Positions 1 to 64,000 of a DNA stretch of 64,000 nucleotides are shown here, piece after piece. The DNA lies in contig NZ_FSRK01000002.1 in NCBI RefSeq assembly GCF_900141765.1, positions 434,001 to 498,000 of the forward strand, read 5' to 3'. The stretch is from Epilithonimonas zeae. Its GTDB lineage: Bacteria; Bacteroidota; Bacteroidia; Flavobacteriales; Weeksellaceae. Under the pieces are notes generated by a model that was not told the DNA's origin, searched no databases, and worked only from the letters and a program-made list of their open reading frames with translations. The position numbers and the translations under genes are program-made. Each line of letters starts with the position of its first letter. Within the stretch, counting starts at the first letter, position 1.

Positions 1-1899
1 TTAGGTCAGGTTCATATTTCCGATCCAAGCTATGGATTGATAACCTACGGAAAAGAGGAATTCATCAAATCTTGGATTGGAGAGAATGCGGGTGAAGCTA
101 CAGAAGAAGGTATTGCTTTAATTCTGGAAACCACGCCTGCTTTCTTCAAAAACGAATTTGATGAACAGGAAAGCAAAGCCACTTTTTCCTTTCTGTCGAA
201 ATATGTATTGAAATACAAATCTCTTGTTATTCAGCTTGCAGTCGGACTTTTAGCAGGAAGTTTAATGTCTCTGATCCTTCCTTTCCTTACCCAAAGTATT
301 GTAGATGTCGGGATCCAGAACCAGGATCTTAATTTTATCTACTTGGTTCTGCTTGCACAGGTTCTGCTTTTTTTAGGAAGAATGGGAATTGAGGTTATAA
401 GAAGCTGGATTTTGCTGCATCTCTCTGCCAGGATCAATATTTCCATCATCTCAGATTTCTTTATAAAATTAATGAAACTTCCCATAAGTTTCTTTGACAC
501 CAGAATGACGGGAGATATAATGCAACGGATCAACGATCATCACAGGATTGAGCAACTTTTGACAACTTCCTCTCTCAGCACATTATTCTCTCTTGTTAAT
601 CTGATTATTTTCAGTATCGTATTGCTATTTTATGATTACAGGTTATTTCTGGTTTATCTGATTGGCGCTACCTTATATATTGCATGGATTACATTTTTCC
701 TTAAAAAACGAAAAGAACTGGATTACAAAAGATTCTCTCAGATCTCTCAGGAACAGAGTAAAGTGATAGAGCTTATCAACGGAATGCAGGAAATAAAAAT
801 GCACAATGCAGAAAAGAAAAAACGTTGGGACTGGGAGTTTTTGCAGGTTAAATTATTCAAAATCCAGATCAAATCTTTGTCATTGGAACAATGGCAATCT
901 GTTGGTGGAAACTTCATCAACCAGATAAAAGATATTCTGGTGAGTTTTCTTGCTGCCAAATTAGTTTTGACTGGAAGCCTTACGTTAGGAATGATGCTTT
1001 CTGTACAATACATTGTCGGACAACTGAATAGTCCGCTAACACAGCTGATTGATTTTATCAAGCAAACCCAAGATGCTAAGATTTCACTCGAGAGATTGGG
1101 AGAAATTCACGATAAAGAAGATGAAGAAAGCGCCGAAGAACATTTTACTTCCGAAATTCCCCAAAAAGATATAGAAATACAGAACATGTCGTTTCGATAC
1201 ATAGGTTCAGATGCTTTTGTTTTTGAAAATCTGAGTTTAAATATCCCTTATCAAAAAACAACGGCCATTGTTGGAGCCAGTGGAAGCGGGAAAACAACTT
1301 TATTAAAATTATTAATGAAGTTTTACGAACCTAATGTTGGAGATATCAAATTGGGAAGTACAAATCTTCAAAATATTTCTCCAAGAATCTGGCGGAATCA
1401 TTGCGGCGTTGTGATGCAGGACGGTTATATTTTCAATGACACGATTGCACAGAATATTGCAGTAGGAGAAGATTATATTGACAAACAAAAATTAAGGAAA
1501 GCTGTAGAAATTGCAAATATCAAAGATTTTGTTGAAGGCTTGCCACTAAGCTACAATACGAAAATCGGAAATGAAGGTGTTGGCGTAAGTGGCGGGCAGA
1601 GACAAAGATTGTTCATAGCCAGAGCCGTTTACAAATCCCCTGAATATATCTTTTTTGATGAAGCAACTTCTGCTCTTGATGCCAACAATGAAAAGGTAAT
1701 TATGGAAAATCTGGAACAATTCTTCAAAGGTAAAACAGCCGTTGTGATTGCTCACAGATTATCTACAGTAAAACACGCCGACAAAATTATCGTTCTGGAC
1801 AAGGGAAAATTAGTAGAAGAAGGGAACCATTCGGAATTGGTTGCAAAAAGAGGAGAATATTATAGACTAGTTAAAAATCAATTGGAACTTGGAAACTAA
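1..1899 (+). CDS. Peptidase-domain ABC exporter (C39 peptidase/ABC), 5' truncated by window edge
   Basis: Reading frame 1 is open from base 1, so the gene begins upstream. The first codons read VHISDP followed by a Gly and an EF..W.G pattern, which fits the His/Asp-containing end of a C39 double-glycine peptidase domain. A transmembrane domain follows (about codons 60-330), then an ABC ATPase: Walker A GASGSGKTT near codon 425, signature VSGGQRQR near 530 and Walker B IFFDEATSALD near 550. Such proteins cleave the leader of double-glycine peptides and export the core across the inner membrane (family knowledge). The stop overlaps the start of the HlyD-like gene, so both are probably co-transcribed. 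The substrate is not visible here and may be encoded upstream. Confidence 0.9.
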   Translation, partial: LGQVHISDPSYGLITYGKEEFIKSWIGENAGEATEEGIALILETTPAFFKNEFDEQESKATFSFLSKYVLKYKSLVIQLAVGLLAGSLMSLILPFLTQSIVDVGIQNQDLNFIYLVLLAQVLLFLGRMGIEVIRSWILLHLSARINISIISDFFIKLMKLPISFFDTRMTGDIMQRINDHHRIEQLLTTSSLSTLFSLVNLIIFSIVLLFYDYRLFLVYLIGATLYIAWITFFLKKRKELDYKRFSQISQEQSKVIELINGMQEIKMHNAEKKKRWDWEFLQVKLFKIQIKSLSLEQWQSVGGNFINQIKDILVSFLAAKLVLTGSLTLGMMLSVQYIVGQLNSPLTQLIDFIKQTQDAKISLERLGEIHDKEDEESAEEHFTSEIPQKDIEIQNMSFRYIGSDAFVFENLSLNIPYQKTTAIVGASGSGKTTLLKLLMKFYEPNVGDIKLGSTNLQNISPRIWRNHCGVVMQDGYIFNDTIAQNIAVGEDYIDKQKLRKAVEIANIKDFVEGLPLSYNTKIGNEGVGVSGGQRQRLFIARAVYKSPEYIFFDEATSALDANNEKVIMENLEQFFKGKTAVVIAHRLSTVKHADKIIVLDKGKLVEEGNHSELVAKRGEYYRLVKNQLELGN

Positions 1900-3196
1900 A
1901 AAAGACATATTAGATAACCTGCAACTGCGCAGTGAAAGTGTACAGGATATTCTTTCGCAACCTCCTAATTGGATGATTCGTTGGGGAAATACATTGGTGT
2001 TGGGGATTTTGGGAATGATTTTATTGATGAGTTACTTCATAAAATATCCCGAATTTGTCCCATCTTCCATTATTGTAACCTCGCAAAATCCACCTGAAAA
2101 ATTAGAAGCAAGAATCAACTCTAAAATCGAAAAAATATTGGTTAAGAATCAGCAGGAAGTCAAAAAGAATGACATTTTGATGATTTTACAATCTACAGCC
2201 AATTATCAGGATGTTTTAAGACTCAAAAAATTAGTAGACTCCATTTCTCCTAATCAGATTTTTTCTTTTCCGATTAACGAAACCTCGAACTTCAAATTAG
2301 GTGAATTACAGAGTGATTACAATACTTTTGCAAAGGCTTTTCAGGATGAGAAATTATATGCTAAACTACAACCATATGCGCCAGAAGATGTTGCTGCTAA
2401 TCAAGGATTATCGGAATATAATGGTAGAATTGCAACTTTAAAACAACAACTTAGCCTCGAGAATGCAAAATTTGATCTTAGCAAAAAGAATTTCAGTCGT
2501 TCGCAATCCTTATTCGATCAGGGTGTAATCTCAAAGATGGAATTGGAAAATGAGAAAATAAAATACCTACAGGCAGAGCAGAATGTTAAGACTATCAATA
2601 TTTCTCTATCTCAAATGCAGGAGGGAATTTCCAATTTTAATAAAACCAAAAGCGGTGCTTCTATAAACGCACAAAAAGATAAAAGTAATTATGCTTCCCA
2701 AACCTTGCAAATGTTAGAGCAATTAAGAAAATCTCTAAAACAATGGGAGCAATCTTATTTACTCATCTCTTCCACAGACGGACTTGTAAGCTTTCAGCAA
2801 TTTTGGGGAGAGAATCAATTCATCAAAACCAATGACGTAGTTTTATCCATTTTGCCGACAGAAAAAATGGCGATTGTAGGAAGAATGCAAGTTCCTTCAA
2901 TAAATTCCGGAAAGATAGTTCCCGGTGAAAAAGTATTTATAAAATTGGATAATTACCGCTTTCAGGAATATGGAATCGTAGAAGGAAAAGTACAGAATAT
3001 TTCTCTAACTCCTGATGATAAAGGAAATTATTATGTGAATGTCATTCTTCCGAAAGGGCTTAAAACGTCTTACAATAAACGTCTTCCTTTTGACAAGGAA
3101 CTGAAAGGCAATGCAGAAATTGTGACCGAAGATCTAAGATTGATCGAACGATTTTTCTATCAGATAAGGAAATTGCTGGGAAATCAAAATAGTTGA
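1889..3196 (+). CDS. HlyD-family membrane fusion protein of a peptide exporter
   Basis: 435 residues. A cytoplasmic N-terminus of about 32 residues is followed by one membrane segment (about 33-50), a biotinyl/lipoyl-like stretch, a long helical region with heptad-like Leu/Lys/Gln content (about 110-290), and a beta-rich C-terminal part, as in HlyD-type periplasmic adaptors. The chosen start is TTG at 1889, which overlaps the end of the ABC exporter by 11 bases and keeps the conserved N-terminal arm. The first in-frame ATG (1973) would remove most of that arm. It should bridge the ABC exporter to an outer-membrane channel; no TolC-like gene lies downstream in this window. Confidence 0.88.
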   Translation: METKKDILDNLQLRSESVQDILSQPPNWMIRWGNTLVLGILGMILLMSYFIKYPEFVPSSIIVTSQNPPEKLEARINSKIEKILVKNQQEVKKNDILMILQSTANYQDVLRLKKLVDSISPNQIFSFPINETSNFKLGELQSDYNTFAKAFQDEKLYAKLQPYAPEDVAANQGLSEYNGRIATLKQQLSLENAKFDLSKKNFSRSQSLFDQGVISKMELENEKIKYLQAEQNVKTINISLSQMQEGISNFNKTKSGASINAQKDKSNYASQTLQMLEQLRKSLKQWEQSYLLISSTDGLVSFQQFWGENQFIKTNDVVLSILPTEKMAIVGRMQVPSINSGKIVPGEKVFIKLDNYRFQEYGIVEGKVQNISLTPDDKGNYYVNVILPKGLKTSYNKRLPFDKELKGNAEIVTEDLRLIERFFYQIRKLLGNQNS

Positions 3197-3411
3197 AGGA
3201 TCTAAATTTATATATCCATTAAGCCTTATTTACCAATAATACTAGATCAAAATTTAGCAATCTCTACTTGCAAAACTGTACGAAAATTTCTACTTTTTAC
3301 TACGTAAAATTTTTATAATGGATTTTACCACTTTTTGCAAATGCCCTATTCAAGACCTTTCACAAGATGCTATAGCGAAACGCTTATCAATAAAAGGATG
3401 AGAAGAAGTTA
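3197..3411. other. AT-rich junction sequence without a recognisable gene
   Basis: This stretch lies between the HlyD-like gene and the broken 3' end of the pseudogene. An in-frame ATG at 3318 opens only 29 codons (MDFTTFCKCPIQDLSQDAIA and a few more) before TGA. It could be the edge of a lost mobile element or chance, and I cannot assign it. The abrupt end of the neighbouring repeat protein suggests a deletion or insertion junction near 3415. Confidence 0.35.
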
Positions 3412-4385
3412 CAAAAACCTCTCTCTCCGCCGATCACATAACCCAAGTCGGTTAAAGCCATCGCCCGGATGTGGTCGTCCTCATTGCCCCCGAAGTTCTT
3501 CTCCCATTGAACATTGCCATTCTTATCCAGTTTTACAATCCAGTAATCCCCCTCACCAAATTGTCCGTCGTTTAGAATAAAATCCTAATTTAATATCTTC
3601 TTTTGTCATGCTGAGCGGAGTCGAAGCACCTGAATTACTATTCGGATTGCCTGTACTTTGTACTTTAGACATTGTACTTTCTACAGGTGAACTACGCGAA
3701 TAGATTCCCATCAACACTCCACCATCTTTCGTCGGGATCACTTTCTCCACCTCATCCAGGCCTTTGCCGCCTAAAATCATTTGGTTGATCATCTTTCCCG
3801 TTTTATCTAGTCTGGTAACAAAAACATCTTTAGAACCATATCCTAATTTAGGATGATTCGTGGAGCCTGCAACAACAAATCCTTCATCAGTGGTATGGGC
3901 AACGTTTCGCGCTTCTTCGCTATACCGAGTACCGATGGTCTTCTGCCATTCTTCTTCTCCATTTTCATTAATCTTGATGAGCCAGATATCGGACGCACCA
4001 TTAGATTTATCTTTCTTATCCAATGCCTGCGGCGAATAGGAAGTTCTGCTAGTAAAAATCTACCTTCTCGGGTAGAAACGGTAGAACTGAGATAGTCGTG
4101 CTGATTACCTTAAAAGTATTTTTCCCAAACATTCTGACCTTGTTGGTCTAGTTTGAGAATATAGTAATCGTAACCTTGATTAGTTGAAGGTTGACCGTTG
4201 TTGGTTGATGGATTCTGGTTATTCTGGATAGAACTTCCCGAAACAAGATATTGTCCATCAATCGTTACGGTTAATCCGGAAAGGAAATCATGGGTATTGG
4301 ACTCAATGTTTTTTTGCCAGGAAACTTTTTGTGAAAAAAGCACGGCAGAAGACAACAGCAATAGCGTGGTAGAAATCTTTTTCAT
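3412..4385 (-). pseudogene. Decayed secreted repeat protein (beta-propeller-like, RHS-associated type in relatives)
   Basis: The minus strand starts with a signal peptide (MKKISTTLLLLSSAVLFSQ) and repeats of the type D.D.WI.K.D..G...W.K..GG. The frame is broken three ways. A TAA at 4110-4112 falls after WEKYF, but the same frame continues sensibly as GGNQHDYLSS once the stop is skipped. A one-base loss near 4041-4049 (GCAGAACTT where GCAGGAACTT restores GTSYSPQAL) shifts the frame. An extra base in the T run at 3578-3584 shifts it again, after which FGEGDYWIVKLDKNG resumes. Similarity ends abruptly near 3415 after GYVIGGERG. Intact relatives in Chryseobacterium are longer and often sit beside RHS genes (recollection). 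No RHS gene is present here. Confidence 0.82.
3606..3628. repeat. Dispersed 'CTGAGCGRAGTCGAAG' repeat copy inside the pseudogene
   Basis: The core CTGAGCGGAGTCGAAG occurs here and again in both halves of the intergenic region at 4714-4738 and 4902-4925. Here it lies within the decayed coding frame and is read on the minus strand as ASTPLSM. The flanking reading (SKVQSTGNPNSNSG) is low complexity and unlike the rest of the repeat protein, so this looks like intergenic repeat DNA that became part of the gene. Confidence 0.75.
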
Positions 4386-4469
4386 ATTTGAGTTTTCTTA
4401 TTAGTTATGGTTCACGGTGCAATAATAGCACAGCAATGCGTCAAATCTTGTCGCATTATAATTCGTATG

Positions 4470-4498
4470 CAAAAATAATATTATTTCTTAATCCCCAA
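4470..4498 (-). promoter_or_regulatory. Predicted flavobacterial promoter for the pseudogene
   Basis: Read on the minus strand: TTG (4496-4498), 18-base spacer, then TATTTTTG (4470-4477), matching TTG-N17-23-TAnnTTTG. It points at the 4385 start with a leader of about 80 bases, so the relic may still be transcribed. Confidence 0.55.
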
Positions 4499-4588
4499 TT
4501 ACGGGAAAACCGTAAAACACAAACTTTTACAGCATCTTTTCGGAAATAATGCTGCCATCAAACAGACATCGAACCAACATCGAACAAA

Positions 4589-4632
4589 GGATATACAACG
4601 GATATAGAATGGATATACAAGGGATATACAAC
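4589..4632. repeat. Four tandem 11-bp units (GGATATASAAN)
   Basis: Four consecutive 11-base units start at 4589, 4600, 4611 and 4622: GGATATACAAC, GGATATAGAAT, GGATATACAAG and GGATATACAAC. The period is exact and no gene overlaps. A shorter near-repeat (ACATCGAACCA/ACATCGAACAA) lies just upstream at 4567-4588, so the array may be longer and diverged. Confidence 0.9.
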
Positions 4633-4701
4633 CACTCATATTATGTTAAATGAAAACATCACAATCAAAACATTAAAAAAATATTTGCAACTACAAGCCC
4701 T

Positions 4702-5080
4702 TGGTGTCAGAAAGTCACACTGAGCGAAGTCGAAGTGTCTTAAACACTCTATCACTATCAATCAAGAATCACTGTCAGGCTGAGGTTCTCAAAGCCCATC
4801 ATAAAAACCAATGTTTGATAAGCGAAGCTAAAACACAACCCAAACAAAAACTTTGCGCTTTTGCGTTTAAAAACACCTTAAAAATCCAACAGCATAACAC
4901 TGTCACACTGAGCGGAGTCGAAGTTTCTTAACATTTCACCATCAATCAAAAAACAAAGTCAAGCTAAAGCTCTCGAAGCCACATAAACAAAATTCCTTGA
5001 TGAGCGAAGCGTCCTTGCGCCTCCTAAAACATACCCACCAAAAAAAACTTGCGCCTTTGCGTTAAAAAATATTCAAAAAA
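4702..5080. repeat. Two diverged tandem copies of a ~190-bp intergenic repeat unit
   Basis: Both halves have the same order of landmarks: CACTGAGCGRAGTCGAAGT (4718 and 4906), an ATCAATCAA-rich stretch, GTCARGCTRARG followed by TCTC.AAGCC, a TGATRAGCGAAGC, and finally CTTTGCGC(C/T)TTTGCGTT (about 4851 and 5048). The offset between landmarks is 188-196 bases. The GAGCGAAG core copy at 4717-4738 has complementary ACACT/AGTGT ends and could form a small hairpin. Confidence 0.75.
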
Positions 5081-5181
5081 AATAAATCACGCCACCTTTT
5101 GTCGCCACACCCAAATACTTTTGACCCATCAGCTGATACAAAACAATTTTCAACAAATCATTAATTAAAAAAACATCTATT

Positions 5182-5819
5182 ATGGGAAAATTATACGACT
5201 CATTACTATCAGGCACTTCAGGACGCGCAGGGCGTATCGTGGTAGCCAATGTTTCCGGAAACGAAATCTCCAGAATTCGTCCAAAAAAACGCTCGGGACA
5301 ACCAACAGTCAAACAGCTTCTGATTCAGAACCGGATGAAAAAATGCGCCCTTTTTATGCAGTCCTACCGTGGTTACGCCTGCAAATACTTTGGAACCCGT
5401 ACGGGGATGAAATCCTCTTATAATCTGGCCATGACCAATCTGATGGAAAACTTCAAGATCAATTATGCAGATGAACTATCACACCCGATTATCCGATGCT
5501 TTCTTTTTCCAAGGGCAACCTCTTAGCACCGGTTCCGCTTGCTTTGAACCTGGCTACAGCAAGCACACTGGAGGTCACCTGGCAGGATAATTCAGCAGGA
5601 AACACAGAAAGGGAAAACGATTTTTTACAGATTCTGGTGGCTATTGAAGAAGAGGATATCTCCATCTTTGTAGAGAATGCTGCAAAACGTTCCGATGCCG
5701 CTTATACGGTTAACCTGCCAATCAACTTTCAGAACAAACCGCTTCATATCTGGATGGCTTTCCGGACAGAAGGTGGCGAAATGGCTTCCAACTCGCAATA
5801 TGCAGGAACTGTTTCTTAA
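5182..5819 (+). pseudogene. DUF6266 family protein, frameshifted
   Basis: The first part (MGKLYDSLLSGTSGRAGRIV, then an R.RP...QPTV.Q stretch) is the start of the DUF6266 family, widespread and of unknown function in Bacteroidota. The second part (SKGNLLAPVPLALN to the TAA at 5817-5819) is its C-terminal half in another frame. The frames join at the run CACACCCGATT (5479-5490); one additional C would read HPDYPMLSFSKGN and give about 212 residues, the usual family length. It is either a pseudogene by one-base deletion in a C run or a sequencing error. It is followed by a good terminator. Confidence 0.8.
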
Positions 5820-5824
5820 AACAA

Positions 5825-5860
5825 AATCAGTCGTGGGATTTCTTACGGCTGATTTTTTTT
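5825..5860 (+). terminator. Rho-independent terminator after DUF6266 relic
   Basis: Stem AATCAGTCGT (5825-5834) pairs with ACGGCTGATT (5845-5854), with one G-T pair and a 10-base loop, followed by a run of T to 5860. Confidence 0.75.
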
Positions 5861-5944
5861 ATCTATTTCCGAGTCTGAACTGAAAATAATAAATTCTTAA
5901 TATTAAAAGTTTGTTAAATATTAGTTTATTACGCTACAAACCTT

Positions 5945-5952
5945 TATTTTTG
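5945..5952 (+). promoter_or_regulatory. Candidate -7 box for the carbonic anhydrase operon
   Basis: TATTTTTG matches TAnnTTTG and lies 73 bases before the ATG at 6026. No well-placed TTG is seen upstream, so the call rests on one box. Confidence 0.4.
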
Positions 5953-6025
5953 TATTGTTATTGATTCGGTCTATTGAAATTAGAAATGATTTTAACGAAT
6001 ATAAATAACAATAAATCAACGTTGA

Positions 6026-6691
6026 ATGGCAAAGTCATACGAAGCTATTTTCGAGAATAACAAAAAGTGGGTGGAGTCTAAAATTTCCGACAATCCGGAA
6101 TATTTTCACGAACTCGCTAAAACACAAAACCCCGAGTATCTCTACATCGGATGCTCCGACAGCCGGGTAACGGCAGAAGAGATGATAGGAGCTAAGCCTG
6201 GTGATGTGTTTGTTCACAGGAACATAGCCAACGTCATCAACACACTGGATATGAGTTCTACGGCAGTCATTCAGTACGCTGTGGAACATCTGAAAGTAAA
6301 GCATATCATCGTGTGCGGGCATTACAACTGTGGTGGTGTAAAAGCAGCGATGACTTCACAGGATCTTGGTCTTCTGAATCCCTGGCTGAGAAATATCCGA
6401 GATGTATACAGACTACATCAGGCAGAACTGGATTCCATCGGTGATGAAGACAAAAGGTATGACCGTCTTGTGGAGCTTAATGTTCAGGAGCAATGTATCA
6501 ACGTCATCAAAATGGCTTGTGTACAGGAACGTTATATTTTGGAAGAACAACCCGTTGTCCACGGTTGGGTGTTCGATCTTAGAACAGGAAAAATAATCGA
6601 TCTCGAAATCGATTTTGAAAAAATATTAAAAGATATTCAGAAGATCTACAACTTGACAGATTCTGACTGGGTAATGAGCAGAAAAAAATAA
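6026..6691 (+). CDS. Beta-class carbonic anhydrase (first copy)
   Basis: 221 residues, cytoplasmic, no signal peptide. It should interconvert CO2 and bicarbonate. The zinc site is complete: Cys43, Asp45 and Arg47 in CSDSR, His99 and Cys102 in GHYNCGG. Length and the NPEYLYIGCSDSR and PWLRNIRDV regions fit the bacterial Can-type clade. The next gene starts 12 bases downstream and a SulP transporter and second carbonic anhydrase follow, so it likely supplies or consumes bicarbonate moved by that transporter. Confidence 0.95.
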   Translation: MAKSYEAIFENNKKWVESKISDNPEYFHELAKTQNPEYLYIGCSDSRVTAEEMIGAKPGDVFVHRNIANVINTLDMSSTAVIQYAVEHLKVKHIIVCGHYNCGGVKAAMTSQDLGLLNPWLRNIRDVYRLHQAELDSIGDEDKRYDRLVELNVQEQCINVIKMACVQERYILEEQPVVHGWVFDLRTGKIIDLEIDFEKILKDIQKIYNLTDSDWVMSRKK

Positions 6692-6703
6692 GCTCAAAAA
6701 TAT

Positions 6704-7003
6704 ATGAAGTATTTAAGTATCATTACATTAACGATTTTTCTCAACTTTACGGTTCTGCCTAGTCTGGCAGCAATCTTGGGTTGGGATTTGCCGAGAACTA
6801 ATGTTGTGATCAGTGAGGAAGAACATTCCCACTCCAACAATACGATCATTATCTACGAAAAAACCATTCCTAAAACAATGGATATCCACGATTTCCTGAA
6901 GTTTTATGAAGCGGATACACATAACAAAATCGCTGTAAGCTGGGAATCTACGCTATACTTTCCACCATCTCTCAGCATCTTCTCTCCACCTCCGGAAGCA
7001 TAA
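6704..7003 (+). CDS. Small secreted protein of unknown function between carbonic anhydrase and SulP genes
   Basis: 99 residues, starting 12 bases after the carbonic anhydrase stop. Residues 1-22 are a signal peptide ending LAA or thereabouts. The mature part is hydrophilic and acidic with a His-containing stretch (EEEHSHSNN) and ends in a proline-rich FPPSLSIFSPPPEA. I do not recognise a domain. Tight spacing suggests co-transcription with the carbonic anhydrase. The EEHSH segment could bind metal, which is only a guess. Confidence 0.75.
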   Translation: MKYLSIITLTIFLNFTVLPSLAAILGWDLPRTNVVISEEEHSHSNNTIIIYEKTIPKTMDIHDFLKFYEADTHNKIAVSWESTLYFPPSLSIFSPPPEA

Positions 7004-7054
7004 ATAACATTTCTGTTTTTTCTCAGAAAACGCTTGAGCATTGGCTGTAATCAC

Positions 7055-7080
7055 ACAGCGAAGAGCATCTGCTGTTTTTT
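7055..7080 (+). terminator. Weak terminator-like hairpin
   Basis: ACAGC (7055-7059) and GCTGT (7070-7075) are complementary and followed by six T. The stem is short, so read-through into the SulP gene is plausible. Confidence 0.35.
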
Positions 7081-7135
7081 GAATTCATTTTAGCCAATTG
7101 TTATTGGTTATCAATTACATCTGTTATTTATATTG

Positions 7136-7169
7136 ATGTTGTCGCCTTTAGGTCAGGTTACGACATCAT
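7136..7169 (+). promoter_or_regulatory. Hairpin just upstream of the SulP start
   Basis: ATGTTGTCG (7136-7144) and CGACATCAT (7161-7169) pair over nine positions with one mismatch and a 16-base loop, ending 20 bases before the ATG at 7190. It could affect translation or be the remains of a repeat. Confidence 0.3.
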
Positions 7170-7189
7170 ACAAACTTTATTATTTTCTT

Positions 7190-8785
7190 ATGAAAAAGTC
7201 ACAATCTTTGTTTGGAGGAATCAAAGAGAACTTTCCATCCGGTCTTGTCGTATTTCTTGTGGCATTACCATTATGTTTAGGTATTGCATTGGCATCCGGA
7301 GCTCCTCCATTATCCGGTATTATTGCAGGTATTGTTGGAGGTATTGTAGTGGGATCAATCAGTAATTCCAACATCTCGGTTTCAGGACCGGCAGCTGGTC
7401 TTACGGCTATTGTTTTGGTAGCGATTACCGATATTGGTGCATTCGAGTTATTTCTTTGTGCCGGGATTATTGCCGGAGTGATTCAGTTGATTCTAGGTTT
7501 TATCCGGGCTGGAAGTATTTCGAATTATTTCCCGAATAACGTTATCGAAGGGATGCTAGCCGGGATTGGAATCATTATCATTTTGAAACAGCTGTCACAC
7601 GCTGTGGGATTTGATAAGGATTATGAAGGGCATCAATCCTTATTCGATAGTGGTTTTAATATGGGTTATTTCACCGAATTATTTGCAGCCATCCATCCGG
7701 GTGCTATCGTAGTGACGTTAGTATCAATGGGAATTCTTCTGGCTTGGGATAATGTAACAGCCTTGAAGAGATTGAAATTATTACCTGGAGCATTAGTAGC
7801 AGTGATTGCCGGAATTTTGATGAATGAGTTTTTCAAATTATCAGGAAGCTCATTAGCGATTTCGCCAGAACATTTGGTAACACTTCCTGTTCCAACGACT
7901 TTGGACGAATTCAAGAATCTGATTACTTTTCCGGATTTTAATGGATTCACCAATCCTAAAGTTTGGATCACAGGAGCAACTATAGCAATTGTTGCCTCAA
8001 TTGAAACTTTGCTTTGTATCGAAGCTTCAGACAGACTGGATGTAAGAAGAAGAATCACAGATACCAACCTTGAACTTAAGGCACAGGGAATTGGAAATTT
8101 AATCAGTTCATTTATTGGCGGATTACCAATGACATCCGTAGTTGTAAGAAGCTCTGCCAACGCAAGCGCAGGTGCAACGTCTAAAGTTTCAGCAATTATC
8201 CACGGGGTTCTGTTATTGATTTGTGTTTTAACCATTCCTGTTATACTTAATTTAATTCCGTTAGCAACATTAGCTGCGGTATTGATTTTGGTAGGATATA
8301 AACTGGCAAAGCCGGCAACTTTCAAGCATTTTTGGCACAACGGAAAATATCAGTTCATCCCATTTGTAGCAACTGTAGTAGCTGTTGTAGCAACGGATCT
8401 TTTGAAAGGAGTGGGGATTGGCTTATTAATTTCGATTATTTATATCTTACAGGGAAATATGAAACGTGCTTATTACCTAAGCAGAGAAACATTGAACGAT
8501 GCCGATGAGATTACCATCAAATTAGCAGAAGAGGTTTCTTTCCTGAACAAAGCAGCCATCAAAAAGACTTTGAAGAATATCAAGTCTGGTTCCAAGGTAA
8601 TTATCGATGCCAAGACGACTTCTTACATAACAACAGATGTATTGGAAATGATTCAGGATTTTGCCAATGTCAGAGCCAAAGAAGAAGATATAGAAGTAGA
8701 GTTAATCGGCTTCAAAACGTCGTATAGAGATTATGCGAGCGACCAGGATTCTCACGTGGTAATCAATCACAAGAGAGCAATGTAA
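7190..8785 (+). CDS. SulP family inorganic anion transporter (bicarbonate candidate)
   Basis: 531 residues from the ATG at 7190. A TTG at 7133 would add 19 residues with no hydrophobic or conserved character, and its codons lie in the upstream hairpin. The protein has about 10-12 hydrophobic segments up to residue 420 with the SulP hallmark SNISVSGPAAGLTA near residue 63, and a C-terminal STAS-like region (about 435-530). SulP proteins move sulfate, bicarbonate or related anions. Carbonic anhydrase genes on both sides favour bicarbonate (inference). Confidence 0.9.
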   Translation: MKKSQSLFGGIKENFPSGLVVFLVALPLCLGIALASGAPPLSGIIAGIVGGIVVGSISNSNISVSGPAAGLTAIVLVAITDIGAFELFLCAGIIAGVIQLILGFIRAGSISNYFPNNVIEGMLAGIGIIIILKQLSHAVGFDKDYEGHQSLFDSGFNMGYFTELFAAIHPGAIVVTLVSMGILLAWDNVTALKRLKLLPGALVAVIAGILMNEFFKLSGSSLAISPEHLVTLPVPTTLDEFKNLITFPDFNGFTNPKVWITGATIAIVASIETLLCIEASDRLDVRRRITDTNLELKAQGIGNLISSFIGGLPMTSVVVRSSANASAGATSKVSAIIHGVLLLICVLTIPVILNLIPLATLAAVLILVGYKLAKPATFKHFWHNGKYQFIPFVATVVAVVATDLLKGVGIGLLISIIYILQGNMKRAYYLSRETLNDADEITIKLAEEVSFLNKAAIKKTLKNIKSGSKVIIDAKTTSYITTDVLEMIQDFANVRAKEEDIEVELIGFKTSYRDYASDQDSHVVINHKRAM

Positions 8786-8847
8786 ATCAATTATTTATTA
8801 TCAAATTTTAACAAACAAAAAGACACATATTTAAACATTTTAAAAAT

Positions 8848-9483
8848 ATGAAAGCACATACATCAGAAACACAGGCAACCATTACTCCGGAAAAAGCTTT
8901 GGAAATCCTTAAAGAAGGAAATGCAAGATTCGTGAACAACCTGAAAGCTAACAGAGACCTTTTAGCACAAGTGAATGACACGCGCGCAGGACAATGGCCG
9001 TTTGCTGTTATATTAAGCTGTATCGACAGCCGAACTTCCGCTGAACTAATTTTTGACCAAGGTCTGGGAGATATCTTCAGTGTAAGAATCGCTGGTAACT
9101 TTGTGAATCAGGATATTCTTGGCTCTATGGAATTTGGCTGTAATGTAGCAGGTTCTAAATTGGTTGTCGTTTTGGGACACTCCAAATGCGGAGCATTGAA
9201 AGGTGGTCTGGACGCTGCAGCTATCGAAGGAATGGGAATGGACAATTTGAATCATTTGATAGGACATTTTGACCCAATCATCAAAAATATCATTAAAGAT
9301 GGTGAAGAACGTTCTTCCAAGAACGAAGATCTTCTGGAAAGATTGAATCACCATAATGTAAAACACGCCATAGAAGACATCCGTGAACAGAGCTCAACTT
9401 TGAAAAGGCTGGAAGACGAAGGTAAAATCAAAATCGTTGGCGCAAACTACGACGTCGAGACGGGCGTTGTAACCTGGATATAG
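8848..9483 (+). CDS. Beta-class carbonic anhydrase (second copy)
   Basis: 211 residues, cytoplasmic. Zinc ligands and the Asp/Arg dyad are present: Cys58, Asp60 and Arg62 in CIDSR, His111 and Cys114 in GHSKCGA. The N-terminal TPEKALEILKEGNARF is typical of the carbonic anhydrase clade often linked to SulP genes. It differs strongly from the copy at 6026, so this is not a recent duplication. It lies 62 bases after the SulP stop and is probably in the same transcript. Confidence 0.95.
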   Translation: MKAHTSETQATITPEKALEILKEGNARFVNNLKANRDLLAQVNDTRAGQWPFAVILSCIDSRTSAELIFDQGLGDIFSVRIAGNFVNQDILGSMEFGCNVAGSKLVVVLGHSKCGALKGGLDAAAIEGMGMDNLNHLIGHFDPIIKNIIKDGEERSSKNEDLLERLNHHNVKHAIEDIREQSSTLKRLEDEGKIKIVGANYDVETGVVTWI

Positions 9484-9517
9484 AAAACATTTTTTCTTCA
9501 TACAATTAGGGTGGTAG

Positions 9518-9539
9518 GCCGGGTAATTTATTATCCGGC
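9518..9539. terminator. Hairpin between convergent genes
   Basis: GCCGGGTAA (9518-9526) pairs with TTATCCGGC (9531-9539) around a TTTA loop. It separates the second carbonic anhydrase gene from pth on the other strand. The T run is poor on the plus side. Confidence 0.5.
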
Positions 9540-9543
9540 TTAC

Positions 9544-10107
9544 TTATTTACCGTTGAATGAAGTCATTGTATTCTGTACGCCTGCAAAAACAAAAGACAA
9601 AGCTGCCTGAGAAAACTTATCGATTCTTTCAGGTAGTTTTTCTCTTTCTTCCTCATTCCATTTTCCTAGGACATAATCAGCCTGTTTTCCTTCTGAAAAA
9701 TCTGCTGATATTCCGAATCGTAATCTGGTGTAATTTTGGGTATTGAGTTGTGCCTGGATACTTTTTAATCCGTTATGACCGGCATCAGAACCTTTCATTT
9801 TCATTCTCAAAGAACCGAAAGGCAAAGCCAGATCATCTGTGATAATCAAGATATTTTCCAACGGAATATTTTCTTTCTGCATCCAGAACTTAACCGCATT
9901 TCCGGAAAGGTTGACGTAAGTATCTGGTTTTAGAATAAAGACTTTTCTGCCTTTATATTTACCTTCGGCCAAAAGCCCAAAGTTGGAAGATTTGAAAGGC
10001 GCTTCTATTTTCTCAGCAATCTTTTCAGCGACTTTGAAACCGATATTATGTCGGGTTTCTGCATACTCTTCCCCTTTGTTCCCGATTCCGACAATCAGAT
10101 ATTTCAT
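9544..10107 (-). CDS. pth: Peptidyl-tRNA hydrolase
   Basis: 187 residues. It releases peptides from peptidyl-tRNA that drops off the ribosome. Asn10 and the catalytic His20 are visible in VGIGN and TRHNIGF, along with the DDLALPFG and GSDAGHNGLKSI motifs. Its ATG overlaps the stop of the upstream lipoprotein gene by one base (TAATG), so translation is probably coupled. Confidence 0.95.
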   Translation of the reverse strand: MKYLIVGIGNKGEEYAETRHNIGFKVAEKIAEKIEAPFKSSNFGLLAEGKYKGRKVFILKPDTYVNLSGNAVKFWMQKENIPLENILIITDDLALPFGSLRMKMKGSDAGHNGLKSIQAQLNTQNYTRLRFGISADFSEGKQADYVLGKWNEEEREKLPERIDKFSQAALSFVFAGVQNTMTSFNGK

Positions 10108-11000
10108 TATTTATATAGGAAATTTAATTTATCACCGGCATTAGAAGTCATCTCTGTAGGGTAGCTATCAGAGTTGTATTGATATGTCATTGTAAGAGAT
10201 TGAGACATTCCCATTGCTGTAACTTTGATAGTTTTGTAGTTATTTGCAGAAAGCCCTAACATACCTTGATTAGAAGTATTATAATGCGTTGATAAAATAT
10301 TGTAAGCTAAAGGTAACGAAGCAAAAGGATTTTTGTTCGTATCATAGTTGCTTAATGCAGATTCAATAACAATTGGTGGAATTGTAATAGGACCAGCGCT
10401 TGCAGTAGTCGTTGCCAATTTCCAGTTAGAAATATTATTTCCGGCATAAGTCAGATTACTTGTCACTTCATATTCTAAAATGAATTGTCCAGGATTATCA
10501 GGATCTTCAGCATTCATTTTAGTTAGAACCTTTGTAACTTTTTCACCGCTATATGTCATATCTGTTGTTGATTTATACAAAAGTTTTCCAGCAGATTCTG
10601 TAGTTCCGCTGACAGATTTTAATTTCCCAGAATCATAAACTAAATCCAGTTTCGTGAGTTTTGTTTCGCCAGATTCTACATTGGTAATATCCATATGTGT
10701 AATCTGATTATTGCTATTGTATGTCAGAACGGCATTTTCATTACCATCGTCAAATTGACTTTTAACTGATGTAAGTTTGCTTCCCGTATAGATATAATCT
10801 ACAGTCGTTTTTTCTCCGTCAGAATCAACACCAGAAACTTTACTTAAAAACCTAGTTGTGGTCGATCCACCATTGCCACCTCCTGTATTAGTACTCGTAT
10901 CATATTCAACGCCTCTTAAAAAATCTCCATTCACATCCTGATTAGGACTGCAGGATGACAGGATAAAAAATCCGAATATATAATAAAGTATATTTTTCAT
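10107..11000 (-). CDS. Lipoprotein of unknown function
   Basis: 297 residues with a lipoprotein signal ending LSSC (Cys17), followed by a Gly/Thr/Ser-rich linker and a beta-rich body of YxYTGSKLTSV-like strands with spaced Tyr/Asn, as in flavobacterial surface or periplasmic lipoproteins. I cannot name a family. It precedes pth with a one-base overlap, and a CAAAGTTA box (TAACTTTG on the minus strand, 11019-11026) sits just before its start. Confidence 0.7.
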   Translation of the reverse strand: MKNILYYIFGFFILSSCSPNQDVNGDFLRGVEYDTSTNTGGGNGGSTTTRFLSKVSGVDSDGEKTTVDYIYTGSKLTSVKSQFDDGNENAVLTYNSNNQITHMDITNVESGETKLTKLDLVYDSGKLKSVSGTTESAGKLLYKSTTDMTYSGEKVTKVLTKMNAEDPDNPGQFILEYEVTSNLTYAGNNISNWKLATTTASAGPITIPPIVIESALSNYDTNKNPFASLPLAYNILSTHYNTSNQGMLGLSANNYKTIKVTAMGMSQSLTMTYQYNSDSYPTEMTSNAGDKLNFLYK

Positions 11001-11018
11001 TGCTTAGTTTTCTGTTTG

Positions 11019-11026
11019 CAAAGTTA
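11019..11026 (-). promoter_or_regulatory. Candidate -7 box for lipoprotein-pth operon
   Basis: TAACTTTG on the minus strand matches TAnnTTTG, 19 bases before the ATG at 11000. No clear TTG box was found. Confidence 0.4.
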
Positions 11027-11047
11027 ATTTTTTAAAATAAATATCTA

Positions 11048-14000
11048 TCAAGCCAAAATCCTATTCAAAACCAGATTTACCTCATCCACATTTGTCACAT
11101 TATCTTTCCGCATCATCAGCTGGTTGTTCTTTTCTTTTAACGTAGCTTCGGATGGATTTTGTGTGAGATAAGATATGATTTTTTTGAATTTCTCGCTTTG
11201 GTAAAATTTATCCTGAGGATTCGCAGGGAAATAACCTAAGAAAACTTTGTTTTTAACCACTAATTTATCAAATCCAATTTCCGCCGCCAGCCATTTCAGC
11301 TCTACAGATTTCAGAAGATTAATTGCTTCACTTGGCAAATCTCCAAATCGGTCTTTCAACTCATTTTCAAACTGTTGCAGTTCTTTAGCATTCTGAATAT
11401 CAGCCAATTTCTGATACAAAGACAAACGTTCTTCCGTAGAGCTCACATAATCGTCCGGCAACATCAATTCCAGATCCGTATCGATATTCACTTCCTTGGT
11501 TGATTTGAAAAGTTTGTTTCGGTCTTCTTCATTTTCAAAAAGATTCTCAAAATTCTCATCATCTTTCAATTCTTCGAGAGCTTCCTGCATCATTTTTTGA
11601 TAAGTCTCGAATCCCATTTCGTTAATGAATCCACTCTGTTCTCCACCAAGCAAATCTCCGGCTCCTCTGATTTCCAAATCCTTCATCGCAATCTGAAATC
11701 CACTTCCCAGATCTGAGAATTGCTCAATCGCTTCCAGACGCTTTCTCGCATCAGAGGTCATCATATCAAACGGAGGCGTTATCAGATAACAAAACGCTTT
11801 TCTATTGCTTCGGCCAACTCTACCACGCATCTGGTGCAGATCTGCCATCCCGAATCTATGAGCATCATTAATGAAAATTGTATTGGCATTCGGGACATCT
11901 ACGCCACTTTCGATGATGGTTGTAGCGACCAAAACATCATATTTTCCTTCCATAAAATCCAACACATTCTGTTCCATCTGTTTTCCTTCCATTTTGCCGT
12001 GTGCGGTAATGACTTTTGCATCAGGAACCAATCTTTGGATTAATCCTGCAATATCTTTCAGATTTTCGATTCTGTTATTGATGAAATAAACCTGTCCGTC
12101 TCTCTGTAATTCGTAGGAAATCGCATCTCGCAGAATCTCTTCGTTAAAGCCAACAATACTCGTCTCAACAGGTTGACGGTTTGGCGGAGGTGTTTTGATC
12201 ACGGATAAATCTCGTGCAGCCATCAATGAGAATTGTAAGGTTCTCGGAATTGGTGTTGCAGTTAATGTCAACGTATCGACATTGGTTTTCATTGTTTTCA
12301 ATTTATCTTTGACAGAAACTCCGAATTTATGTTCTTCATCGATAATCAATAAACCGAGATTCTTGAATTTCACTTTATCCGAAGCCAACTGATGAGTTCC
12401 AATCACAATATCGATTTTTCCGTCTTTCAAACCTGCCAACGTTTCAGATTTCTGTTTTGCAGTTCGGAATCGATTCAAATAAGAAATATTGACCGGAAAA
12501 TCTTTCAGTCTGTCTTTAAAACTTCTGTAATGCTGGAAAGCCAGAATCGTAGTTGGAACCAGAATTGCCACTTGTTTGCTGTCCGTCGCCGCTTTGAACG
12601 CCGCACGAATCGCAACTTCTGTCTTTCCAAATCCAACGTCACCACAAATCAATCGGTCCATCACACCTTCATCTTCCATATCTTTTTTGACATCAATGGT
12701 CGCTTTTTCCTGGTCCGGCGTATCTTCGTAAAGGAAACTCGCTTCCAACTCATTTTGAAGATAAGAATCCGGTGAATATTGGAAGCCTTTAGCGGTTTTT
12801 CTTTCCGCATATAATTTAATCAAATCAAAAGCGATTTGCTTGACTCTGGCTTTCGTCTTCTGTTTCAGGGACTTCCAAGCAGGCGAACCGAGCTTGCTGA
12901 GAACGATTTCTTTTCCGTCCGGACCGTTATATTTTGAAATTTTATGAAGGGAATGAATACTCACATAAAGCAAGTCTCCATTTTTATAACTCAGTTTGAA
13001 ACATTCCTGAATTTTTCCGTCATTATTGACTTTCACTAATCCCATAAATTTCCCAATTCCGTGGTCGATATGCGCAATGTAATCACCAACTTTCAAAGAC
13101 ATTAAATCTTTGAGTGTCAACTGCTCCGACTTCGCAAAAGTGTCTTTGGATTGGTAACGCTGATATCGGTCAAAAATCTGATGGTCGGTATAAACCAGAA
13201 TTTTGTTTTCAGAATCTACAAAACCTTCGTGCAATTCGGATTTGAAACTTTTGAACGGAATCTCGTGCTCTAATTCCTCAAAAATCGATTCTAATCTTTC
13301 CTTTTGTTTTTCACTAGAAAATGAAATCCATGTGTCAAAACCCTGACTTTGTTTCTCTTCCAAATCTTGGATCAACAATTCGAAATTTTTATGAAAACTC
13401 GGCTGTTGTGTTTGGCTGAGTTCTATATTATGAATCTTTGGAAGTTCAAATTGCTGAGAGCTGAAATCAATCGTTTTGAATTTGATTAATTTATTCTGAA
13501 ATTCCGATTCCGAAATGAATAGTTCGTCAGGCGTTCTATGTTTGATGTCTTTGCTTAATGTCTCAAATTTTTCTAATGCTTTTTCGTGAAAATCCCTGAT
13601 TCTTTTAGTGGAAAGGTAAAGATTCTTTGAAACTACAAAACTGTCATCCGGCAATAATTCAAACAAAGAAACCTTGCTCCCGGAAACTGAAAAATTCATA
13701 TTGGAAACCAACTGGAATTCATCTATTTTATCTAAAGAAAGTTGAGATTCTATATCAAAAGTTTTGATGCTTTCGACCTCATTTCCAAAAAATGTGATTC
13801 GGAAAGGTTTCTCATTAGAAAAAGAAAAAACATCCACAATTCCGCCTCGGACAGAGAATTCTCCCGGCTCTGAAACAAAATCTGTTTGGTTGAATTGATA
13901 ATGATTCAGCAACTCATCCACAAAATCAAAATCCAATTGGTCGCCGACTTTTATCTGATGAGAAATTGCTTTGAAATCTTCCTTTTTCAAAACTTTTTCA

Positions 14001-14395
14001 GATAACGCACCAATGAAGGCAACAATCACTTTTGGTGATTTACCCGAATTAAGTTTATTGATAACCTCGGTTCTCAGAACAAGATTCGCATTTTGGGTTT
14101 TCTCAACTTGATAAGGTTCAAGATGTGTTGCGGGAAAGTACAGAACGTTGTCCTTTCCCAACAAATCTTCCATTTCTGCATTCACATAAAGCGCATCTTC
14201 TTTGTCATCAACCAAATAAAGAATGGTTTTGTTCTGAGTCAGAAAAAGTTCCGAAGCCAAAATTGAAACCGCAGAACCCGCACTTCCTTTGACCGAAATA
14301 TGCTGATGTTTTGATATTTGTGAAAAAATCTCGTTCCCGAATTGTTTCTGAAGTAGGTCAGGAAGCAGATTTTGATTGATTTTTTTTAATTCCAT
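11048..14395 (-). CDS. mfd: Transcription-repair coupling factor
   Basis: 1115 residues, slightly shorter than E. coli Mfd. It removes stalled RNA polymerase and recruits UvrA. Visible parts: a UvrB-like N-terminal module (FVSEPGEFSVRGGIVDVFSF near 175), an RNA-polymerase-interaction domain with GDYIAHIDHGIGKF near 440, a RecG-like helicase with Walker A GFGKTE near 587 and a DEEH box near 685, the helicase C-terminal HGKM and MRGRVGRS motifs, and the TRCF C-terminal domain. It stands alone with its own promoter box. Confidence 0.97.
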   Translation of the reverse strand: MELKKINQNLLPDLLQKQFGNEIFSQISKHQHISVKGSAGSAVSILASELFLTQNKTILYLVDDKEDALYVNAEMEDLLGKDNVLYFPATHLEPYQVEKTQNANLVLRTEVINKLNSGKSPKVIVAFIGALSEKVLKKEDFKAISHQIKVGDQLDFDFVDELLNHYQFNQTDFVSEPGEFSVRGGIVDVFSFSNEKPFRITFFGNEVESIKTFDIESQLSLDKIDEFQLVSNMNFSVSGSKVSLFELLPDDSFVVSKNLYLSTKRIRDFHEKALEKFETLSKDIKHRTPDELFISESEFQNKLIKFKTIDFSSQQFELPKIHNIELSQTQQPSFHKNFELLIQDLEEKQSQGFDTWISFSSEKQKERLESIFEELEHEIPFKSFKSELHEGFVDSENKILVYTDHQIFDRYQRYQSKDTFAKSEQLTLKDLMSLKVGDYIAHIDHGIGKFMGLVKVNNDGKIQECFKLSYKNGDLLYVSIHSLHKISKYNGPDGKEIVLSKLGSPAWKSLKQKTKARVKQIAFDLIKLYAERKTAKGFQYSPDSYLQNELEASFLYEDTPDQEKATIDVKKDMEDEGVMDRLICGDVGFGKTEVAIRAAFKAATDSKQVAILVPTTILAFQHYRSFKDRLKDFPVNISYLNRFRTAKQKSETLAGLKDGKIDIVIGTHQLASDKVKFKNLGLLIIDEEHKFGVSVKDKLKTMKTNVDTLTLTATPIPRTLQFSLMAARDLSVIKTPPPNRQPVETSIVGFNEEILRDAISYELQRDGQVYFINNRIENLKDIAGLIQRLVPDAKVITAHGKMEGKQMEQNVLDFMEGKYDVLVATTIIESGVDVPNANTIFINDAHRFGMADLHQMRGRVGRSNRKAFCYLITPPFDMMTSDARKRLEAIEQFSDLGSGFQIAMKDLEIRGAGDLLGGEQSGFINEMGFETYQKMMQEALEELKDDENFENLFENEEDRNKLFKSTKEVNIDTDLELMLPDDYVSSTEERLSLYQKLADIQNAKELQQFENELKDRFGDLPSEAINLLKSVELKWLAAEIGFDKLVVKNKVFLGYFPANPQDKFYQSEKFKKIISYLTQNPSEATLKEKNNQLMMRKDNVTNVDEVNLVLNRILA

Positions 14396-14456
14396 TAATA
14401 TAGGTATAAACGCAAAAAGCGATTCCGAGAAAATTTCGGAACCGTTATTTGTGTTA

Positions 14457-14464
14457 CAAAGATA
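14457..14464 (-). promoter_or_regulatory. Candidate -7 box for mfd
   Basis: TATCTTTG on the minus strand, about 60 bases before the mfd start. No TTG lies at the usual distance, so support is partial. Confidence 0.4.
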
Positions 14465-14509
14465 CTATTTTTCAAAAAAATTAGTTTTAATTTTACGACC
14501 TTAAACTAT

Positions 14510-14893
14510 GTGCATTTGAAATTCGGTTTCAAAATATTATCCTTTTTCTGTCTGTTATCTATTCTTTTAATGCAATGTAAAGATGATGACGCCAACATTT
14601 TCCGTGCTTATGTGGAGGGAAAATTCACTTATTCTGATGGGAAATTTTTAGAAGAGCCTATTCATCTTATCGTCGATAAAAAAATAATCGCAGAAAGCTT
14701 CCCGAAAGAAAGCGGAAGTTTTGTTTTGGCCGGACCTTATGACAAAGGTTCTTACAAACTTCAACTCAAGGATTTTAAAATCAAGTCTTTTTCTACCGAT
14801 ACGCCGGGTTGTAAAATATCCAGCGATTCTCTCAGCATCGAGATTCCGGATGGGGTGACATACGTTATTTTCAATGATATTACTTTGAAATAA
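14510..14893 (+). CDS. Small lipoprotein of unknown function
   Basis: About 127 residues from GTG 14510, or two fewer from TTG 14516; no ATG is available in frame, since the ATG at 14508 is in another frame and stops after three codons. The N-terminus is a lipoprotein signal ending LLMQC. The rest is beta-rich with a single extra Cys, and no family is recognised. Its stop overlaps the next ATG by one base (TAATG), so the two envelope proteins are likely made together. Confidence 0.65.
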   Translation: MHLKFGFKILSFFCLLSILLMQCKDDDANIFRAYVEGKFTYSDGKFLEEPIHLIVDKKIIAESFPKESGSFVLAGPYDKGSYKLQLKDFKIKSFSTDTPGCKISSDSLSIEIPDGVTYVIFNDITLK

Positions 14894-15507
14894 TGAAGAA
14901 AATTTTACTTTTTTCTTTAGTCTTAATATCGATCTCTACTTTTTCTCAAAGAAGAAAAAAGCAGGATTGGACAGAAAATGTCCGTTCTTCCATAGACCCG
15001 CACGTTAAAGTAATGACTGTACTTGGTGATAATTTTCTCAAAGACACTTTTGATTATTTTTATGGTTTCGGGATTGGCGGAAATTTGAATCTTTATAAAA
15101 ACTTCGGACTTGGTGTAGAATACACTTACTTCTTAGCTAATGTGAAAAATGCTGAAAAATTCGGTTATCTAGGTGCGCCTTCAATGAACAATTTTGACTG
15201 GTATGTTTTTCATAAAGATAAAATCACAGAAGATTTTTTTGTGGAAGAAATCGTAGGTTATAGTACGTACCGAATGAAAAGTCCTTATCTCGACAATTCC
15301 GGCAAATTTTCTGAAGGAAATGGCGGACTCAATTTCGGTGCAAAAGCTATTTATACCATTGATAACGAAGGTTTTCAACAGGTAGTCTTCGGAACCAAAC
15401 TTAATTTCTACAATGCTAAAATCGGAAATCAAAATCCTGATATCGCCGATTATTACTCCAAAGCACTATTTCTCAACTTCAGTTTAGCTTATCGTTATAA
15501 TTTTTAA
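14893..15507 (+). CDS. Outer-membrane beta-barrel-like protein
   Basis: 204 residues with a signal peptide (MKKILLFSLVLISISTFSQ). The mature protein alternates aromatic and polar residues (FGIGGNLNLYKNFGLGVEYT near 57) and ends SLAYRYNF, with the terminal Phe typical of outer-membrane barrels. The function is unknown. It is translationally coupled to the lipoprotein before it, so they may act as a pair in the outer membrane. Confidence 0.7.
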   Translation: MKKILLFSLVLISISTFSQRRKKQDWTENVRSSIDPHVKVMTVLGDNFLKDTFDYFYGFGIGGNLNLYKNFGLGVEYTYFLANVKNAEKFGYLGAPSMNNFDWYVFHKDKITEDFFVEEIVGYSTYRMKSPYLDNSGKFSEGNGGLNFGAKAIYTIDNEGFQQVVFGTKLNFYNAKIGNQNPDIADYYSKALFLNFSLAYRYNF

Positions 15508-15575
15508 GCCGTTTTTAAGTTGTTATAATTTCTGGTTAAAGTTTTTTATTCTTAATTTTAAATCAATTAATAATA

Positions 15576-15583
15576 TAAATTTG
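15576..15583 (+). promoter_or_regulatory. Candidate -7 box for KDGTPDKR protein gene
   Basis: TAAATTTG matches TAnnTTTG. It overlaps the possible TTG start at 15581, which argues that translation begins at the ATG at 15605 instead. Confidence 0.45.
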
Positions 15584-15604
15584 TTGAATCAAAACGACAC
15601 CAAA

Positions 15605-15874
15605 ATGAAAAATTTACTTACAACATTGTTGTTAACATTCGGATTAGGAATGGCTACAGCACAAACAACACCAGCTGCTGCAACTGCAACAAAAAAACAA
15701 GCTCAAAAAACAGAGAAGAAAGCAACAAAATCTGTAGAAGCTCAAGCTGCCAAAGTAGCGAACACGCCTGATGTAAAAATGAAAAAAGACGGAACTCCGG
15801 ACAAAAGATACAAAGCCGCAAAAACGTTGAAAAAGGACGGAACTCCTGACAAACGTTACAAGGTCAACAAATAA
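15605..15874 (+). CDS. Small secreted Lys-rich protein with duplicated KKDGTPDKRYK motif
   Basis: 89 residues. A signal peptide (about 1-19, ending ATAQ) is followed by an Ala/Thr/Lys-rich linker and two copies of the motif KKDGTPDKRYK separated by four residues (AAKT). Similar short Ala/Lys-rich secreted proteins carrying this motif occur in Flavobacteriia (recollection), with no known function. The ATG at 15605 is preferred over the TTG at 15581 because the latter falls in the promoter box. Confidence 0.7.
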   Translation: MKNLLTTLLLTFGLGMATAQTTPAAATATKKQAQKTEKKATKSVEAQAAKVANTPDVKMKKDGTPDKRYKAAKTLKKDGTPDKRYKVNK

Positions 15875-15932
15875 TTATCCTAATCAGTGAAGAAGAGAAG
15901 GACAATTAATTTTTCATAACTTTTATTTTTTT

Positions 15933-15965
15933 AAGACTTTACAATATTTGTGAAGTCTTTTTTTT
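15933..15965 (+). terminator. Rho-independent terminator
   Basis: AAGACTTTACA (15933-15943) pairs with TGTGAAGTCTT (15949-15959) with one G-T pair, loop ATATT, then T to 15965. It ends the transcript of the KDGTPDKR protein. Confidence 0.75.
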
Positions 15966-16014
15966 GGTTCACGATTTGATTATATCTCTACATCAATCCA
16001 TAAAAAATATCGTT

Positions 16015-16353
16015 ATGAGCCCAAAACCAATGCTAACTCTGTCGCAAGTTATGGAGAAGCTTAGAGAAAAAGGAATTACAGATGAGATAAGAATGACAGA
16101 AGATAAAAGATTTGTCATCTCAGGAACAGAAAAAACCCATCGTGCAGAAGATTTGAAGATTATCCGTGTTTACAGATTCGAAGGGGCGAGTGACCCGGAC
16201 GACAACGTTGCTCTTTATCTAGTAGAGGATGTCTATGGCAACAAGGCGATGATCATCGATTCTTACGGTGCCAATAGTAATTATGAAGGTCGTGAATTCG
16301 ATGATTTTTTAAAATCTCTACCGACAGAAGAAAAAGAAGAATATGATTTCTAA
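16015..16353 (+). CDS. Small conserved protein of the type often annotated 'phosphoribosylpyrophosphate synthetase'
   Basis: 112 residues from the ATG at 16015; the upstream TTG/GTG options lie within the preceding terminator region. The pattern VYRFEG.SDPDDN..LY followed by IDSYGA resembles a family of about 100-residue Bacteroidota proteins that databases often label phosphoribosylpyrophosphate synthetase. It is far too short for that enzyme and lacks its PRPP-binding loop, so the label should not be taken as function. It is soluble, with no signal, and the real role is unknown. Confidence 0.65.
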   Translation: MSPKPMLTLSQVMEKLREKGITDEIRMTEDKRFVISGTEKTHRAEDLKIIRVYRFEGASDPDDNVALYLVEDVYGNKAMIIDSYGANSNYEGREFDDFLKSLPTEEKEEYDF

Positions 16354-16370
16354 ACAAGAATCCATATATT

Positions 16371-16407
16371 AATAAAGCTTCTCTATTTTGAATAGCTTTA
16401 TTTTTTT
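16371..16407. terminator. Terminator between convergent genes
   Basis: AATAAAGCT (16371-16379) pairs with AGCTTTATT (16394-16402), followed by T to 16407. Confidence 0.65.
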
Positions 16408-16408
16408 A

Positions 16409-18418
16409 TTAAATTTTGATAACGAGAAGCGACTTTTTCAAACCATCTTCTATGCCTTTCCAATAGAAGTTGAAGAACGAGCGTTCTTTGTTTCGTTCCA
16501 CATAAATATCTACAGATTCAGGGAACTTCTGAGAATCTTTTTTCACGACCAGATTGGCAATGGCTGACAAGAATTTCTTTTTCTCTTTGGTATCTTTATC
16601 CAGAACGCTCACCTTTAAATCTTTGTGCGTGATTCTGAATTTTCCATTCATAATATCATTATTGCCCTTGAAATCATAATTGAGACTTGTAATCGTTCCC
16701 GTCGCAGTGATGTTCATATAAGGTTTGATGAACGGATTGATGTCATTCGCCGGAAGATTGTTGATATAACCGCCAATTGTAAACTGATCACGCATATTTC
16801 CTGTGTCAAAGTTCCAATTCACCTTCATCGGAGAAACGCCCATAAACTTACAATTGATAACTATCGGAACTTTAGTATTAGCCCCTTTTTGTTTATTTGA
16901 ATTAAGGTTTTTAACGTTCATGTTGAAATCCGTAAAGAACACTTTTCCAGGTCCGTTAGAATCCGGCTTGTCTTCTTCGTACACCAATTTGGACTGAATA
17001 AGATTCAGATTTTCAACAACTAGAGGAAATTTTATTGTTCGTAATAATTTGGAATACAACAATTTTTCTTTCGGATTATCTTTCGGGATTTTGCTTCGGA
17101 AAATGTTCGCATCTACCTGATGAAGCTTTACTGTTTTAAGAGAAATATTCGGTTTGTCATTTTCAAATTTCCATTTTAATCCGCTTAACTGAATTCTGTT
17201 TGCAGAAATATCAAATAAGTCATCTTCCATCGGGATCATTCTTACAAACTCTGCTCTGGAAATTTTTGGATTTAACTTAAAATTCAATAAATCAATATTT
17301 TGCGGAGTCATATTGAAGGTTGACAAATTCATTGTGTAATATTCTCCCGCATCGTAAAAAAACTTCTTTCCTGTGATTTTATAATCCTGATAAGTAAAAG
17401 GAATTTTACTTTTCGAAGTTTCTTCATCCATCAAAAAATCTTTGATATTCGCATTGAACTGAGCTAAAGAAAGTGATTGGTTTCCATTGGATTTTAAAAT
17501 CGATAATTTGCCATTAACAATATCTAAATTCTGAAAATCAATATTAAAGTTTGACTTTTTATCATTTGACTTAACAATTTTATTATCACGATTTTGGATG
17601 ATAAATTCCGGTTCCTGGATCTTTGCATTTTTAAGACTTAATTTTGTTTTGCTAAAAATCAAATCATCAAAAGAGAGATTCTTGCTTTTGATATGAAAAA
17701 GACTTTTCTGATTTTTGAAACTCTTCTCCCAATCTTTGAAATCCAACATCGGTTTCAGTTCAAAATCATTGATTGACAATTGACCATTATTGGTAACAAC
17801 TTTGGAAGAATTGATGGAATAAGCCGGACTCATCAAAAAGAAAAAATCATTGGCCGTGATTTTATAACTGTCCAAAGCAAAAGGCAATTCGCTGGGATTA
17901 TCGTTGAGACTTAGATTTTTAATATTAAGATTGAGTTTTCTTGATGAGAAATATTTTGTTCCGTTGAATTGTGTCACATCAAGATTTCCGTTTTCTATTT
18001 CGATATTTTTGATGAAAAAAGGAGTTGCTTCTTTGGCGACTTTATCAACTTTCGGTTTGGATAAGCGGATTTTTAAATTGGGATTTTTCAGCTTGATAGA
18101 ATTGGCTTCGATTTGATTATCTTTTAACAATTTAACCAAGCCTAATCTACTGATATACAAATCTTCCAAAGTTCCATCCAAGGCTACGCCTTCCAAATCA
18201 TCCGGCTGTTTTGTTTTGACTTTGATTTGGTTTGCAGAAATGCTTCCGCTTAAGATTTCGACATTCAGAGATTGATAAGAAATCTCGTAAGGTGTTTTGT
18301 TTTTGAGGTAATCAGGAAGTTTGTATTTTAACCAAAGACTGAATCCGATATTCAGCAATAGAGTCAAAGCCAAAAGACTACCAAGAACGATCAGTGAGAT
18401 TTTTAAAGTTTTTTTCAT
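16409..18418 (-). CDS. AsmA/DUF748-like inner-membrane-anchored protein
   Basis: 669 residues with an N-terminal membrane anchor (about 7-30) and a long periplasmic region made of repeated beta-strand pairs (IEIENGNLDV, LNLNIKNLSL and similar), as in AsmA-type proteins of the bridge-like lipid-transfer group. Such proteins span the periplasm and affect outer-membrane lipid balance in other bacteria (family knowledge). The N-terminal YEISYQSLNVEILSGSISA matches the usual start of this repeat fold. It is a single gene flanked by convergent and co-directional neighbours without overlap. Confidence 0.7.
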   Translation of the reverse strand: MKKTLKISLIVLGSLLALTLLLNIGFSLWLKYKLPDYLKNKTPYEISYQSLNVEILSGSISANQIKVKTKQPDDLEGVALDGTLEDLYISRLGLVKLLKDNQIEANSIKLKNPNLKIRLSKPKVDKVAKEATPFFIKNIEIENGNLDVTQFNGTKYFSSRKLNLNIKNLSLNDNPSELPFALDSYKITANDFFFLMSPAYSINSSKVVTNNGQLSINDFELKPMLDFKDWEKSFKNQKSLFHIKSKNLSFDDLIFSKTKLSLKNAKIQEPEFIIQNRDNKIVKSNDKKSNFNIDFQNLDIVNGKLSILKSNGNQSLSLAQFNANIKDFLMDEETSKSKIPFTYQDYKITGKKFFYDAGEYYTMNLSTFNMTPQNIDLLNFKLNPKISRAEFVRMIPMEDDLFDISANRIQLSGLKWKFENDKPNISLKTVKLHQVDANIFRSKIPKDNPKEKLLYSKLLRTIKFPLVVENLNLIQSKLVYEEDKPDSNGPGKVFFTDFNMNVKNLNSNKQKGANTKVPIVINCKFMGVSPMKVNWNFDTGNMRDQFTIGGYINNLPANDINPFIKPYMNITATGTITSLNYDFKGNNDIMNGKFRITHKDLKVSVLDKDTKEKKKFLSAIANLVVKKDSQKFPESVDIYVERNKERSFFNFYWKGIEDGLKKSLLVIKI

Positions 18419-18461
18419 CGAATTTTTTCTAGTTAATTGATTACTAAAAACCGTTCCAAGT

Positions 18462-19253
18462 TTAGAGACTCAGTTCTATCACATAACCTTCGTGTCCTCT
18501 AACATTGATGAAATCATCTCCCTCAAAATAAAGATATTGCCCTTTGATACCTTTCAAAACGCCATTGAATTCTGGTTTTTTGTCCAAGGTAAAGACATTG
18601 ATTTTTTCCGGTTTCTCATAAGGAAAATCTAATTTTACAACATTATCTTCTGTTACTGCAAATTTCTTGAAATCGTTGGGAAAGTATTCCGCAATTTTGT
18701 TTCGGAAATCAATCAAGTCCAAAGTATCTTCATAATCATCCTGAAGCATTTTTTTCGGATTGGTTTTGTCGGCAATGTGTTTTTTCAATTCAACCTCAAT
18801 CATTCCGGCTTCATAACGATTATCCGTAACTGCAATTGGCAAAGCGAAAGTGGCGCCTTGGTCAATCCAACGTGTCGGAATCTGATGTGTTCTTGTCACA
18901 CCAACTTTCACATCGCCCGTATAAGCCAGATATACGATATGCGGAACCAGTTGAATTTCCTTTTCAACCTCCAAATCTCTCTCTGCAACACCAAGATGTG
19001 CTGTCGATAATTCCGGACGAATGATTGTATCGCTGGCATAAGGACTTTCGAAAAAGCATTTTTTGCAAAATCCCATTCTGTAGACTTTTTCATCGCTTCC
19101 ACAATTCACACATTCGTAACCGATATGTTTGATATGAAGTTCTTTCCCGAAAAGCTGATTCATATTAATCAAATCACCTTTCAGATTGAGAAAATATTGA
19201 ATCGGTTGTCCGTTTTGGGAAATCATTTTTAGAATTTGTCCGGAGAATTGCAT
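18462..19253 (-). CDS. DUF2797 zinc-motif protein
   Basis: 263 residues, soluble. An N-terminal four-cysteine motif (Cys48, Cys51, Cys63, Cys66) probably binds zinc. It is followed by HIVYLAYTGDVKVGVTR, resembling the start of a GIY-YIG-like fold, and then RWIDQGATFALPIA and EAGMIEVELKKHI, typical of DUF2797. The molecular function is unknown. Confidence 0.85.
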   Translation of the reverse strand: MQFSGQILKMISQNGQPIQYFLNLKGDLINMNQLFGKELHIKHIGYECVNCGSDEKVYRMGFCKKCFFESPYASDTIIRPELSTAHLGVAERDLEVEKEIQLVPHIVYLAYTGDVKVGVTRTHQIPTRWIDQGATFALPIAVTDNRYEAGMIEVELKKHIADKTNPKKMLQDDYEDTLDLIDFRNKIAEYFPNDFKKFAVTEDNVVKLDFPYEKPEKINVFTLDKKPEFNGVLKGIKGQYLYFEGDDFINVRGHEGYVIELSL

Positions 19254-19289
19254 CGTTTAAAATTTTAGTAAAAGTACAGAAAAAAAGGT

Positions 19290-19297
19290 TATTTTTG
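19290..19297 (+). promoter_or_regulatory. Candidate -7 box
   Basis: TATTTTTG matches TAnnTTTG and lies 18 bases before the ATG at 19315. No matching TTG was seen. Confidence 0.4.
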
Positions 19298-19314
19298 TTC
19301 AAAACACAATTGTA

Positions 19315-19674
19315 ATGGATGACCTGCAAAATGTAAGAAAGCATTTTACTTTTTTATTAAATTACGTTTTAGACTGTTCTAAAAAATCATTTTTGAGTGC
19401 AGATGATTTGGTTTTAGTTTCTAATGAAGTTAAAAATTTTAAAAAGTATATTCAAAAAGCGAATATCAATAATGATTTGAAGGAGAAATTGGATGAAATT
19501 CATTTTAATTATTCCTCAACCAGAGCCGATCTCTCATCTTCCTTTCTCGTGGCAATCTTAGTAATTTTCACCTTAGGTCTTTATCTTATTTTTATGAAAG
19601 TTCAGGAATTGGAAAGAAAACGGCTGCTAACCAGTTTTCTAAATAGATATGAAGATTTATTAAAACTTTTTTAG
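19315..19674 (+). CDS. Small hypothetical membrane protein
   Basis: 119 residues. A helical soluble N-terminal part (Lys/Asp/Asn-rich) is followed by one hydrophobic segment (about 80-96, SFLVAILVIFTLGLYLIFM) and a basic tail. No signal peptide and no known motif. It is transcribed away from the DUF2797 gene and has its own promoter box. Confidence 0.6.
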   Translation: MDDLQNVRKHFTFLLNYVLDCSKKSFLSADDLVLVSNEVKNFKKYIQKANINNDLKEKLDEIHFNYSSTRADLSSSFLVAILVIFTLGLYLIFMKVQELERKRLLTSFLNRYEDLLKLF

Positions 19675-19762
19675 ACGGATTAAAATATTTGCTGAAATAA
19701 ACATTTGATAATTTTTAATTTGATTTTTAATAATAGATTTGTCAACTTTTAAAACATTTTAT

Positions 19763-20572
19763 ATGAAAAATATTTATGCATTCTTATCATTATTAATAAC
19801 CTCATTCTTTTTTGCACAAACAACAATCTATTCAGAGAATTTTGGAAATCCTGCGGCTACAACTCTTTTAACTGCATATACAGGTTATCAAAATAGTGCT
19901 CCAATTACTTATTCTGGCACTGCTGATGTAAGAACCTCTATGCCATCAGACTATACTGGCGCTAGTGGACAAGGTTGTGTTTTCATAGCTGGTGTTACAA
20001 CAGCCTCTGGTAACCCGGCAAAAACTTTGATTATTAGTGGAATCAACACCACAAATTATCAAGATCTTACGCTTTCTTTTGGTCACCAAAAAGGAACCAA
20101 CGTAGCAAGCAACGAATTAAAGGTTGAAGTAAGTTCTGACGGAACGAACTGGACACCGCTTACTTACTCGAGACCTACTGGTTCAGGAACTTCTATCTGG
20201 ATTATAGTTACTCCAACCGGAACAATCCCGGCAACATCTAATCTGTCTATAAGATTTACAAATCCTTTGGATTCCAATGTTGGTTTCCGTGTAGACGATA
20301 TCAAATTGACAGGAAATCAGACTTTGGCAATAAACAATGCTAAGAAAGAAAAATTCAACATTTATCCAACTGTCGTAACCAACGGAATAATCTGTGTGAC
20401 TTCTGCAACCAATCAGACCAAGAAAGTAACTATTTATGATTCTACTGCAAAATTGGTAATCAGCAGAGGAACTGATAAAGAAATCAATGTTTCTCAACTT
20501 CCAAGCGGAACTTACGTAATGAATGTCGAAGAAAATGGTGTGGTTGAATCTAAAAAATTTATTGTTAAGTAA
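19763..20572 (+). CDS. T9SS-exported protein with C-terminal sorting domain
   Basis: 269 residues from the ATG at 19763, where the signal peptide (KNIYAFLSLLITSFFFAQ) begins; the TTG at 19739 would add eight residues before it. The middle part (about 25-190) has beta-sandwich features of choice-of-anchor or lectin-like surface proteins, including VSSDGTNWTPLTYS and FRVDDIKLTG. The end (about 200-269: KFNIYPTVV, VTIYDSTAKLV, LPSGTYVMNV, SKKFIVK) is a type A T9SS sorting domain, so the product should pass the outer membrane and be surface-bound or released. Confidence 0.85.
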   Translation: MKNIYAFLSLLITSFFFAQTTIYSENFGNPAATTLLTAYTGYQNSAPITYSGTADVRTSMPSDYTGASGQGCVFIAGVTTASGNPAKTLIISGINTTNYQDLTLSFGHQKGTNVASNELKVEVSSDGTNWTPLTYSRPTGSGTSIWIIVTPTGTIPATSNLSIRFTNPLDSNVGFRVDDIKLTGNQTLAINNAKKEKFNIYPTVVTNGIICVTSATNQTKKVTIYDSTAKLVISRGTDKEINVSQLPSGTYVMNVEENGVVESKKFIVK

Positions 20573-20595
20573 ATAATTAATAAAACGATATTAAA

Positions 20596-20626
20596 AAGAA
20601 TCTCTGAATAAGGGATTCTTTTTTTT
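20596..20626 (+). terminator. Rho-independent terminator
   Basis: AAGAATC (20596-20602) pairs with GATTCTT (20614-20620), followed by T to 20626. It separates the T9SS cargo gene from the epimerase gene. Confidence 0.65.
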
Positions 20627-20660
20627 GTTAAATCCTTATATTCGCAACACAATTGATGTT

Positions 20661-21689
20661 ATGAACTATTTAGTTACCGGCGGAAGCGGATTTATTGGTT
20701 CTCATTTAGTAGAACAACTTTTAAAAAATGGACATTCTGTCATCAATGTTGACAGCTTCGACGATTTTTATCATTATAAAATTAAAGTTCAAAACACTCT
20801 AGACTCTTTAAACAATAAAATTGGGTTTAGTTTTACTGATAAAGAATCTGACATCAATAATCTCGTATCCTTGACAGGATCAGAATCTTACCAACTTTGT
20901 TATCAAGACATTCGTGATAAGCAAGGTCTTGAGGAAATATTCAAAAAACATAAAATTGATCTGGTAATTCATTTGGCGGCTTTAGCAGGTGTTCGGCCTT
21001 CTATTGAAAGACCTTTGGACTATGAGGCGGTAAATATCCGTGGAACTCAGAATCTTTGGGAACTTTGTAAAGAATTTGGAATTAAAAAATTCGTTTGCGC
21101 TTCATCATCAAGTGTTTACGGAAACCAAGAAAAAATTCCGTTTTCTGAATCTGACAATGTAGACAATCCAATTTCTCCTTATGCAGCAACCAAAAAAAGT
21201 GGCGAAATCTTAGGTCATGTTTATCATCATCTTTATAATATAGATATGATTCAGCTTAGGTTTTTTACGGTTTATGGACCAAGGCAAAGACCAGATTTGG
21301 CTATTCATAAATTTACTAAATTGATTTTTGAAAATCAAGAAATCCCTTTCTACGGCGACGGTTCTACTGCCAGAGATTATACTTTTATTGATGATATTAT
21401 TGATGGAGTTCTAAAGTCTATAAATTATCTTGAGAATAATAATGATATTTATGAGATTGTAAATCTTGGGGAAAGCGAAGTTATTACTTTGAATGAAATG
21501 GTTTCAACATTAGAAAATGCCATTGGCAAAAAAGCAGTCAGAAAAAATCTGCCAATGCAAGCCGGAGATGTCATAAAAACCAATGCGGACATCACAAAAG
21601 CCAAGTCTCTGATTGGCTATAATCCGACCACAAACTTCCAAAATGGCACAAAAAAATTTGTGGAATGGTTTTTGGGAAATCGGCAATAA
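20661..21689 (+). CDS. NAD-dependent sugar-nucleotide epimerase (UDP-glucuronate 4-epimerase-like)
   Basis: 342 residues from the ATG at 20661; an upstream start at 20625 would lie at the promoter/terminator boundary. Extended short-chain dehydrogenase: the Rossmann motif GGSGFIG is at 7-13, the catalytic region SSSSVYG precedes Tyr174 and Lys178 (YAATK), and the RFFTVYGPRQRPD segment is characteristic of UDP-glucuronate/UDP-glucose 4-epimerases. It should supply a sugar nucleotide for surface polysaccharide. No glycosyltransferase genes flank it, so its exact substrate is inferred from sequence only. Confidence 0.88.
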   Translation: MNYLVTGGSGFIGSHLVEQLLKNGHSVINVDSFDDFYHYKIKVQNTLDSLNNKIGFSFTDKESDINNLVSLTGSESYQLCYQDIRDKQGLEEIFKKHKIDLVIHLAALAGVRPSIERPLDYEAVNIRGTQNLWELCKEFGIKKFVCASSSSVYGNQEKIPFSESDNVDNPISPYAATKKSGEILGHVYHHLYNIDMIQLRFFTVYGPRQRPDLAIHKFTKLIFENQEIPFYGDGSTARDYTFIDDIIDGVLKSINYLENNNDIYEIVNLGESEVITLNEMVSTLENAIGKKAVRKNLPMQAGDVIKTNADITKAKSLIGYNPTTNFQNGTKKFVEWFLGNRQ

Positions 21690-21787
21690 CAGATCTCTGA
21701 TAACAGAAATTTTGGAAATAAGATGAATTTATTTTTAAATATTATTGAAAATCAGTAGAAATATGTATAAAGTATCACCTAATTTTT

Positions 21788-21795
21788 TACTTTTG
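21788..21795 (+). promoter_or_regulatory. Candidate -7 box for DUF2795 gene
   Basis: TACTTTTG matches TAnnTTTG, 15 bases before the ATG at 21811. There is no good TTG at the usual distance. Confidence 0.45.
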
Positions 21796-21810
21796 CAAAA
21801 ATTTTAAATT

Positions 21811-22032
21811 ATGTATTGGACATTAGAATTAGCTTCATATTTAAGCGATGCACCTTGGCCGATGACCAAGGCAGAATTAATTGATTACGCCATCAGAACA
21901 GGAGCACCTATGGAAGTTGTAGAAAACCTTCAGGCCATTGAGGATGAAGGAGAAATCTATGACGCTATCGACGAAATCTGGAGCGATTATCCTACAGACG
22001 AGGATTACCTTTGGAACGAAGACGAATATTAA
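21811..22032 (+). CDS. DUF2795 small acidic protein
   Basis: 73 residues, strongly acidic C-terminus (SDYPTDEDYLWNEDEY). The LASYLSDAPWPMTKAELIDY start and the A..TGAP.EVVE.L..I.D pattern match the small DUF2795 family, usually 60-80 residues and of unknown function. It lies directly before secA, but a 108-base gap leaves co-transcription open. Confidence 0.8.
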   Translation: MYWTLELASYLSDAPWPMTKAELIDYAIRTGAPMEVVENLQAIEDEGEIYDAIDEIWSDYPTDEDYLWNEDEY

Positions 22033-22140
22033 GTCAAAAATAAGCTGAACTATAATAGATTTAGCTTAAAAATATATCACACAACAAGTGTAAATTAAAA
22101 CGCTTTGGATTCTTATATCCTAAGCATAAATCAGAAATTT

Positions 22141-25100
22141 ATGAGTTTTTTAAATACCGTTCTTAAAAGTTTTTTGGGAGACAAAAATGCAAAAGATCTT
22201 AAAGAAGTAAAAAAAGTTGTCGCAAAAATAAAAACAGTAGAATCTGGCATCCAATCATTATCTGATGATGGTTTGAGAGATAAAACTGCAGAATTTAAGG
22301 AGAAGATAAAATCTGCAACGGCTAAGTTTACAACCCAAATAGACGACATAAAAGAGCAAATAAAAAACTCAACCAACGTTGACGAAAAAGAAGCGCTTTT
22401 CAACAAGATAGAAGGTCTTAAAAAAGAATCTTACGAGGTTGAAGAAAAAGTTCTTAACGAGATTCTTCCGGAAGCTTTTGCTTTGGTAAAGGAAACTTCA
22501 AGACGTTTGGCACAGAATGGAGAAATCCGTGTTAAAGCGACAGATAAAGACCGTGAATTAGCAGCTACGAAAGATTTTGTTTTTCTAGATGGTGATATTG
22601 CTGTTTGGAAAAATACTTGGGATGCTGCTGGAACTCCAGTTGTTTGGGATATGGTACATTATGACACACAGTTTATTGGTGGTGTCGTATTACATTCCGG
22701 AAAAATTGCAGAAATGGCAACTGGTGAAGGTAAAACTTTGGTTGGAACTTTACCAATTTATCTTAATGCGCTTCCAGAAAGAGGAGTTCACGTTGTAACG
22801 GTCAATGACTATTTGGCGAAACGTGACTCAGCTTGGATGGGGCCATTGTATCAATTCCACGGATTGACGATTGATTGTATCGATCTTCATCAGCCTAACT
22901 CAGATGCCAGAAGAAAAGCATATCAGGCAAGTATCACTTACGGAACAAATAACGAGTTCGGTTTTGATTACTTGAGAGATAATATGGTAACCAATCCTAC
23001 TGAATTAGTTCAGGGAGAATTGAATTTTGCCATTGTCGATGAGGTTGACTCTGTCTTGATTGATGATGCAAGAACACCATTGATTATTTCTGGTCCGGTT
23101 CCTCAGGGTGACAGACAGGAATATGATGTTCTTAAACCTTCTATCGACAGAATTGTTGAAGTTCAGAAAAAAACCGTTTCTGGTATTTTTAATGAAGCTA
23201 AAAAACTAATCGCCAACGGAAATACCAAAGAAGGTGGTTTCAAATTGCTTCAGGCTTACAGAGGTCTTCCTAAGAACAGACAATTAATCAAGTTCTTGTC
23301 AGAAAGTGGAAACCGAGCATTGCTTCAGAAAGTTGAAGGTCAATATATGGCGGACAACAACCGTGATATGCCAATCGTAGATAAGGATCTTTATTTCGTA
23401 ATCGATGAGAAAAATAATCAAATCGATTTGACGGATAAGGGTGTAGAATATATGTCTGCGGGTAATGAGGATCAACAATTCTTTGTTTTGACAGACATCG
23501 GGACAGAAATTGCTGACATCGAAAAGAAAAACCTTTCCAAGGAAGAAGAATTCGCTGCAAAAGAAGAATTGTATAGAGAATTTGCTGTAAAATCTGAGCG
23601 TATTCACACGATGAATCAATTGCTTAAAGCTTATACCTTATTTGAGAAAGATGATGAGTATGTTGTAATTGACGGCGAAGTGAAAATCGTAGATGAACAG
23701 ACGGGTCGTATTATGGACGGTCGTCGTTATTCAGACGGACTTCACCAAGCAATTGAAGCTAAGGAAAATGTAAAAATCGAAGCAGCAACTCAAACATTTG
23801 CGACGATTACTTTACAAAACTACTTCCGTATGTACAACAAGTTGGCTGGTATGACTGGTACTGCGGAAACAGAAGCTGGAGAATTCTGGCAAATTTACAA
23901 ATTGGATGTGGTGGTAATTCCTACCAACAGACCAATCCAAAGAGATGATAGACAAGATTTGGTTTTCAAAACCAATCGTGAAAAATACAATGCAGTAATC
24001 GAAGAAATCGAGAGATTGACCTCGGCAGGAAGACCTGTTTTGGTTGGTACAACTTCGGTTGAGATTTCTCAATTACTGTCAAAAGCATTAAGTTTAAGAA
24101 AAATCCAACACCAAGTACTGAATGCGAAGCTTCACAAAAAAGAAGCGGAAATTGTAGCTGGTGCTGGTGGGTCAGGCGTTGTAACTATCGCTACGAATAT
24201 GGCTGGTAGAGGTACCGATATCAAACTGAAAGCTGAAGTTAAAGATGCCGGAGGTTTAGCAATCATCGGAACAGAAAGACACGATTCCCGTCGTGTTGAC
24301 AGACAGTTAAGAGGTAGAGCTGGTCGTCAGGGAGATCCGGGAAGTTCTCAGTTCTATGTTTCCCTTGAAGATAACCTGATGCGTCTTTTCGGTTCTGAAA
24401 GAATCGCTAAGATGATGGACAGAATGGGTCATAAAGAAGGTGAAGTTATTCAGCATTCTATGATTTCCAAATCTATCGAAAGAGCTCAGAAAAAAGTTGA
24501 AGAGAACAACTTCGGTGTTAGAAAAAGATTGTTGGAGTATGATGACGTGATGAACAAACAGCGTGACGTGATCTACAAACGTAGAAAGAACGCATTGTTC
24601 GGAGATCACTTGAAATACGATATCGTGAATATGATTTACGATACTGCTGCTGCGATTGTTTCTCAAGCCAAAGCAACTGGAAATTATAAAGATTTTGAAT
24701 TCGAGATCATCAAGCACTTCACAATGGAGTCACCAGTGAGTGAATCAGAATTTGGAAGTTTACAAATCCCTGCACTTACAGATAAAGTATTCAAAGCTGC
24801 TAAAGAAGATTATGACTTAAGATTGAATCTTCTTAAAGAAAATGCCTATCCAATTATCGAGAATGTTTACCTTAACCAAGGTTCTATGTTCAAGATGATC
24901 CAGGTTCCTTTCACAGATGGCATTAAAACAATGACTATTGTTACGGATTTGAAAGAAGCTTACGAAACCAAATGTGAATCATTGATCACAGATTTCGAGA
25001 AGAATATCTCTTTAGCAATCATCGATGAAAACTGGAAAACACATTTAAGAGAAATGGATGATTTAAGACGTTCTTCTCAAGGTGCAGTTTATGAGCAAAA

Positions 25101-25212
25101 AGATCCATTAGTAATTTACAAACAAGAATCTTTCTATTTGTTTAGCGAAATGGTTGACAAAGTAAATAAAGAAATTGTTTCTTTCCTTTATAAAGGCGAA
25201 ATCCCTGCTTAA
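22141..25212 (+). CDS. secA: Protein translocase ATPase SecA
   Basis: 1023 residues from the ATG at 22141; the longer TTG start at 22105 adds 12 unconserved residues. SecA drives preproteins through SecYEG. Nucleotide-binding domain 1 has GEGKT at about 195-199, the cross-linking region and DEVDS(V)[13 protein letters not shown] are intact, and domain 2 has [11 protein letters not shown] and [15 protein letters not shown]. An extra helical insertion near the N-terminus (about 45-110) is usual in Bacteroidota. The protein stops at [12 protein letters not shown], so the Cys-rich SecB/lipid-binding tail of the E. coli enzyme is absent. Confidence 0.98.
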
Positions 25213-25233
25213 AAAGAGATTTAAAATATAAAC

Positions 25234-25264
25234 AAAATCCTGTTGAGAAATCAGCAGGATTTTT
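25234..25264 (+). terminator. Strong terminator after secA
   Basis: AAAATCCTGTTGA (25234-25246), GAAA tetraloop, TCAGCAGGATTTT (25251-25263): a 13-pair stem with one G-T pair. The stem ends in T. Confidence 0.85.
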
Positions 25265-25305
25265 ATTTGGACTAATTCTTAATAATCTGATAAAAATCAC
25301 AATTA

Positions 25306-25340
25306 TTGTTAATTTAGAACAATTAAAAATAATACCTTTG
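25306..25340 (+). promoter_or_regulatory. Promoter of siderophore receptor gene
   Basis: TTG (25306-25308), 24-base spacer, TACCTTTG (25333-25340). Transcription would begin around 25346, which rules out the TTG start at 25338 and supports the ATG at 25359. Confidence 0.5.
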
Positions 25341-25358
25341 CAAAAAATTATTCCCTTA

Positions 25359-27515
25359 ATGAAGAAACTAATTGTGAGTGCTGTGGTTTTAACTTCCACT
25401 TTCGCTTATGCTCAGGAAAATGATACGATTAATAAAGCCAGTGATATAGATGAAGTTGTGGTTCACGGTTATATCACCAGAGACAGAGAATCTGTAAATA
25501 AGATGCCTTTGAAGGAAATCGAAAACCCTCAGGTTTACAATACGGTTAATAAAAATGTTATTGCAGAGCAAGTTGTTACGAACTTCAATGATGCTCTTAA
25601 AAACGTGACTGGTATTGCAAGATTGTGGGAATCTACTGGTAGAGGAAATGATGGTGGGGAATATTACACAATGAGAGGTTTCTCTCTTCAGCCAACTTTG
25701 GTTAACGGAATGCCAAGTTTAAGTAATGGAACACTTGATCCTGCAGGAATTGAAACTATCGAAGCTATCAAAGGACCATCTGGAACTCTATACGGCGGAA
25801 GTGTGATTTCTTATGGAGGATTAATTAATGTAATCACTAAAAAACCATATAATTACTTCGGTGGAGAAGTGAATTATATTAATGGAAGTTATGGTCTCAA
25901 CAGAATTAGTGCTGATGTTAATACGCCATTAAGCAAAAATCTATTTGCAAGAGTGAATGCTGCTTATCAGAAAAACAACACTTTCCAGGATGCTGGTTTT
26001 AACGAATCTTTCTATATCGCTCCTTCTGTGAAATTTGTGGCGAATGACAGATTAACATTCTATGTAAATACGGAAATCAAGACTGCTGAGTCTTCAAATG
26101 CTCCAATGATTTTCTTGAATAGATATGCACCACTTTCTTTTAATTCGATCGGCATTTTCAAAGAAAATTATAAAAAATCTTACACTAGCGATGATTTGAC
26201 AATTAATAATAATTCTTTTAATTTGCAAGCAAGCGCTATTTATAAAATATCAGACAATTGGACTTCAAAAACAATTGTTTCCAGAAGTAATACAAAAAGT
26301 AACGGATATTATCAGTATCTATGGGATCAATCTAACGGTGGAGATTTCGAGAGATTCATATCTAAAGTAGGTGGAGAGACGAATACGACAGGAATACAAC
26401 AAAACTTTAATGCCAATTTTAACATTGGTAATCTTAAAAATAAATTGCTAATTGGTCTAGATTATTTCCAAAGAGATTTTATTCAAGCTGGAACTGGATA
26501 TGTGGGTTATGGAATGGTTAATTTAATCAACCAAAGCGATACAAAAGCAGGTCTTTTATCAAAAGCAGGAGTGGACGCACGATTAGCAGGTACATCTGGA
26601 AATCCTGAAGAACCCGCTGCATCTCAATTGCCTAGTAATGCAGAAGCAAAGATCTACAGTGCTTATGTGTCTGATGTTGTGAATATCCTTCCAAATTTAT
26701 CAGCTATGTTAAGTCTAAGAGCAGACCATTTTACAGGAAGAGCAGATGCTTATGCAACCGAAGACTCTAAAGCAAAAACTACTTTCTCTCCTAAATTTGG
26801 TCTGGTTTATCAACCTATCCAAGATAAGGTTTCAATTTTTGGTAATTATATGAATGGTTTCCAATATATTGGTCCTCAAAGCATAACAGATGCTGGTGGA
26901 CAACCTACAAATGAATTAAGATATTTTGATCCGGAGCACGCAAATCAGTGGGAAATTGGAACTAAAGCAAATTTAGCCGGTGACAAATTCTCTATTACTG
27001 CAAGTTATTACGATATCAATGTAAAAAACAAGGTAATGGGTAATGGTGTAGGTACTACTCAAGGAGGAGAAGTAGATAGTAAAGGTTTTGAAGTAAGTGT
27101 TTTAGGAAGTCCAATTCCTGGAATGAACTTGATTGCGGGGTACAGTTATAATGATAGTAATGTTGTAAAAGGAGACGAAGGATATCCTGGCAACAGAACG
27201 GAAGAAGCAGGACCTAAAAACTTGATCAATTTCTGGGGAACTTATAAAATCCAAAAAGGATCTCTCGAAAATTTTGGAATTGGTTTCGGTGGTAATTCTG
27301 CCAGCAGATTTTATACACTAAACCGAGGAAACATTGGTGCTTTCCCACTTCCGAGCTACATCATTATGAATGCTTCACTTTCTTATACAGAAAGCAAATA
27401 CAGCATCATCCTGAAATTAGATAACATTGCCAACAAGAAGTATTTCTCTGGTTGGTCAACAGTTACACCGCAGAGACTTAGAACTCTATCTCTAAGCCTG
27501 AATTACAAATTCTAA
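25359..27515 (+). CDS. TonB-dependent siderophore receptor
   Basis: 718 residues from the ATG at 25359, which starts the signal peptide (MKKLIVSAVVLTSTFAYAQ). A plug domain follows (about 45-165, including TMRGFSLQPTLVNG and ETIEAIKGPSGTLYGG), then a 22-strand barrel typical of ferric-siderophore receptors, ending SLSLNYKF with a terminal Phe. It imports a ferric chelate across the outer membrane using TonB energy. The next gene encodes a PepSY membrane protein, the usual companion of such receptors in this phylum. Expression is probably iron-regulated, but I see no clear Fur box. Confidence 0.92.
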   Translation: MKKLIVSAVVLTSTFAYAQENDTINKASDIDEVVVHGYITRDRESVNKMPLKEIENPQVYNTVNKNVIAEQVVTNFNDALKNVTGIARLWESTGRGNDGGEYYTMRGFSLQPTLVNGMPSLSNGTLDPAGIETIEAIKGPSGTLYGGSVISYGGLINVITKKPYNYFGGEVNYINGSYGLNRISADVNTPLSKNLFARVNAAYQKNNTFQDAGFNESFYIAPSVKFVANDRLTFYVNTEIKTAESSNAPMIFLNRYAPLSFNSIGIFKENYKKSYTSDDLTINNNSFNLQASAIYKISDNWTSKTIVSRSNTKSNGYYQYLWDQSNGGDFERFISKVGGETNTTGIQQNFNANFNIGNLKNKLLIGLDYFQRDFIQAGTGYVGYGMVNLINQSDTKAGLLSKAGVDARLAGTSGNPEEPAASQLPSNAEAKIYSAYVSDVVNILPNLSAMLSLRADHFTGRADAYATEDSKAKTTFSPKFGLVYQPIQDKVSIFGNYMNGFQYIGPQSITDAGGQPTNELRYFDPEHANQWEIGTKANLAGDKFSITASYYDINVKNKVMGNGVGTTQGGEVDSKGFEVSVLGSPIPGMNLIAGYSYNDSNVVKGDEGYPGNRTEEAGPKNLINFWGTYKIQKGSLENFGIGFGGNSASRFYTLNRGNIGAFPLPSYIIMNASLSYTESKYSIILKLDNIANKKYFSGWSTVTPQRLRTLSLSLNYKF

Positions 27516-27521
27516 AACAAT

Positions 27522-27550
27522 AAAAGGCTAAGTTTGCAACTTGGCTTTTT
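27522..27550 (+). terminator. Terminator-like hairpin between receptor and PepSY genes
   Basis: AAAAGGCTAAGTT (27522-27534) pairs with AACTTGGCTTTT (27538-27549) with a one-base bulge and short loop, followed by T. It ends just before the ATG at 27559 and could reduce read-through inside the operon. Confidence 0.6.
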
Positions 27551-27558
27551 AGATATTT

Positions 27559-28764
27559 ATGAAGAAAAAACATCATCATAAGAAGAAACCAGGGGTCTTT
27601 AAAAAATGGTCAGCCAAACTACATTTGTGGTTTGGCTTATCCATTGGTATCCTGATATTTATTATTTCGATTACAGGAGCTCTTTATGTTTTCAAGGACG
27701 AGATAGAAAACTTTACCCGTAAAGAATACATCTACCACAACGAACAAAATATAGAGTCCAAAAAAGTCATTCCGATTCGCGAATTGGAGAAACTGGTAGA
27801 TCAACAAACCAAAGAAAAATATCCAATCCACTGGGTCAATGTTCCGATTGACAAAAAAATGTCTTATCAGTTTTATTGGTATGAGCATCAGCCGGATCAA
27901 TGGAATTATTTTGATGAATTTCCGATTTACAAATTAGCTTACGTTAATCCATATAATGGAAGAGTTCTGCAGGTTTATGATGAGAAAAACGGATTCTTTG
28001 CCATTGTAAAGTCCATCCACTGGAGTTTTCTTTTGAAACAAGACTGGGGAACTTATGTGGTTGGGATTCCGGTTGTTATATTTTTGATAATGTTAATTAC
28101 CGGAATTATACTTTGGTGGCCAAAAAACAAAGCCGCAAGAAAACAACGCTTCAAATTCCAATGGAAAGACACAACGCAGTGGAAAAGGAAGAATTATGAT
28201 TTTCATAATATTCTAGGTTTTTACTCTTCTATTTTTGCTTTGATTCTTACGATTACAGGATTGTTCTACGCTTTCTTTGTGGTTCAGGCAATGATTTACG
28301 TCGTATTTTCCGGAGGAGAAACAGTTTATCCTGATTTTTCTAAAATCACGACCAAAGCACCAATTGAAATGAGAACCGACAAAACATTGGATAAAATTTC
28401 CGATAAAGTGATTGAGCTTTATCCTGATGCGTTTGCTTTTTCTTTGGACTTAGGACATCCGCATATTGATGATCACGAGCATCCACATTTCGAAGTTTAT
28501 GTGAAACATCTTTCTTATTCTTATCACAAAAGCAGTAGTTTGATTTTTGATGAGAATTCTGGAGAGCTATTACACAGACACGATCCAAAAGATAAAAATT
28601 TTGGAGAAAAAACGGTGGCTGCAAATTACGATATTCACGTTGGAGCTATATTAGGATTGCCAACGAAAATCATTGCTTTTATTGTGAGTTTGATTATTGC
28701 ATCGATGCCAATTACAGGATTTATGATTTGGTGGGGAAGAAGAAAGAAAACACAAACAAAATAA
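27559..28764 (+). CDS. PepSY-associated inner-membrane protein (PiuB-like)
   Basis: 401 residues. His/Lys-rich N-terminus (KKKHHHKKKPG), then a first membrane segment (about 22-45), a periplasmic loop, two more membrane segments (about 150-195 and 215-245), a PepSY-like periplasmic domain with His/Asp clusters (DDHEHPHFEVYVKHLSYSYH), and a last segment (about 365-390) ending ITGFMIWWGRRKK. These proteins accompany siderophore receptors and are thought to reduce or release iron in the periplasm. Position directly after the receptor gene supports that. Confidence 0.88.
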   Translation: MKKKHHHKKKPGVFKKWSAKLHLWFGLSIGILIFIISITGALYVFKDEIENFTRKEYIYHNEQNIESKKVIPIRELEKLVDQQTKEKYPIHWVNVPIDKKMSYQFYWYEHQPDQWNYFDEFPIYKLAYVNPYNGRVLQVYDEKNGFFAIVKSIHWSFLLKQDWGTYVVGIPVVIFLIMLITGIILWWPKNKAARKQRFKFQWKDTTQWKRKNYDFHNILGFYSSIFALILTITGLFYAFFVVQAMIYVVFSGGETVYPDFSKITTKAPIEMRTDKTLDKISDKVIELYPDAFAFSLDLGHPHIDDHEHPHFEVYVKHLSYSYHKSSSLIFDENSGELLHRHDPKDKNFGEKTVAANYDIHVGAILGLPTKIIAFIVSLIIASMPITGFMIWWGRRKKTQTK

Positions 28765-28772
28765 TTGATATT

Positions 28773-28802
28773 AAAACCTGAATTAAATCATTCGGGTTTT
28801 AT
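28773..28802 (+). terminator. Terminator after PepSY gene
   Basis: AAAACCTGAA (28773-28782) pairs with TTCGGGTTTT (28791-28800), one G-T pair, eight-base loop. Confidence 0.65.
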
Positions 28803-28846
28803 ATTAATTTTAATTCATACTATTTTAGTATAGATTATTTATTTTC

Positions 28847-28854
28847 TACATTTG
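28847..28854 (+). promoter_or_regulatory. Candidate -7 box for second TonB-dependent receptor
   Basis: TACATTTG matches TAnnTTTG, 17 bases before the ATG at 28872. The upstream TTG is not clear. Confidence 0.45.
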
Positions 28855-28871
28855 CTCATTAATTTTAAACT

Positions 28872-31466
28872 ATGAGCAGACCTTCGACTTTTTGGGGAAA
28901 GGCAATCTTTGTCTTTTTCATTTTGTCATTCACATTTTCTTTTGCACAAAATTCCATCTACGGAAAAATTCTTGACAGCATTAATAATAAATCTATCAGC
29001 GGTGTAAAAATATCATCGAAATCGGATAGGAATTTATCAATACAAACAGACCAAAATGGAAATTTTGTCTTGAACAATATCGATTCATTTCCTTTCGAAT
29101 TAAAAATCCAGAAAAAAAGTTTCGAAACAAGATTCGTATCAATAAAAGAAATACCTACAGATACTTTATTCATAAAACTTCTTCCAAATGATGTTGTAAT
29201 CACAGAAGTTGTTGTAACGGCAAGAAGAAGAGAAGAGACTGCACAGCAAGTTCCGATTCCTATCAATGTAATATCAGGGAAAAAAGCGGAAGAAACGGGC
29301 GCTTTCAATGTCAATCGATTGAAAGAATTTGTTCCATCTGTTCAATTTTACAGCTCAACGCCTAGAAACACAAGTCTCAGCATCCGAGGTTTGGGCTCAA
29401 CTTATGGTTTGACGAATGACGGACTTGACCCAGGTGTAGGGTTTTACGTTGACGGTGTTTATTATGCAAGACCTGCAGCTACAACTTTAGATTTTGTCGA
29501 TATAGAAAGAATCGAAGTTTTGCGAGGCCCGCAGGGAACTTTGTTTGGAAAAAATACAACTGCAGGAACTTTCAATGTTACGACAAAACAGCCAAGTTTT
29601 ACAACTGGAGGAACAGCTGAAATCAGTTATGGAAATTATGGTTTCATTCAGGCAAAAACTTCTGTAACTGGAGCAATTACGGATAAATTTGCGAACAGGT
29701 TTTCTGCATCAGGAACTCACAGAGACGGAACAATTTATAATTCAAGAACCAATCAGGAGCTTAATGATATTAATTCAATCGCCATCAGAGACCAATTATT
29801 ATACAAACCGAATGAAAATCTGAAATTCATTCTAACCGGAGATTACAATAGATTAAGAGCCAACGGATATGCGCAGGTCATTGCCGGAGTTGTAGCGACC
29901 AAAAGAGCGGCTTACAGACAATTCAATAATATAATTTCTGACCTTGGCTATACTTTGCCAAAAATCGACCCATTTAACAGAACTGTTGATACAGACACAC
30001 CTTGGAAAGCTGAGCAAGATATGGGCGGACTTTCTTTGAATGTTGAATATAATCTCGGAAAAGGAAAAATTACTTCCACCTCAGCCTGGAGATTCTGGAA
30101 TTGGAATCCTTCAAATGATAGAGATTTCACAGGACTTGCAGCTTTGGCAAAATCACAAGCACCAAGTAAGCATCAGCAATGGAGTCAGGAAATCCGTTGG
30201 TCCGGAAACATCAGTGAAAAATTGAGTGGTGTTTTTGGAGTGTTTGGAATTTGGCAAAGATTAAGAGCCGATAAAAACGGACAAATTGAAGAAGCAGGAA
30301 AAGACCAATGGCGTTTCTCTTTGAACTCAACAGACCCATTAGTAGTTGATAGATGGAAAACACCCGGACTATTGGAAGGATACGGAATCAAGTCTTATCC
30401 AAGTCTCAATTCCTTCAGTGGAGCAGTGTTTGGACAACTGGATTGGGCTTTTACCGAAAAATTTAGTTTATTACCTGGAATTAGAATTAATTATGATAAA
30501 AAAGAAATTGATTTCAAAAGAATCACTTATGGAGGATTGGAAATTTCTGATGATAACCCTGACAAAGATGCTCTGCAAGCAATTAAAACTTCAGTTTACA
30601 GCAATCAGGAGTTCAATGCATCAATTGATGATACTAATTTTTCTGGTCAATTGACTTTAGCTTATAAACCAACTAAAAATTATAATCTTTTCGGAACTTT
30701 TTCAACTGGCTTTAAACCTGTTGGACTTAATCTTGGAGGACTTCCTACGGACAACGGAAGAGTAATGACAGAACTTGCTGTTGTAAAACCAGAAAGAATT
30801 CTACATTATGAAATCGGGCTTAAATCTCAACCACTTAAAAATTTGATTTTCAATTTAACGGTTTATAATTCTGATATCAAGGATTATCAGATACAAGTTC
30901 AGGCAGAAAGTTTGCAACTTAACAGAGGTTATCTTGCCAATGCACAAAAAGTACAAGTTCGAGGCATTGAAACTGATATTTCTTATACATTCAACAACTT
31001 TTATTTCTTCACGAATTTGGCTTATACAGAAGCGATTTATAAAAAATTTACCAATGCGCCGCCAGCTTTGGAAGATACAGGCGGTGTCAATTATGTTGAT
31101 ATTTCAGGTGGTGTTTTGCCTGGAGTTTCAAAATGGGCAGGTTCAACAGGTGGAGAATTTAATTTTGCAGGAAAATTCTTGAAATATGAAGGGGATTATT
31201 TCTTTGCTTTGGACAGTTATTATCGTTCAACTTTTTCATCCAGTCCGACTCCGTCTAAATTTATGAATGTTGCCGGATATGCTTTATTCAATACAAGATT
31301 TGGTTTCCGAGTGAGACAAGGCGTTACAACATATATATGGGTAAGAAATATTTTTAACAGAGATTATTTTGAACAATTGCTTCCAGGAGCTGGGAACGCC
31401 GGACATTACGCTGGCGTTTTGGGAGACCCAAGAACTTTTGGATTAACGATAAAAGTCAGCTTCTAA
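28872..31466 (+). CDS. TonB-dependent receptor with carboxypeptidase-regulatory-like N-terminus
   Basis: 864 residues. Signal peptide (about 1-25), carboxypeptidase-regulatory-like domain (about 28-105), plug (about 120-240, with VTARRREETAQQVPI, SIRGLGS and EVLRGPQGTLFGKN), and a barrel that ends GLTIKVSF with a terminal Phe. The plug is of the broad TonB receptor type seen for iron complexes and other large substrates, so the ligand cannot be read off. Its own promoter box and the terminator before it indicate a separate transcript, but proximity to the siderophore receptor suggests metal uptake. Confidence 0.88.
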   Translation: MSRPSTFWGKAIFVFFILSFTFSFAQNSIYGKILDSINNKSISGVKISSKSDRNLSIQTDQNGNFVLNNIDSFPFELKIQKKSFETRFVSIKEIPTDTLFIKLLPNDVVITEVVVTARRREETAQQVPIPINVISGKKAEETGAFNVNRLKEFVPSVQFYSSTPRNTSLSIRGLGSTYGLTNDGLDPGVGFYVDGVYYARPAATTLDFVDIERIEVLRGPQGTLFGKNTTAGTFNVTTKQPSFTTGGTAEISYGNYGFIQAKTSVTGAITDKFANRFSASGTHRDGTIYNSRTNQELNDINSIAIRDQLLYKPNENLKFILTGDYNRLRANGYAQVIAGVVATKRAAYRQFNNIISDLGYTLPKIDPFNRTVDTDTPWKAEQDMGGLSLNVEYNLGKGKITSTSAWRFWNWNPSNDRDFTGLAALAKSQAPSKHQQWSQEIRWSGNISEKLSGVFGVFGIWQRLRADKNGQIEEAGKDQWRFSLNSTDPLVVDRWKTPGLLEGYGIKSYPSLNSFSGAVFGQLDWAFTEKFSLLPGIRINYDKKEIDFKRITYGGLEISDDNPDKDALQAIKTSVYSNQEFNASIDDTNFSGQLTLAYKPTKNYNLFGTFSTGFKPVGLNLGGLPTDNGRVMTELAVVKPERILHYEIGLKSQPLKNLIFNLTVYNSDIKDYQIQVQAESLQLNRGYLANAQKVQVRGIETDISYTFNNFYFFTNLAYTEAIYKKFTNAPPALEDTGGVNYVDISGGVLPGVSKWAGSTGGEFNFAGKFLKYEGDYFFALDSYYRSTFSSSPTPSKFMNVAGYALFNTRFGFRVRQGVTTYIWVRNIFNRDYFEQLLPGAGNAGHYAGVLGDPRTFGLTIKVSF

Positions 31467-31543
31467 TTTTAAAATTAAATTAATATTTATAACATATTAC
31501 ATTGATTTTCCCTAAATTTAGGGTCTTAAAAAATTAAAAATTA

Positions 31544-32515
31544 ATGTCATTAATTGATTTATCTAAGCAAATAGCAATAGGAATAGATATTGGCGGAACT
31601 AATACTAAATTTGGTTTGGTCAACCATCGCGGAGAAATCCTTGCGAAAGGAAGTATAAAAACTGAAGATTACAAGCAGGTAGAAGATTTTATCGATGCTT
31701 TGTACACCAATATCAAACCTCTTATAGATGAGGTCTCTAATAATACGACTTTAGATGGGATAGGTGTTGGTGCGCCAAATGCTAATTATTTTAAAGGTAC
31801 AATTGAATTGGCTCCCAATCTTCCTTGGAAAGGCGTTGTTCCTTTTGCGGAATTGATGAAAGAAAAATTCGGAGTTCCCTGCAAAATGACCAATGATGCT
31901 AATGCGGCCGCTCTTGGAGAGATGATGTTCGGAGCAGCAAGAGGGATGAAAGATTTCATAATGATAACACTTGGAACAGGTGTTGGAAGTGGAATCATCA
32001 GCGGTGGAAATCTAATCTACGGGCACGATGGATTTGCTGGCGAACTAGGACATACAATTGTGAAACCTGGAGGAAGAAAACACTGGAGCACTGGTTCTGA
32101 AGGAAGCTTAGAATCTTACGCTTCTGCAACGGGAATTGCGATTACGGCAAAAAAATTCCGTGCTGAGTTTCCGGATTCTATGCTGAATCAATATCCTGAG
32201 GAATCTATCAATTCCAAAACAGTTTTCGAGTGTGCTGAAAAGGGAGACCCAACGGCAATCGAAGTTTTCAGATATACTGGACAAAAATTAGGAGAAGCGC
32301 TTGCAAATTTTGTAATGTTCTCTTCTCCAGAAGCAATATTGTTATTTGGTGGTGTTATCAAGGCTGGAGATTTCCTGCTAAAACCTGCCAAATTGCATAT
32401 GGAAAGAAACCTGCTTCCTATCTTCCGCTCAAAAGTAAAATTGGTTTTCAGTGAGTTGGATGAGGCAGATGCAGCTATATTAGGAGCAAGTGCTCTTGTA
32501 TGGGAAAATAAATAA
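31544..32515 (+). CDS. ROK family sugar kinase (glucokinase-like)
   Basis: 323 residues. The phosphate-1 motif AIGIDIGGTNTKFGLV is near residue 10, and the ROK signature region LGTGVGSGIISGG plus GFAGELGHTIV follows. It probably phosphorylates glucose or a related hexose using ATP. The usual ROK zinc motif CxCGxxGCxE is replaced by a cysteine-free HWSTGSEGSLE. No sugar-regulon genes lie next to it. Confidence 0.85.
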   Translation: MSLIDLSKQIAIGIDIGGTNTKFGLVNHRGEILAKGSIKTEDYKQVEDFIDALYTNIKPLIDEVSNNTTLDGIGVGAPNANYFKGTIELAPNLPWKGVVPFAELMKEKFGVPCKMTNDANAAALGEMMFGAARGMKDFIMITLGTGVGSGIISGGNLIYGHDGFAGELGHTIVKPGGRKHWSTGSEGSLESYASATGIAITAKKFRAEFPDSMLNQYPEESINSKTVFECAEKGDPTAIEVFRYTGQKLGEALANFVMFSSPEAILLFGGVIKAGDFLLKPAKLHMERNLLPIFRSKVKLVFSELDEADAAILGASALVWENK

Positions 32516-32526
32516 TTGATATTCAT

Positions 32527-32598
32527 AAATCCTTTGATGTTTCTTTTTGATAGGAATAATTTTTGCTATTGATGACAAGGAAAATCAAAGGATTTTTT
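32527..32598 (+). terminator. Long-loop terminator-like stem before msrA
   Basis: AAATCCTTTGAT (32527-32538) and ATCAAAGGATTT (32584-32595) are perfectly complementary over 12 bases around a 45-base loop, followed by T to 32598. It ends 10 bases before the msrA ATG. Confidence 0.5.
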
Positions 32599-32608
32599 CT
32601 TTCTGAAA

Positions 32609-33262
32609 ATGAATCGTTATTTATTATTAATACTTAGTTTTTTCCTCATCAACTGCAATGGGCAGGAGAAAAAAACAAAACCTTTAACAAATCAAAAAAT
32701 GGATAAGAACAATTTGGAATATGCCACTTTGGCAGGCGGATGTTTTTGGTGTGTAGAAAGTTGTTTTCATATGCTGAAAGGCGTAGAATCTGTAACTTCT
32801 GGTTATTCTGGAGGTCACAAGGATAACCCAACTTATGAAGAAGTTTGTACCGGAACTACCGGGCATGCAGAAGTGGTAGAAATTGCCTTTGACCCAAAGA
32901 TTATTTCTTTCAAACAATTATTGGAAGTATTCTGGTTCCTTCATAACCCTACGACGCTTAACAGACAAGGAAATGATATTGGAACGCAATACAGATCATC
33001 AATTTTCTATCATTCTGAAAAGCAAAAACAAGAGGCGGAAGAATCGATGAAAGAATCTGAAGCAAAGCAGGAATGGAACGGAAAATATGTAACAGAGATT
33101 GTCCCTTTCAAAAAATTCTGGCCTGCGGAAGCTTACCACCAGGGCTATTATAATGCTAATCCAACTCAGCCATATTGTAGTGCTGTCGTGGGACCAAAAA
33201 TTCAAAAATTCAAAAAACATTTTGGAGAAATGGGTTGGCTAAACGAAAAAGCGGAGAATTAA
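32609..33262 (+). CDS. msrA: Peptide-methionine (S)-S-oxide reductase, lipoprotein form
   Basis: 217 residues. The N-terminus is a lipoprotein signal ending LINC (Cys16), so the enzyme works outside the cytoplasm, probably in the periplasm. It repairs S-form methionine sulfoxide. The GCFWC motif supplies the catalytic Cys45 with a second Cys48, and the YSGG, GHAEVVE and QYRSSIFYH regions are standard. The terminator at the gene's end overlaps its stop codon. MsrB is not nearby. Confidence 0.95.
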   Translation: MNRYLLLILSFFLINCNGQEKKTKPLTNQKMDKNNLEYATLAGGCFWCVESCFHMLKGVESVTSGYSGGHKDNPTYEEVCTGTTGHAEVVEIAFDPKIISFKQLLEVFWFLHNPTTLNRQGNDIGTQYRSSIFYHSEKQKQEAEESMKESEAKQEWNGKYVTEIVPFKKFWPAEAYHQGYYNANPTQPYCSAVVGPKIQKFKKHFGEMGWLNEKAEN

Positions 33263-33277
33263 TCTCCGCTTTTTTTT
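33248..33277. terminator. Bidirectional terminator at the end of msrA
   Basis: AAAGCGGAGA (33248-33257), loop ATTAA, TCTCCGCTTT (33263-33272), T to 33277 and A on the left side. It contains the msrA stop codon and lies between convergent genes. Confidence 0.85.
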
Positions 33278-33287
33278 ATTCAAATTT

Positions 33288-34199
33288 TTATTTCGTTTTC
33301 CATTCCTGATTACGTTTGTTTTCCGAACGCTTTTGCCCATTATCAATATTATAAGCCAAACCAATTCCTAAGGTTTGCTTCAACTGTGTTTTCTTGATTT
33401 GATTATGATCATACAATAGATCCAAAGTGACGTTGGTCGATATGTACTTGTTGACTTTCATATTCAGAATTCCGGAATAGGACAAAACCAGTCTTTCCGG
33501 ATGGTCTAGATAATTAGAAAAAACCGAAGCATTGTTTTGCAATGTAATATTTTCCATCAACTTTACTTTGTACTGCGCCGTCCCCAAGAAACCAAATTGG
33601 AACAGCATAGAATCGCCGTCATTCTTCAGTCCATAATTCCCTGCCCATTGCAAATCTTTGTCCAAAACAAAAGTAAATCTTGCGTTGGCAGGCCGCAATG
33701 TCATTGTGAAATTATCGCTGGGTTTATAAGTAAAACCTGCTCCCACATTAACATAGCCAGGAGACATAAAATTGGATATTTTGGAAGCTTCGGGATTATT
33801 ACCATCCTCGTAACCTGGAGCAAATTGAGAAATCAACCCAGCCCCAACTGAGGCATACCAATTTCCAGAAATTTTGCGCCCATAATTGGTAGAAAGATTA
33901 ATCACATCCTGCGTTTTCCGGTTTCCTACGCCTTGGGTATTATTCATCCCATAACCAAGAATAATGAGATTTTCCCAAAGATCTTTGTCTTTCTCATAAG
34001 TCATATTGTAATTGACTCCAGCCTGCCAGCCAATATTATTAGCACCACCGGCAACCCAATTGGAAAATGCCGATTGATTGAGCATTAATGTATTTTGTCC
34101 GATAATAGACCAAGCTTTGGTAGAATCTTGCACAGGCTGTTCTTGTGCATAGGAACTTAAGGCGAATAAAAGGCTTACTGATAATAGAACTTTCTTCAT
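33288..34199 (-). CDS. DUF3078 outer-membrane protein (copy 1)
   Basis: 303 residues from the ATG at 34199; a TTG at 34223 would lie within the promoter box. A signal peptide (about 1-19) precedes a body rich in amphipathic beta strands with the family hallmarks LNQSAFSNWVAGGANNIG near 47 and LSTNVTLDLLYDHNQIKK near 250. The neighbouring minus-strand gene is a paralogue with the same motifs. DUF3078 proteins are predicted outer-membrane barrels of unknown function. Confidence 0.82.
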   Translation of the reverse strand: MKKVLLSVSLLFALSSYAQEQPVQDSTKAWSIIGQNTLMLNQSAFSNWVAGGANNIGWQAGVNYNMTYEKDKDLWENLIILGYGMNNTQGVGNRKTQDVINLSTNYGRKISGNWYASVGAGLISQFAPGYEDGNNPEASKISNFMSPGYVNVGAGFTYKPSDNFTMTLRPANARFTFVLDKDLQWAGNYGLKNDGDSMLFQFGFLGTAQYKVKLMENITLQNNASVFSNYLDHPERLVLSYSGILNMKVNKYISTNVTLDLLYDHNQIKKTQLKQTLGIGLAYNIDNGQKRSENKRNQEWKTK

Positions 34200-34220
34200 A
34201 TTTATTTGTTTTTGGTTAAA

Positions 34221-34228
34221 CAAATATA
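34221..34228 (-). promoter_or_regulatory. Candidate -7 box for DUF3078 copy 1
   Basis: TATATTTG on the minus strand (CAAATATA on plus), lying in the gap between the two DUF3078 genes. Its presence suggests the downstream copy has its own promoter. Confidence 0.45.
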
Positions 34229-34244
34229 ATAAATAGAAGAATGA

Positions 34245-35351
34245 TTAGTTAATGAATGGCTTTATAACACCTGTATTGCTATCTCTGTCAACCTTATAAC
34301 CCAGATTATAAGTAACGCCAACTCCTAACGTTTGCTTTCTTTGTACTTTCTGAATCTGGTCGTGATCATACATTACATCTACCGTTACAGAAGTCGTAAT
34401 GTACTTGTTGAATTTTAGATTAAGAGCGCCGCTGTAATTGATATCAACTCTTTCCGAATGTTCCAGATAATTACTGAAGAAATTGATTTGGTTCACATAG
34501 GTTGCATCTTTGAAAAGTTTAATTTTATAAAGAACATTCACCATTGTACCAACCTCAGCTCTCATACTTTGCCCGTCTCTTTCCAAACCATAGTTGCCTT
34601 TGGTTTGAAGTTTTTTATCCAATACGAAGGTGAATTTCCCATTCAAAGGACGAACAATCAACTGGAAATTTTCATTGGGGTTATATGAAAGACCAATACC
34701 TAAATTAAGGTAACCTGGCGCCATAAATTTAGAAATTCTGTTATCATAAACCGGATCTGGTGTTGCAGAATAATTGAATCCCGGCGTGAACTGTGATAGA
34801 AACTGAAAACCGGTTGACAAATAATAATGCTGCGCCAACTCATAGCCGTAATTGGTCATAATGTTGATGTAATCATCTGTTTTTCTGGTAGATTGACCTG
34901 TAGAAGAAACAAAACCGTAACCTAACTGGATATTATTATCGAGATAATGTTTATCTTTTTTATAGACAATATTGTAATTCACCTTTCCAATGACACCAAT
35001 ATTGTTATTCCCTCCAGCATACCAATTGGCAAATGATGACTGGTTGAAAACTAAAGTATTTTGCCCAAATATAAACCAACGTTTCAATGTAGGTAAAGTC
35101 AAAATAGATGATGGTGTTAGCGGGCTTGCATCATTGTTAGGAACAATCACAACGCTATTATTGATTTGCACTTCATCTCTTTTCAAAGATTTGATATCAA
35201 TAATCCTCGGATTGGAAAGACTATCAAGATCTATAGATGTAGAGTCCCATTTTTTTTGACCGATAGAGTCGATGATTTTCTGATAATCAGTTACCTGTGC
35301 ATTAAAGAAAATGCCTAATAATAGGATAAACAACACCAATACCTTTTTCAT
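34245..35351 (-). CDS. DUF3078 outer-membrane protein (copy 2)
   Basis: 368 residues with a signal peptide (about 1-18) and an extra N-terminal Asp/Ser-rich segment (about 20-90). From FNQSSFANWYAGGNNNIG onward it parallels copy 1, including the TSVTVDVMYDHDQIQKVQ region near the end. Tandem arrangement and shared architecture point to duplication; the function is unknown. Confidence 0.82.
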   Translation of the reverse strand: MKKVLVLFILLLGIFFNAQVTDYQKIIDSIGQKKWDSTSIDLDSLSNPRIIDIKSLKRDEVQINNSVVIVPNNDASPLTPSSILTLPTLKRWFIFGQNTLVFNQSSFANWYAGGNNNIGVIGKVNYNIVYKKDKHYLDNNIQLGYGFVSSTGQSTRKTDDYINIMTNYGYELAQHYYLSTGFQFLSQFTPGFNYSATPDPVYDNRISKFMAPGYLNLGIGLSYNPNENFQLIVRPLNGKFTFVLDKKLQTKGNYGLERDGQSMRAEVGTMVNVLYKIKLFKDATYVNQINFFSNYLEHSERVDINYSGALNLKFNKYITTSVTVDVMYDHDQIQKVQRKQTLGVGVTYNLGYKVDRDSNTGVIKPFIN

Positions 35352-35369
35352 TAAGATCTAAATTTTAAA

Positions 35370-35377
35370 CAAAAATA
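35370..35377 (-). promoter_or_regulatory. Candidate -7 box for DUF3078 copy 2
   Basis: TATTTTTG on the minus strand, 19 bases before the ATG at 35351. The matching TTG is not clear. Confidence 0.4.
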
Positions 35378-35495
35378 ATAAAACTAAATTTCTAATAATC
35401 TGACTTTATAACCAAATTCACATTTATTGACCTGTTTTTTACAGACAAAATTACCTTTTTTCAAAATTGGCTGTAAAATTGAGAATGTAAAATCA

Positions 35496-36269
35496 ATGTT
35501 TTTAAAATCCTTCAATTTGCGATCTATTTTAGTACCAATTATTATGTTGGTTCTGATGTGGAGTTTTTTCCTGTTACAAAACATTGGATTTTTCCAAGGT
35601 TGTAATGGAGCTTTGATTCCTCTGATGCCGGAAGGACTAAAAGGCGTTCTCCTCGCTCCACTTTTACACGGAAGTCTGGATCACATTATCGGAAACTCTA
35701 TGCCGATTGCGATTCTCTTATTTTTACTTTTCGAATTTTATTCTAAAATAGCATTCCGTGTTTTTTTTATTGGCTGGATTGCAGCAGGATTATTGGTTTG
35801 GATGTTGCCTCCTATTGATATTACTACCGGAGAATGGAACTACAGCTGTATTATTGGCGCCAGCGGATTGGTTTACATGTTGGCATTTTTCATTTTTTTC
35901 AGTGGTGTTTTCCGTTGGAATATGAAATTACTGACCATTTCTATGGTTGTAGCTTTGTATTATGGAAGTTTGATTTGGGGAATTTTTCCGGAAGAATTTT
36001 TCTCCAATCTGGAAGAGCCGAGCAGAATCAGTTGGCAATCACATTTAGCAGGAAGTATTACTGGAGTTATTTTGTCAATTATTTTCAGAAAAATTGGCGA
36101 TAAAAAAAAGAAATACATCTGGGAATTCCCTAATTATTATAACGAAAAGGATGATAAAATCTGGCAAGAGTATATGGCCAATCATCCCGAAGATTTCGAA
36201 GAATTACCTCAATTGAAACAAGAATCTATTTGGGATTATCTGGATGAAATTCGGAAAAGAGAAAAATAA
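35496..36269 (+). CDS. Rhomboid family intramembrane serine protease (first)
   Basis: 257 residues from the ATG at 35496. Six hydrophobic segments with the rhomboid pair visible: Ser123 in GASGLVY and His183 in SHLAGSITG. HGSLDHIIGN (about residue 65) is the usual loop before the second segment. A cytoplasmic Asp/Glu-rich C-terminal tail is present. It cleaves membrane-anchored substrates within the bilayer; substrates here are unknown. A longer start at 35427 would add 23 unconserved residues. Confidence 0.9.
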   Translation: MFLKSFNLRSILVPIIMLVLMWSFFLLQNIGFFQGCNGALIPLMPEGLKGVLLAPLLHGSLDHIIGNSMPIAILLFLLFEFYSKIAFRVFFIGWIAAGLLVWMLPPIDITTGEWNYSCIIGASGLVYMLAFFIFFSGVFRWNMKLLTISMVVALYYGSLIWGIFPEEFFSNLEEPSRISWQSHLAGSITGVILSIIFRKIGDKKKKYIWEFPNYYNEKDDKIWQEYMANHPEDFEELPQLKQESIWDYLDEIRKREK

Positions 36270-36299
36270 TTCTTAATTTGGTCATAACACAAATGAGCT

Positions 36300-37406
36300 A
36301 TGACTTCCGAAGAATATCTTTACATTCTTGCGCTGAAACAGTGCAAAAACATTGGTAACATCAATCTTAAAAAGCTGATTGCAAATATCGGCTCAGCCAA
36401 AAAAGTTTGGGAATCTTCTACCAAATCTCTTCTTTCTACATCCGGAATTGGTAAACAAACAATTCAGAATATCGGGAATAAAGAATTTCTGCTCATTGCT
36501 GAAAAAGAAATTAAACTTTGTGAAAAACAAGGCATCAACATTATTTCTCAAACTGATCAACTCTATCCAAAACATCTTTTGAATTGCGACGATTCTCCCG
36601 TAGTTCTTTTTTACAAAGGAAATCTGAATCCTGACAGAAATCCTGTTAGTATGGTTGGAACCAGAAAAATGACTTCTTACGGAAAGACTTTTATTCAGGA
36701 TTTACTTGCCGGATTATCGGGTTCTAAAGTTTCGACAGTCAGTGGTTTGGCTTTAGGTGTGGATTCTTGCGTTCACGAAGAGTCTTTGAAAAATAAAATT
36801 CCAACCATTGCTGTTTTAGCACAAGGTTTAAGTTCGATTTATCCTGCCAGGAACAAAACTTTAGCCAATAAAATTCTTGAAAATAACGGCGCACTCATAA
36901 CTGAATATGCCTCTTTCGAAGGAATGGCCAAAGAAAATTTTTTACAAAGAAATAGAATCATCGCCGGATTTTCTTCCAATCTGATTGTCGTGGAAACGGC
37001 TTACGGTGGCGGCTCTGTTACCACTGTGAGTTTTGCCAACCAATACAATCGCGATATTTTTGCGTTGCCAGGTAAAATTACTGACATTTACAGTCAAGGT
37101 TGTAACCAGTTGATATCTCTTAACAAAGCCGAACCGATTGTCGATATCAATTCATTAATAAAAAATCTAAATTTCATTCCTCAAACCGAATTATTCCCCA
37201 AAGAAGAAGCCAAAATTGAAATTGATCCGGAGAAAAAAGATCATCACAAAATTTTAGCAATTATGACAGAAAATAAAACGATTTCTTTAGACGAATTAGC
37301 AGAAAAATCGGGCATTTTACATCACAAACTTTTGCCAATTCTTCTTGATTTAGAGATATATGGCTACATCAACTGTCTTTCCGGACGACAATATCAATTA
37401 AATTAA
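36300..37406 (+). CDS. dprA: DNA-processing protein DprA
   Basis: 368 residues. It loads RecA on incoming single-stranded DNA during natural transformation. The N-terminal SAM-like region has an LLSTSGIGKQ hairpin motif, and the Rossmann-like DprA core includes MVGTRKMTSYG, SGLALGVDS, LAQGLSSIYPARN, FLQRNRIIAGFS and ALPGKITDIYSQGCNQLI. A C-terminal winged-helix segment follows (about 310-368). It stands 30 bases after the rhomboid gene. Confidence 0.95.
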   Translation: MTSEEYLYILALKQCKNIGNINLKKLIANIGSAKKVWESSTKSLLSTSGIGKQTIQNIGNKEFLLIAEKEIKLCEKQGINIISQTDQLYPKHLLNCDDSPVVLFYKGNLNPDRNPVSMVGTRKMTSYGKTFIQDLLAGLSGSKVSTVSGLALGVDSCVHEESLKNKIPTIAVLAQGLSSIYPARNKTLANKILENNGALITEYASFEGMAKENFLQRNRIIAGFSSNLIVVETAYGGGSVTTVSFANQYNRDIFALPGKITDIYSQGCNQLISLNKAEPIVDINSLIKNLNFIPQTELFPKEEAKIEIDPEKKDHHKILAIMTENKTISLDELAEKSGILHHKLLPILLDLEIYGYINCLSGRQYQLN

Positions 37407-37540
37407 CAAAACCTACATTTTCGAAAATTGAAGTTATTTAATATTAAATTCAAATATTGTTAATACAAAAGATGTAATTATACATTATGCAAAAAACTTA
37501 ATCAATATCATTAAATTTTTAATAAAAATCAAAATATTAC

Positions 37541-37570
37541 TTGCGAAATTCGAAAAAGAAATTAAATTTG
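37541..37570 (+). promoter_or_regulatory. Promoter of gdhA
   Basis: TTG (37541-37543), 19-base spacer, TAAATTTG (37563-37570), 19 bases before the ATG at 37590. A good match to the flavobacterial vegetative consensus. Confidence 0.65.
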
Positions 37571-37589
37571 TTGTCATAATTGTACAACA

Positions 37590-38948
37590 ATGGAATTATT
37601 TAACGTTGAAGAAAAGATTCAGGAGTTTATGGCAAAAATCGAAGCCAAAAACCCTAACGAACCCGAGTTTATCCAAGCTGTAAAAGAAGTTGCGGTAACC
37701 GTAATCCCTTTCATCGCTACGAAAAAAGAATATACCGGAATGAAGCTCTTAGAGAGAATGGCAGAACCGGAAAGAGTAATCATCTTCCGTGTGCCTTGGA
37801 TTGATGATAAAGGAGAAATTCAGGTAAACAGAGGTTTCAGAATCCAGATGAATTCTGCAATCGGACCTTACAAAGGTGGAATCAGATTCCATCCAACGGT
37901 AAATCTTAGCGTATTGAAATTCTTAGCTTTTGAGCAAGTCTTCAAAAATAGTTTGACAACATTGCCAATGGGCGGTGGAAAAGGAGGTTCTGATTTTGAT
38001 CCTCAAGGAAAATCTGATATGGAAGTTATGCGTTTCTGCCAAGCTTTTATGATGGAACTTTGCAAACACATCGGTCCGGAAACCGATGTTCCTGCAGGAG
38101 ATATCGGAGTTGGCGCAAGAGAAATCGGGTACCTTTTCGGAATGTACAAAAAAATCAGAAATGAGTTTACCGGAGTTTTGACTGGTAAAGGTTTGGCTTA
38201 CGGAGGATCTTTGATCAGACCAGAAGCAACTGGTTATGGCGTTGTTTACTTCGCTGAGCAAATGCTGAAAACAATCAACGAAAAAATTGAAGGTAAAACG
38301 GTTGTAGTTTCAGGTTTCGGAAACGTGGCTTGGGGTGTTATCAAAAAAATTAATGACCTTGGTGGAAAAGTAGTTACTATTTCTGGCCCAGATGGTTATG
38401 TTTATGATAAAGACGGAATCTCTGGAGAAAAAATCGAATATCTTCTTGAACTGAGAGCTAGCGGAAACAACAGAGCTGAGGATTATGCTAAAAAATATCC
38501 GGAAGCACAATTCTTCGCTGGGAAGAGACCTTGGGAAGTAAAATGTGATATTGCTTTCCCTTCTGCAACTCAAAACGAATTAGATCTGGATGATGCAAGA
38601 GCATTGGTTGCAAATGGTTGTCTTTGTGTAACCGAAGCGGCGAATATGCCTTCGACTTTAGACGCTATCAATTATTTCCTGGATAATAAAGTATTATTCT
38701 CTCCTGGAAAAGCGTCTAACGCTGGTGGTGTGGCTACTTCCGGATTGGAGATGACACAAAACTCTATCAGACTGAACTGGACTTCCGACGAAGTAGATGC
38801 GAGATTGAAAGAGATTATGATTGGCATCCACAAAGCTTGTAGAGATTACGGTAAAGAAGAAGATGGTTTTGTAAACTATGTAAAAGGTGCAAACATCGCA
38901 GGTTTCGTAAAAGTAGCTGAGGCAATGTTGGCTCAAGGTGTAGTTTAA
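37590..38948 (+). CDS. gdhA: NADP-type glutamate dehydrogenase
   Basis: 452 residues, the size of the hexameric bacterial enzyme that makes glutamate from 2-oxoglutarate and ammonia. The substrate-binding region PYKGGIRFHPTV, the Lys-containing TLPMGGGKGGSDFDP and the GDIGVGAREIGY motif are intact. The nucleotide-binding motif GFGNVAWG is near residue 242. Strong promoter upstream and strong terminator downstream show a single-gene transcript. Confidence 0.97.
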   Translation: MELFNVEEKIQEFMAKIEAKNPNEPEFIQAVKEVAVTVIPFIATKKEYTGMKLLERMAEPERVIIFRVPWIDDKGEIQVNRGFRIQMNSAIGPYKGGIRFHPTVNLSVLKFLAFEQVFKNSLTTLPMGGGKGGSDFDPQGKSDMEVMRFCQAFMMELCKHIGPETDVPAGDIGVGAREIGYLFGMYKKIRNEFTGVLTGKGLAYGGSLIRPEATGYGVVYFAEQMLKTINEKIEGKTVVVSGFGNVAWGVIKKINDLGGKVVTISGPDGYVYDKDGISGEKIEYLLELRASGNNRAEDYAKKYPEAQFFAGKRPWEVKCDIAFPSATQNELDLDDARALVANGCLCVTEAANMPSTLDAINYFLDNKVLFSPGKASNAGGVATSGLEMTQNSIRLNWTSDEVDARLKEIMIGIHKACRDYGKEEDGFVNYVKGANIAGFVKVAEAMLAQGVV

Positions 38949-38970
38949 ACCAATTTCACTTGTTATAAAT

Positions 38971-39003
38971 AAAAATGCAACTCAATGATTGAGTTGCATT
39001 TTT
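38971..39003. terminator. Bidirectional terminator between gdhA and the cupin gene
   Basis: AAAAATGCAACTCAA (38971-38985) and TTGAGTTGCATTTTT (38989-39003) pair perfectly with a TGA loop, with T on one side and A on the other. Confidence 0.9.
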
Positions 39004-39026
39004 ATTTATTTTAGAATTGAAAACAA

Positions 39027-39908
39027 TTACTTAGGCAATCCTCTTTTCAAAGCATAATTGGCTCTTGCGATTGCTTTTTTCTCTTTCCAATTCATATAAT
39101 TAGCTTTGAAATTTTTCTTCATAAAATTATCAAAACCTCTTTGCACTGTAAGATTCCAAAGGGAATTGACTTTTACAGCAAAACTTTTATCCCAAGCTCT
39201 CAGAGAAAGAGAAAAACTTCCGTCCAGATATTTCATCCAGTGCCACCAACCTGTTGGCATAAAAAGCGTATCGCCGTGCTCCAAGAAACATTCTATACCT
39301 TCTACACCATCCAGTGCAGGGAAATTCTTGAAATCCGGATTCTCTATATCGTAATCTTCCAAAGCATAGGTCGCATATGGCAGACAGTACAACCTTTCTT
39401 TCCATTTATAATCAAAAAGAAGAACATGTTTTCTACCATTGAAATGCGTGTGGAAAATATGCGCCAAATCTATGTCATAATGCAAGAAAGTCACAGAACT
39501 TTTACCACCGAAAAACATACTTGGATATTTGTCCAGAAAACCACCCATCAATTCCTTTGGAGAAATATAATCATTCAGAATTTTTGGAGCGTGTTTTATG
39601 GGATCAAAGAAGAAGATTCTAAGATCAGTCGGTTCTCTTTGGATGAGGTCGATATAATCAGCAAACTTCATCTCGGTAGTCGGCGCATTGATTGGAGCCG
39701 CAGGATCCGCTTTTGCACTGTCATACAAAGGAACAGTTACATCGCCTACAACTTCCTTTATATAATCCATCGTCCATTTTTGGTAAGCCGGCCAGTTTCT
39801 CGCCATATTTTTTATCACAACAGGCTTGCGTGGTTTGAGATACTTTTCCAGAAAATCTTCTTTAGAAATATCGTCTACTATATCAATTGGTTTTAGAATG
39901 ATTCCCAT
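39027..39908 (-). CDS. Cupin-like (JmjC/Cupin_8) Fe(II)/2-oxoglutarate oxygenase candidate
   Basis: 293 residues, soluble. The pattern VVIKNMARNWPA near the N-terminus, the HxD pair in FLHYDIDLAHIF and the second His in MPTGWWHWM give a 2-His-1-carboxylate facial triad for iron. GRKHVLLFDYKW supplies the Lys/Arg region that binds 2-oxoglutarate. Family members hydroxylate proteins or small molecules, but the substrate is unknown. It is monocistronic with a -7 box before its start. Confidence 0.82.
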   Translation of the reverse strand: MGIILKPIDIVDDISKEDFLEKYLKPRKPVVIKNMARNWPAYQKWTMDYIKEVVGDVTVPLYDSAKADPAAPINAPTTEMKFADYIDLIQREPTDLRIFFFDPIKHAPKILNDYISPKELMGGFLDKYPSMFFGGKSSVTFLHYDIDLAHIFHTHFNGRKHVLLFDYKWKERLYCLPYATYALEDYDIENPDFKNFPALDGVEGIECFLEHGDTLFMPTGWWHWMKYLDGSFSLSLRAWDKSFAVKVNSLWNLTVQRGFDNFMKKNFKANYMNWKEKKAIARANYALKRGLPK

Positions 39909-39928
39909 ATTAATGTAATATTAAGGCA

Positions 39929-39936
39929 CAAATTTA
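39929..39936 (-). promoter_or_regulatory. Candidate -7 box for cupin gene
   Basis: TAAATTTG on the minus strand, 20 bases before the ATG at 39908. No TTG at the expected distance. Confidence 0.4.
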
Positions 39937-40131
39937 TTAAATTAATGTTTCCGAAGAGAAAAAACATTTCCTTTATTTATAACAATTACAAATAGTTTAA
40001 ATCTATATTATAATTTCTGATTTATAAATTAATCAGTCATTTAACTTTTTATCTTTTTTGCACTCCAAAAAAAACTTTGTAACATTTTGCAATTTTTAAT
40101 TACTAACTATTTAGTGATACAATTACTAACT

Positions 40132-42843
40132 ATGAAAAAATTATTATCAGTTCTATTTATCCTATCTTTTTCTATGATTGTTTTGGCACAAAAAACAATT
40201 TCCGGAGTGATAACCGATGCCGATGGAAAACCGCTTGCAAGCGCAAGTGTAACAGTTGAAGAACCAGGAAAAAATGCAATCCTAGCATACGGAATTTCCA
40301 ATGCAAAAGGGGAATACAAAGTTTCTGTAAACTCATCGGAAGGTAATCTGGATTTAAAAATTAAAGCCTTTAATCAGAAACCAATTACACAAACTATAAA
40401 AAACGAAGATCAAAAACTGAACTTCTCAATGGATTCTCAGGCTACAGAAATCCAGGAAGTGAGACTTAAAACAAAACTAATCACCAAAAAAGGCGACACC
40501 ATTTCATACGACTTAAAGTCTTTTGAAAATAAAAATGACAGAACCTTAGCTGATGTCTTGAAAAAAATCCCAGGGATTGAGGTTAACAAAGATGGAACTG
40601 TACTTTATCAAGGTGAAGCGATTAACAAATTCTATGTTAATGGAAAAGACTTGATGGAAGGCGGTTATGGAACAATCAATAACTCGTTGCCAAAAGATGC
40701 TGTTTCCAAAGTAGAGGTTTTGGAAAATCACCAGCCGGTAAGTATTCTTAGAGATAAAGTTCCTTCTGAACAAGCTGCTCTTAACATTAAGCTAAAAAAA
40801 TCTGTAACAATGACCGGTCGTGGAGAAATTGGAGCAGGCTTCAGTCCATTACTTTGGAATGTGAAATTAACACCAATGTTTTTTGGACAGAAAAATCAAT
40901 GGGTTGTTAATTACAAGGCTAATAATAATGGTGAAAGTGTTGAGAATGAAGGAAATCTTTTATCTTTTGGCAGTAGATGGGAAGGCAGAAGAAGCCAAGT
41001 ATCAGCAAACCGTTGGCTAAATGTAGAACAAGCTCAAACACCAGATTTACCAGAAAAAAGGTATTTATTGAATAATGTTCATTTTTTCTCTGCAAACCTA
41101 TTAACAAGTCCTTTCAAAAATAAAGAATGGGAACTAAAACTAAATGCTAATTACACCAACAATGCTATTGAAAGAGATTCATATTCTAATGAAATATTAG
41201 TTAACGGATCTAATATAGAAAGAACGATACATAATGATTTCTATACTAATAAAGCTAAAGGGGAAATGATCTTTACAAAGAATGCAAAAAAAGGCTTCTT
41301 TAAAAATACTACAACGTGGACAGGAATGTGGTCAGATAACCAAGCTGATGCTTTTAACCAAATAAGTGCGGACGAAAACCTTAATGCTCCTACATTTAAC
41401 TTTACAAACTCTTTAAGCACCATATTGCCTTGGAAGGATAAGTTATTCAATGTAATGAGCTATGTGAGTATCCAGAATGATAAACAAACATTAAGTTCGA
41501 GACCAGGAAGATATTCTAGCTTTGTCCCAGACCCATTATTTAGCACTCCTGAGCAATTTATTCCGAATAATTTTGAAGCATTACGTCAGTATATTTCTTT
41601 AAAAAGTATTAATACAACGCATTCTGCATCAGTTGGATTAAGCTATAGAAAATGGACTTTTACGCCAGAAGCTGGAATTAGTGTTAATTTCAATTCAATG
41701 AAATCAAATCTTAATGGAATTAATGGGAATGAATCAACTTTATATGGTTTGGATTATCAAAACAACATCAATTGGAATGAGGTTCAGCCTTATACACAAG
41801 TAGGTGTTAATTACAAATCTCAAAATATAAACTTGAATCTAACACTCCCAGTAAACTTTTATGGAATTGATTATAACGATAACTTAAGAGGAACAGGACA
41901 AGCGATCAATAAAACCAGATTTGAGCCTACTATGTTTGGTTCTTATGATTTTGCATCGTTTTTCAAACTTTGGATTTTTGGAAGTATTGCTAATAGTTTT
42001 GGAAATTTTGGAGATTTATATGCTGGAAATATTCTTACAAATCCAACCTTTGTACAAGTTAAGAGTTCTCAACTTCCTGAGACTACATCTAGAAATGCAA
42101 GTTCAAGATTAGAATATAGAAACCCGCTTAATAATTTATTCTTTAATGTAAGTTATAGAATAGGGAACAATACTAATAATTTGGTTACCAATCAGAGAAT
42201 ATCACCAAACGGAACAATCCTGTCAGAAATACTGGAAAGAGATAATACATCTACATCCAATAGTCAAAGAGCAGAAATAGGAAAATATTTTCCAAGTTTC
42301 AAAACAAACTTCTCTGTTAATTTTACGAATAGCAACAGTAAAAATTATAGTATGATAAGTGATGTGAATGAAGATTTTGAGACAATCAATGAAAGATTTT
42401 ATTCAATTAAAAATGAGGGTCAAGCTTTTGGTCTCAAATTCAATAACACATATTTTAGCTGGCTAAGCGTAGATTATAATCTAACAATGAACTGGAGAAA
42501 AAGTACAGATAACTCTAGCAATTTAACCAATAAAAACAGTGATTGGAATCACAATTTAGCTACATATATCTATCCTTCGGACAACCATACTTTCGGATTT
42601 ATATGGGATGATATAACAACAACTCTTGCTATGGAAAGCTATAGAAATTCATTTTTTGATGTTTCCTATCAATATACTTGGGTAAAAAAGAAAATTGATT
42701 TTGAGTTTAAGTGGTTAAACATTGGAAATAAAAAAGTTTATGAAACTATTTCTGTGAATACCCTTACCAACTCTATAAGAAGAAACACGTACAACATCCG
42801 TCCAAGCCAGTTTATGTTCACTGTAAAATTCAACTTCAAATAA
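40132..42843 (+). CDS. Outer-membrane beta-barrel protein with carboxypeptidase-regulatory-like N-terminus
   Basis: 903 residues from the ATG at 40132, where the signal peptide begins; an upstream TTG at 40087 would add 15 residues of no signal character. A carboxypeptidase-regulatory-like domain (about 20-95), a TonB-plug-like domain (about 110-220, including ADVLKKIPGIEVNKDGTVL and INKFYVNGKDLM) and a long barrel ending FMFTVKFNFK follow. The plug type is that of barrels usually paired with GLPGLI proteins in Flavobacteriia, as here. The ligand is unknown. Confidence 0.85.
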   Translation: MKKLLSVLFILSFSMIVLAQKTISGVITDADGKPLASASVTVEEPGKNAILAYGISNAKGEYKVSVNSSEGNLDLKIKAFNQKPITQTIKNEDQKLNFSMDSQATEIQEVRLKTKLITKKGDTISYDLKSFENKNDRTLADVLKKIPGIEVNKDGTVLYQGEAINKFYVNGKDLMEGGYGTINNSLPKDAVSKVEVLENHQPVSILRDKVPSEQAALNIKLKKSVTMTGRGEIGAGFSPLLWNVKLTPMFFGQKNQWVVNYKANNNGESVENEGNLLSFGSRWEGRRSQVSANRWLNVEQAQTPDLPEKRYLLNNVHFFSANLLTSPFKNKEWELKLNANYTNNAIERDSYSNEILVNGSNIERTIHNDFYTNKAKGEMIFTKNAKKGFFKNTTTWTGMWSDNQADAFNQISADENLNAPTFNFTNSLSTILPWKDKLFNVMSYVSIQNDKQTLSSRPGRYSSFVPDPLFSTPEQFIPNNFEALRQYISLKSINTTHSASVGLSYRKWTFTPEAGISVNFNSMKSNLNGINGNESTLYGLDYQNNINWNEVQPYTQVGVNYKSQNINLNLTLPVNFYGIDYNDNLRGTGQAINKTRFEPTMFGSYDFASFFKLWIFGSIANSFGNFGDLYAGNILTNPTFVQVKSSQLPETTSRNASSRLEYRNPLNNLFFNVSYRIGNNTNNLVTNQRISPNGTILSEILERDNTSTSNSQRAEIGKYFPSFKTNFSVNFTNSNSKNYSMISDVNEDFETINERFYSIKNEGQAFGLKFNNTYFSWLSVDYNLTMNWRKSTDNSSNLTNKNSDWNHNLATYIYPSDNHTFGFIWDDITTTLAMESYRNSFFDVSYQYTWVKKKIDFEFKWLNIGNKKVYETISVNTLTNSIRRNTYNIRPSQFMFTVKFNFK

Positions 42844-42863
42844 CACACTATTTTATTATAACC

Positions 42864-42898
42864 AAAAAGGTAGCGCGATTTTTTTCGTCTGCCTTTTT
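42864..42898 (+). terminator. Terminator between barrel and GLPGLI genes
   Basis: AAAAAGGTAG (42864-42873) pairs with CTGCCTTTTT (42889-42898), one G-T pair, loop rich in T. It ends 35 bases before the GLPGLI gene. Confidence 0.65.
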
Positions 42899-42933
42899 AT
42901 TTTTCTTAATTTTAAATCACTAAATCTTTAGTT

Positions 42934-43836
42934 ATGAAGAAAACATTTTTATTATTGATGATTACTTTGAGCTTAGCATCATTTGCTCAAGGAACAAGGA
43001 TTATGTATGAGTACAAGTTCGCTTCTAATCTCGAAAAGAAAGATTCGCTTGAGACAGAATTGATGTATCTGGACATCAAAAAAGACGGCAGCAAGTTCTA
43101 CAGCAGGCAGAAATTTGTAAGTGATTCTACAAGAGATGCCTATTTTAAAAAGCAAATTGCAACAGGTTCTACCAATTTTAACTACCGTGGCGGAAATGGA
43201 GGCAAAATTGGATATTCGGTTTCCAAATCTTATCCGGATTTCAATATCGTTTTACATACCGGTATTGGTAACTCTAGATTCAGTGTTAAAAATGAAAATC
43301 CTATGGCCTGGAAAATACTTCCTGATAAGAAGACAATTGATAAATTCGAAGTTCAAAAAGCAACGCTCGACTTCGGTGGAAGAACCTGGACGGCTTGGTT
43401 TTCTCAGGATTTTCCTTTTCAGGACGGACCTTATAAATTTTCAGGATTACCAGGTTTGATTTTGGAAATGGAAGATTCTACTGGAACGCATATATTCAAG
43501 TTTGTTGGCAGCAAAAAGTTTGATGAAGTTGAGAAAATTGAAAAAGAAGAAATCGGAAGTACACGTGGCGGGATTGTTGTAAAAACATTCGGTGTTCCTG
43601 GCGGAAAAGAAATCGAGGTTTCTGAAGAGCAGTTCAAAAAACAGTGGAAAGAATACAAAAATGATCCTGTAAAAGATACACGCCAGATGCTATCACAAGG
43701 AAATATGAAGCTAACGCTGAATATTGATGGAAAAATGATGTCGGAACCTTCAGAGGTTCTGCGGGCAATGGAAAAAAATCAAAGAGAGGAAATCAAAAAT
43801 AATAACAACAAAATTGAACCAGCTCTTTACCCTTAA
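42934..43836 (+). CDS. GLPGLI family protein
   Basis: 300 residues. Signal peptide (about 1-18), then a beta-rich periplasmic domain with the diagnostic GLPGLI at residues 171-176 (inside PYKFSGLPGLILEM) and a Lys/Glu-rich tail ending NNKIEPALYP. GLPGLI proteins are confined largely to Bacteroidota, lie next to TonB-type barrels and have no established function. The terminator after the barrel gene may separate the transcripts. Confidence 0.92.
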   Translation: MKKTFLLLMITLSLASFAQGTRIMYEYKFASNLEKKDSLETELMYLDIKKDGSKFYSRQKFVSDSTRDAYFKKQIATGSTNFNYRGGNGGKIGYSVSKSYPDFNIVLHTGIGNSRFSVKNENPMAWKILPDKKTIDKFEVQKATLDFGGRTWTAWFSQDFPFQDGPYKFSGLPGLILEMEDSTGTHIFKFVGSKKFDEVEKIEKEEIGSTRGGIVVKTFGVPGGKEIEVSEEQFKKQWKEYKNDPVKDTRQMLSQGNMKLTLNIDGKMMSEPSEVLRAMEKNQREEIKNNNNKIEPALYP

Positions 43837-43860
43837 TTAGACATAAAACACTATTTTTAT

Positions 43861-43885
43861 AGTCCTCTTTCGAGAGGACTTTTTT
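43861..43885 (+). terminator. Terminator after GLPGLI gene
   Basis: AGTCCTCT (43861-43868), TTCG tetraloop, AGAGGACT (43873-43880), then T to 43885. Confidence 0.9.
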
Positions 43886-43908
43886 GTGTTAATTTTTAAA
43901 AATTTAAA

Positions 43909-44430
43909 ATGAGTTATTTACCAAAACTTAAAAATATAAAAGCTTTCGTTTTTGATGTCGATGGCGTGTTTACAGATGGAAGCGTTTACCTTTTGCCAGA
44001 CCAGAATATGTCTCGTGTGATGAGCGTTTTGGATGGTTATGCGGTGGTTCAGTCTCTGAAACAAGGTTACATCATTGGCATTATCACTGGCGGAAATGAC
44101 CCAATGGTGAAAAACAGGATGGAGTATCTTGGCATCAAAGATTATTATGCTAAATCTTCTCACAAAGTTTCTGATTACGAAGATTTCAAATCCAAATATA
44201 ATTTACAAGATTCCGAAATTCTAATGATGGGTGACGATATTCCGGATATCGGGATTATGAAATTAGCTGAGATTTCTGCTTGTCCAGCGAATGCAGTTCC
44301 GGAAGTGAAAGCCATTTCAGATTATATTTCACCAATTTATGGAGGCAAAGGAGCTGTGCGTGATGTGATAGAACAAGTGATGAAAGTTCAGGGAAAATGG
44401 AATCTGGACGAAGAAACAAAGTCAGCTTAA
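43909..44430 (+). CDS. KdsC-like HAD phosphatase
   Basis: 173 residues. The HAD nucleophile and acid/base are Asp16 and Asp18 in FDVDGVFTDG, GIITGGN supplies the motif II residue, and MMGDDIPDIGIM supplies motif IV. Length and the SVYLLPDQN region match 3-deoxy-D-manno-octulosonate 8-phosphate phosphatase (KdsC). The product would be Kdo for lipopolysaccharide. Other capless HAD phosphatases look similar, so the substrate is likely rather than certain. Confidence 0.85.
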   Translation: MSYLPKLKNIKAFVFDVDGVFTDGSVYLLPDQNMSRVMSVLDGYAVVQSLKQGYIIGIITGGNDPMVKNRMEYLGIKDYYAKSSHKVSDYEDFKSKYNLQDSEILMMGDDIPDIGIMKLAEISACPANAVPEVKAISDYISPIYGGKGAVRDVIEQVMKVQGKWNLDEETKSA

Positions 44431-44490
44431 ATAATTGAAAATGAAACGATTTATCGTTCCATTTGACCATTGAAAAATAGAAATAAGCAA

Positions 44491-45063
44491 ATGAAATTAT
44501 TACTCGCTTCCAATTCACCTAGACGAAAAGAATTATTATCACAATTAGGTTATCAATTCGACATCGTTAAAATCGATGTTGATGAGTCTTATCCTTCTGA
44601 CTTGAATCCGAATCAAATCGCAGAATATGTCTCAGCCAAGAAAGCAAAAGCTTTCGATGTTAATGAAGACGAAATTCTTTTGACTTCGGACACCATTGTT
44701 GCATTAGACCAAAAAATTCTTCTTAAACCAAAAGACGAGAATGAAGCTTTTGAAATGATAAAAAGTCTTTCGGGAAAAATACATCAGGTTTATACAGCTT
44801 TTACAATCAAAACATCGGATTTGGAAATCAGTAAAACGAGTAAAACTGATGTGGAATTTTCTGAGATTAGCGATGAAGAAATTAAATTTTATATCAACAA
44901 TTATAAACCTTTTGACAAAGCCGGATCATACGGAATCCAGGAATGGCTGGGAATGGCAAAGATCAAACACATTTCCGGTTCTTTCTATTCTGTGATGGGT
45001 TTTCCAGTGGATTTGGTTTACGAAGAACTCAAAAAACTGAATTGTTTTCCAAGCAATTTGTAA
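44491..45063 (+). CDS. Maf-family nucleoside triphosphate pyrophosphatase
   Basis: 190 residues from the ATG at 44491; a TTG-type start at 44470 would add seven residues. LLASNSPRRKELLSQLG at the N-terminus and SDTIVALDQKILLKPK, SLSGKIHQVYTA and KAGSYGIQEW are the Maf signatures. These enzymes hydrolyse non-canonical or methylated nucleoside triphosphates such as dTTP/UTP and limit their incorporation. It lies 60 bases after the KdsC-like gene, possibly in the same transcript. Confidence 0.92.
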   Translation: MKLLLASNSPRRKELLSQLGYQFDIVKIDVDESYPSDLNPNQIAEYVSAKKAKAFDVNEDEILLTSDTIVALDQKILLKPKDENEAFEMIKSLSGKIHQVYTAFTIKTSDLEISKTSKTDVEFSEISDEEIKFYINNYKPFDKAGSYGIQEWLGMAKIKHISGSFYSVMGFPVDLVYEELKKLNCFPSNL

Positions 45064-45146
45064 AACTAATAGCTTTAGATAATTTTCCTTACAAAATTTC
45101 GTTATTTTTACAGATTCAACCAGAAATTTCATTTTGAAATAATTAG

Positions 45147-47717
45147 ATGAGAAAATATTTACTAATCATACTTGCCGTCGTAAGCGTAATTGCCTGTAAC
45201 CCGCGCCACAAAAAGAAAAAAACTAAAAGTGGTCCTATTAACCGGTTTATGACGTTTCATAATACTTTATTCAACAGTAGAGAATCTTTTCTTGCCGAGA
45301 TGGAAAGCAGAGACAAAGCGCACGTTGACAACTTTTACGATCCTTATATTTCTGTTTACACCACAGAAGATAATCTTACTGATGTCCAAAATGGTACAGT
45401 CGCAACAGATAATTCTGATTCTGGGCCAATGCCACTAAGAGGAGCTACCAGAAATACTTCTCCAGATGGTAACGAAAGAATGGGAGGCGCAAATCCCAAT
45501 AAAAAAGGCGCTACAACATTACAAATTACCGAAGCTAAAGCACTGAAAACTATTACCAAATATTCAGTTCTTGTAAACAGCGTAGAGAAGAATAAAAAGA
45601 TTTTTGACGCTTATATTTTGTTGGCAAAGGCAAGAATGTATCAAGGTAAATATTTGGAATCTCTGGACGCATTGGGTTACATTTTCAACACAATGAGCAA
45701 GGATAAAAGATTGCCTTTGGCGAGAATTTATCAAGCGGTTAATTATTCTAAACTAAAAGAATATTATCGTGCTGATGAGGTTTTCAGAGATTTGGAAGAA
45801 GATCCGAAGATCAAATTAACCAAAGAACACAAAAGAATTCTGAAAGTTTATCAAGCTGATAATTTCCTGAAATGGGGCAAAAAAGAATTGGCTGCTGAAG
45901 TTTTGGAAGAAGCCTTTACTTATAACAAAAACAGAAAAATAAAAAGCAGAATCGCCTATTTACGCGGGCAAATTCTGTCAAATCTTAATAGAAAGGATGA
46001 AGCCAGAGAATCTTTTGCTGCAGCTTACAAATATGCAAACAGCTATGAATTTGAGGTTAAATCTCAGATAGAAATCGCTAAAACTTTTGATGGAAAAGCC
46101 GATAGCTACGATGAGGCGATGGCTTACCTTGCTAAAATTGCCAAAAAAGGAACTTATGCTTCCCGTAAAAATGAGTTGTACTACGCAAGTGGATTAATTG
46201 CTACTTCTGCCACAAAAGATTCTATCGCTGATTCTTTCTTCAGAAAAGCATTGAAGGAAAAACAGTCTGATCCGCAGATTCGTGGACTAACTTATTCCGA
46301 ATTGGCTAAAAAATATTTTGCAAAAGACGACTATTTGACTGCCGGTGTTTACTACGATAGTGCATTAGCTGTGATGACTTATAAGCCTGAAAAAGACAGA
46401 TTGACAGATCTAACAGCCAATATCAAGAAGCTTTCTAAGAATTATTACGTTGTTAAAAAGAATGACAGTATTCTGAATCTTTCCAAAATGAGTCTTGATG
46501 AAAAAAGAGAATATTTCACAAAGTATATTGAGAAAATCAAACAGAAAGAAGCAGTAGAAGAACTGGAAAAGAAGCGTGCTGAACGCAGCAAAGGTTTTGA
46601 TAATTCGGATTATAATGCTAATTCTATTTTCGCTAATAACTCTACGGATGCTGGTAGCTTCCAAAATTTTGGAATTAATACCGGAGGCTCAACTTTCTAT
46701 TTTGCTAATGCCAACAATATCCCAAGAGGAGAAACATCCTTTAAACAAACTTGGGGTAACAGAACTTTGATGGACAACTGGCGTTATTCGGCAAAAACGA
46801 CAACGATTGAAGAAATGAAGAATGAAGCTTTAGGTATTGCTAATGCGCCGGATCCGAGACGTTTGGAGCCAGAATTTTATATTGAGAAAATCCCAACTTC
46901 TCCGGAAGAATTGGGAAGATTAAAAAAAGACAGAGATACTGCAAGTCTTGGGATGGGAAGGATGTATGAGTCGTTTTTTGGAAATACCAAACTGGCAACT
47001 AAAACTTTGTATGACCTTGTAGATAATAAACCAGATGAGGAAACCGATTTGATGGCGTTGTACAATATCTTCATCTTCAATTATGAGAAAAATCCGGCTG
47101 ATGCAGAAAAAGCAAAGCAGTTGATTTTAGAAAAATATCCTTACACTTCTTACGCTGAGTTTGTGAAAAATCCGAAAAACAAGGATTTCAACAAGTCATC
47201 AGAAGATGTGGAAAAACTCTATGCGGATGCTTATACGCTTTATCTGACAGAAAAATATGCTGAGTCCAATACAATGATTGATAAAGCTATTGCGGACAAT
47301 CCAAAGGATGCGCTGGTTCCTAAGTTTTACTTGTTGCAAGCCTACAATGCTGGAAAAACTGCTGGAAAAGAAATAATGATATTACAGTTGGAACAAATTG
47401 TTCTCAATTATGGTAAAACACCGGAAGGTAAGAAAGCAAAAGATCTTTTGAAATATCTGAAAAGTGATGTTAAGCTAGAACTTACAGATGAAAGCGGAAA
47501 TGCAATATCTCAAAAACCGCAACCAACAAATACCGCGTCTGAAGAAGCAAAACAAAGATTGAAACAACAATTGGATGCTAGTGAAGGTAGTGTAGCTTCA
47601 CCCGCCACTCCTTCGATCAGCAGACCAGGAACTCCTGGAGGTAATGAAACAAATACTCAGCCTCAGCAAGTTGAATTCAAAACAACCAAAGCAGAGCAAG
47701 TTAAGAAAAACAAATAA
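45147..47717 (+). CDS. TPR-rich lipoprotein, SprE/PorW-like T9SS component candidate
   Basis: 856 residues. Lipoprotein signal ending VIAC (Cys17), then a basic stretch (NPRHKKKKTK), the INRFMTFHNTLFNSRESF motif that resembles the mature N-terminus of the gliding/T9SS protein SprE/PorW, and many helical TPR-like repeats (about 130-420 and 650-780). The tail is Gln/Pro/Ser-rich. SprE/PorW is a periplasmic lipoprotein needed for type IX secretion in Flavobacterium and Porphyromonas. The match is by pattern and length (recollection), so the identity is probable rather than certain. Confidence 0.65.
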   Translation: MRKYLLIILAVVSVIACNPRHKKKKTKSGPINRFMTFHNTLFNSRESFLAEMESRDKAHVDNFYDPYISVYTTEDNLTDVQNGTVATDNSDSGPMPLRGATRNTSPDGNERMGGANPNKKGATTLQITEAKALKTITKYSVLVNSVEKNKKIFDAYILLAKARMYQGKYLESLDALGYIFNTMSKDKRLPLARIYQAVNYSKLKEYYRADEVFRDLEEDPKIKLTKEHKRILKVYQADNFLKWGKKELAAEVLEEAFTYNKNRKIKSRIAYLRGQILSNLNRKDEARESFAAAYKYANSYEFEVKSQIEIAKTFDGKADSYDEAMAYLAKIAKKGTYASRKNELYYASGLIATSATKDSIADSFFRKALKEKQSDPQIRGLTYSELAKKYFAKDDYLTAGVYYDSALAVMTYKPEKDRLTDLTANIKKLSKNYYVVKKNDSILNLSKMSLDEKREYFTKYIEKIKQKEAVEELEKKRAERSKGFDNSDYNANSIFANNSTDAGSFQNFGINTGGSTFYFANANNIPRGETSFKQTWGNRTLMDNWRYSAKTTTIEEMKNEALGIANAPDPRRLEPEFYIEKIPTSPEELGRLKKDRDTASLGMGRMYESFFGNTKLATKTLYDLVDNKPDEETDLMALYNIFIFNYEKNPADAEKAKQLILEKYPYTSYAEFVKNPKNKDFNKSSEDVEKLYADAYTLYLTEKYAESNTMIDKAIADNPKDALVPKFYLLQAYNAGKTAGKEIMILQLEQIVLNYGKTPEGKKAKDLLKYLKSDVKLELTDESGNAISQKPQPTNTASEEAKQRLKQQLDASEGSVASPATPSISRPGTPGGNETNTQPQQVEFKTTKAEQVKKNK

Positions 47718-47749
47718 AAAAGAGAGCAATTCAAATTGCTCTCTTTTTA
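47716..47749. terminator. Bidirectional terminator
   Basis: GAGAGCAATT (47722-47731) pairs with AATTGCTCTC (47734-47743) flanked by A on the left and T on the right. It separates the convergent TPR lipoprotein and tryptophanase genes. Confidence 0.85.
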
Positions 47750-47751
47750 TT

Positions 47752-49128
47752 TTATGCTTTGTCCAATTGAACTGTGAAGTGTCTCAAAATCTCTGGTTCT
47801 CGTTTGATTTTGTAACCTTTTGTGATGTCGTTTCTTCTTTCAAAAACATTGATTACTGCTGCAGCAACATAATCCATATGATTATTCGTGTAAGTTCGTC
47901 TTGGGATTGCCAACCTCAGCAACTCCAGTTTTGGATAGCGGTTTTCTCTTGTTTCCGGATCTCTGTCAGCCAGTAAAGTCCCGATTTCTACGCCACGAAT
48001 TCCAGCTTCTTTATAAAGCTCTATTGCCAATGTTTGAGCAGGGAATTCTTCTCTTTTGATATTTGGTAAGAAATTCAGTGCATCTATGAAAACAGCGTGT
48101 CCACCGATTGGTTTCTGAACAGGAATTCCGGCTTCCATCAATTTGTTTCCTAGATATTCTACTTGAGAGATTCGGCTTTCCAGATAAGGAAACTCTGTCG
48201 CCTCATCTAGTCCTGACGCTAAAGCTGACATATCTCTGCCAGCCATCCCACCGTAAGTAATGAAACCTTCGTAGATGATTGTGAAATTAGAAGCTTGTTC
48301 AAAAATTTCTCTGTTCTTCAAAGCGATGAATCCGCCAATGTTTACCAAGCCATCTTTCTTGGAGCTCATCGTCATCCCGTCACCGTAAGAGAATAGTTCT
48401 TTGCAGATTTCTTTAATGGTTTTGTTTTCCTGACCTTTTTCTCTTTTCTTTATGAAGTAAGCATTCTCAGCAAACCTCGCCGAATCAAACAAAACAGGAA
48501 TTCCGTATCGGTCAGACAGTTCTTTTACCGCTTTGATGTTTTTTAAAGAAACTGGCTGTCCGCCAGAAGAATTGCAAGTAATCGTAATCAGACAAAACGG
48601 AATCTGTTCTTTCGGATGAGCTTTGTAAACCGCTTCCAGTTTTTCTAAATCCAGATTTCCTTTAAAGGGATGAAGGTCATTGATGTCAAAAGCTTCATCA
48701 ATTGTACAATCTACGGCGTGCGCTTTTCTGATTTCTATGTGACCTTTCGTTGTATCAAAATGAGAATTTCCTGGAACAATGTCGCCTTCTTTTACCATTA
48801 CTGAGAATAATACATTCTCAGCTGCACGACCTTGGTGTGTTGGCAATAAATAAGGAAAACCTGTGATTTTTTCAACCGTTTGTTGCAACGCTTCGAATGA
48901 TCGGGAACCAGCATAGCTTTCGTCGCCAATCATCAATGCGCCCCATTGTTTATCGCTCATTGCGCCCGTCCCGCTGTCTGTCAGCAAATCGATGAAGACA
49001 TGGGAACTTCTGAGGTTGAATAGGTTATAGTTGGCGTTTTTCAGCCATTCTTCGCGTTGTTCTTGAGTAGATTGATATATTTCTTCGACCATTTTGATTC
49101 TAAATGGTTCTGCGTATGGTAATTTCAT
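47752..49128 (-). CDS. tnaA: Tryptophanase (tryptophan indole-lyase)
   Basis: 458 residues. PLP enzyme cleaving tryptophan to indole, pyruvate and ammonia. The pyridoxal lysine lies in MSSKKDG (pair at about 257-258), and GGHAVFIDA, TYTNNHMDYV and REPEILRHFT match the tryptophanase/tyrosine phenol-lyase family. The motif GIRGVEIG carries the Ile of tryptophanases where tyrosine phenol-lyases have the Arg of SMERG, so tryptophan is the expected substrate. There is no TnaC-type leader or TnaB permease nearby. Indole formation would be easily testable. Confidence 0.93.
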   Translation of the reverse strand: MKLPYAEPFRIKMVEEIYQSTQEQREEWLKNANYNLFNLRSSHVFIDLLTDSGTGAMSDKQWGALMIGDESYAGSRSFEALQQTVEKITGFPYLLPTHQGRAAENVLFSVMVKEGDIVPGNSHFDTTKGHIEIRKAHAVDCTIDEAFDINDLHPFKGNLDLEKLEAVYKAHPKEQIPFCLITITCNSSGGQPVSLKNIKAVKELSDRYGIPVLFDSARFAENAYFIKKREKGQENKTIKEICKELFSYGDGMTMSSKKDGLVNIGGFIALKNREIFEQASNFTIIYEGFITYGGMAGRDMSALASGLDEATEFPYLESRISQVEYLGNKLMEAGIPVQKPIGGHAVFIDALNFLPNIKREEFPAQTLAIELYKEAGIRGVEIGTLLADRDPETRENRYPKLELLRLAIPRRTYTNNHMDYVAAAVINVFERRNDITKGYKIKREPEILRHFTVQLDKA

Positions 49129-49207
49129 AATAATGAATAGTTAAGAATGAATAATTAATTTTTAAAAGTTGAAATTAATTGACAAAATTTATTAAAAGTA
49201 CAAACCC

Positions 49208-49290
49208 GCAGCCCGACTTGAGCGGAAATCCTTTTTGTTTTTTTGCTAAAAAATAAAAAGATTGGGAGCGGAAGGCGGAAAAAGCTGCCC
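49208..49290 (-). repeat. Dispersed intergenic repeat, copy A (83 bp)
   Basis: Begins GCAGCCCGACTTGAGCGGAA and ends GGAGCGGAAGGCGGAAAAAG plus CTGCCC. The reverse complement of this element is present at 61217-61321, with near-identical ends and a longer middle. GCAGC and GCTGC at the two ends are complementary, so the whole element can fold back. Confidence 0.85.
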
Positions 49291-49365
49291 TAATAAAAAA
49301 TGAAATTAATTTCGGAAAGGATTGATAATGAACAGAAACATTCATTATTAATTATTAATTAAAAA

Positions 49366-49980
49366 CTACTCCGGCGCTTTGAAAACGTTGTCGTCTGAAT
49401 GGAAGCCGGCAACACCTCCACTAACTGCAAATTTCATGGCTTCAGCGGCGCTCATTCCGGATACTTCTTTGACGTTATTGAATTTGGTGATGATGACCCA
49501 GCCGGAAACCGCGTAGGAATGGGGCAGATAAACGGCGATCATTTGGTCAAGATTAACAACGGACATATCAGCTTGTGTCAAAAATCCAATTCTCCAGATT
49601 TCAGGATTCTCATTCGTTTTGACCCAAACCGGAACATTGAATTTTTTCTTATCTCCAACGAAAGATCCAAGAACATCTTTTAGCGAAGTGTAGAGAAATT
49701 TGATTCCTGGGATATGTTCCAAAACATAGTCCACACCGTCAACAATGAGCCTTCCAATAATAAATTTGTTACCAAAAAACCCAATGAATGTGGTTCCGAA
49801 AATTACGATGAAAAATATAAGTCCTGGGAATTTTCCCGAAACTGAAGGCACCAAATTATCAATACTACTCACGACGCTCCAGATGACCCAAACCGTGATG
49901 GCAAGAGGCCCAATAATAATCAATCCCTGAATAAAGGATCGTATAAAGAGTCGAAGATAATCGTTGAGATTTCTGTCCAT
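49366..49980 (-). CDS. DUF502 membrane protein
   Basis: 204 residues. Two hydrophobic segments (about 14-35 and 50-75) precede a soluble part with GFLTQADMSV and AVYLPHSYAVSGWVIIT, the DUF502 hallmark. The function is unknown; plant homologues are called LAZY/COV-type membrane proteins (recollection). It starts 8 bases after the miaE stop in the same direction, so both are probably in one transcript. Confidence 0.85.
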   Translation of the reverse strand: MDRNLNDYLRLFIRSFIQGLIIIGPLAITVWVIWSVVSSIDNLVPSVSGKFPGLIFFIVIFGTTFIGFFGNKFIIGRLIVDGVDYVLEHIPGIKFLYTSLKDVLGSFVGDKKKFNVPVWVKTNENPEIWRIGFLTQADMSVVNLDQMIAVYLPHSYAVSGWVIITKFNNVKEVSGMSAAEAMKFAVSGGVAGFHSDDNVFKAPE

Positions 49981-49988
49981 TTTAGATT

Positions 49989-50570
49989 TTAGCCGTGGAT
50001 GGTTTCTTTGTTACCGTAGGATTTCATAATGCTAGCCTCGTATTCCAGCCATTCTTCCCAACGTTTGTTCACAGTTTCCGGGTCGCCCAATTGTCTTGCA
50101 AACCCGATAAAGGCTGTATAATGATTGGCTTCTGAAACCATCAGGTCGTGGTAGAATTTCTTAAGTTCTTCGTCTTTGATATTTTCTGTCAAAACCTTGA
50201 AACGTTCACAGCTTCTGGCTTCTATCATCGCAGCAAAAAGCATCTTGTCAATAATCTGATCTTCTCGCTTACCACCTCTTACCAGAAACTTCACAAGGTC
50301 GTTCACATAATCGTCTTTGCGGGTTCTTCCAAGAACGCCACCTCTTTTCTTGATAATCTCGTGAACCTGATTGAAGTGATCCAATTCCTCCTGTGCAATG
50401 GCCAATAGTTCGGTTACCATTTCTGTATATTCTGGAACCATGGTGATAAGGCCGATGGCATTGGTCGCTGCTTTTTGCTCACACCAAGCGTGATCGGTAA
50501 GAATCTCTTCCAGATTACCTTCTGCAATGTTAGCCCAACGTGGGTCTGTAAGAAGTTTAAGACGGAACAT
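49989..50570 (-). CDS. miaE: tRNA 2-methylthio-N6-isopentenyladenosine hydroxylase MiaE
   Basis: 193 residues, ferritin-like diiron fold. Metal ligands are visible in AIAQEELDHFNQVHEI (EExxH), IEARSCERFK and SEANHYTAF, the usual MiaE set. It hydroxylates the isopentenyl group of ms2i6A37 in tRNA using O2. It lies upstream of the DUF502 gene with an 8-base gap. MiaB/MiaA are not in the window. Confidence 0.9.
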   Translation of the reverse strand: MFRLKLLTDPRWANIAEGNLEEILTDHAWCEQKAATNAIGLITMVPEYTEMVTELLAIAQEELDHFNQVHEIIKKRGGVLGRTRKDDYVNDLVKFLVRGGKREDQIIDKMLFAAMIEARSCERFKVLTENIKDEELKKFYHDLMVSEANHYTAFIGFARQLGDPETVNKRWEEWLEYEASIMKSYGNKETIHG

Positions 50571-50689
50571 TTTATATTTTTTGTAAAAATAAGGATTTGA
50601 TTGATTGTTATTAAATATTTTGTTAATAAAAAATTATTTTTTGAATTCAACTGCCATATAATTATACTATAATTAATTATATTAAAAAT

Positions 50690-50704
50690 TGGCACAGATG
50701 TTGA
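50690..50704 (+). promoter_or_regulatory. Weak sigma-54-like site before small membrane protein gene
   Basis: TGGCAC, five bases, TTGA: the -24 element is perfect and the spacing right, but the -12 element reads TTGA instead of TTGC. It lies 30 bases before the ATG at 50734. Confidence 0.25.
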
Positions 50705-50733
50705 AAAATTATCATCAACCAAATAATAAAATT

Positions 50734-50967
50734 ATGAAAAATTCAATCATTATCAATCGTTCTAGATTATTTCTTTTTAGCTTCTTAACGTTTTTCTCAT
50801 CTGCTTTGACATTCGCTCAGGATTCAGCCGTTGTAAAAACTACTAATGTAACCACAACTTCTACGGAAGAATGGCAAACCAATCCGACTTATTGGATTAT
50901 TGGTGGCGTGGTTCTTATCATCATCGTCGCAATTGTAGCGATGAGCGGAAGAAAAAGAAATGATTAA
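50734..50967 (+). CDS. Small secreted/membrane protein
   Basis: 77 residues from the ATG at 50734. A signal peptide (about 1-29, ending TFAQ) is followed by a short Thr/Val-rich segment, then a strongly hydrophobic C-terminal helix (about 52-69) and a basic tail GRKRND. The pattern resembles small flavobacterial single-span envelope proteins of unknown role. The site at 50690 might drive it. Confidence 0.65.
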   Translation: MKNSIIINRSRLFLFSFLTFFSSALTFAQDSAVVKTTNVTTTSTEEWQTNPTYWIIGGVVLIIIVAIVAMSGRKRND

Positions 50968-50974
50968 AATTTAT

Positions 50975-51000
50975 AAAGCGCTTTTAGGAGCGCTTTTTTT
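50975..51000. terminator. Terminator between convergent genes
   Basis: AAAGCGCT (50975-50982), loop TTTAGG, AGCGCTTT (50989-50996), then T to 51000. Confidence 0.85.
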
Positions 51001-52096
51001 ATGGATTTTTCGAAGTTGTCTTTTCCCTCAAAAATTCCAACACCATCCAACCCAAATCATCTACTTTTTTCAAACCTTTGGAAATCAAAAACGCTAAGAA
51101 AATATTCAGTGGATAAATAATCAATACCAACAGATACCAAGGCAGAGAATCTTTCATCGGAACAACAAGGAAATAAATCAAAGATGAACTCATCCCTTGA
51201 GCAAAATAAAAGAAGATTGCATTTTGTCCTACATTTGTAATGAAATTTGATTTAGTGATTTTCAATCGGTTATAGAAAACGAATAAAGTTACTAATGAGA
51301 ATAGTGTCCAAATAATGTAAGGAATCTTCGGTGGGAATTTTTGTTTGTTGAGTTTATAGAACATATCGCCTCCGTAATTCCAAAACATCCAAGCTAAAGC
51401 AACAGCTACCAATCCGTACAAAACCGGAACCATTTTCGTTGGAATCATTTTGCCTTTCATTCGGTTTCCAATCAGGAATACAGCCATATAAAATGCAACA
51501 TAACCGCCTTGCCCATTAGGATAATATTGAGGAAACAAATTGAATATTAAAGTTAAAGCCACACAAACACCAATAAACCAATTGATGTGTTTTGGGAAAA
51601 ATCTCAGAATCAAAACACCGAGAACTGTCAGGATATAATAAACTTTCAAATACCAAAAACTTCCCATCACCACAGGAAAAGTATCACAGTTGGAGTACTC
51701 GTGCAAATACCAATTTCCCAAAATCTGCCATTGCGGTTCAGACGAAATACTTCTCGGAACATATTTGCTTCCAAATGTTGAATAGAAATCTTTGAGCCAA
51801 TCAAAAGAGAAAAAACTTAATCCAAAAACTTTGAAAAAATAATCGAGGAAAAACAGAAACGTTACAAAAATCATATAGGTAATTTGCAACTTCAGCAATC
51901 TGTAAAGTGTCTTTTCGATATTATTCCCAGACGTGATTCCGCTCAATGCGTAAAACAACGCTACATCAAAAACCAGAGAAAAAACGCGCGCTTCCACCGG
52001 CATATAAAACTGTCCGCTCCAAAACGCCGTGTGGATAAATATAATGGAAATGGTTGCCAGTCCTTTGGCAAAATCAATATAGAGGTCTCTTTTCAT
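50999..52096 (-). CDS. Acyltransferase family (Acyltransferase_3) membrane protein
   Basis: 365 residues from the ATG at 52096; an upstream start at 52117 overlaps the intergenic repeat. About ten hydrophobic segments with the typical opening YIDFAKGLATISIIFIHT, including the conserved His of this fold, which transfers acyl groups to sugars or surface polymers. The substrate cannot be read from the sequence and no glycan genes flank it. Confidence 0.85.
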   Translation of the reverse strand: MKRDLYIDFAKGLATISIIFIHTAFWSGQFYMPVEARVFSLVFDVALFYALSGITSGNNIEKTLYRLLKLQITYMIFVTFLFFLDYFFKVFGLSFFSFDWLKDFYSTFGSKYVPRSISSEPQWQILGNWYLHEYSNCDTFPVVMGSFWYLKVYYILTVLGVLILRFFPKHINWFIGVCVALTLIFNLFPQYYPNGQGGYVAFYMAVFLIGNRMKGKMIPTKMVPVLYGLVAVALAWMFWNYGGDMFYKLNKQKFPPKIPYIIWTLFSLVTLFVFYNRLKITKSNFITNVGQNAIFFYFAQGMSSSLIYFLVVPMKDSLPWYLLVLIIYPLNIFLAFLISKGLKKVDDLGWMVLEFLREKTTSKNP

Positions 52097-52110
52097 TAAA
52101 TGTGATTTAA

Positions 52111-52249
52111 ATATCAATAGGATTGAGCTTTAGCCCATTCACAAAAGTAACAACATTAGAGGCTTCAGCCAAAACATATTATAAATTTCGGCTAAAGTCA
52201 TTTCGTAATCTAATTTTACCATTGGGCTAAAGCCCAAAGCTATTGATAT
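52111..52249. repeat. Nested inverted repeat between acyltransferase and mutL genes
   Basis: The outer arms of 27 bases (52111-52137 and 52223-52249) are inverted copies: ATATCAATAG....GCTTTAGCCCA against TGGGCTAAAGC....CTATTGATAT. A second pair lies inside (GGCTTCAGCCAAA near 52161 and TTTCGGCTAAAGTC near 52187). The element can form one long stem and carries four GGCTNNAGCC-like cores. No coding frame is present. Confidence 0.85.
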
Positions 52250-52312
52250 CCGTTATTGTGAATCGAATTTCTATTTATAATTATTTAACTTTCATCGCTC
52301 GATTCTTATCCT

Positions 52313-52320
52313 TATTTTTG
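52313..52320 (+). promoter_or_regulatory. Candidate -7 box for mutL operon
   Basis: TATTTTTG matches TAnnTTTG, 17 bases before the mutL ATG. No TTG is seen at the usual distance. Confidence 0.45.
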
Positions 52321-52337
52321 AAAGTTCAATTCTAGAG

Positions 52338-54107
52338 ATGTCAGATATCATTCAACTTTTACCAGACCATGTTGCCAATCAAATTGCTGCAGGAGAAGTC
52401 GTGCAAAGACCAGCTTCTATTGTCAAGGAATTATTGGAGAACTCTGTGGATGCGGGTTCCAGTAAGATTCAGCTCATTATTCGTGATGCGGGGAAAAACT
52501 TGCTTCAGGTTGTTGATAACGGAATTGGAATGTCTGAAACTGACGCCAGATTAGCTTTTGAACGTCACGCAACCTCTAAAATCCGTTCGACGGAAGATAT
52601 TTTTAAAATTGCGACCAAAGGTTTCCGTGGAGAAGCTTTGGCTTCTATTGCTGCAGTTGCTCAGGTAGAACTCAAAACCAAACAGAAAGACGCGCCAGTC
52701 GGAACGAATATTTATATTGAAGGCGGAATTTTCCAGTTTCAAGACCCGATTCAAACCGTTGAAGGTTCCAATTTTTCTGTTAAGAATTTGTTTTACAATG
52801 TTCCTGCGAGACGCAAATTTTTGAAGAATGACAATGTAGAATTTCGTCATATCATCGATGAATTTCAGAGAGTTGTTTTGGCTCACGAGAATATCGAGTT
52901 CGAAATGTTCCATAATGATGAACCTGTCTTCAAACTAAGAAAAGGCGGTCAAATGCAACGCATTATTGATGTTTTCGGGAGAAAGTTGCAACCGCTTTTG
53001 ATTCCAATCAAGGAAGATTTGGGTTGGGCCAATTTGCAAGGTTATGTTGCAAAACCAGAAGGCGCGAAAAAAGTCCGTGGTGAGCAATTTTTCTTTGTCA
53101 ATGGAAGGTATTTCAAAAGTCCTTACTTGAGCAAAGCTGTTCAGGAAGCATTTGATGGATTATTACAACCAGGTTATATTCCTTCATTTTTTCTTTATCT
53201 GGAAATGGATCCGGAGAAAATAGATGTGAATATACATCCACAAAAAACGGAAGTTAAGTTTGAAGACGAAGCTTTGATATTCGCTTTGATGCGGTCTACC
53301 ATCAAACGTTCTTTGGGAATTTATAACGTTGCGCCAAGTCTCGATTTCGAAAGAGATCCAAAAATGGAAGCATTTTTTTCCCCGACGCCAAGCAAAAGCA
53401 ATTACAGTTCGCCAATGCCTTCTTCCATTAATGTGGATAGAGATTTCAATCCATTTTCTGTAGAAAAAACCACGGAAGAAGAAAGGATTAATCTTGCCGA
53501 ATTATATCAGGCAACAGCCACTGCGGCACCTTCCAAAATCAACCTTTTTGAAGATGATGATTTGGACGAAGATCTTTTCCGATTGCCCAACGGTTATTGG
53601 CTTCTGAACAAGGACGGACAAACTTACATGTTGGATTTGGGCAGAATGCATCGTGTGTTGATGTCTTCTCATCAGGAAAATCTGCCGACGAAAAAAGCGG
53701 GGCAAAGTTTGTTGTTTTCGTTAGAATATCATCTGAATGAAATCGAAAAAAACAAATACAAATCCATCAAAAAATATTTGCCGGATTTTGGTTTCGAAAT
53801 GACTTTGGCTCAGGAAAATGTATTGAGAATCGAAACCGTTCCGGAAGCTTTGAAGGAATCTCAGGTTATCAAATTTCTGGAAAAAATATTCGAAGTTTTG
53901 GAATACAGAACCGAGGAAGATTTCTACAAATATTTTGAATACCAATGGGTTAAGCTGAAAACTAAATCAAAATTCGATTTCATTTATAAAACTGAGGTTG
54001 AACAATTGGTAAAAGATTTTATCGACCTTGGTTTCCCACAATACACCGTAAACGGAAAAAAATGTTGGATGGAAGTTCCGTTTGACGATTTTAAAAATAA
54101 ATTTTAA
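52338..54107 (+). CDS. mutL: DNA mismatch repair protein MutL
   Basis: 589 residues. GHKL ATPase domain with ELLENSVDAGS, VVDNGIGM and TKGFRGEALASI, followed by the transducer domain with DVNIHPQKTEVKF near 295. The C-terminal dimerisation domain is present (about 400-589), but the DQHA(x)2E(x)4E endonuclease motif is not; the equivalent position reads DLGRMHRV at residues 433-440, and the CxHGRP zinc motif near the end is replaced by VNGKKCW. It starts an operon with three more genes. Confidence 0.95.
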   Translation: MSDIIQLLPDHVANQIAAGEVVQRPASIVKELLENSVDAGSSKIQLIIRDAGKNLLQVVDNGIGMSETDARLAFERHATSKIRSTEDIFKIATKGFRGEALASIAAVAQVELKTKQKDAPVGTNIYIEGGIFQFQDPIQTVEGSNFSVKNLFYNVPARRKFLKNDNVEFRHIIDEFQRVVLAHENIEFEMFHNDEPVFKLRKGGQMQRIIDVFGRKLQPLLIPIKEDLGWANLQGYVAKPEGAKKVRGEQFFFVNGRYFKSPYLSKAVQEAFDGLLQPGYIPSFFLYLEMDPEKIDVNIHPQKTEVKFEDEALIFALMRSTIKRSLGIYNVAPSLDFERDPKMEAFFSPTPSKSNYSSPMPSSINVDRDFNPFSVEKTTEEERINLAELYQATATAAPSKINLFEDDDLDEDLFRLPNGYWLLNKDGQTYMLDLGRMHRVLMSSHQENLPTKKAGQSLLFSLEYHLNEIEKNKYKSIKKYLPDFGFEMTLAQENVLRIETVPEALKESQVIKFLEKIFEVLEYRTEEDFYKYFEYQWVKLKTKSKFDFIYKTEVEQLVKDFIDLGFPQYTVNGKKCWMEVPFDDFKNKF

Positions 54108-54110
54108 ACT

Positions 54111-54860
54111 ATGTTTCCACAAATAACACCTGTTACCCGAAATATAATCATCCTGAATGTCATCTTTTTTGTAGGTACATTGTTACTTGGGAATTTTAAC
54201 ATCAATGTTGATGCGCTTTTAGCAGGATATTTTCCCTTATCTCCAAACTTCAGGTCTTGGCAAATTATTACGCATATGTTTATGCACGGAAGTATTATGC
54301 ATATTGTTTTTAATATGTTGACGCTTTACAGTTTTGGACCAGTTTTGGAGCAGGTTTTAGGACAAAAAAAATTCATTATTCTATATTTTGCTGCAGGTTT
54401 AGGTGGTTTCGTTTTGTACAATATTTGGAACTATGTTGAAGTAAGTCAAATCACAAATTTTTTAACTAGTCAAGCTTACGATATCCACGAAATTTATAAG
54501 TACGCAGACATTAACTACAGTGGAGAGATGCCAATTTCTTCTAATTCTGAAGCTGTGAGAGACTCTGCTCAAAGTCTTTTTAATATATTGAGAACACCAA
54601 TGGTTGGAGCCTCAGGCGCAATCTTCGGAATCATTGCAGCGTTTTCTACATTATTTCCAGATGCCAAGTTGATGTTTATGTTTATTCCTTTTCCTATTAA
54701 GGCAAAGTATCTAACACCTGTTATTATTGTGGTTTCAATCGTTTTGGGATTTGGACAATTCAGTGGCGATAATATTGCACATTTTGCCCATCTTGGAGGC
54801 GCTTTGATTGGTTTTCTTTACATCAGAAACTGGAAAAAACACCGAGACAGAATCCAATAA
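54111..54860 (+). CDS. Rhomboid family intramembrane serine protease (second)
   Basis: 249 residues, three bases after mutL. Six hydrophobic segments; HGSIMHIVFNMLTLYSFG near 60, the catalytic Ser168 in GASGAIFG and His227 in HLGGALIG. This is the typical bacterial GlpG-like clade, distinct from the first rhomboid at 35496. It contains an extra polar loop (about 115-150). Confidence 0.93.
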   Translation: MFPQITPVTRNIIILNVIFFVGTLLLGNFNINVDALLAGYFPLSPNFRSWQIITHMFMHGSIMHIVFNMLTLYSFGPVLEQVLGQKKFIILYFAAGLGGFVLYNIWNYVEVSQITNFLTSQAYDIHEIYKYADINYSGEMPISSNSEAVRDSAQSLFNILRTPMVGASGAIFGIIAAFSTLFPDAKLMFMFIPFPIKAKYLTPVIIVVSIVLGFGQFSGDNIAHFAHLGGALIGFLYIRNWKKHRDRIQ

Positions 54861-55841
54861 ATGGGAATCATTCGATTAATTTTAACGGTATTTCATCTGA
54901 TAATTATTGCTCTGCTTTTCGGAACAATAATTAATGCTTACATCCCGCCAAATGTTTTGGGGTTTCTTAATCTTTTATCATTAGGATTTCCGATTCTCAT
55001 TATTATTAATATTATTTTATTGATATTCTGGATTATTACTTGGAAAAAAAGAGCGGTGGTTTTTCTTGTTTTATCTTTATTTTTTATCATTCCTACGAGA
55101 CGCTGGATTAATTTCACACCTACGAAAACCGAAACTCCGAATTTGAAATTGATTTCTCTCAATGGGAAATCAGGGAAATTTGGAGACGAAAGCATTTATA
55201 GTTTTCTTAATAGTCAAAATGCTGATGTCGTTCTCACACAAGAATATAGAAGTGCTGAAAATCTTAAAGGCTTTGAATATTTTGAAAGAAATTTTCCCGT
55301 TGTTAAAATCCAGTCAAGATTTCCGATTGTAAAAAGCGGAATTGTAGAAACTGATGCAAAAAACGGACGTTGCATCTATGCTGATATCAGGGTTAATGAA
55401 AAAATTATTCGATTTGTGAATGTTTACATGGAACCTTTTTACTTACAGAAAGATATGGTAAGACCCACTAAAGATATGAATGTGAATGAAGAAAAGGCCA
55501 AGAACATTCTGCACAAACTTGTTCCAACTTTCCGAAAACATCAAAGTCAAATTACTCCAATAAAATCATTTTTGGACAGTTCGCCTTACCCAATTATTCT
55601 TGCCGGAGATTTCAACTCGGTTCCAAATTCTTATGAATATTACACCTTATCTGAAAATCTGGAAGACACATTTCTAAAAGTCGGAAAAGGAAGCGGAACA
55701 AGTTTCCACGATTTCAAATTTCCTCTGAAAATCGACCACGTTTTCGCATCAGAATCCATCGAGCCTATCAGTTATAAAGTAGACAGAAGTGTCAGAATCT
55801 CAGACCATTTTCCTGTGATTGCTGAATTTTATATCAAATAA
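54861..55841 (+). CDS. Endonuclease/exonuclease/phosphatase-family membrane protein
   Basis: 326 residues, starting at the base after the second rhomboid's stop. Three N-terminal hydrophobic segments (about 5-85) are followed by an EEP-fold domain (about 95-326) with LKLISLNGKSG, VVLTQEYRS, LAGDFNSVPNS and DHVFASESIEP plus SDHFPVIAEF. The first three motifs supply the usual Asn, Glu and Asp-x-Asn metal ligands. The substrate may be a phospholipid or nucleic acid. It is in the mutL operon. Confidence 0.88.
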   Translation: MGIIRLILTVFHLIIIALLFGTIINAYIPPNVLGFLNLLSLGFPILIIINIILLIFWIITWKKRAVVFLVLSLFFIIPTRRWINFTPTKTETPNLKLISLNGKSGKFGDESIYSFLNSQNADVVLTQEYRSAENLKGFEYFERNFPVVKIQSRFPIVKSGIVETDAKNGRCIYADIRVNEKIIRFVNVYMEPFYLQKDMVRPTKDMNVNEEKAKNILHKLVPTFRKHQSQITPIKSFLDSSPYPIILAGDFNSVPNSYEYYTLSENLEDTFLKVGKGSGTSFHDFKFPLKIDHVFASESIEPISYKVDRSVRISDHFPVIAEFYIK

Positions 55842-55859
55842 TTTTCGATATTTGTTGAT

Positions 55860-56189
55860 ATGAAACAATTCTATTTCTTTTTGATTCTTGCTTCAATGTT
55901 ATCTTGTTCAAAAAATGCACCGGTTCTGAACAATTCAGACCAATTGGATGCTGCACCACAAATCACGTATGATACAACAGCTATTGATTCTTTTGGTCCG
56001 GGTGCAACTTCCGAAGCTGTGATGGCAAAAATCAATGCTGTGGCGATAAAACGAGAAAAAGATAGTCTTGCCGCGATTGCAAAAGTTGAACAGGAAAAAC
56101 TCGACAAAGAGAAAGCAAAAAAAGAAGAAGAAAATAAAACAGACAAAAAAACCGAGGACAAACCTACTGAAGAAGTAAAAACGAATTAA
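55860..56189 (+). CDS. Small Lys/Glu-rich lipoprotein
   Basis: 109 residues. Lipoprotein signal ending MLSC (Cys16), a short central segment and a long charged tail of Lys, Glu and Asp with coiled-coil-like spacing. No family recognised. It lies 18 bases after the EEP gene and is probably the last gene of the mutL operon. Confidence 0.7.
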   Translation: MKQFYFFLILASMLSCSKNAPVLNNSDQLDAAPQITYDTTAIDSFGPGATSEAVMAKINAVAIKREKDSLAAIAKVEQEKLDKEKAKKEEENKTDKKTEDKPTEEVKTN

Positions 56190-56195
56190 CAACCG

Positions 56196-57929
56196 TTATA
56201 TACTTCTCACAAAATCATCCAGACTGTCTTCTTCTTTCAGCATCAGTTTTTTCTTTAGACGATAGCGCCCGTTCTTGACTGTTTCTCCTGAGACATTCAG
56301 TATTGTAGCCACCTGCTTTGTTGTCATCCCCATTTTGAAATAGGCGCACATCCGCATATTATTCTCTGTAAGATCTTTGCATATTACTTTCAATTTATTA
56401 AAAAAATCAGGATGCACTTCATTAAAATGATGAATGAACTTGTGGCTTTCTGCTTGTGTATTGAGATTATTTTTCACCACTTCTATGATATTGTCATAGA
56501 TTATCTGCTTTTGATTTTCTCCATTGGCTTGACCAGCTTTATGTAGAACTTCTTTCAGCACAGTGTTTTTACTTGAAAGCATTAAAGAGTATGATGCAAC
56601 CTCTCTTTTTTTTGCATCCAATAATTCTTTATGTTTTTCTTCCTGAAGCTGTTTTAAATTTTTCTCATAAAGCAATTGTTTTTGAAGCGATTCTTTTTCA
56701 GACTCTCTAATAATTGCTTGTTGTCGCCTTTTTTGATAGAAAATAATAAGGAAAGCTGAACCTAAAAGAATAATGAAGATAGAGGAGATCAAAGTTATCA
56801 GGAATCTACGTTTTTCCAACATTGTATTTTGTTTAGAAATCACGACTTCTTTCTCCGCCGATGCCAGAAAGGTTGACATGTAAGTTTGGTAAGAATCGAT
56901 GGTTTTAGAGTTACTAAGGATTTTTTCCTTTTGCTCATTGTATTTTTTCAGATAGATAAAAGCTTCTTTTGTATTACCTTTCTTCTCAAAAATCAATGAT
57001 TTAATCTGATAAACCAAGGACAACTGTTCTACGTCTCCTGTTTCAATAGATAACTTTTCTGCTTGATCAAGGTCTGATTCTGCTTTTTCAAAATTGCTGT
57101 TTCCCAAGGCATAAGAACCTAAATTAATTAGCAAAGATGTGGTAAACGATTTGTTATCAATTTGATTTCCAATATTTAAAGCTTTACCAAAATAAATATT
57201 TAACAAATCTTCTCGATTTTCCAAAGAATAACAACATCCGATATTAAGATAAACCACTGCCAACAGACCCAAATCATTCAGCTTTTCTACTACAGGAATT
57301 AATTTTTCCAGTTCTTTCAATGCGATTTTGCGACCATTATTGTCAAAAGCCTGACTGCTGTAGAGATTGATAGCAGACTTATAATATTCTGCTTTTGGAA
57401 GCGCCTTTACCAAGGACTGCTTAGAAAACTGGCGTGACATATCATAGTTCCTCGTCCTAAAGCAGATAATTCCGAGTAATTGATTGATCCTGGCCACAAA
57501 TAATTGATTTCCTATTCTTTTATAAATTATTAAAGCTTTTAGAGAATTGGTAAAACTATCTGTGTAATTGCCGGTAATAGCATTATTTAAAGCTAGGGCA
57601 TGAAGCAACAATGCATTTTCGAAAGGAAATTTATTTTCATCAAAAATCTTGAGTTTAGAATTGATTTTAGAATTAATTTCCAAATCCGATTTACCTTGCG
57701 CATAATTAGCCACCGATTCCCAATATAGATATTGCGGAATTAGCTCAGAATGTGTATCGGCAATCTTTTCCAACCTGGATAAAAGATTCCTCGTTTCTTT
57801 ATTTTGGATGAAGGCTTTCCTATTAATTTCAGAAGCAATAGTATTAAAATTTTGCAAATAAGTTGAACAAAAAATATTGGTAAAACTTAATAAAACAAAA
57901 ATCGAACTCAGAAAAAAACGCATTTTCAT
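56196..57929 (-). CDS. TPR/HTH membrane-anchored transcriptional regulator
   Basis: 577 residues. Signal-like N-terminus (1-20), TPR helical repeats (about 40-340), one membrane segment (about 375-397), a coiled coil with many Gln/Glu/Lys (about 400-450), and a C-terminal LuxR-type helix-turn-helix (about 515-570, TTKQVATILNVSGETVKNGR). Such periplasmic-sensor TPR regulators are common in Flavobacteriia and usually act without a separate kinase. It is divergent from the GLUG-repeat gene with 236 bases between. Confidence 0.85.
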   Translation of the reverse strand: MKMRFFLSSIFVLLSFTNIFCSTYLQNFNTIASEINRKAFIQNKETRNLLSRLEKIADTHSELIPQYLYWESVANYAQGKSDLEINSKINSKLKIFDENKFPFENALLLHALALNNAITGNYTDSFTNSLKALIIYKRIGNQLFVARINQLLGIICFRTRNYDMSRQFSKQSLVKALPKAEYYKSAINLYSSQAFDNNGRKIALKELEKLIPVVEKLNDLGLLAVVYLNIGCCYSLENREDLLNIYFGKALNIGNQIDNKSFTTSLLINLGSYALGNSNFEKAESDLDQAEKLSIETGDVEQLSLVYQIKSLIFEKKGNTKEAFIYLKKYNEQKEKILSNSKTIDSYQTYMSTFLASAEKEVVISKQNTMLEKRRFLITLISSIFIILLGSAFLIIFYQKRRQQAIIRESEKESLQKQLLYEKNLKQLQEEKHKELLDAKKREVASYSLMLSSKNTVLKEVLHKAGQANGENQKQIIYDNIIEVVKNNLNTQAESHKFIHHFNEVHPDFFNKLKVICKDLTENNMRMCAYFKMGMTTKQVATILNVSGETVKNGRYRLKKKLMLKEEDSLDDFVRSI

Positions 57930-58107
57930 AATACGCTGATGAGATATTTAATCAATAACATATTGACGGACAAATTAAAAAAACTTAAAGTAGATGAAAG
58001 GTAAGGAAAACATTTAATTCGACTGATTATCAACCATAAATAAAATTCCACATATCAAAGATAAGCAATATTTTATGAGATGCACACTCTTTGCACACCT
58101 CCTTTTT

Positions 58108-58139
58108 TTGTCCAAATGATAGTTTTCCCAATACTTTTG
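58108..58139 (+). promoter_or_regulatory. Promoter of GLUG-repeat gene
   Basis: TTG (58108-58110), 21-base spacer, TACTTTTG (58132-58139), 26 bases before the ATG at 58166. Good match to the flavobacterial consensus. The rest of the divergent intergenic region (57930-58107) shows nothing more that I can name. Confidence 0.65.
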
Positions 58140-58165
58140 TGAAATATTTCTAACAAAGTAATTAC

Positions 58166-60364
58166 ATGCAAAGAATCAAATTTATTTTTTCAGCATTTGT
58201 ATTTTTATTGATATCTTTTAATACAAAAGCTCAGTTTTCAGGATCAGGGAACGGAACGGAACAAGAACCTTATCAGATCTCTAACTCAACCCAATTGGAT
58301 GAAGTCAGAAATTTTCTAGGGCAAGCCAATAGCAATATCCATTTTGTAGTGATGAACGATATTGATTTAGCTTCATTAATCGCCGATAAATATCCCATTG
58401 TAGGATGGGAACCAATAGGAAATGCAAGCGATGTGGAATCAACCTCATTTTATGGCTCATTCCAAGGAAATGGATTTACAATTAAAAACCTTTGGTTCTC
58501 GAGAACCGAAGCAGATAATCTAGGGTTATTTGGTGTTACCAAAGATGCTATTATCAACAATCTGAATATCCAACTTTCAACCTCTGGCATCATAGGAGGA
58601 AATTATGTCGGTATTCTTGCAGGACAAAGCGAAGGAGGCAGTATCACAAATGTAAAAACATTTGGAACAATCACTGCTTTAAGTTATTCCGGTGGACTTT
58701 TAGGAAGTTCAACAGGTAATACTTTAATTCAAAATAATTCTGCTAATGTAATCATTAATGCTACAGGTAGCTATGTTGGCGGATTGATTGGGGAAAGCTC
58801 ATCGCTAGTAAGCGACTGTCAGTCTTCCGGCGAAGTCAATACAGAAGGAGATAACGTAGGTGGATTGATTGGAAAAACATCAGCCGAAGTTTCAGGTTCT
58901 AGTTCTTCCAGTAATGTTAAAAATACAGGCGGTTCTTTTACAGGGAACTTTATGGGAGGATTAATTGGTGTTAATCAAGCACCAGTTAATAACTCTAACG
59001 CTTCAGGAAATGTAACGGGAATCAGTACACTTGGTGGGTTAGTTGGAGATTCTTATGCACCTATCAGTAATTCTTATGCCACAGGAAACATCACAGGAAG
59101 AATGTGGGTTGGTGGTTTAGTCGGTGCTTCTGATTCAGTTACTAATTCCTATGCAACAGGTATCGTTTATACAGACCAAAAGATTGGAGGTGGATTAGTT
59201 GGACAATCCTATGGAGCAATTACAAGTAGCCACGCAAGCGGATTTGTGAGCGGAAGTCAATCACTTGGAGGATTAGTTGGGGTTATGGGAGGCACTGTTT
59301 CTTTTAGTTATGCGACTGGAAATGTGACGCAAATTGTTTCCGATAGCACTCCGGAAGGAGGTTATGTTGATATAGGAGGTTTGGCAGGCTCTAGCTTCAG
59401 TAATTCTTTTATTGAAAACTGTTTTGCTTCTGGTGATGTAACGGCAACTGACAATACTGCGATGTATGTTGGCGGTCTGATAGGACTTAGTAACGGTATT
59501 TCTAATAGTTATGCTTATGGAACAGTGACCGGCGGATATTCACTCGTGGGAGGTTTGGCTGGAACTACTTGGGCTCCGATTGTAAATTCTGCAGCTCTTA
59601 ATCCTTGGATTAAATCTTCAGCAGAAGGAAATCTTAACAAAATCCACAGACTAGTTGGCGATATAGAGTTTGAAACAGAAGTAATTAATAGTTATGCGCT
59701 TGATAATATGCTGGTTAACGGTGCAATTGTTACCGATGGTACCAGTGATTTTTGGTCTGGAGAAAATAAATCTATTGAAGAATTCCAAAAACAATTAACG
59801 TATGGGAATGGATTGAATTGGGATTTCGAGAACGTTTGGAAAATACGCGAAAACCACGGATATCCTTACCTGCAATCAAGCGAGTATCTTACAAGCATCA
59901 TCTCTTCTGATATCAATAATAAAACTTGGGGAGCTGTTTCACCAATGGGAATTGTGGCTGTAAATGACGGTTTATCCAAGACTTTCGAATTCTCTCCAGC
60001 TGATGGATACGAGATAGAATCCGTTTTAGTAGACAATGAAAACATTGGAAAACCAAATAATTATACTTTTTCAAATGTGATAGAAAATCACACAATAATG
60101 TTGATTTTCAAACTAAAACAACTCGGTACAGACGAAATAAAAAACAAAAACATTACTGTTTATCCTAATCCAACTGCAGATTTTATTTATGTTTCTGGAA
60201 ACAAAAAAATTACATCTCTGGAGCTTTATAACAGCAATGGACAAAAAGTTTTGAAAACTAGCGACAGTAAAATGGATTTAGCTCCCGTAACAGTTGGAGT
60301 TTATATCTTGAAAATAGTTACAGAAAATGGTGAAATCTCTAACAGCAAAATCATAAAAAAATAA
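58166..60364 (+). CDS. T9SS-exported GLUG-repeat surface protein
   Basis: 732 residues. Signal peptide (about 1-22), a beta-helix-like start (EPYQISNSTQLDEVRNF), then many repeats of the GG.(I/V)G....(I/V).(N/S)S.A.G.(V/I) type (about 150-480), known as GLUG motifs and found in adhesins and peptidase-associated surface proteins. A WTWxxSN-like segment and a C-terminal T9SS sorting domain follow (about 660-732: VYPNPTADFIYVSG and LKIVTENGEISNSKIIKK). The product should be on the cell surface. The divergent regulator may control it. Confidence 0.85.
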   Translation: MQRIKFIFSAFVFLLISFNTKAQFSGSGNGTEQEPYQISNSTQLDEVRNFLGQANSNIHFVVMNDIDLASLIADKYPIVGWEPIGNASDVESTSFYGSFQGNGFTIKNLWFSRTEADNLGLFGVTKDAIINNLNIQLSTSGIIGGNYVGILAGQSEGGSITNVKTFGTITALSYSGGLLGSSTGNTLIQNNSANVIINATGSYVGGLIGESSSLVSDCQSSGEVNTEGDNVGGLIGKTSAEVSGSSSSSNVKNTGGSFTGNFMGGLIGVNQAPVNNSNASGNVTGISTLGGLVGDSYAPISNSYATGNITGRMWVGGLVGASDSVTNSYATGIVYTDQKIGGGLVGQSYGAITSSHASGFVSGSQSLGGLVGVMGGTVSFSYATGNVTQIVSDSTPEGGYVDIGGLAGSSFSNSFIENCFASGDVTATDNTAMYVGGLIGLSNGISNSYAYGTVTGGYSLVGGLAGTTWAPIVNSAALNPWIKSSAEGNLNKIHRLVGDIEFETEVINSYALDNMLVNGAIVTDGTSDFWSGENKSIEEFQKQLTYGNGLNWDFENVWKIRENHGYPYLQSSEYLTSIISSDINNKTWGAVSPMGIVAVNDGLSKTFEFSPADGYEIESVLVDNENIGKPNNYTFSNVIENHTIMLIFKLKQLGTDEIKNKNITVYPNPTADFIYVSGNKKITSLELYNSNGQKVLKTSDSKMDLAPVTVGVYILKIVTENGEISNSKIIKK

Positions 60365-60391
60365 ACGGCATTTCAATTCAAATTCAATAAA

Positions 60392-60416
60392 AAAACCACC
60401 AAATTTTGGTGGTTTT
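60392..60416. terminator. Bidirectional terminator
   Basis: AAAACCACCAAA (60392-60403) and TTTGGTGGTTTT (60405-60416) are complementary, with A-rich and T-rich flanks. It lies between convergent genes. Confidence 0.85.
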
Positions 60417-60447
60417 GTCTGTTATCTAGTGTCTAGAATATTTCAGT

Positions 60448-61044
60448 CTATTTGTTATAAAGCTCTTCAACCTTATCCCAATTAATCACATCAAAAAACG
60501 CAGACACATAATCTGGTCTTCTGTTTTGATAATTCAGGTAGTAAGCGTGCTCCCAAACATCCAATCCAAGAATCGGAGTTCCTTTTACATCAGCAACAGG
60601 CATTAGTGGGTTATCTTGATTCGGAGTAGAAGAAACAACTACAGAACCATCAGCGTTTTTAACTAACCAAGCCCAACCAGAACCAAATCTAGTTTTAGCC
60701 GCATTAGAAAAATCTTCTTTAAATTTCTCAAAACCACCGATTTTCTCGATTTCAGCTTTCACGCTTCCAACTGGCTCTTTGCTTCCGCCCGGAGTCAAAA
60801 GTTCCCAGAAAAGTGAATGGTTGTAATGTCCGCCTCCGTTATTTCTCACGGCTGGTTTATCTGTACCTGTTTTTTGGATTTCTTCAAGAGATTTTCCTTC
60901 AAGGTCTGTTCCTGCAATTGCATTATTAAGATTATCCACATAAGCTTGGTGGTGCTTAGAATGGTGGATTTCCATTGTTTTCGCATCGATTGTTGGTGCC
61001 AACGCATCGTATGCATAACCTAGTTTAGGTAATTCGAATGCCAT
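60448..61044 (-). CDS. Iron/manganese superoxide dismutase
   Basis: 198 residues, cytoplasmic. Metal ligands: His near 26 in [10 protein letters not shown], His in [11 protein letters not shown] near 78, and Asp/His in [19 protein letters not shown] near 158. The fold removes superoxide. The GGGH rather than GGAAFN stretch is more usual for Mn-type or cambialistic enzymes, so I do not assign sodA or sodB. It has a strong promoter on the minus strand. Confidence 0.95.
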
Positions 61045-61082
61045 AGTTTCGCTATTTATTTGTTAATAATAAATGAATTGCC

Positions 61083-61114
61083 CAAAAATACTCAATAATT
61101 GTTCCTAAAAACAA
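61083..61114 (-). promoter_or_regulatory. Promoter of superoxide dismutase gene
   Basis: On the minus strand: TTG (61112-61114), 21-base spacer, TATTTTTG (61083-61090), about 39 bases before the ATG at 61044. Confidence 0.65.
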
Positions 61115-61216
61115 GAATCACACTCATTTTATAAATATTTAACATCGAAATTTTTAATAAATTTTGCCGTAACTTTGACACATTCTAAATAATTAAAACA
61201 ACAAGATTAATTATTT

Positions 61217-61321
61217 GGGCAGCTTTATCCGCCTTCCGCTCCCAATCTTTTTTGCAGACGGTTTCCAGTTCAATAGAACTTGAGTACAAGCAAAAAAGGA
61301 TTTCCGCTCAAGTCGGGCTGC
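61217..61321 (+). repeat. Dispersed intergenic repeat, copy B (105 bp)
   Basis: Begins GGGCAGCTTTATCCGCCTTC and ends GGATTTCCGCTCAAGTCGGG plus CTGC, the reverse complement of copy A at 49208-49290 apart from a middle lengthened by about 22 bases. The ends GGGCAGC and GCTGC can pair. It occupies much of the 352-base gap between the superoxide dismutase and sufS genes; the rest of that gap holds only the promoter at 61083-61114. Confidence 0.85.
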
Positions 61322-61396
61322 AAACATTCAACGTTTAATTATTGATTTTAAATTTTGCAATTAGTCTAAAATCTAGCTTCTAACATCTAAAACAAA

Positions 61397-62617
61397 ATGT
61401 TCGACATCAATCATATCAGAGCACAATTTCCAATTCTGAATCAACAAGTTAACGGTAAACCACTAGTTTACCTGGACAACGCCGCAACTTCTCAAAAACC
61501 GATTTCAGTCTTAGAAACTTGGAAAAAATATTACGAAACCATCAACGCCAATGTTCACCGTGGCATCCACACCTTGAGTCAATTGGCGACAGAAGAAATG
61601 GAACTTTCCAGACAGAAAATCCAAAAGTTCATCAACGCCAAACACGACTACGAAGTGATTTTCACCAAAGGCACAACAGAAGGAATCAATTTGGTGGCTT
61701 ATGCATTGACGAATCAAATAAAAAAAGATGATGAGATTATCATTTCCTATCTGGAGCATCATTCCAACATTGTTCCTTGGCAGATGCTTTGCGAAAGAAC
61801 TGGTGCAAAACTGAAAGTCATTCCAATGGATGAAAACGGAATCCTTCAAATCGATGTTTTGGATTCTTTTCTTAATGAAAAGACTAAAATTGTATCTCTC
61901 AATCAGGTTTCTAACGCCTTGGGAATCGTTAATCCAATCGAACAAATCATCGAAAAAACAAGACGACTTTCCAATGCTTACGTTTTGATAGACGGCGCAC
62001 AATCTGCTCCACATTTTAAAATTGATGTTCAGAAATTGGATTGTGATTTCTTCGTTTTCTCGGGACACAAAATGTACGCACCAATGGGAACTGGAATTCT
62101 TTATGGTAAAGAATCTGTTTTGGAAAATCTTCATCCATTCCACGGTGGTGGCGAAATGATTGCAGTTTGCAGTTTCGAGAAAACAACTTATGCCGGCTTG
62201 CCTTTCAAATTCGAAGCTGGAACACCTAACGTTGGTGGAAATATCGCTTTGGGTTCAGCTGTTGATTTCATCAATCAAATTGGTCACGACAGTCTTCAAA
62301 TTCACGAAAACGAACTTCTGACTTACGCTCAGAAAAAACTTCTGGAACTTGACGGAATCAAAATTTATGGAGAAAAAGCCAACAGAACTGGTGTTGTTTC
62401 TTTCAATCTGGAAGGCGCAGGAATTGCTTCTGACACAGGAATGATTCTCGACAAAATGGGAATTGCTGTGAGAACCGGACATCATTGTACACAACCAATT
62501 ATGGATTTCTTCAATATTGCCGGAACTGTTCGTGCAAGTTTTGCAGTTTACAATACTTTGGAAGAAATTGATATCTTGGTCGAAGGTGTGAAAAAAGCAC
62601 AGAGAATGTTGGTGTAA
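61397..62617 (+). CDS. sufS: Cysteine desulfurase SufS
   Basis: 406 residues. PLP enzyme that removes sulfur from cysteine for Fe-S cluster assembly. Lys225 in SGHKMYAPMG binds PLP and Cys364 in RTGHHCTQP is the persulfide cysteine, matching E. coli SufS numbering closely. Both RTGHHC and the short loop mark the group II (SufS/CsdA) class. No other suf gene is in the window, which may mean they lie elsewhere or that this is the last of a split cluster. Confidence 0.95.
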   Translation: MFDINHIRAQFPILNQQVNGKPLVYLDNAATSQKPISVLETWKKYYETINANVHRGIHTLSQLATEEMELSRQKIQKFINAKHDYEVIFTKGTTEGINLVAYALTNQIKKDDEIIISYLEHHSNIVPWQMLCERTGAKLKVIPMDENGILQIDVLDSFLNEKTKIVSLNQVSNALGIVNPIEQIIEKTRRLSNAYVLIDGAQSAPHFKIDVQKLDCDFFVFSGHKMYAPMGTGILYGKESVLENLHPFHGGGEMIAVCSFEKTTYAGLPFKFEAGTPNVGGNIALGSAVDFINQIGHDSLQIHENELLTYAQKKLLELDGIKIYGEKANRTGVVSFNLEGAGIASDTGMILDKMGIAVRTGHHCTQPIMDFFNIAGTVRASFAVYNTLEEIDILVEGVKKAQRMLV

Positions 62618-62635
62618 TTTATATAAAAGTATATT

Positions 62636-62705
62636 TCTCGCAGATTAGGCTAATTTTGCAGATGAACTTTATTGAAAATCTGTTTAATCTACTGAATCAG
62701 CGAGA
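62636..62705. repeat. Imperfect inverted repeat after sufS
   Basis: TCTCGCAGATTAGGCTAAT on the left and AATCTACTGAATCAGCGAGA on the right are imperfect inverted copies, 70 bases in total. It is non-coding and AT-rich, followed by the perfect palindrome at 62721. Confidence 0.6.
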
Positions 62706-62720
62706 ATAAATAATACTTAC

Positions 62721-62753
62721 AACCCTTTCAGAGTTTCAAACTCTGAAAGGGTT
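62721..62753. repeat. Perfect 33-base palindrome between sufS and lon
   Basis: AACCCTTTCAGAGTTT (62721-62736), one base, AAACTCTGAAAGGGTT (62738-62753). Perfect 16-base arms. It may serve as a terminator for sufS although no T run follows, or belong to a dispersed palindrome family. Confidence 0.85.
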
Positions 62754-62789
62754 TATTATTAAACTGACAAATTGTATTATTTTTTCTGA

Positions 62790-62804
62790 TGGCATAGCTC
62801 TTGC
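62790..62804 (+). promoter_or_regulatory. Sigma-54-like promoter upstream of lon
   Basis: TGGCAT, five bases, TTGC: the invariant GG and GC dinucleotides are exactly 10 bases apart, as in -24/-12 promoters. The base after TTGC is G instead of A/T, a small deviation. It lies 102 bases before the lon ATG; no RpoN activator site is evident. Confidence 0.45.
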
Positions 62805-62906
62805 GAAATTATAATCCAACATAGAACCAGATTGATTTTCTAAGAAATATAGAGAATCAATCTTTATATCAATTAAGATTAATGACAATATGTCATCAAC
62901 TATATT

Positions 62907-64000
62907 ATGACAGAATTTGAAAATATCAATTTTGAAGAGATTCTTGACGAAGGTCTTGGAATAATTGCTGAAGAAATTAATTTTTCTGACTTCGATACTA
63001 AGGAAAGTGATGAATCTCAAAATCTTTTCCCGATTCTTCCCGTAAGAAATATGGTAATGTTCCCCAAAGTGGTAATTCCAATTACAGCAGGAAGAGAAAA
63101 ATCCAAAAAATTGCTGGAGGAAGCTCAAAAGGAAAATAAATTCATTGGAATCATCAGTCAGAAAAATCCGAATGAGGAAAATCCAACTGAGAAAGACCTT
63201 TACACTATCGGAACTTTGGCAAAGATTATCAAAATCATCAAACTTCCGGAAGGCAATATTACAGCTATTACGAGAGGTGTTCAGAGATTCAAAGTCAAAA
63301 AAATGGTTTCTCAGGAGCCTTATTTTCTTGCTGAAATCACAAAACAAAAAGACTCTCAACCAAAAGATAAAGAAGAATTTTCTGCATTGATGGACAACAT
63401 CAAGGATTTGGCAGAAAAAATCATCAACATCGACCCAAACATTCCGAATGCGGCGCAGTTTGCTCTTAAAAATATTGACGGACAGGAAGATTTATTGAAT
63501 TTCGTTTCAGCCAACGGTAATTTTTCTTCGGATAAGAAACAAAGATTGCTAGACGAAAAAACCTTGATTGGACGTGCAAAAACATTGTACGAATTGATGC
63601 ACGACGATTTCCGTCATTTGGAACTGAAGAATCAGATTCATCAGAAAACAAGCAAAGACCTTGATAAGCAACAACGTGAATATTTCTTGAATCAGCAAAT
63701 CAAAACGATTCAAGACGAATTAGGTGGCGGTGCAGAATCTGACGCAGACGAATTCAAGAAAAAAGCTGAAAAAATAACTTGGAACGCCGAAGTTGAAAAT
63801 CATTTCCAAAAGGAACTTCAAAGACTTCAACGCCAGCATCCTAATTCTCCGGACTATAATGTTCAGAGAAATTATCTGGATTTTTTCACAGACTTGCCTT
63901 GGGAAAAATATTCCAAAGATCATTTTGATTTGAAAAAAGCAGAAAAGCTTTTGGATAAAGAACATTTTGGACTAGAAGATATCAAGAAAAGAATTTTGGA
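62907..64000 (+). CDS. lon: ATP-dependent protease Lon, 3' truncated by window edge
   Basis: 364 codons are visible with no stop. The ATG at 62907 opens a frame with an N-terminal LON domain (NLFPILPVRNMVMFPKVVIP near residue 40), the following helical linker (KQQREYFLNQQIKTIQDELG near 250) and LPWEKYSKDHFDLKKAEKLL near 330, which leads into the ATPase. The ATPase and protease domains lie beyond the edge. Lon degrades misfolded and regulatory proteins. The start was chosen for its place upstream of the conserved N-domain; a sigma-54-like site precedes it. Confidence 0.93.
   Translation, partial: MTEFENINFEEILDEGLGIIAEEINFSDFDTKESDESQNLFPILPVRNMVMFPKVVIPITAGREKSKKLLEEAQKENKFIGIISQKNPNEENPTEKDLYTIGTLAKIIKIIKLPEGNITAITRGVQRFKVKKMVSQEPYFLAEITKQKDSQPKDKEEFSALMDNIKDLAEKIINIDPNIPNAAQFALKNIDGQEDLLNFVSANGNFSSDKKQRLLDEKTLIGRAKTLYELMHDDFRHLELKNQIHQKTSKDLDKQQREYFLNQQIKTIQDELGGGAESDADEFKKKAEKITWNAEVENHFQKELQRLQRQHPNSPDYNVQRNYLDFFTDLPWEKYSKDHFDLKKAEKLLDKEHFGLEDIKKRIL

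Follow-up and report, generated by a model that had tools for sequence, protein, structure and literature searches.

A MutL without its endonuclease site in Epilithonimonas zeae and in nearly all sampled Bacteroidia

Introduction

How does a bacterium begin mismatch repair when its MutL seems to have lost the site that nicks DNA and no MutH is at hand? The question is raised by the mutL gene of Epilithonimonas zeae, which lies in the 64,000-nucleotide stretch of DNA analyzed here (the window). In bacteria without MutH, nicking activity resides in MutL, according to the accessible text of PMC2965676. An initial annotation, made from the letters of the window, held that the DQHAxxExxxxE motif was gone and the CxHGRP element lost while the ATPase was intact, and that repair would consequently need another nuclease or be inactive.

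Results

The window MutL keeps the MutL domains and lacks the metal site

The features of the locus are listed in Table 1. The open reading frame matches TIGR00585 (mutl) at 442 bits (E 3.9e-132), and it has both parts expected of the MutL family, a GHKL ATPase with transducer and intact motifs (TIGR00585, PF13589, PF01119) and a C-terminal domain (CTD) of MutL fold (PF08676, Foldseek). ENSVDAG, DNGIGM and TKGFRGEAL, which we take to be the ATPase motifs, are present in the N-terminal domain. The PF08676 (MutL_C) match of the CTD is weak (32 bits vs a cut-off of 25), and its AlphaFold2 prediction (pLDDT 84.1, pTM 0.56) has as top Foldseek match 3gab_B, the B. subtilis MutL CTD (E 1.4e-7, TM 0.59, 14% identity); all 21 PDB matches at E ≤ 0.001 carry titles of MutL/MLH structures or a mismatch repair complex. 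A search of the own genome for a second MutL returned a single DNA_mis_repair match.

Table 1. Features of the mutL locus, in window coordinates
Feature	Position	Strand	Description
mutL	52338..54107	+	589 aa, ATG start; the only MutL homolog found in the genome
N-terminal ATPase/transducer domain, residues 1-330	52338..53327	+	HATPase_c_3 (PF13589) and DNA_mis_repair (PF01119) matches; motifs intact
C-terminal dimerization domain (CTD), residues 408-589	53559..54104	+	MutL fold kept, metal site lost
Old DQHA(X)2E(X)4E site, residues 433-444	53634..53669	+	reads DLGRMHRVLMSS
Old beta-clamp motif (Q-x-x-L-F-P type elsewhere in the class), residues 456-461	53703..53720	+	now QSLLFS
Lys539, at the Cys column of the ACR motif	53952..53954	+	Lys/Arg there in 69/71 family MutLs
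Old CPHGRP site, residues 570-575	54045..54062	+	reads TVNGKK
Rhomboid protease gene	54111..54860	+	PF01694, 112.6 bits; conserved mutL neighbor in many Bacteroidia
Membrane EEP-fold (endonuclease/exonuclease/phosphatase) protein gene	54861..55841	+	PF03372, 49.6 bits

MutL endonucleases bind zinc through, among others, the CPHGRP residues Cys and His. The other ligands, His and Glu of DQHAxxE, are zinc contacts in B. subtilis MutL (PMC2965676, accessible text), and the Arg of CPHGRP is described as catalytic and the first Asp of DQHA as critical for the nuclease in the available part of PMC10366529. Aligned with its relatives, the window MutL has DLGRMHRVLMSS at the endonuclease helix vs the canonical DQHAAHERILYE; DQHA(X)2E(X)4E, the ACR Cys and CPHGRP are all missing, and of the metal-site residues it retains the Asp alone. 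The motif reading of the initial annotation is thus borne out, including the intact ATPase; it had left out the ACR motif, whose Cys column holds a Lys here.

The missing motifs are not due to an alignment slip: when the final 90 residues of 72 family rows, including one duplicate, were scanned for C-x-H-G without alignment, no match turned up. The altered motifs are common to all 13 same-genus MutLs, the window included, with at most one substitution, and this agreement, together with a median CTD dN/dS of 0.015, rules out a pseudogene or sequencing error.

The site is absent throughout the family and from almost all of the class

Family and class are used here as GTDB groups, the window's family being coded f1. 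MutL was found in 118 of 120 family genomes, the two others being incomplete, and 71 of the 118 were read after one copy (L001, identical to L002) was dropped. For the class, MutL was found in 157 of 158 sampled genomes and missing from one; 70 were read, six of which were already among those read earlier. A phylum sample of 128 genomes contributed 70 MutLs, 80 loci came from named genomes (including Flavobacterium, Pedobacter, Mucilaginibacter, Prolixibacter, Algoriphagus and Saprospiraceae), and the MutLs of Bacteroides finegoldii, Parabacteroides distasonis and a Prevotella were added from records filed as plasmids. With six duplicates dropped, the resulting table holds 285 distinct sequences: 71 from the family, 176 from the class outside it and 38 from other classes of the phylum.

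Among the 71 family MutLs, none retains the Glu of DQHAxxE or either of the CPHGRP ligands, Cys and His. In 57 of the 71 none of the positions H3, E7, C and H is retained, the CPHGRP Arg position is non-Arg in 65, and Asp1 persists in 70. Three forms of the old helix occur: DQ/NQ-(H/N)-RAHQ (n = 16), DPYRIHQ (n = 4) and D-[LPM]-[GS]-R (n = 51), the last being the window's group. Two identity groups had suggested a loss confined to part of the family; we rejected this, as other genera also lack the site. Nor do relatives keep DQHA at a shifted position, which the initial annotation had raised: the ligands counted above are absent from every family MutL read, and the alignment-free search came back empty.

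Of the 247 distinct Bacteroidia MutLs, 245 are without the Cys-His pair of CPHGRP. All four positions H3, E7, C and H are retained in 2/176 class MutLs outside the family, 0/71 in the family and 21/38 in other classes of the phylum. The two exceptions among the 247 (L307 and L308) both belong to family f63; a third f63 genome (G310, L325) was read apart and stands outside the 247, and f63 retains DQHAAHERILYE, ACR and CPHGRP in all three genomes read. Outside f63, remnants of CPHGRP in Bacteroidia consist of the Cys alone in L228 and L230 and the His alone in L229. Part of the site persists outside the window's family, with Asp1 in 126/176, Glu7 in 110/176 and Glu12 in 162/176. The loss that the initial annotation had described for this one protein is therefore real, and its scale was drawn too narrowly, for it appears ancestral to almost the entire class.

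The ACR Cys tracks the other motifs, being present in 21/21 canonical vs 0/17 non-canonical rows of other classes. In the class it is found in 2/176 MutLs outside the family and in 0/71 within it, and its column holds Lys or Arg in 137/176 and 69/71, respectively. A basic residue at a former metal ligand is what a metal-free site might be expected to favor.

Seventeen of the 38 other-class MutLs are without the full site (L117, L120, L127-L133, L137, L139, L143-L147 and L152). Some have intermediate forms, such as DQNAAHER with CPQGRP in L133 and SPTGRP in L117, which possibly represent a stepwise series. Database records label the MutLs of Bacteroides (L248, 1501-3402) and Parabacteroides (L249, 1501-3348) "DNA mismatch repair endonuclease MutL" despite the missing metal site, a name that is misleading for site-less Bacteroidia MutLs.

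Trees point to an old loss

We built a 51-row tree from the N-terminal domain, so that the trait's own columns were excluded, with hand-picked rows and the long branch L286 omitted. In this tree the 29 Bacteroidia without the site group together (SH-aLRT 91, not starred), and their clade unites with f63, its sister, at SH-aLRT 95.6. A 126-row tree with 54 open forks places f63 in one of these, basal in the class, and by parsimony the phylum needs at least six state changes; other classes therefore seem, on these sequences, to have lost the site separately. These patterns are best accounted for by one ancient loss, dating from after f63 had branched off, and by deeper erosion in the window's group. 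Alternatively, f63 may have gained its site horizontally.

The CTD remains under selection and is further remodeled in the window's group

QxxLxP motifs bind the clamp. In the class outside the window's family, 160 of the 176 MutLs retain Q-x-x-L-[FYLI]-P despite the dead site; because the clamp activates the MutL nuclease in other bacteria, this retention counts against the view that the nuclease is dead. In the family, Q-x-x-L-[FY]-P occurs in 19 of the 20 MutLs of the other two forms and in 0/51 of the window's group, where the Pro has become Ser in all 51.

Median dN/dS among the 13 same-genus MutLs was 0.023 for the ATPase domain (NTD), 0.062 for the linker and 0.015 for the CTD, values that are rough, with within-genus dS near saturation (medians 1.25–1.38), and that come from pairs with 0.05 < dS < 2 (64/78, 39/78 and 47/78 retained, respectively). 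In the window's group, 29 positions of the CTD do not vary over 23 genera; Asp433 and Arg436, which lie within the old site, are among them. By these measures the dead CTD is under strong purifying selection, and, judging from the alignments, it is further remodeled in the window's group, with an altered clamp motif and an invariant residue set that lies partly at the old site.

Repair partners are present and repair is probably active

Of the two genes that the initial annotation had proposed looking for, mutS is present in the own genome (MutS1 at G000:C2:401098-403647, 888 bits vs a cut-off of 641.7) and mutH is not, a search with PF02976 giving 0 matches, which sets the genome apart from MutSLH. 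MutS1 scores above cut-off in 116 of 120 family genomes; in the class it was matched in 59 of 60 genomes (G269 being without a match) and was above cut-off in 56. The own genome also has one RecJ match and two UvrD-family matches, so excision could proceed given an end.

NCBI taxonomy places Elizabethkingia in the class Flavobacteriia, family Weeksellaceae, and E. anophelis presumably belongs to the window's family. The accessible text of PMC5458099 describes an E. anophelis outbreak isolate with a mutS nonsense mutation as a hypermutator; the strain is also mutY-disrupted, and the authors regard its spectrum as that expected of mutS deficiency. This case, which concerns MutS and not MutL itself, and the strong purifying selection on the CTD make it probable that mismatch repair is active.

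No substitute nuclease emerges from the genes searched

PF02976 (MutH) matches are rare, occurring in 4/120 family genomes and 10/247 class genomes, and ten of these 14 have open frames of 453–514 aa. Five of the MutH-like proteins (L075, L236, L240, L241 and L242) match a PADLOC type II restriction enzyme model, four at 264–346 bits and the shorter L242 at 195. Six further ones were judged by size (open frames of 455–485 aa) and by a second, weaker MutH stretch; the matches outside this checked set are frames of 213 aa in G340 and 203 aa in G407 and a match with two stops in G291. Rarity and the restriction enzyme scores of the five checked proteins led us to reject MutH as the substitute. 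Scattered in Bacteroidia (L072-L079, L236-L247) are large proteins that carry a MutH-like stretch once or twice; we take them to resemble Sau3AI.

NucS_C (PF01939) matched 14 of 158 class genomes, 11 of them above cut-off, with a best score of 48 bits and mostly over part of the model, and gave no match in the own genome. This distribution is too patchy for NucS/EndoMS to be a class-wide substitute. MutL itself has no added domain, at lengths of 536–608 aa in the family and 561–682 aa in other Bacteroidia.

Of the 80 named mutL loci, 43 contain a homolog of the EEP protein, as do 33 of the 40 family loci. By hydropathy estimate, the window protein and 28 of 34 homologs have three N-terminal hydrophobic segments and the other six have two; in 14 homologs inspected by eye, the loop leading into the third segment carries basic residues, which would place the catalytic domain outside. 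The protein is thus probably membrane-anchored and faces outward, into the periplasm, to go by the hydropathy estimate, and on these grounds we rejected it as the missing nuclease.

The neighborhood of mutL is itself conserved. A rhomboid homolog is present in 77 of the 80 named Bacteroidia loci (L156-L235) and 39 of the 40 family loci (L032-L071), and in 0/3 f63 and 0/17 other-class loci (mostly ∼4–5 kb each side). The membrane EEP protein often joins rhomboid and mutL, as in the window (52338-55841). Bacteroides finegoldii has other mutL neighbors, OstA-like and OmpA.

Discussion

As judged from sequence, the nicking site is missing from nearly all sampled Bacteroidia and MutH does not stand in its place. 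The window MutL resembles the MutL endonucleases of B. subtilis, Neisseria and Aquifex in its ATPase domain, linker, CTD fold (3gab, 3kdk and 3ncv are among the best Foldseek matches) and MutS partner, but differs from them in lacking all three motifs (DQHAX2EX4E, ACR and CPHGRP). E. coli MutL has no endonuclease motif either. It is likewise a nuclease-free matchmaker, and its CTD (1x9z) also matches the window model; however, the window genome has no MutH, and the Bacteroidia loss lies in another phylum. Yeast Mlh2 is a further MutL homolog without the nuclease motif, and human PMS1 is another (accessible text of PMC2965676). PMS1 and Mlh2 act beside nuclease-bearing paralogs, whereas the sole MutL found in the window genome appears to be nuclease-free. 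Nuclease-free MutLs as such are already known, but in the company of MutH or of a nuclease-bearing paralog; in the open-licence literature, as far as our partial coverage of it reaches, we found no description of a class-wide nuclease-free MutL with neither.

With the endonuclease motif lost, a single MutL and no MutH, another source of strand ends seems to be needed. To this extent the initial annotation is supported. As the best explanation of the whole, to which we give a little better than an even chance, the site-less MutL would serve as a clamp and matchmaker, with excision running from ends that are already present. MutS would recognize the mismatch and load MutL; driven by ATP, MutL would play the clamp and matchmaker part known from E. 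coli MutL and would recruit exonucleases and a UvrD-type helicase. Least certain is where excision enters and what marks the strand: both would be provided by existing ends in new DNA, such as Okazaki nicks, the growing 3' end or nicks from ribonucleotide excision. E. coli repair needs no MutH on nicked DNA, and with replication ends a dedicated nicking enzyme would be unnecessary. Against this reading, the Asp1, Glu7 and Glu12 retained outside the window's family could reflect residual or different metal binding.

Excision may instead start at a nick made by a further nuclease, possibly one gained at the time of site loss. We consider it unlikely, though by no means negligible, that a nuclease gained or recruited in the Bacteroidia ancestor nicks on the command of MutS and MutL, as MutH does in E. 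coli. Since MutH-less bacteria nick via MutL (PMC2965676, as far as accessible), lineages with neither might need a substitute, and the residues invariant over 23 genera are what a docking surface would show; yet MutH is not the enzyme, NucS_C is unsystematic, MutL carries no extra domain and the EEP protein beside mutL probably faces the periplasm.

It is improbable that the remodeled site has kept nicking activity by way of different residues or a different metal. The near-universal Asp1 of the family, the residue of DQHA given as critical in the available part of PMC10366529, and the invariant residues at the old site would suit such a cryptic nuclease, but 57 of 71 family MutLs keep none of H3, E7, C and H, the ACR Cys has given way to a basic residue in 69, as would be expected without metal, and the Arg that the same source describes as catalytic is replaced in 65. 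Least probable of all, to the point that we give it very little credence, is that repair is inactive and MutL is being lost or is kept for another task only. The clamp-motif Pro gone from all 51 MutLs of the window's group speaks for it, whereas the low CTD dN/dS, the retention of MutS1 in most genomes (59/60 matched in the class) and the mutS-mutant hypermutator of E. anophelis (PMC5458099, in its accessible text) speak against it, and with it against the inactivity that the initial annotation had entertained.

On the sequences compared here, Bacteroidia probably start mismatch repair in an as yet undescribed way. Going beyond the reading that we favor, we put forward tentatively, at rather less than an even chance, a third form of MutS-MutL repair in almost all Bacteroidia, one with no nicking MutL, MutH or other nick-maker, which would use replication ends only, held in register by the nuclease-free MutL clamp. 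The usual rule that MutH-less bacteria nick via MutL, as stated in the accessible text of PMC2965676, is seemingly broken by a major class that keeps both MutS and MutL, a class whose sequences include those of Bacteroides, Prevotella and Flavobacterium and which comprises many gut bacteria. These bacteria would offer a natural system in which to study a long-standing question, namely how cells recognize the new strand without methylation or MutL nicking, with f63, where the site is retained, as a ready natural control.
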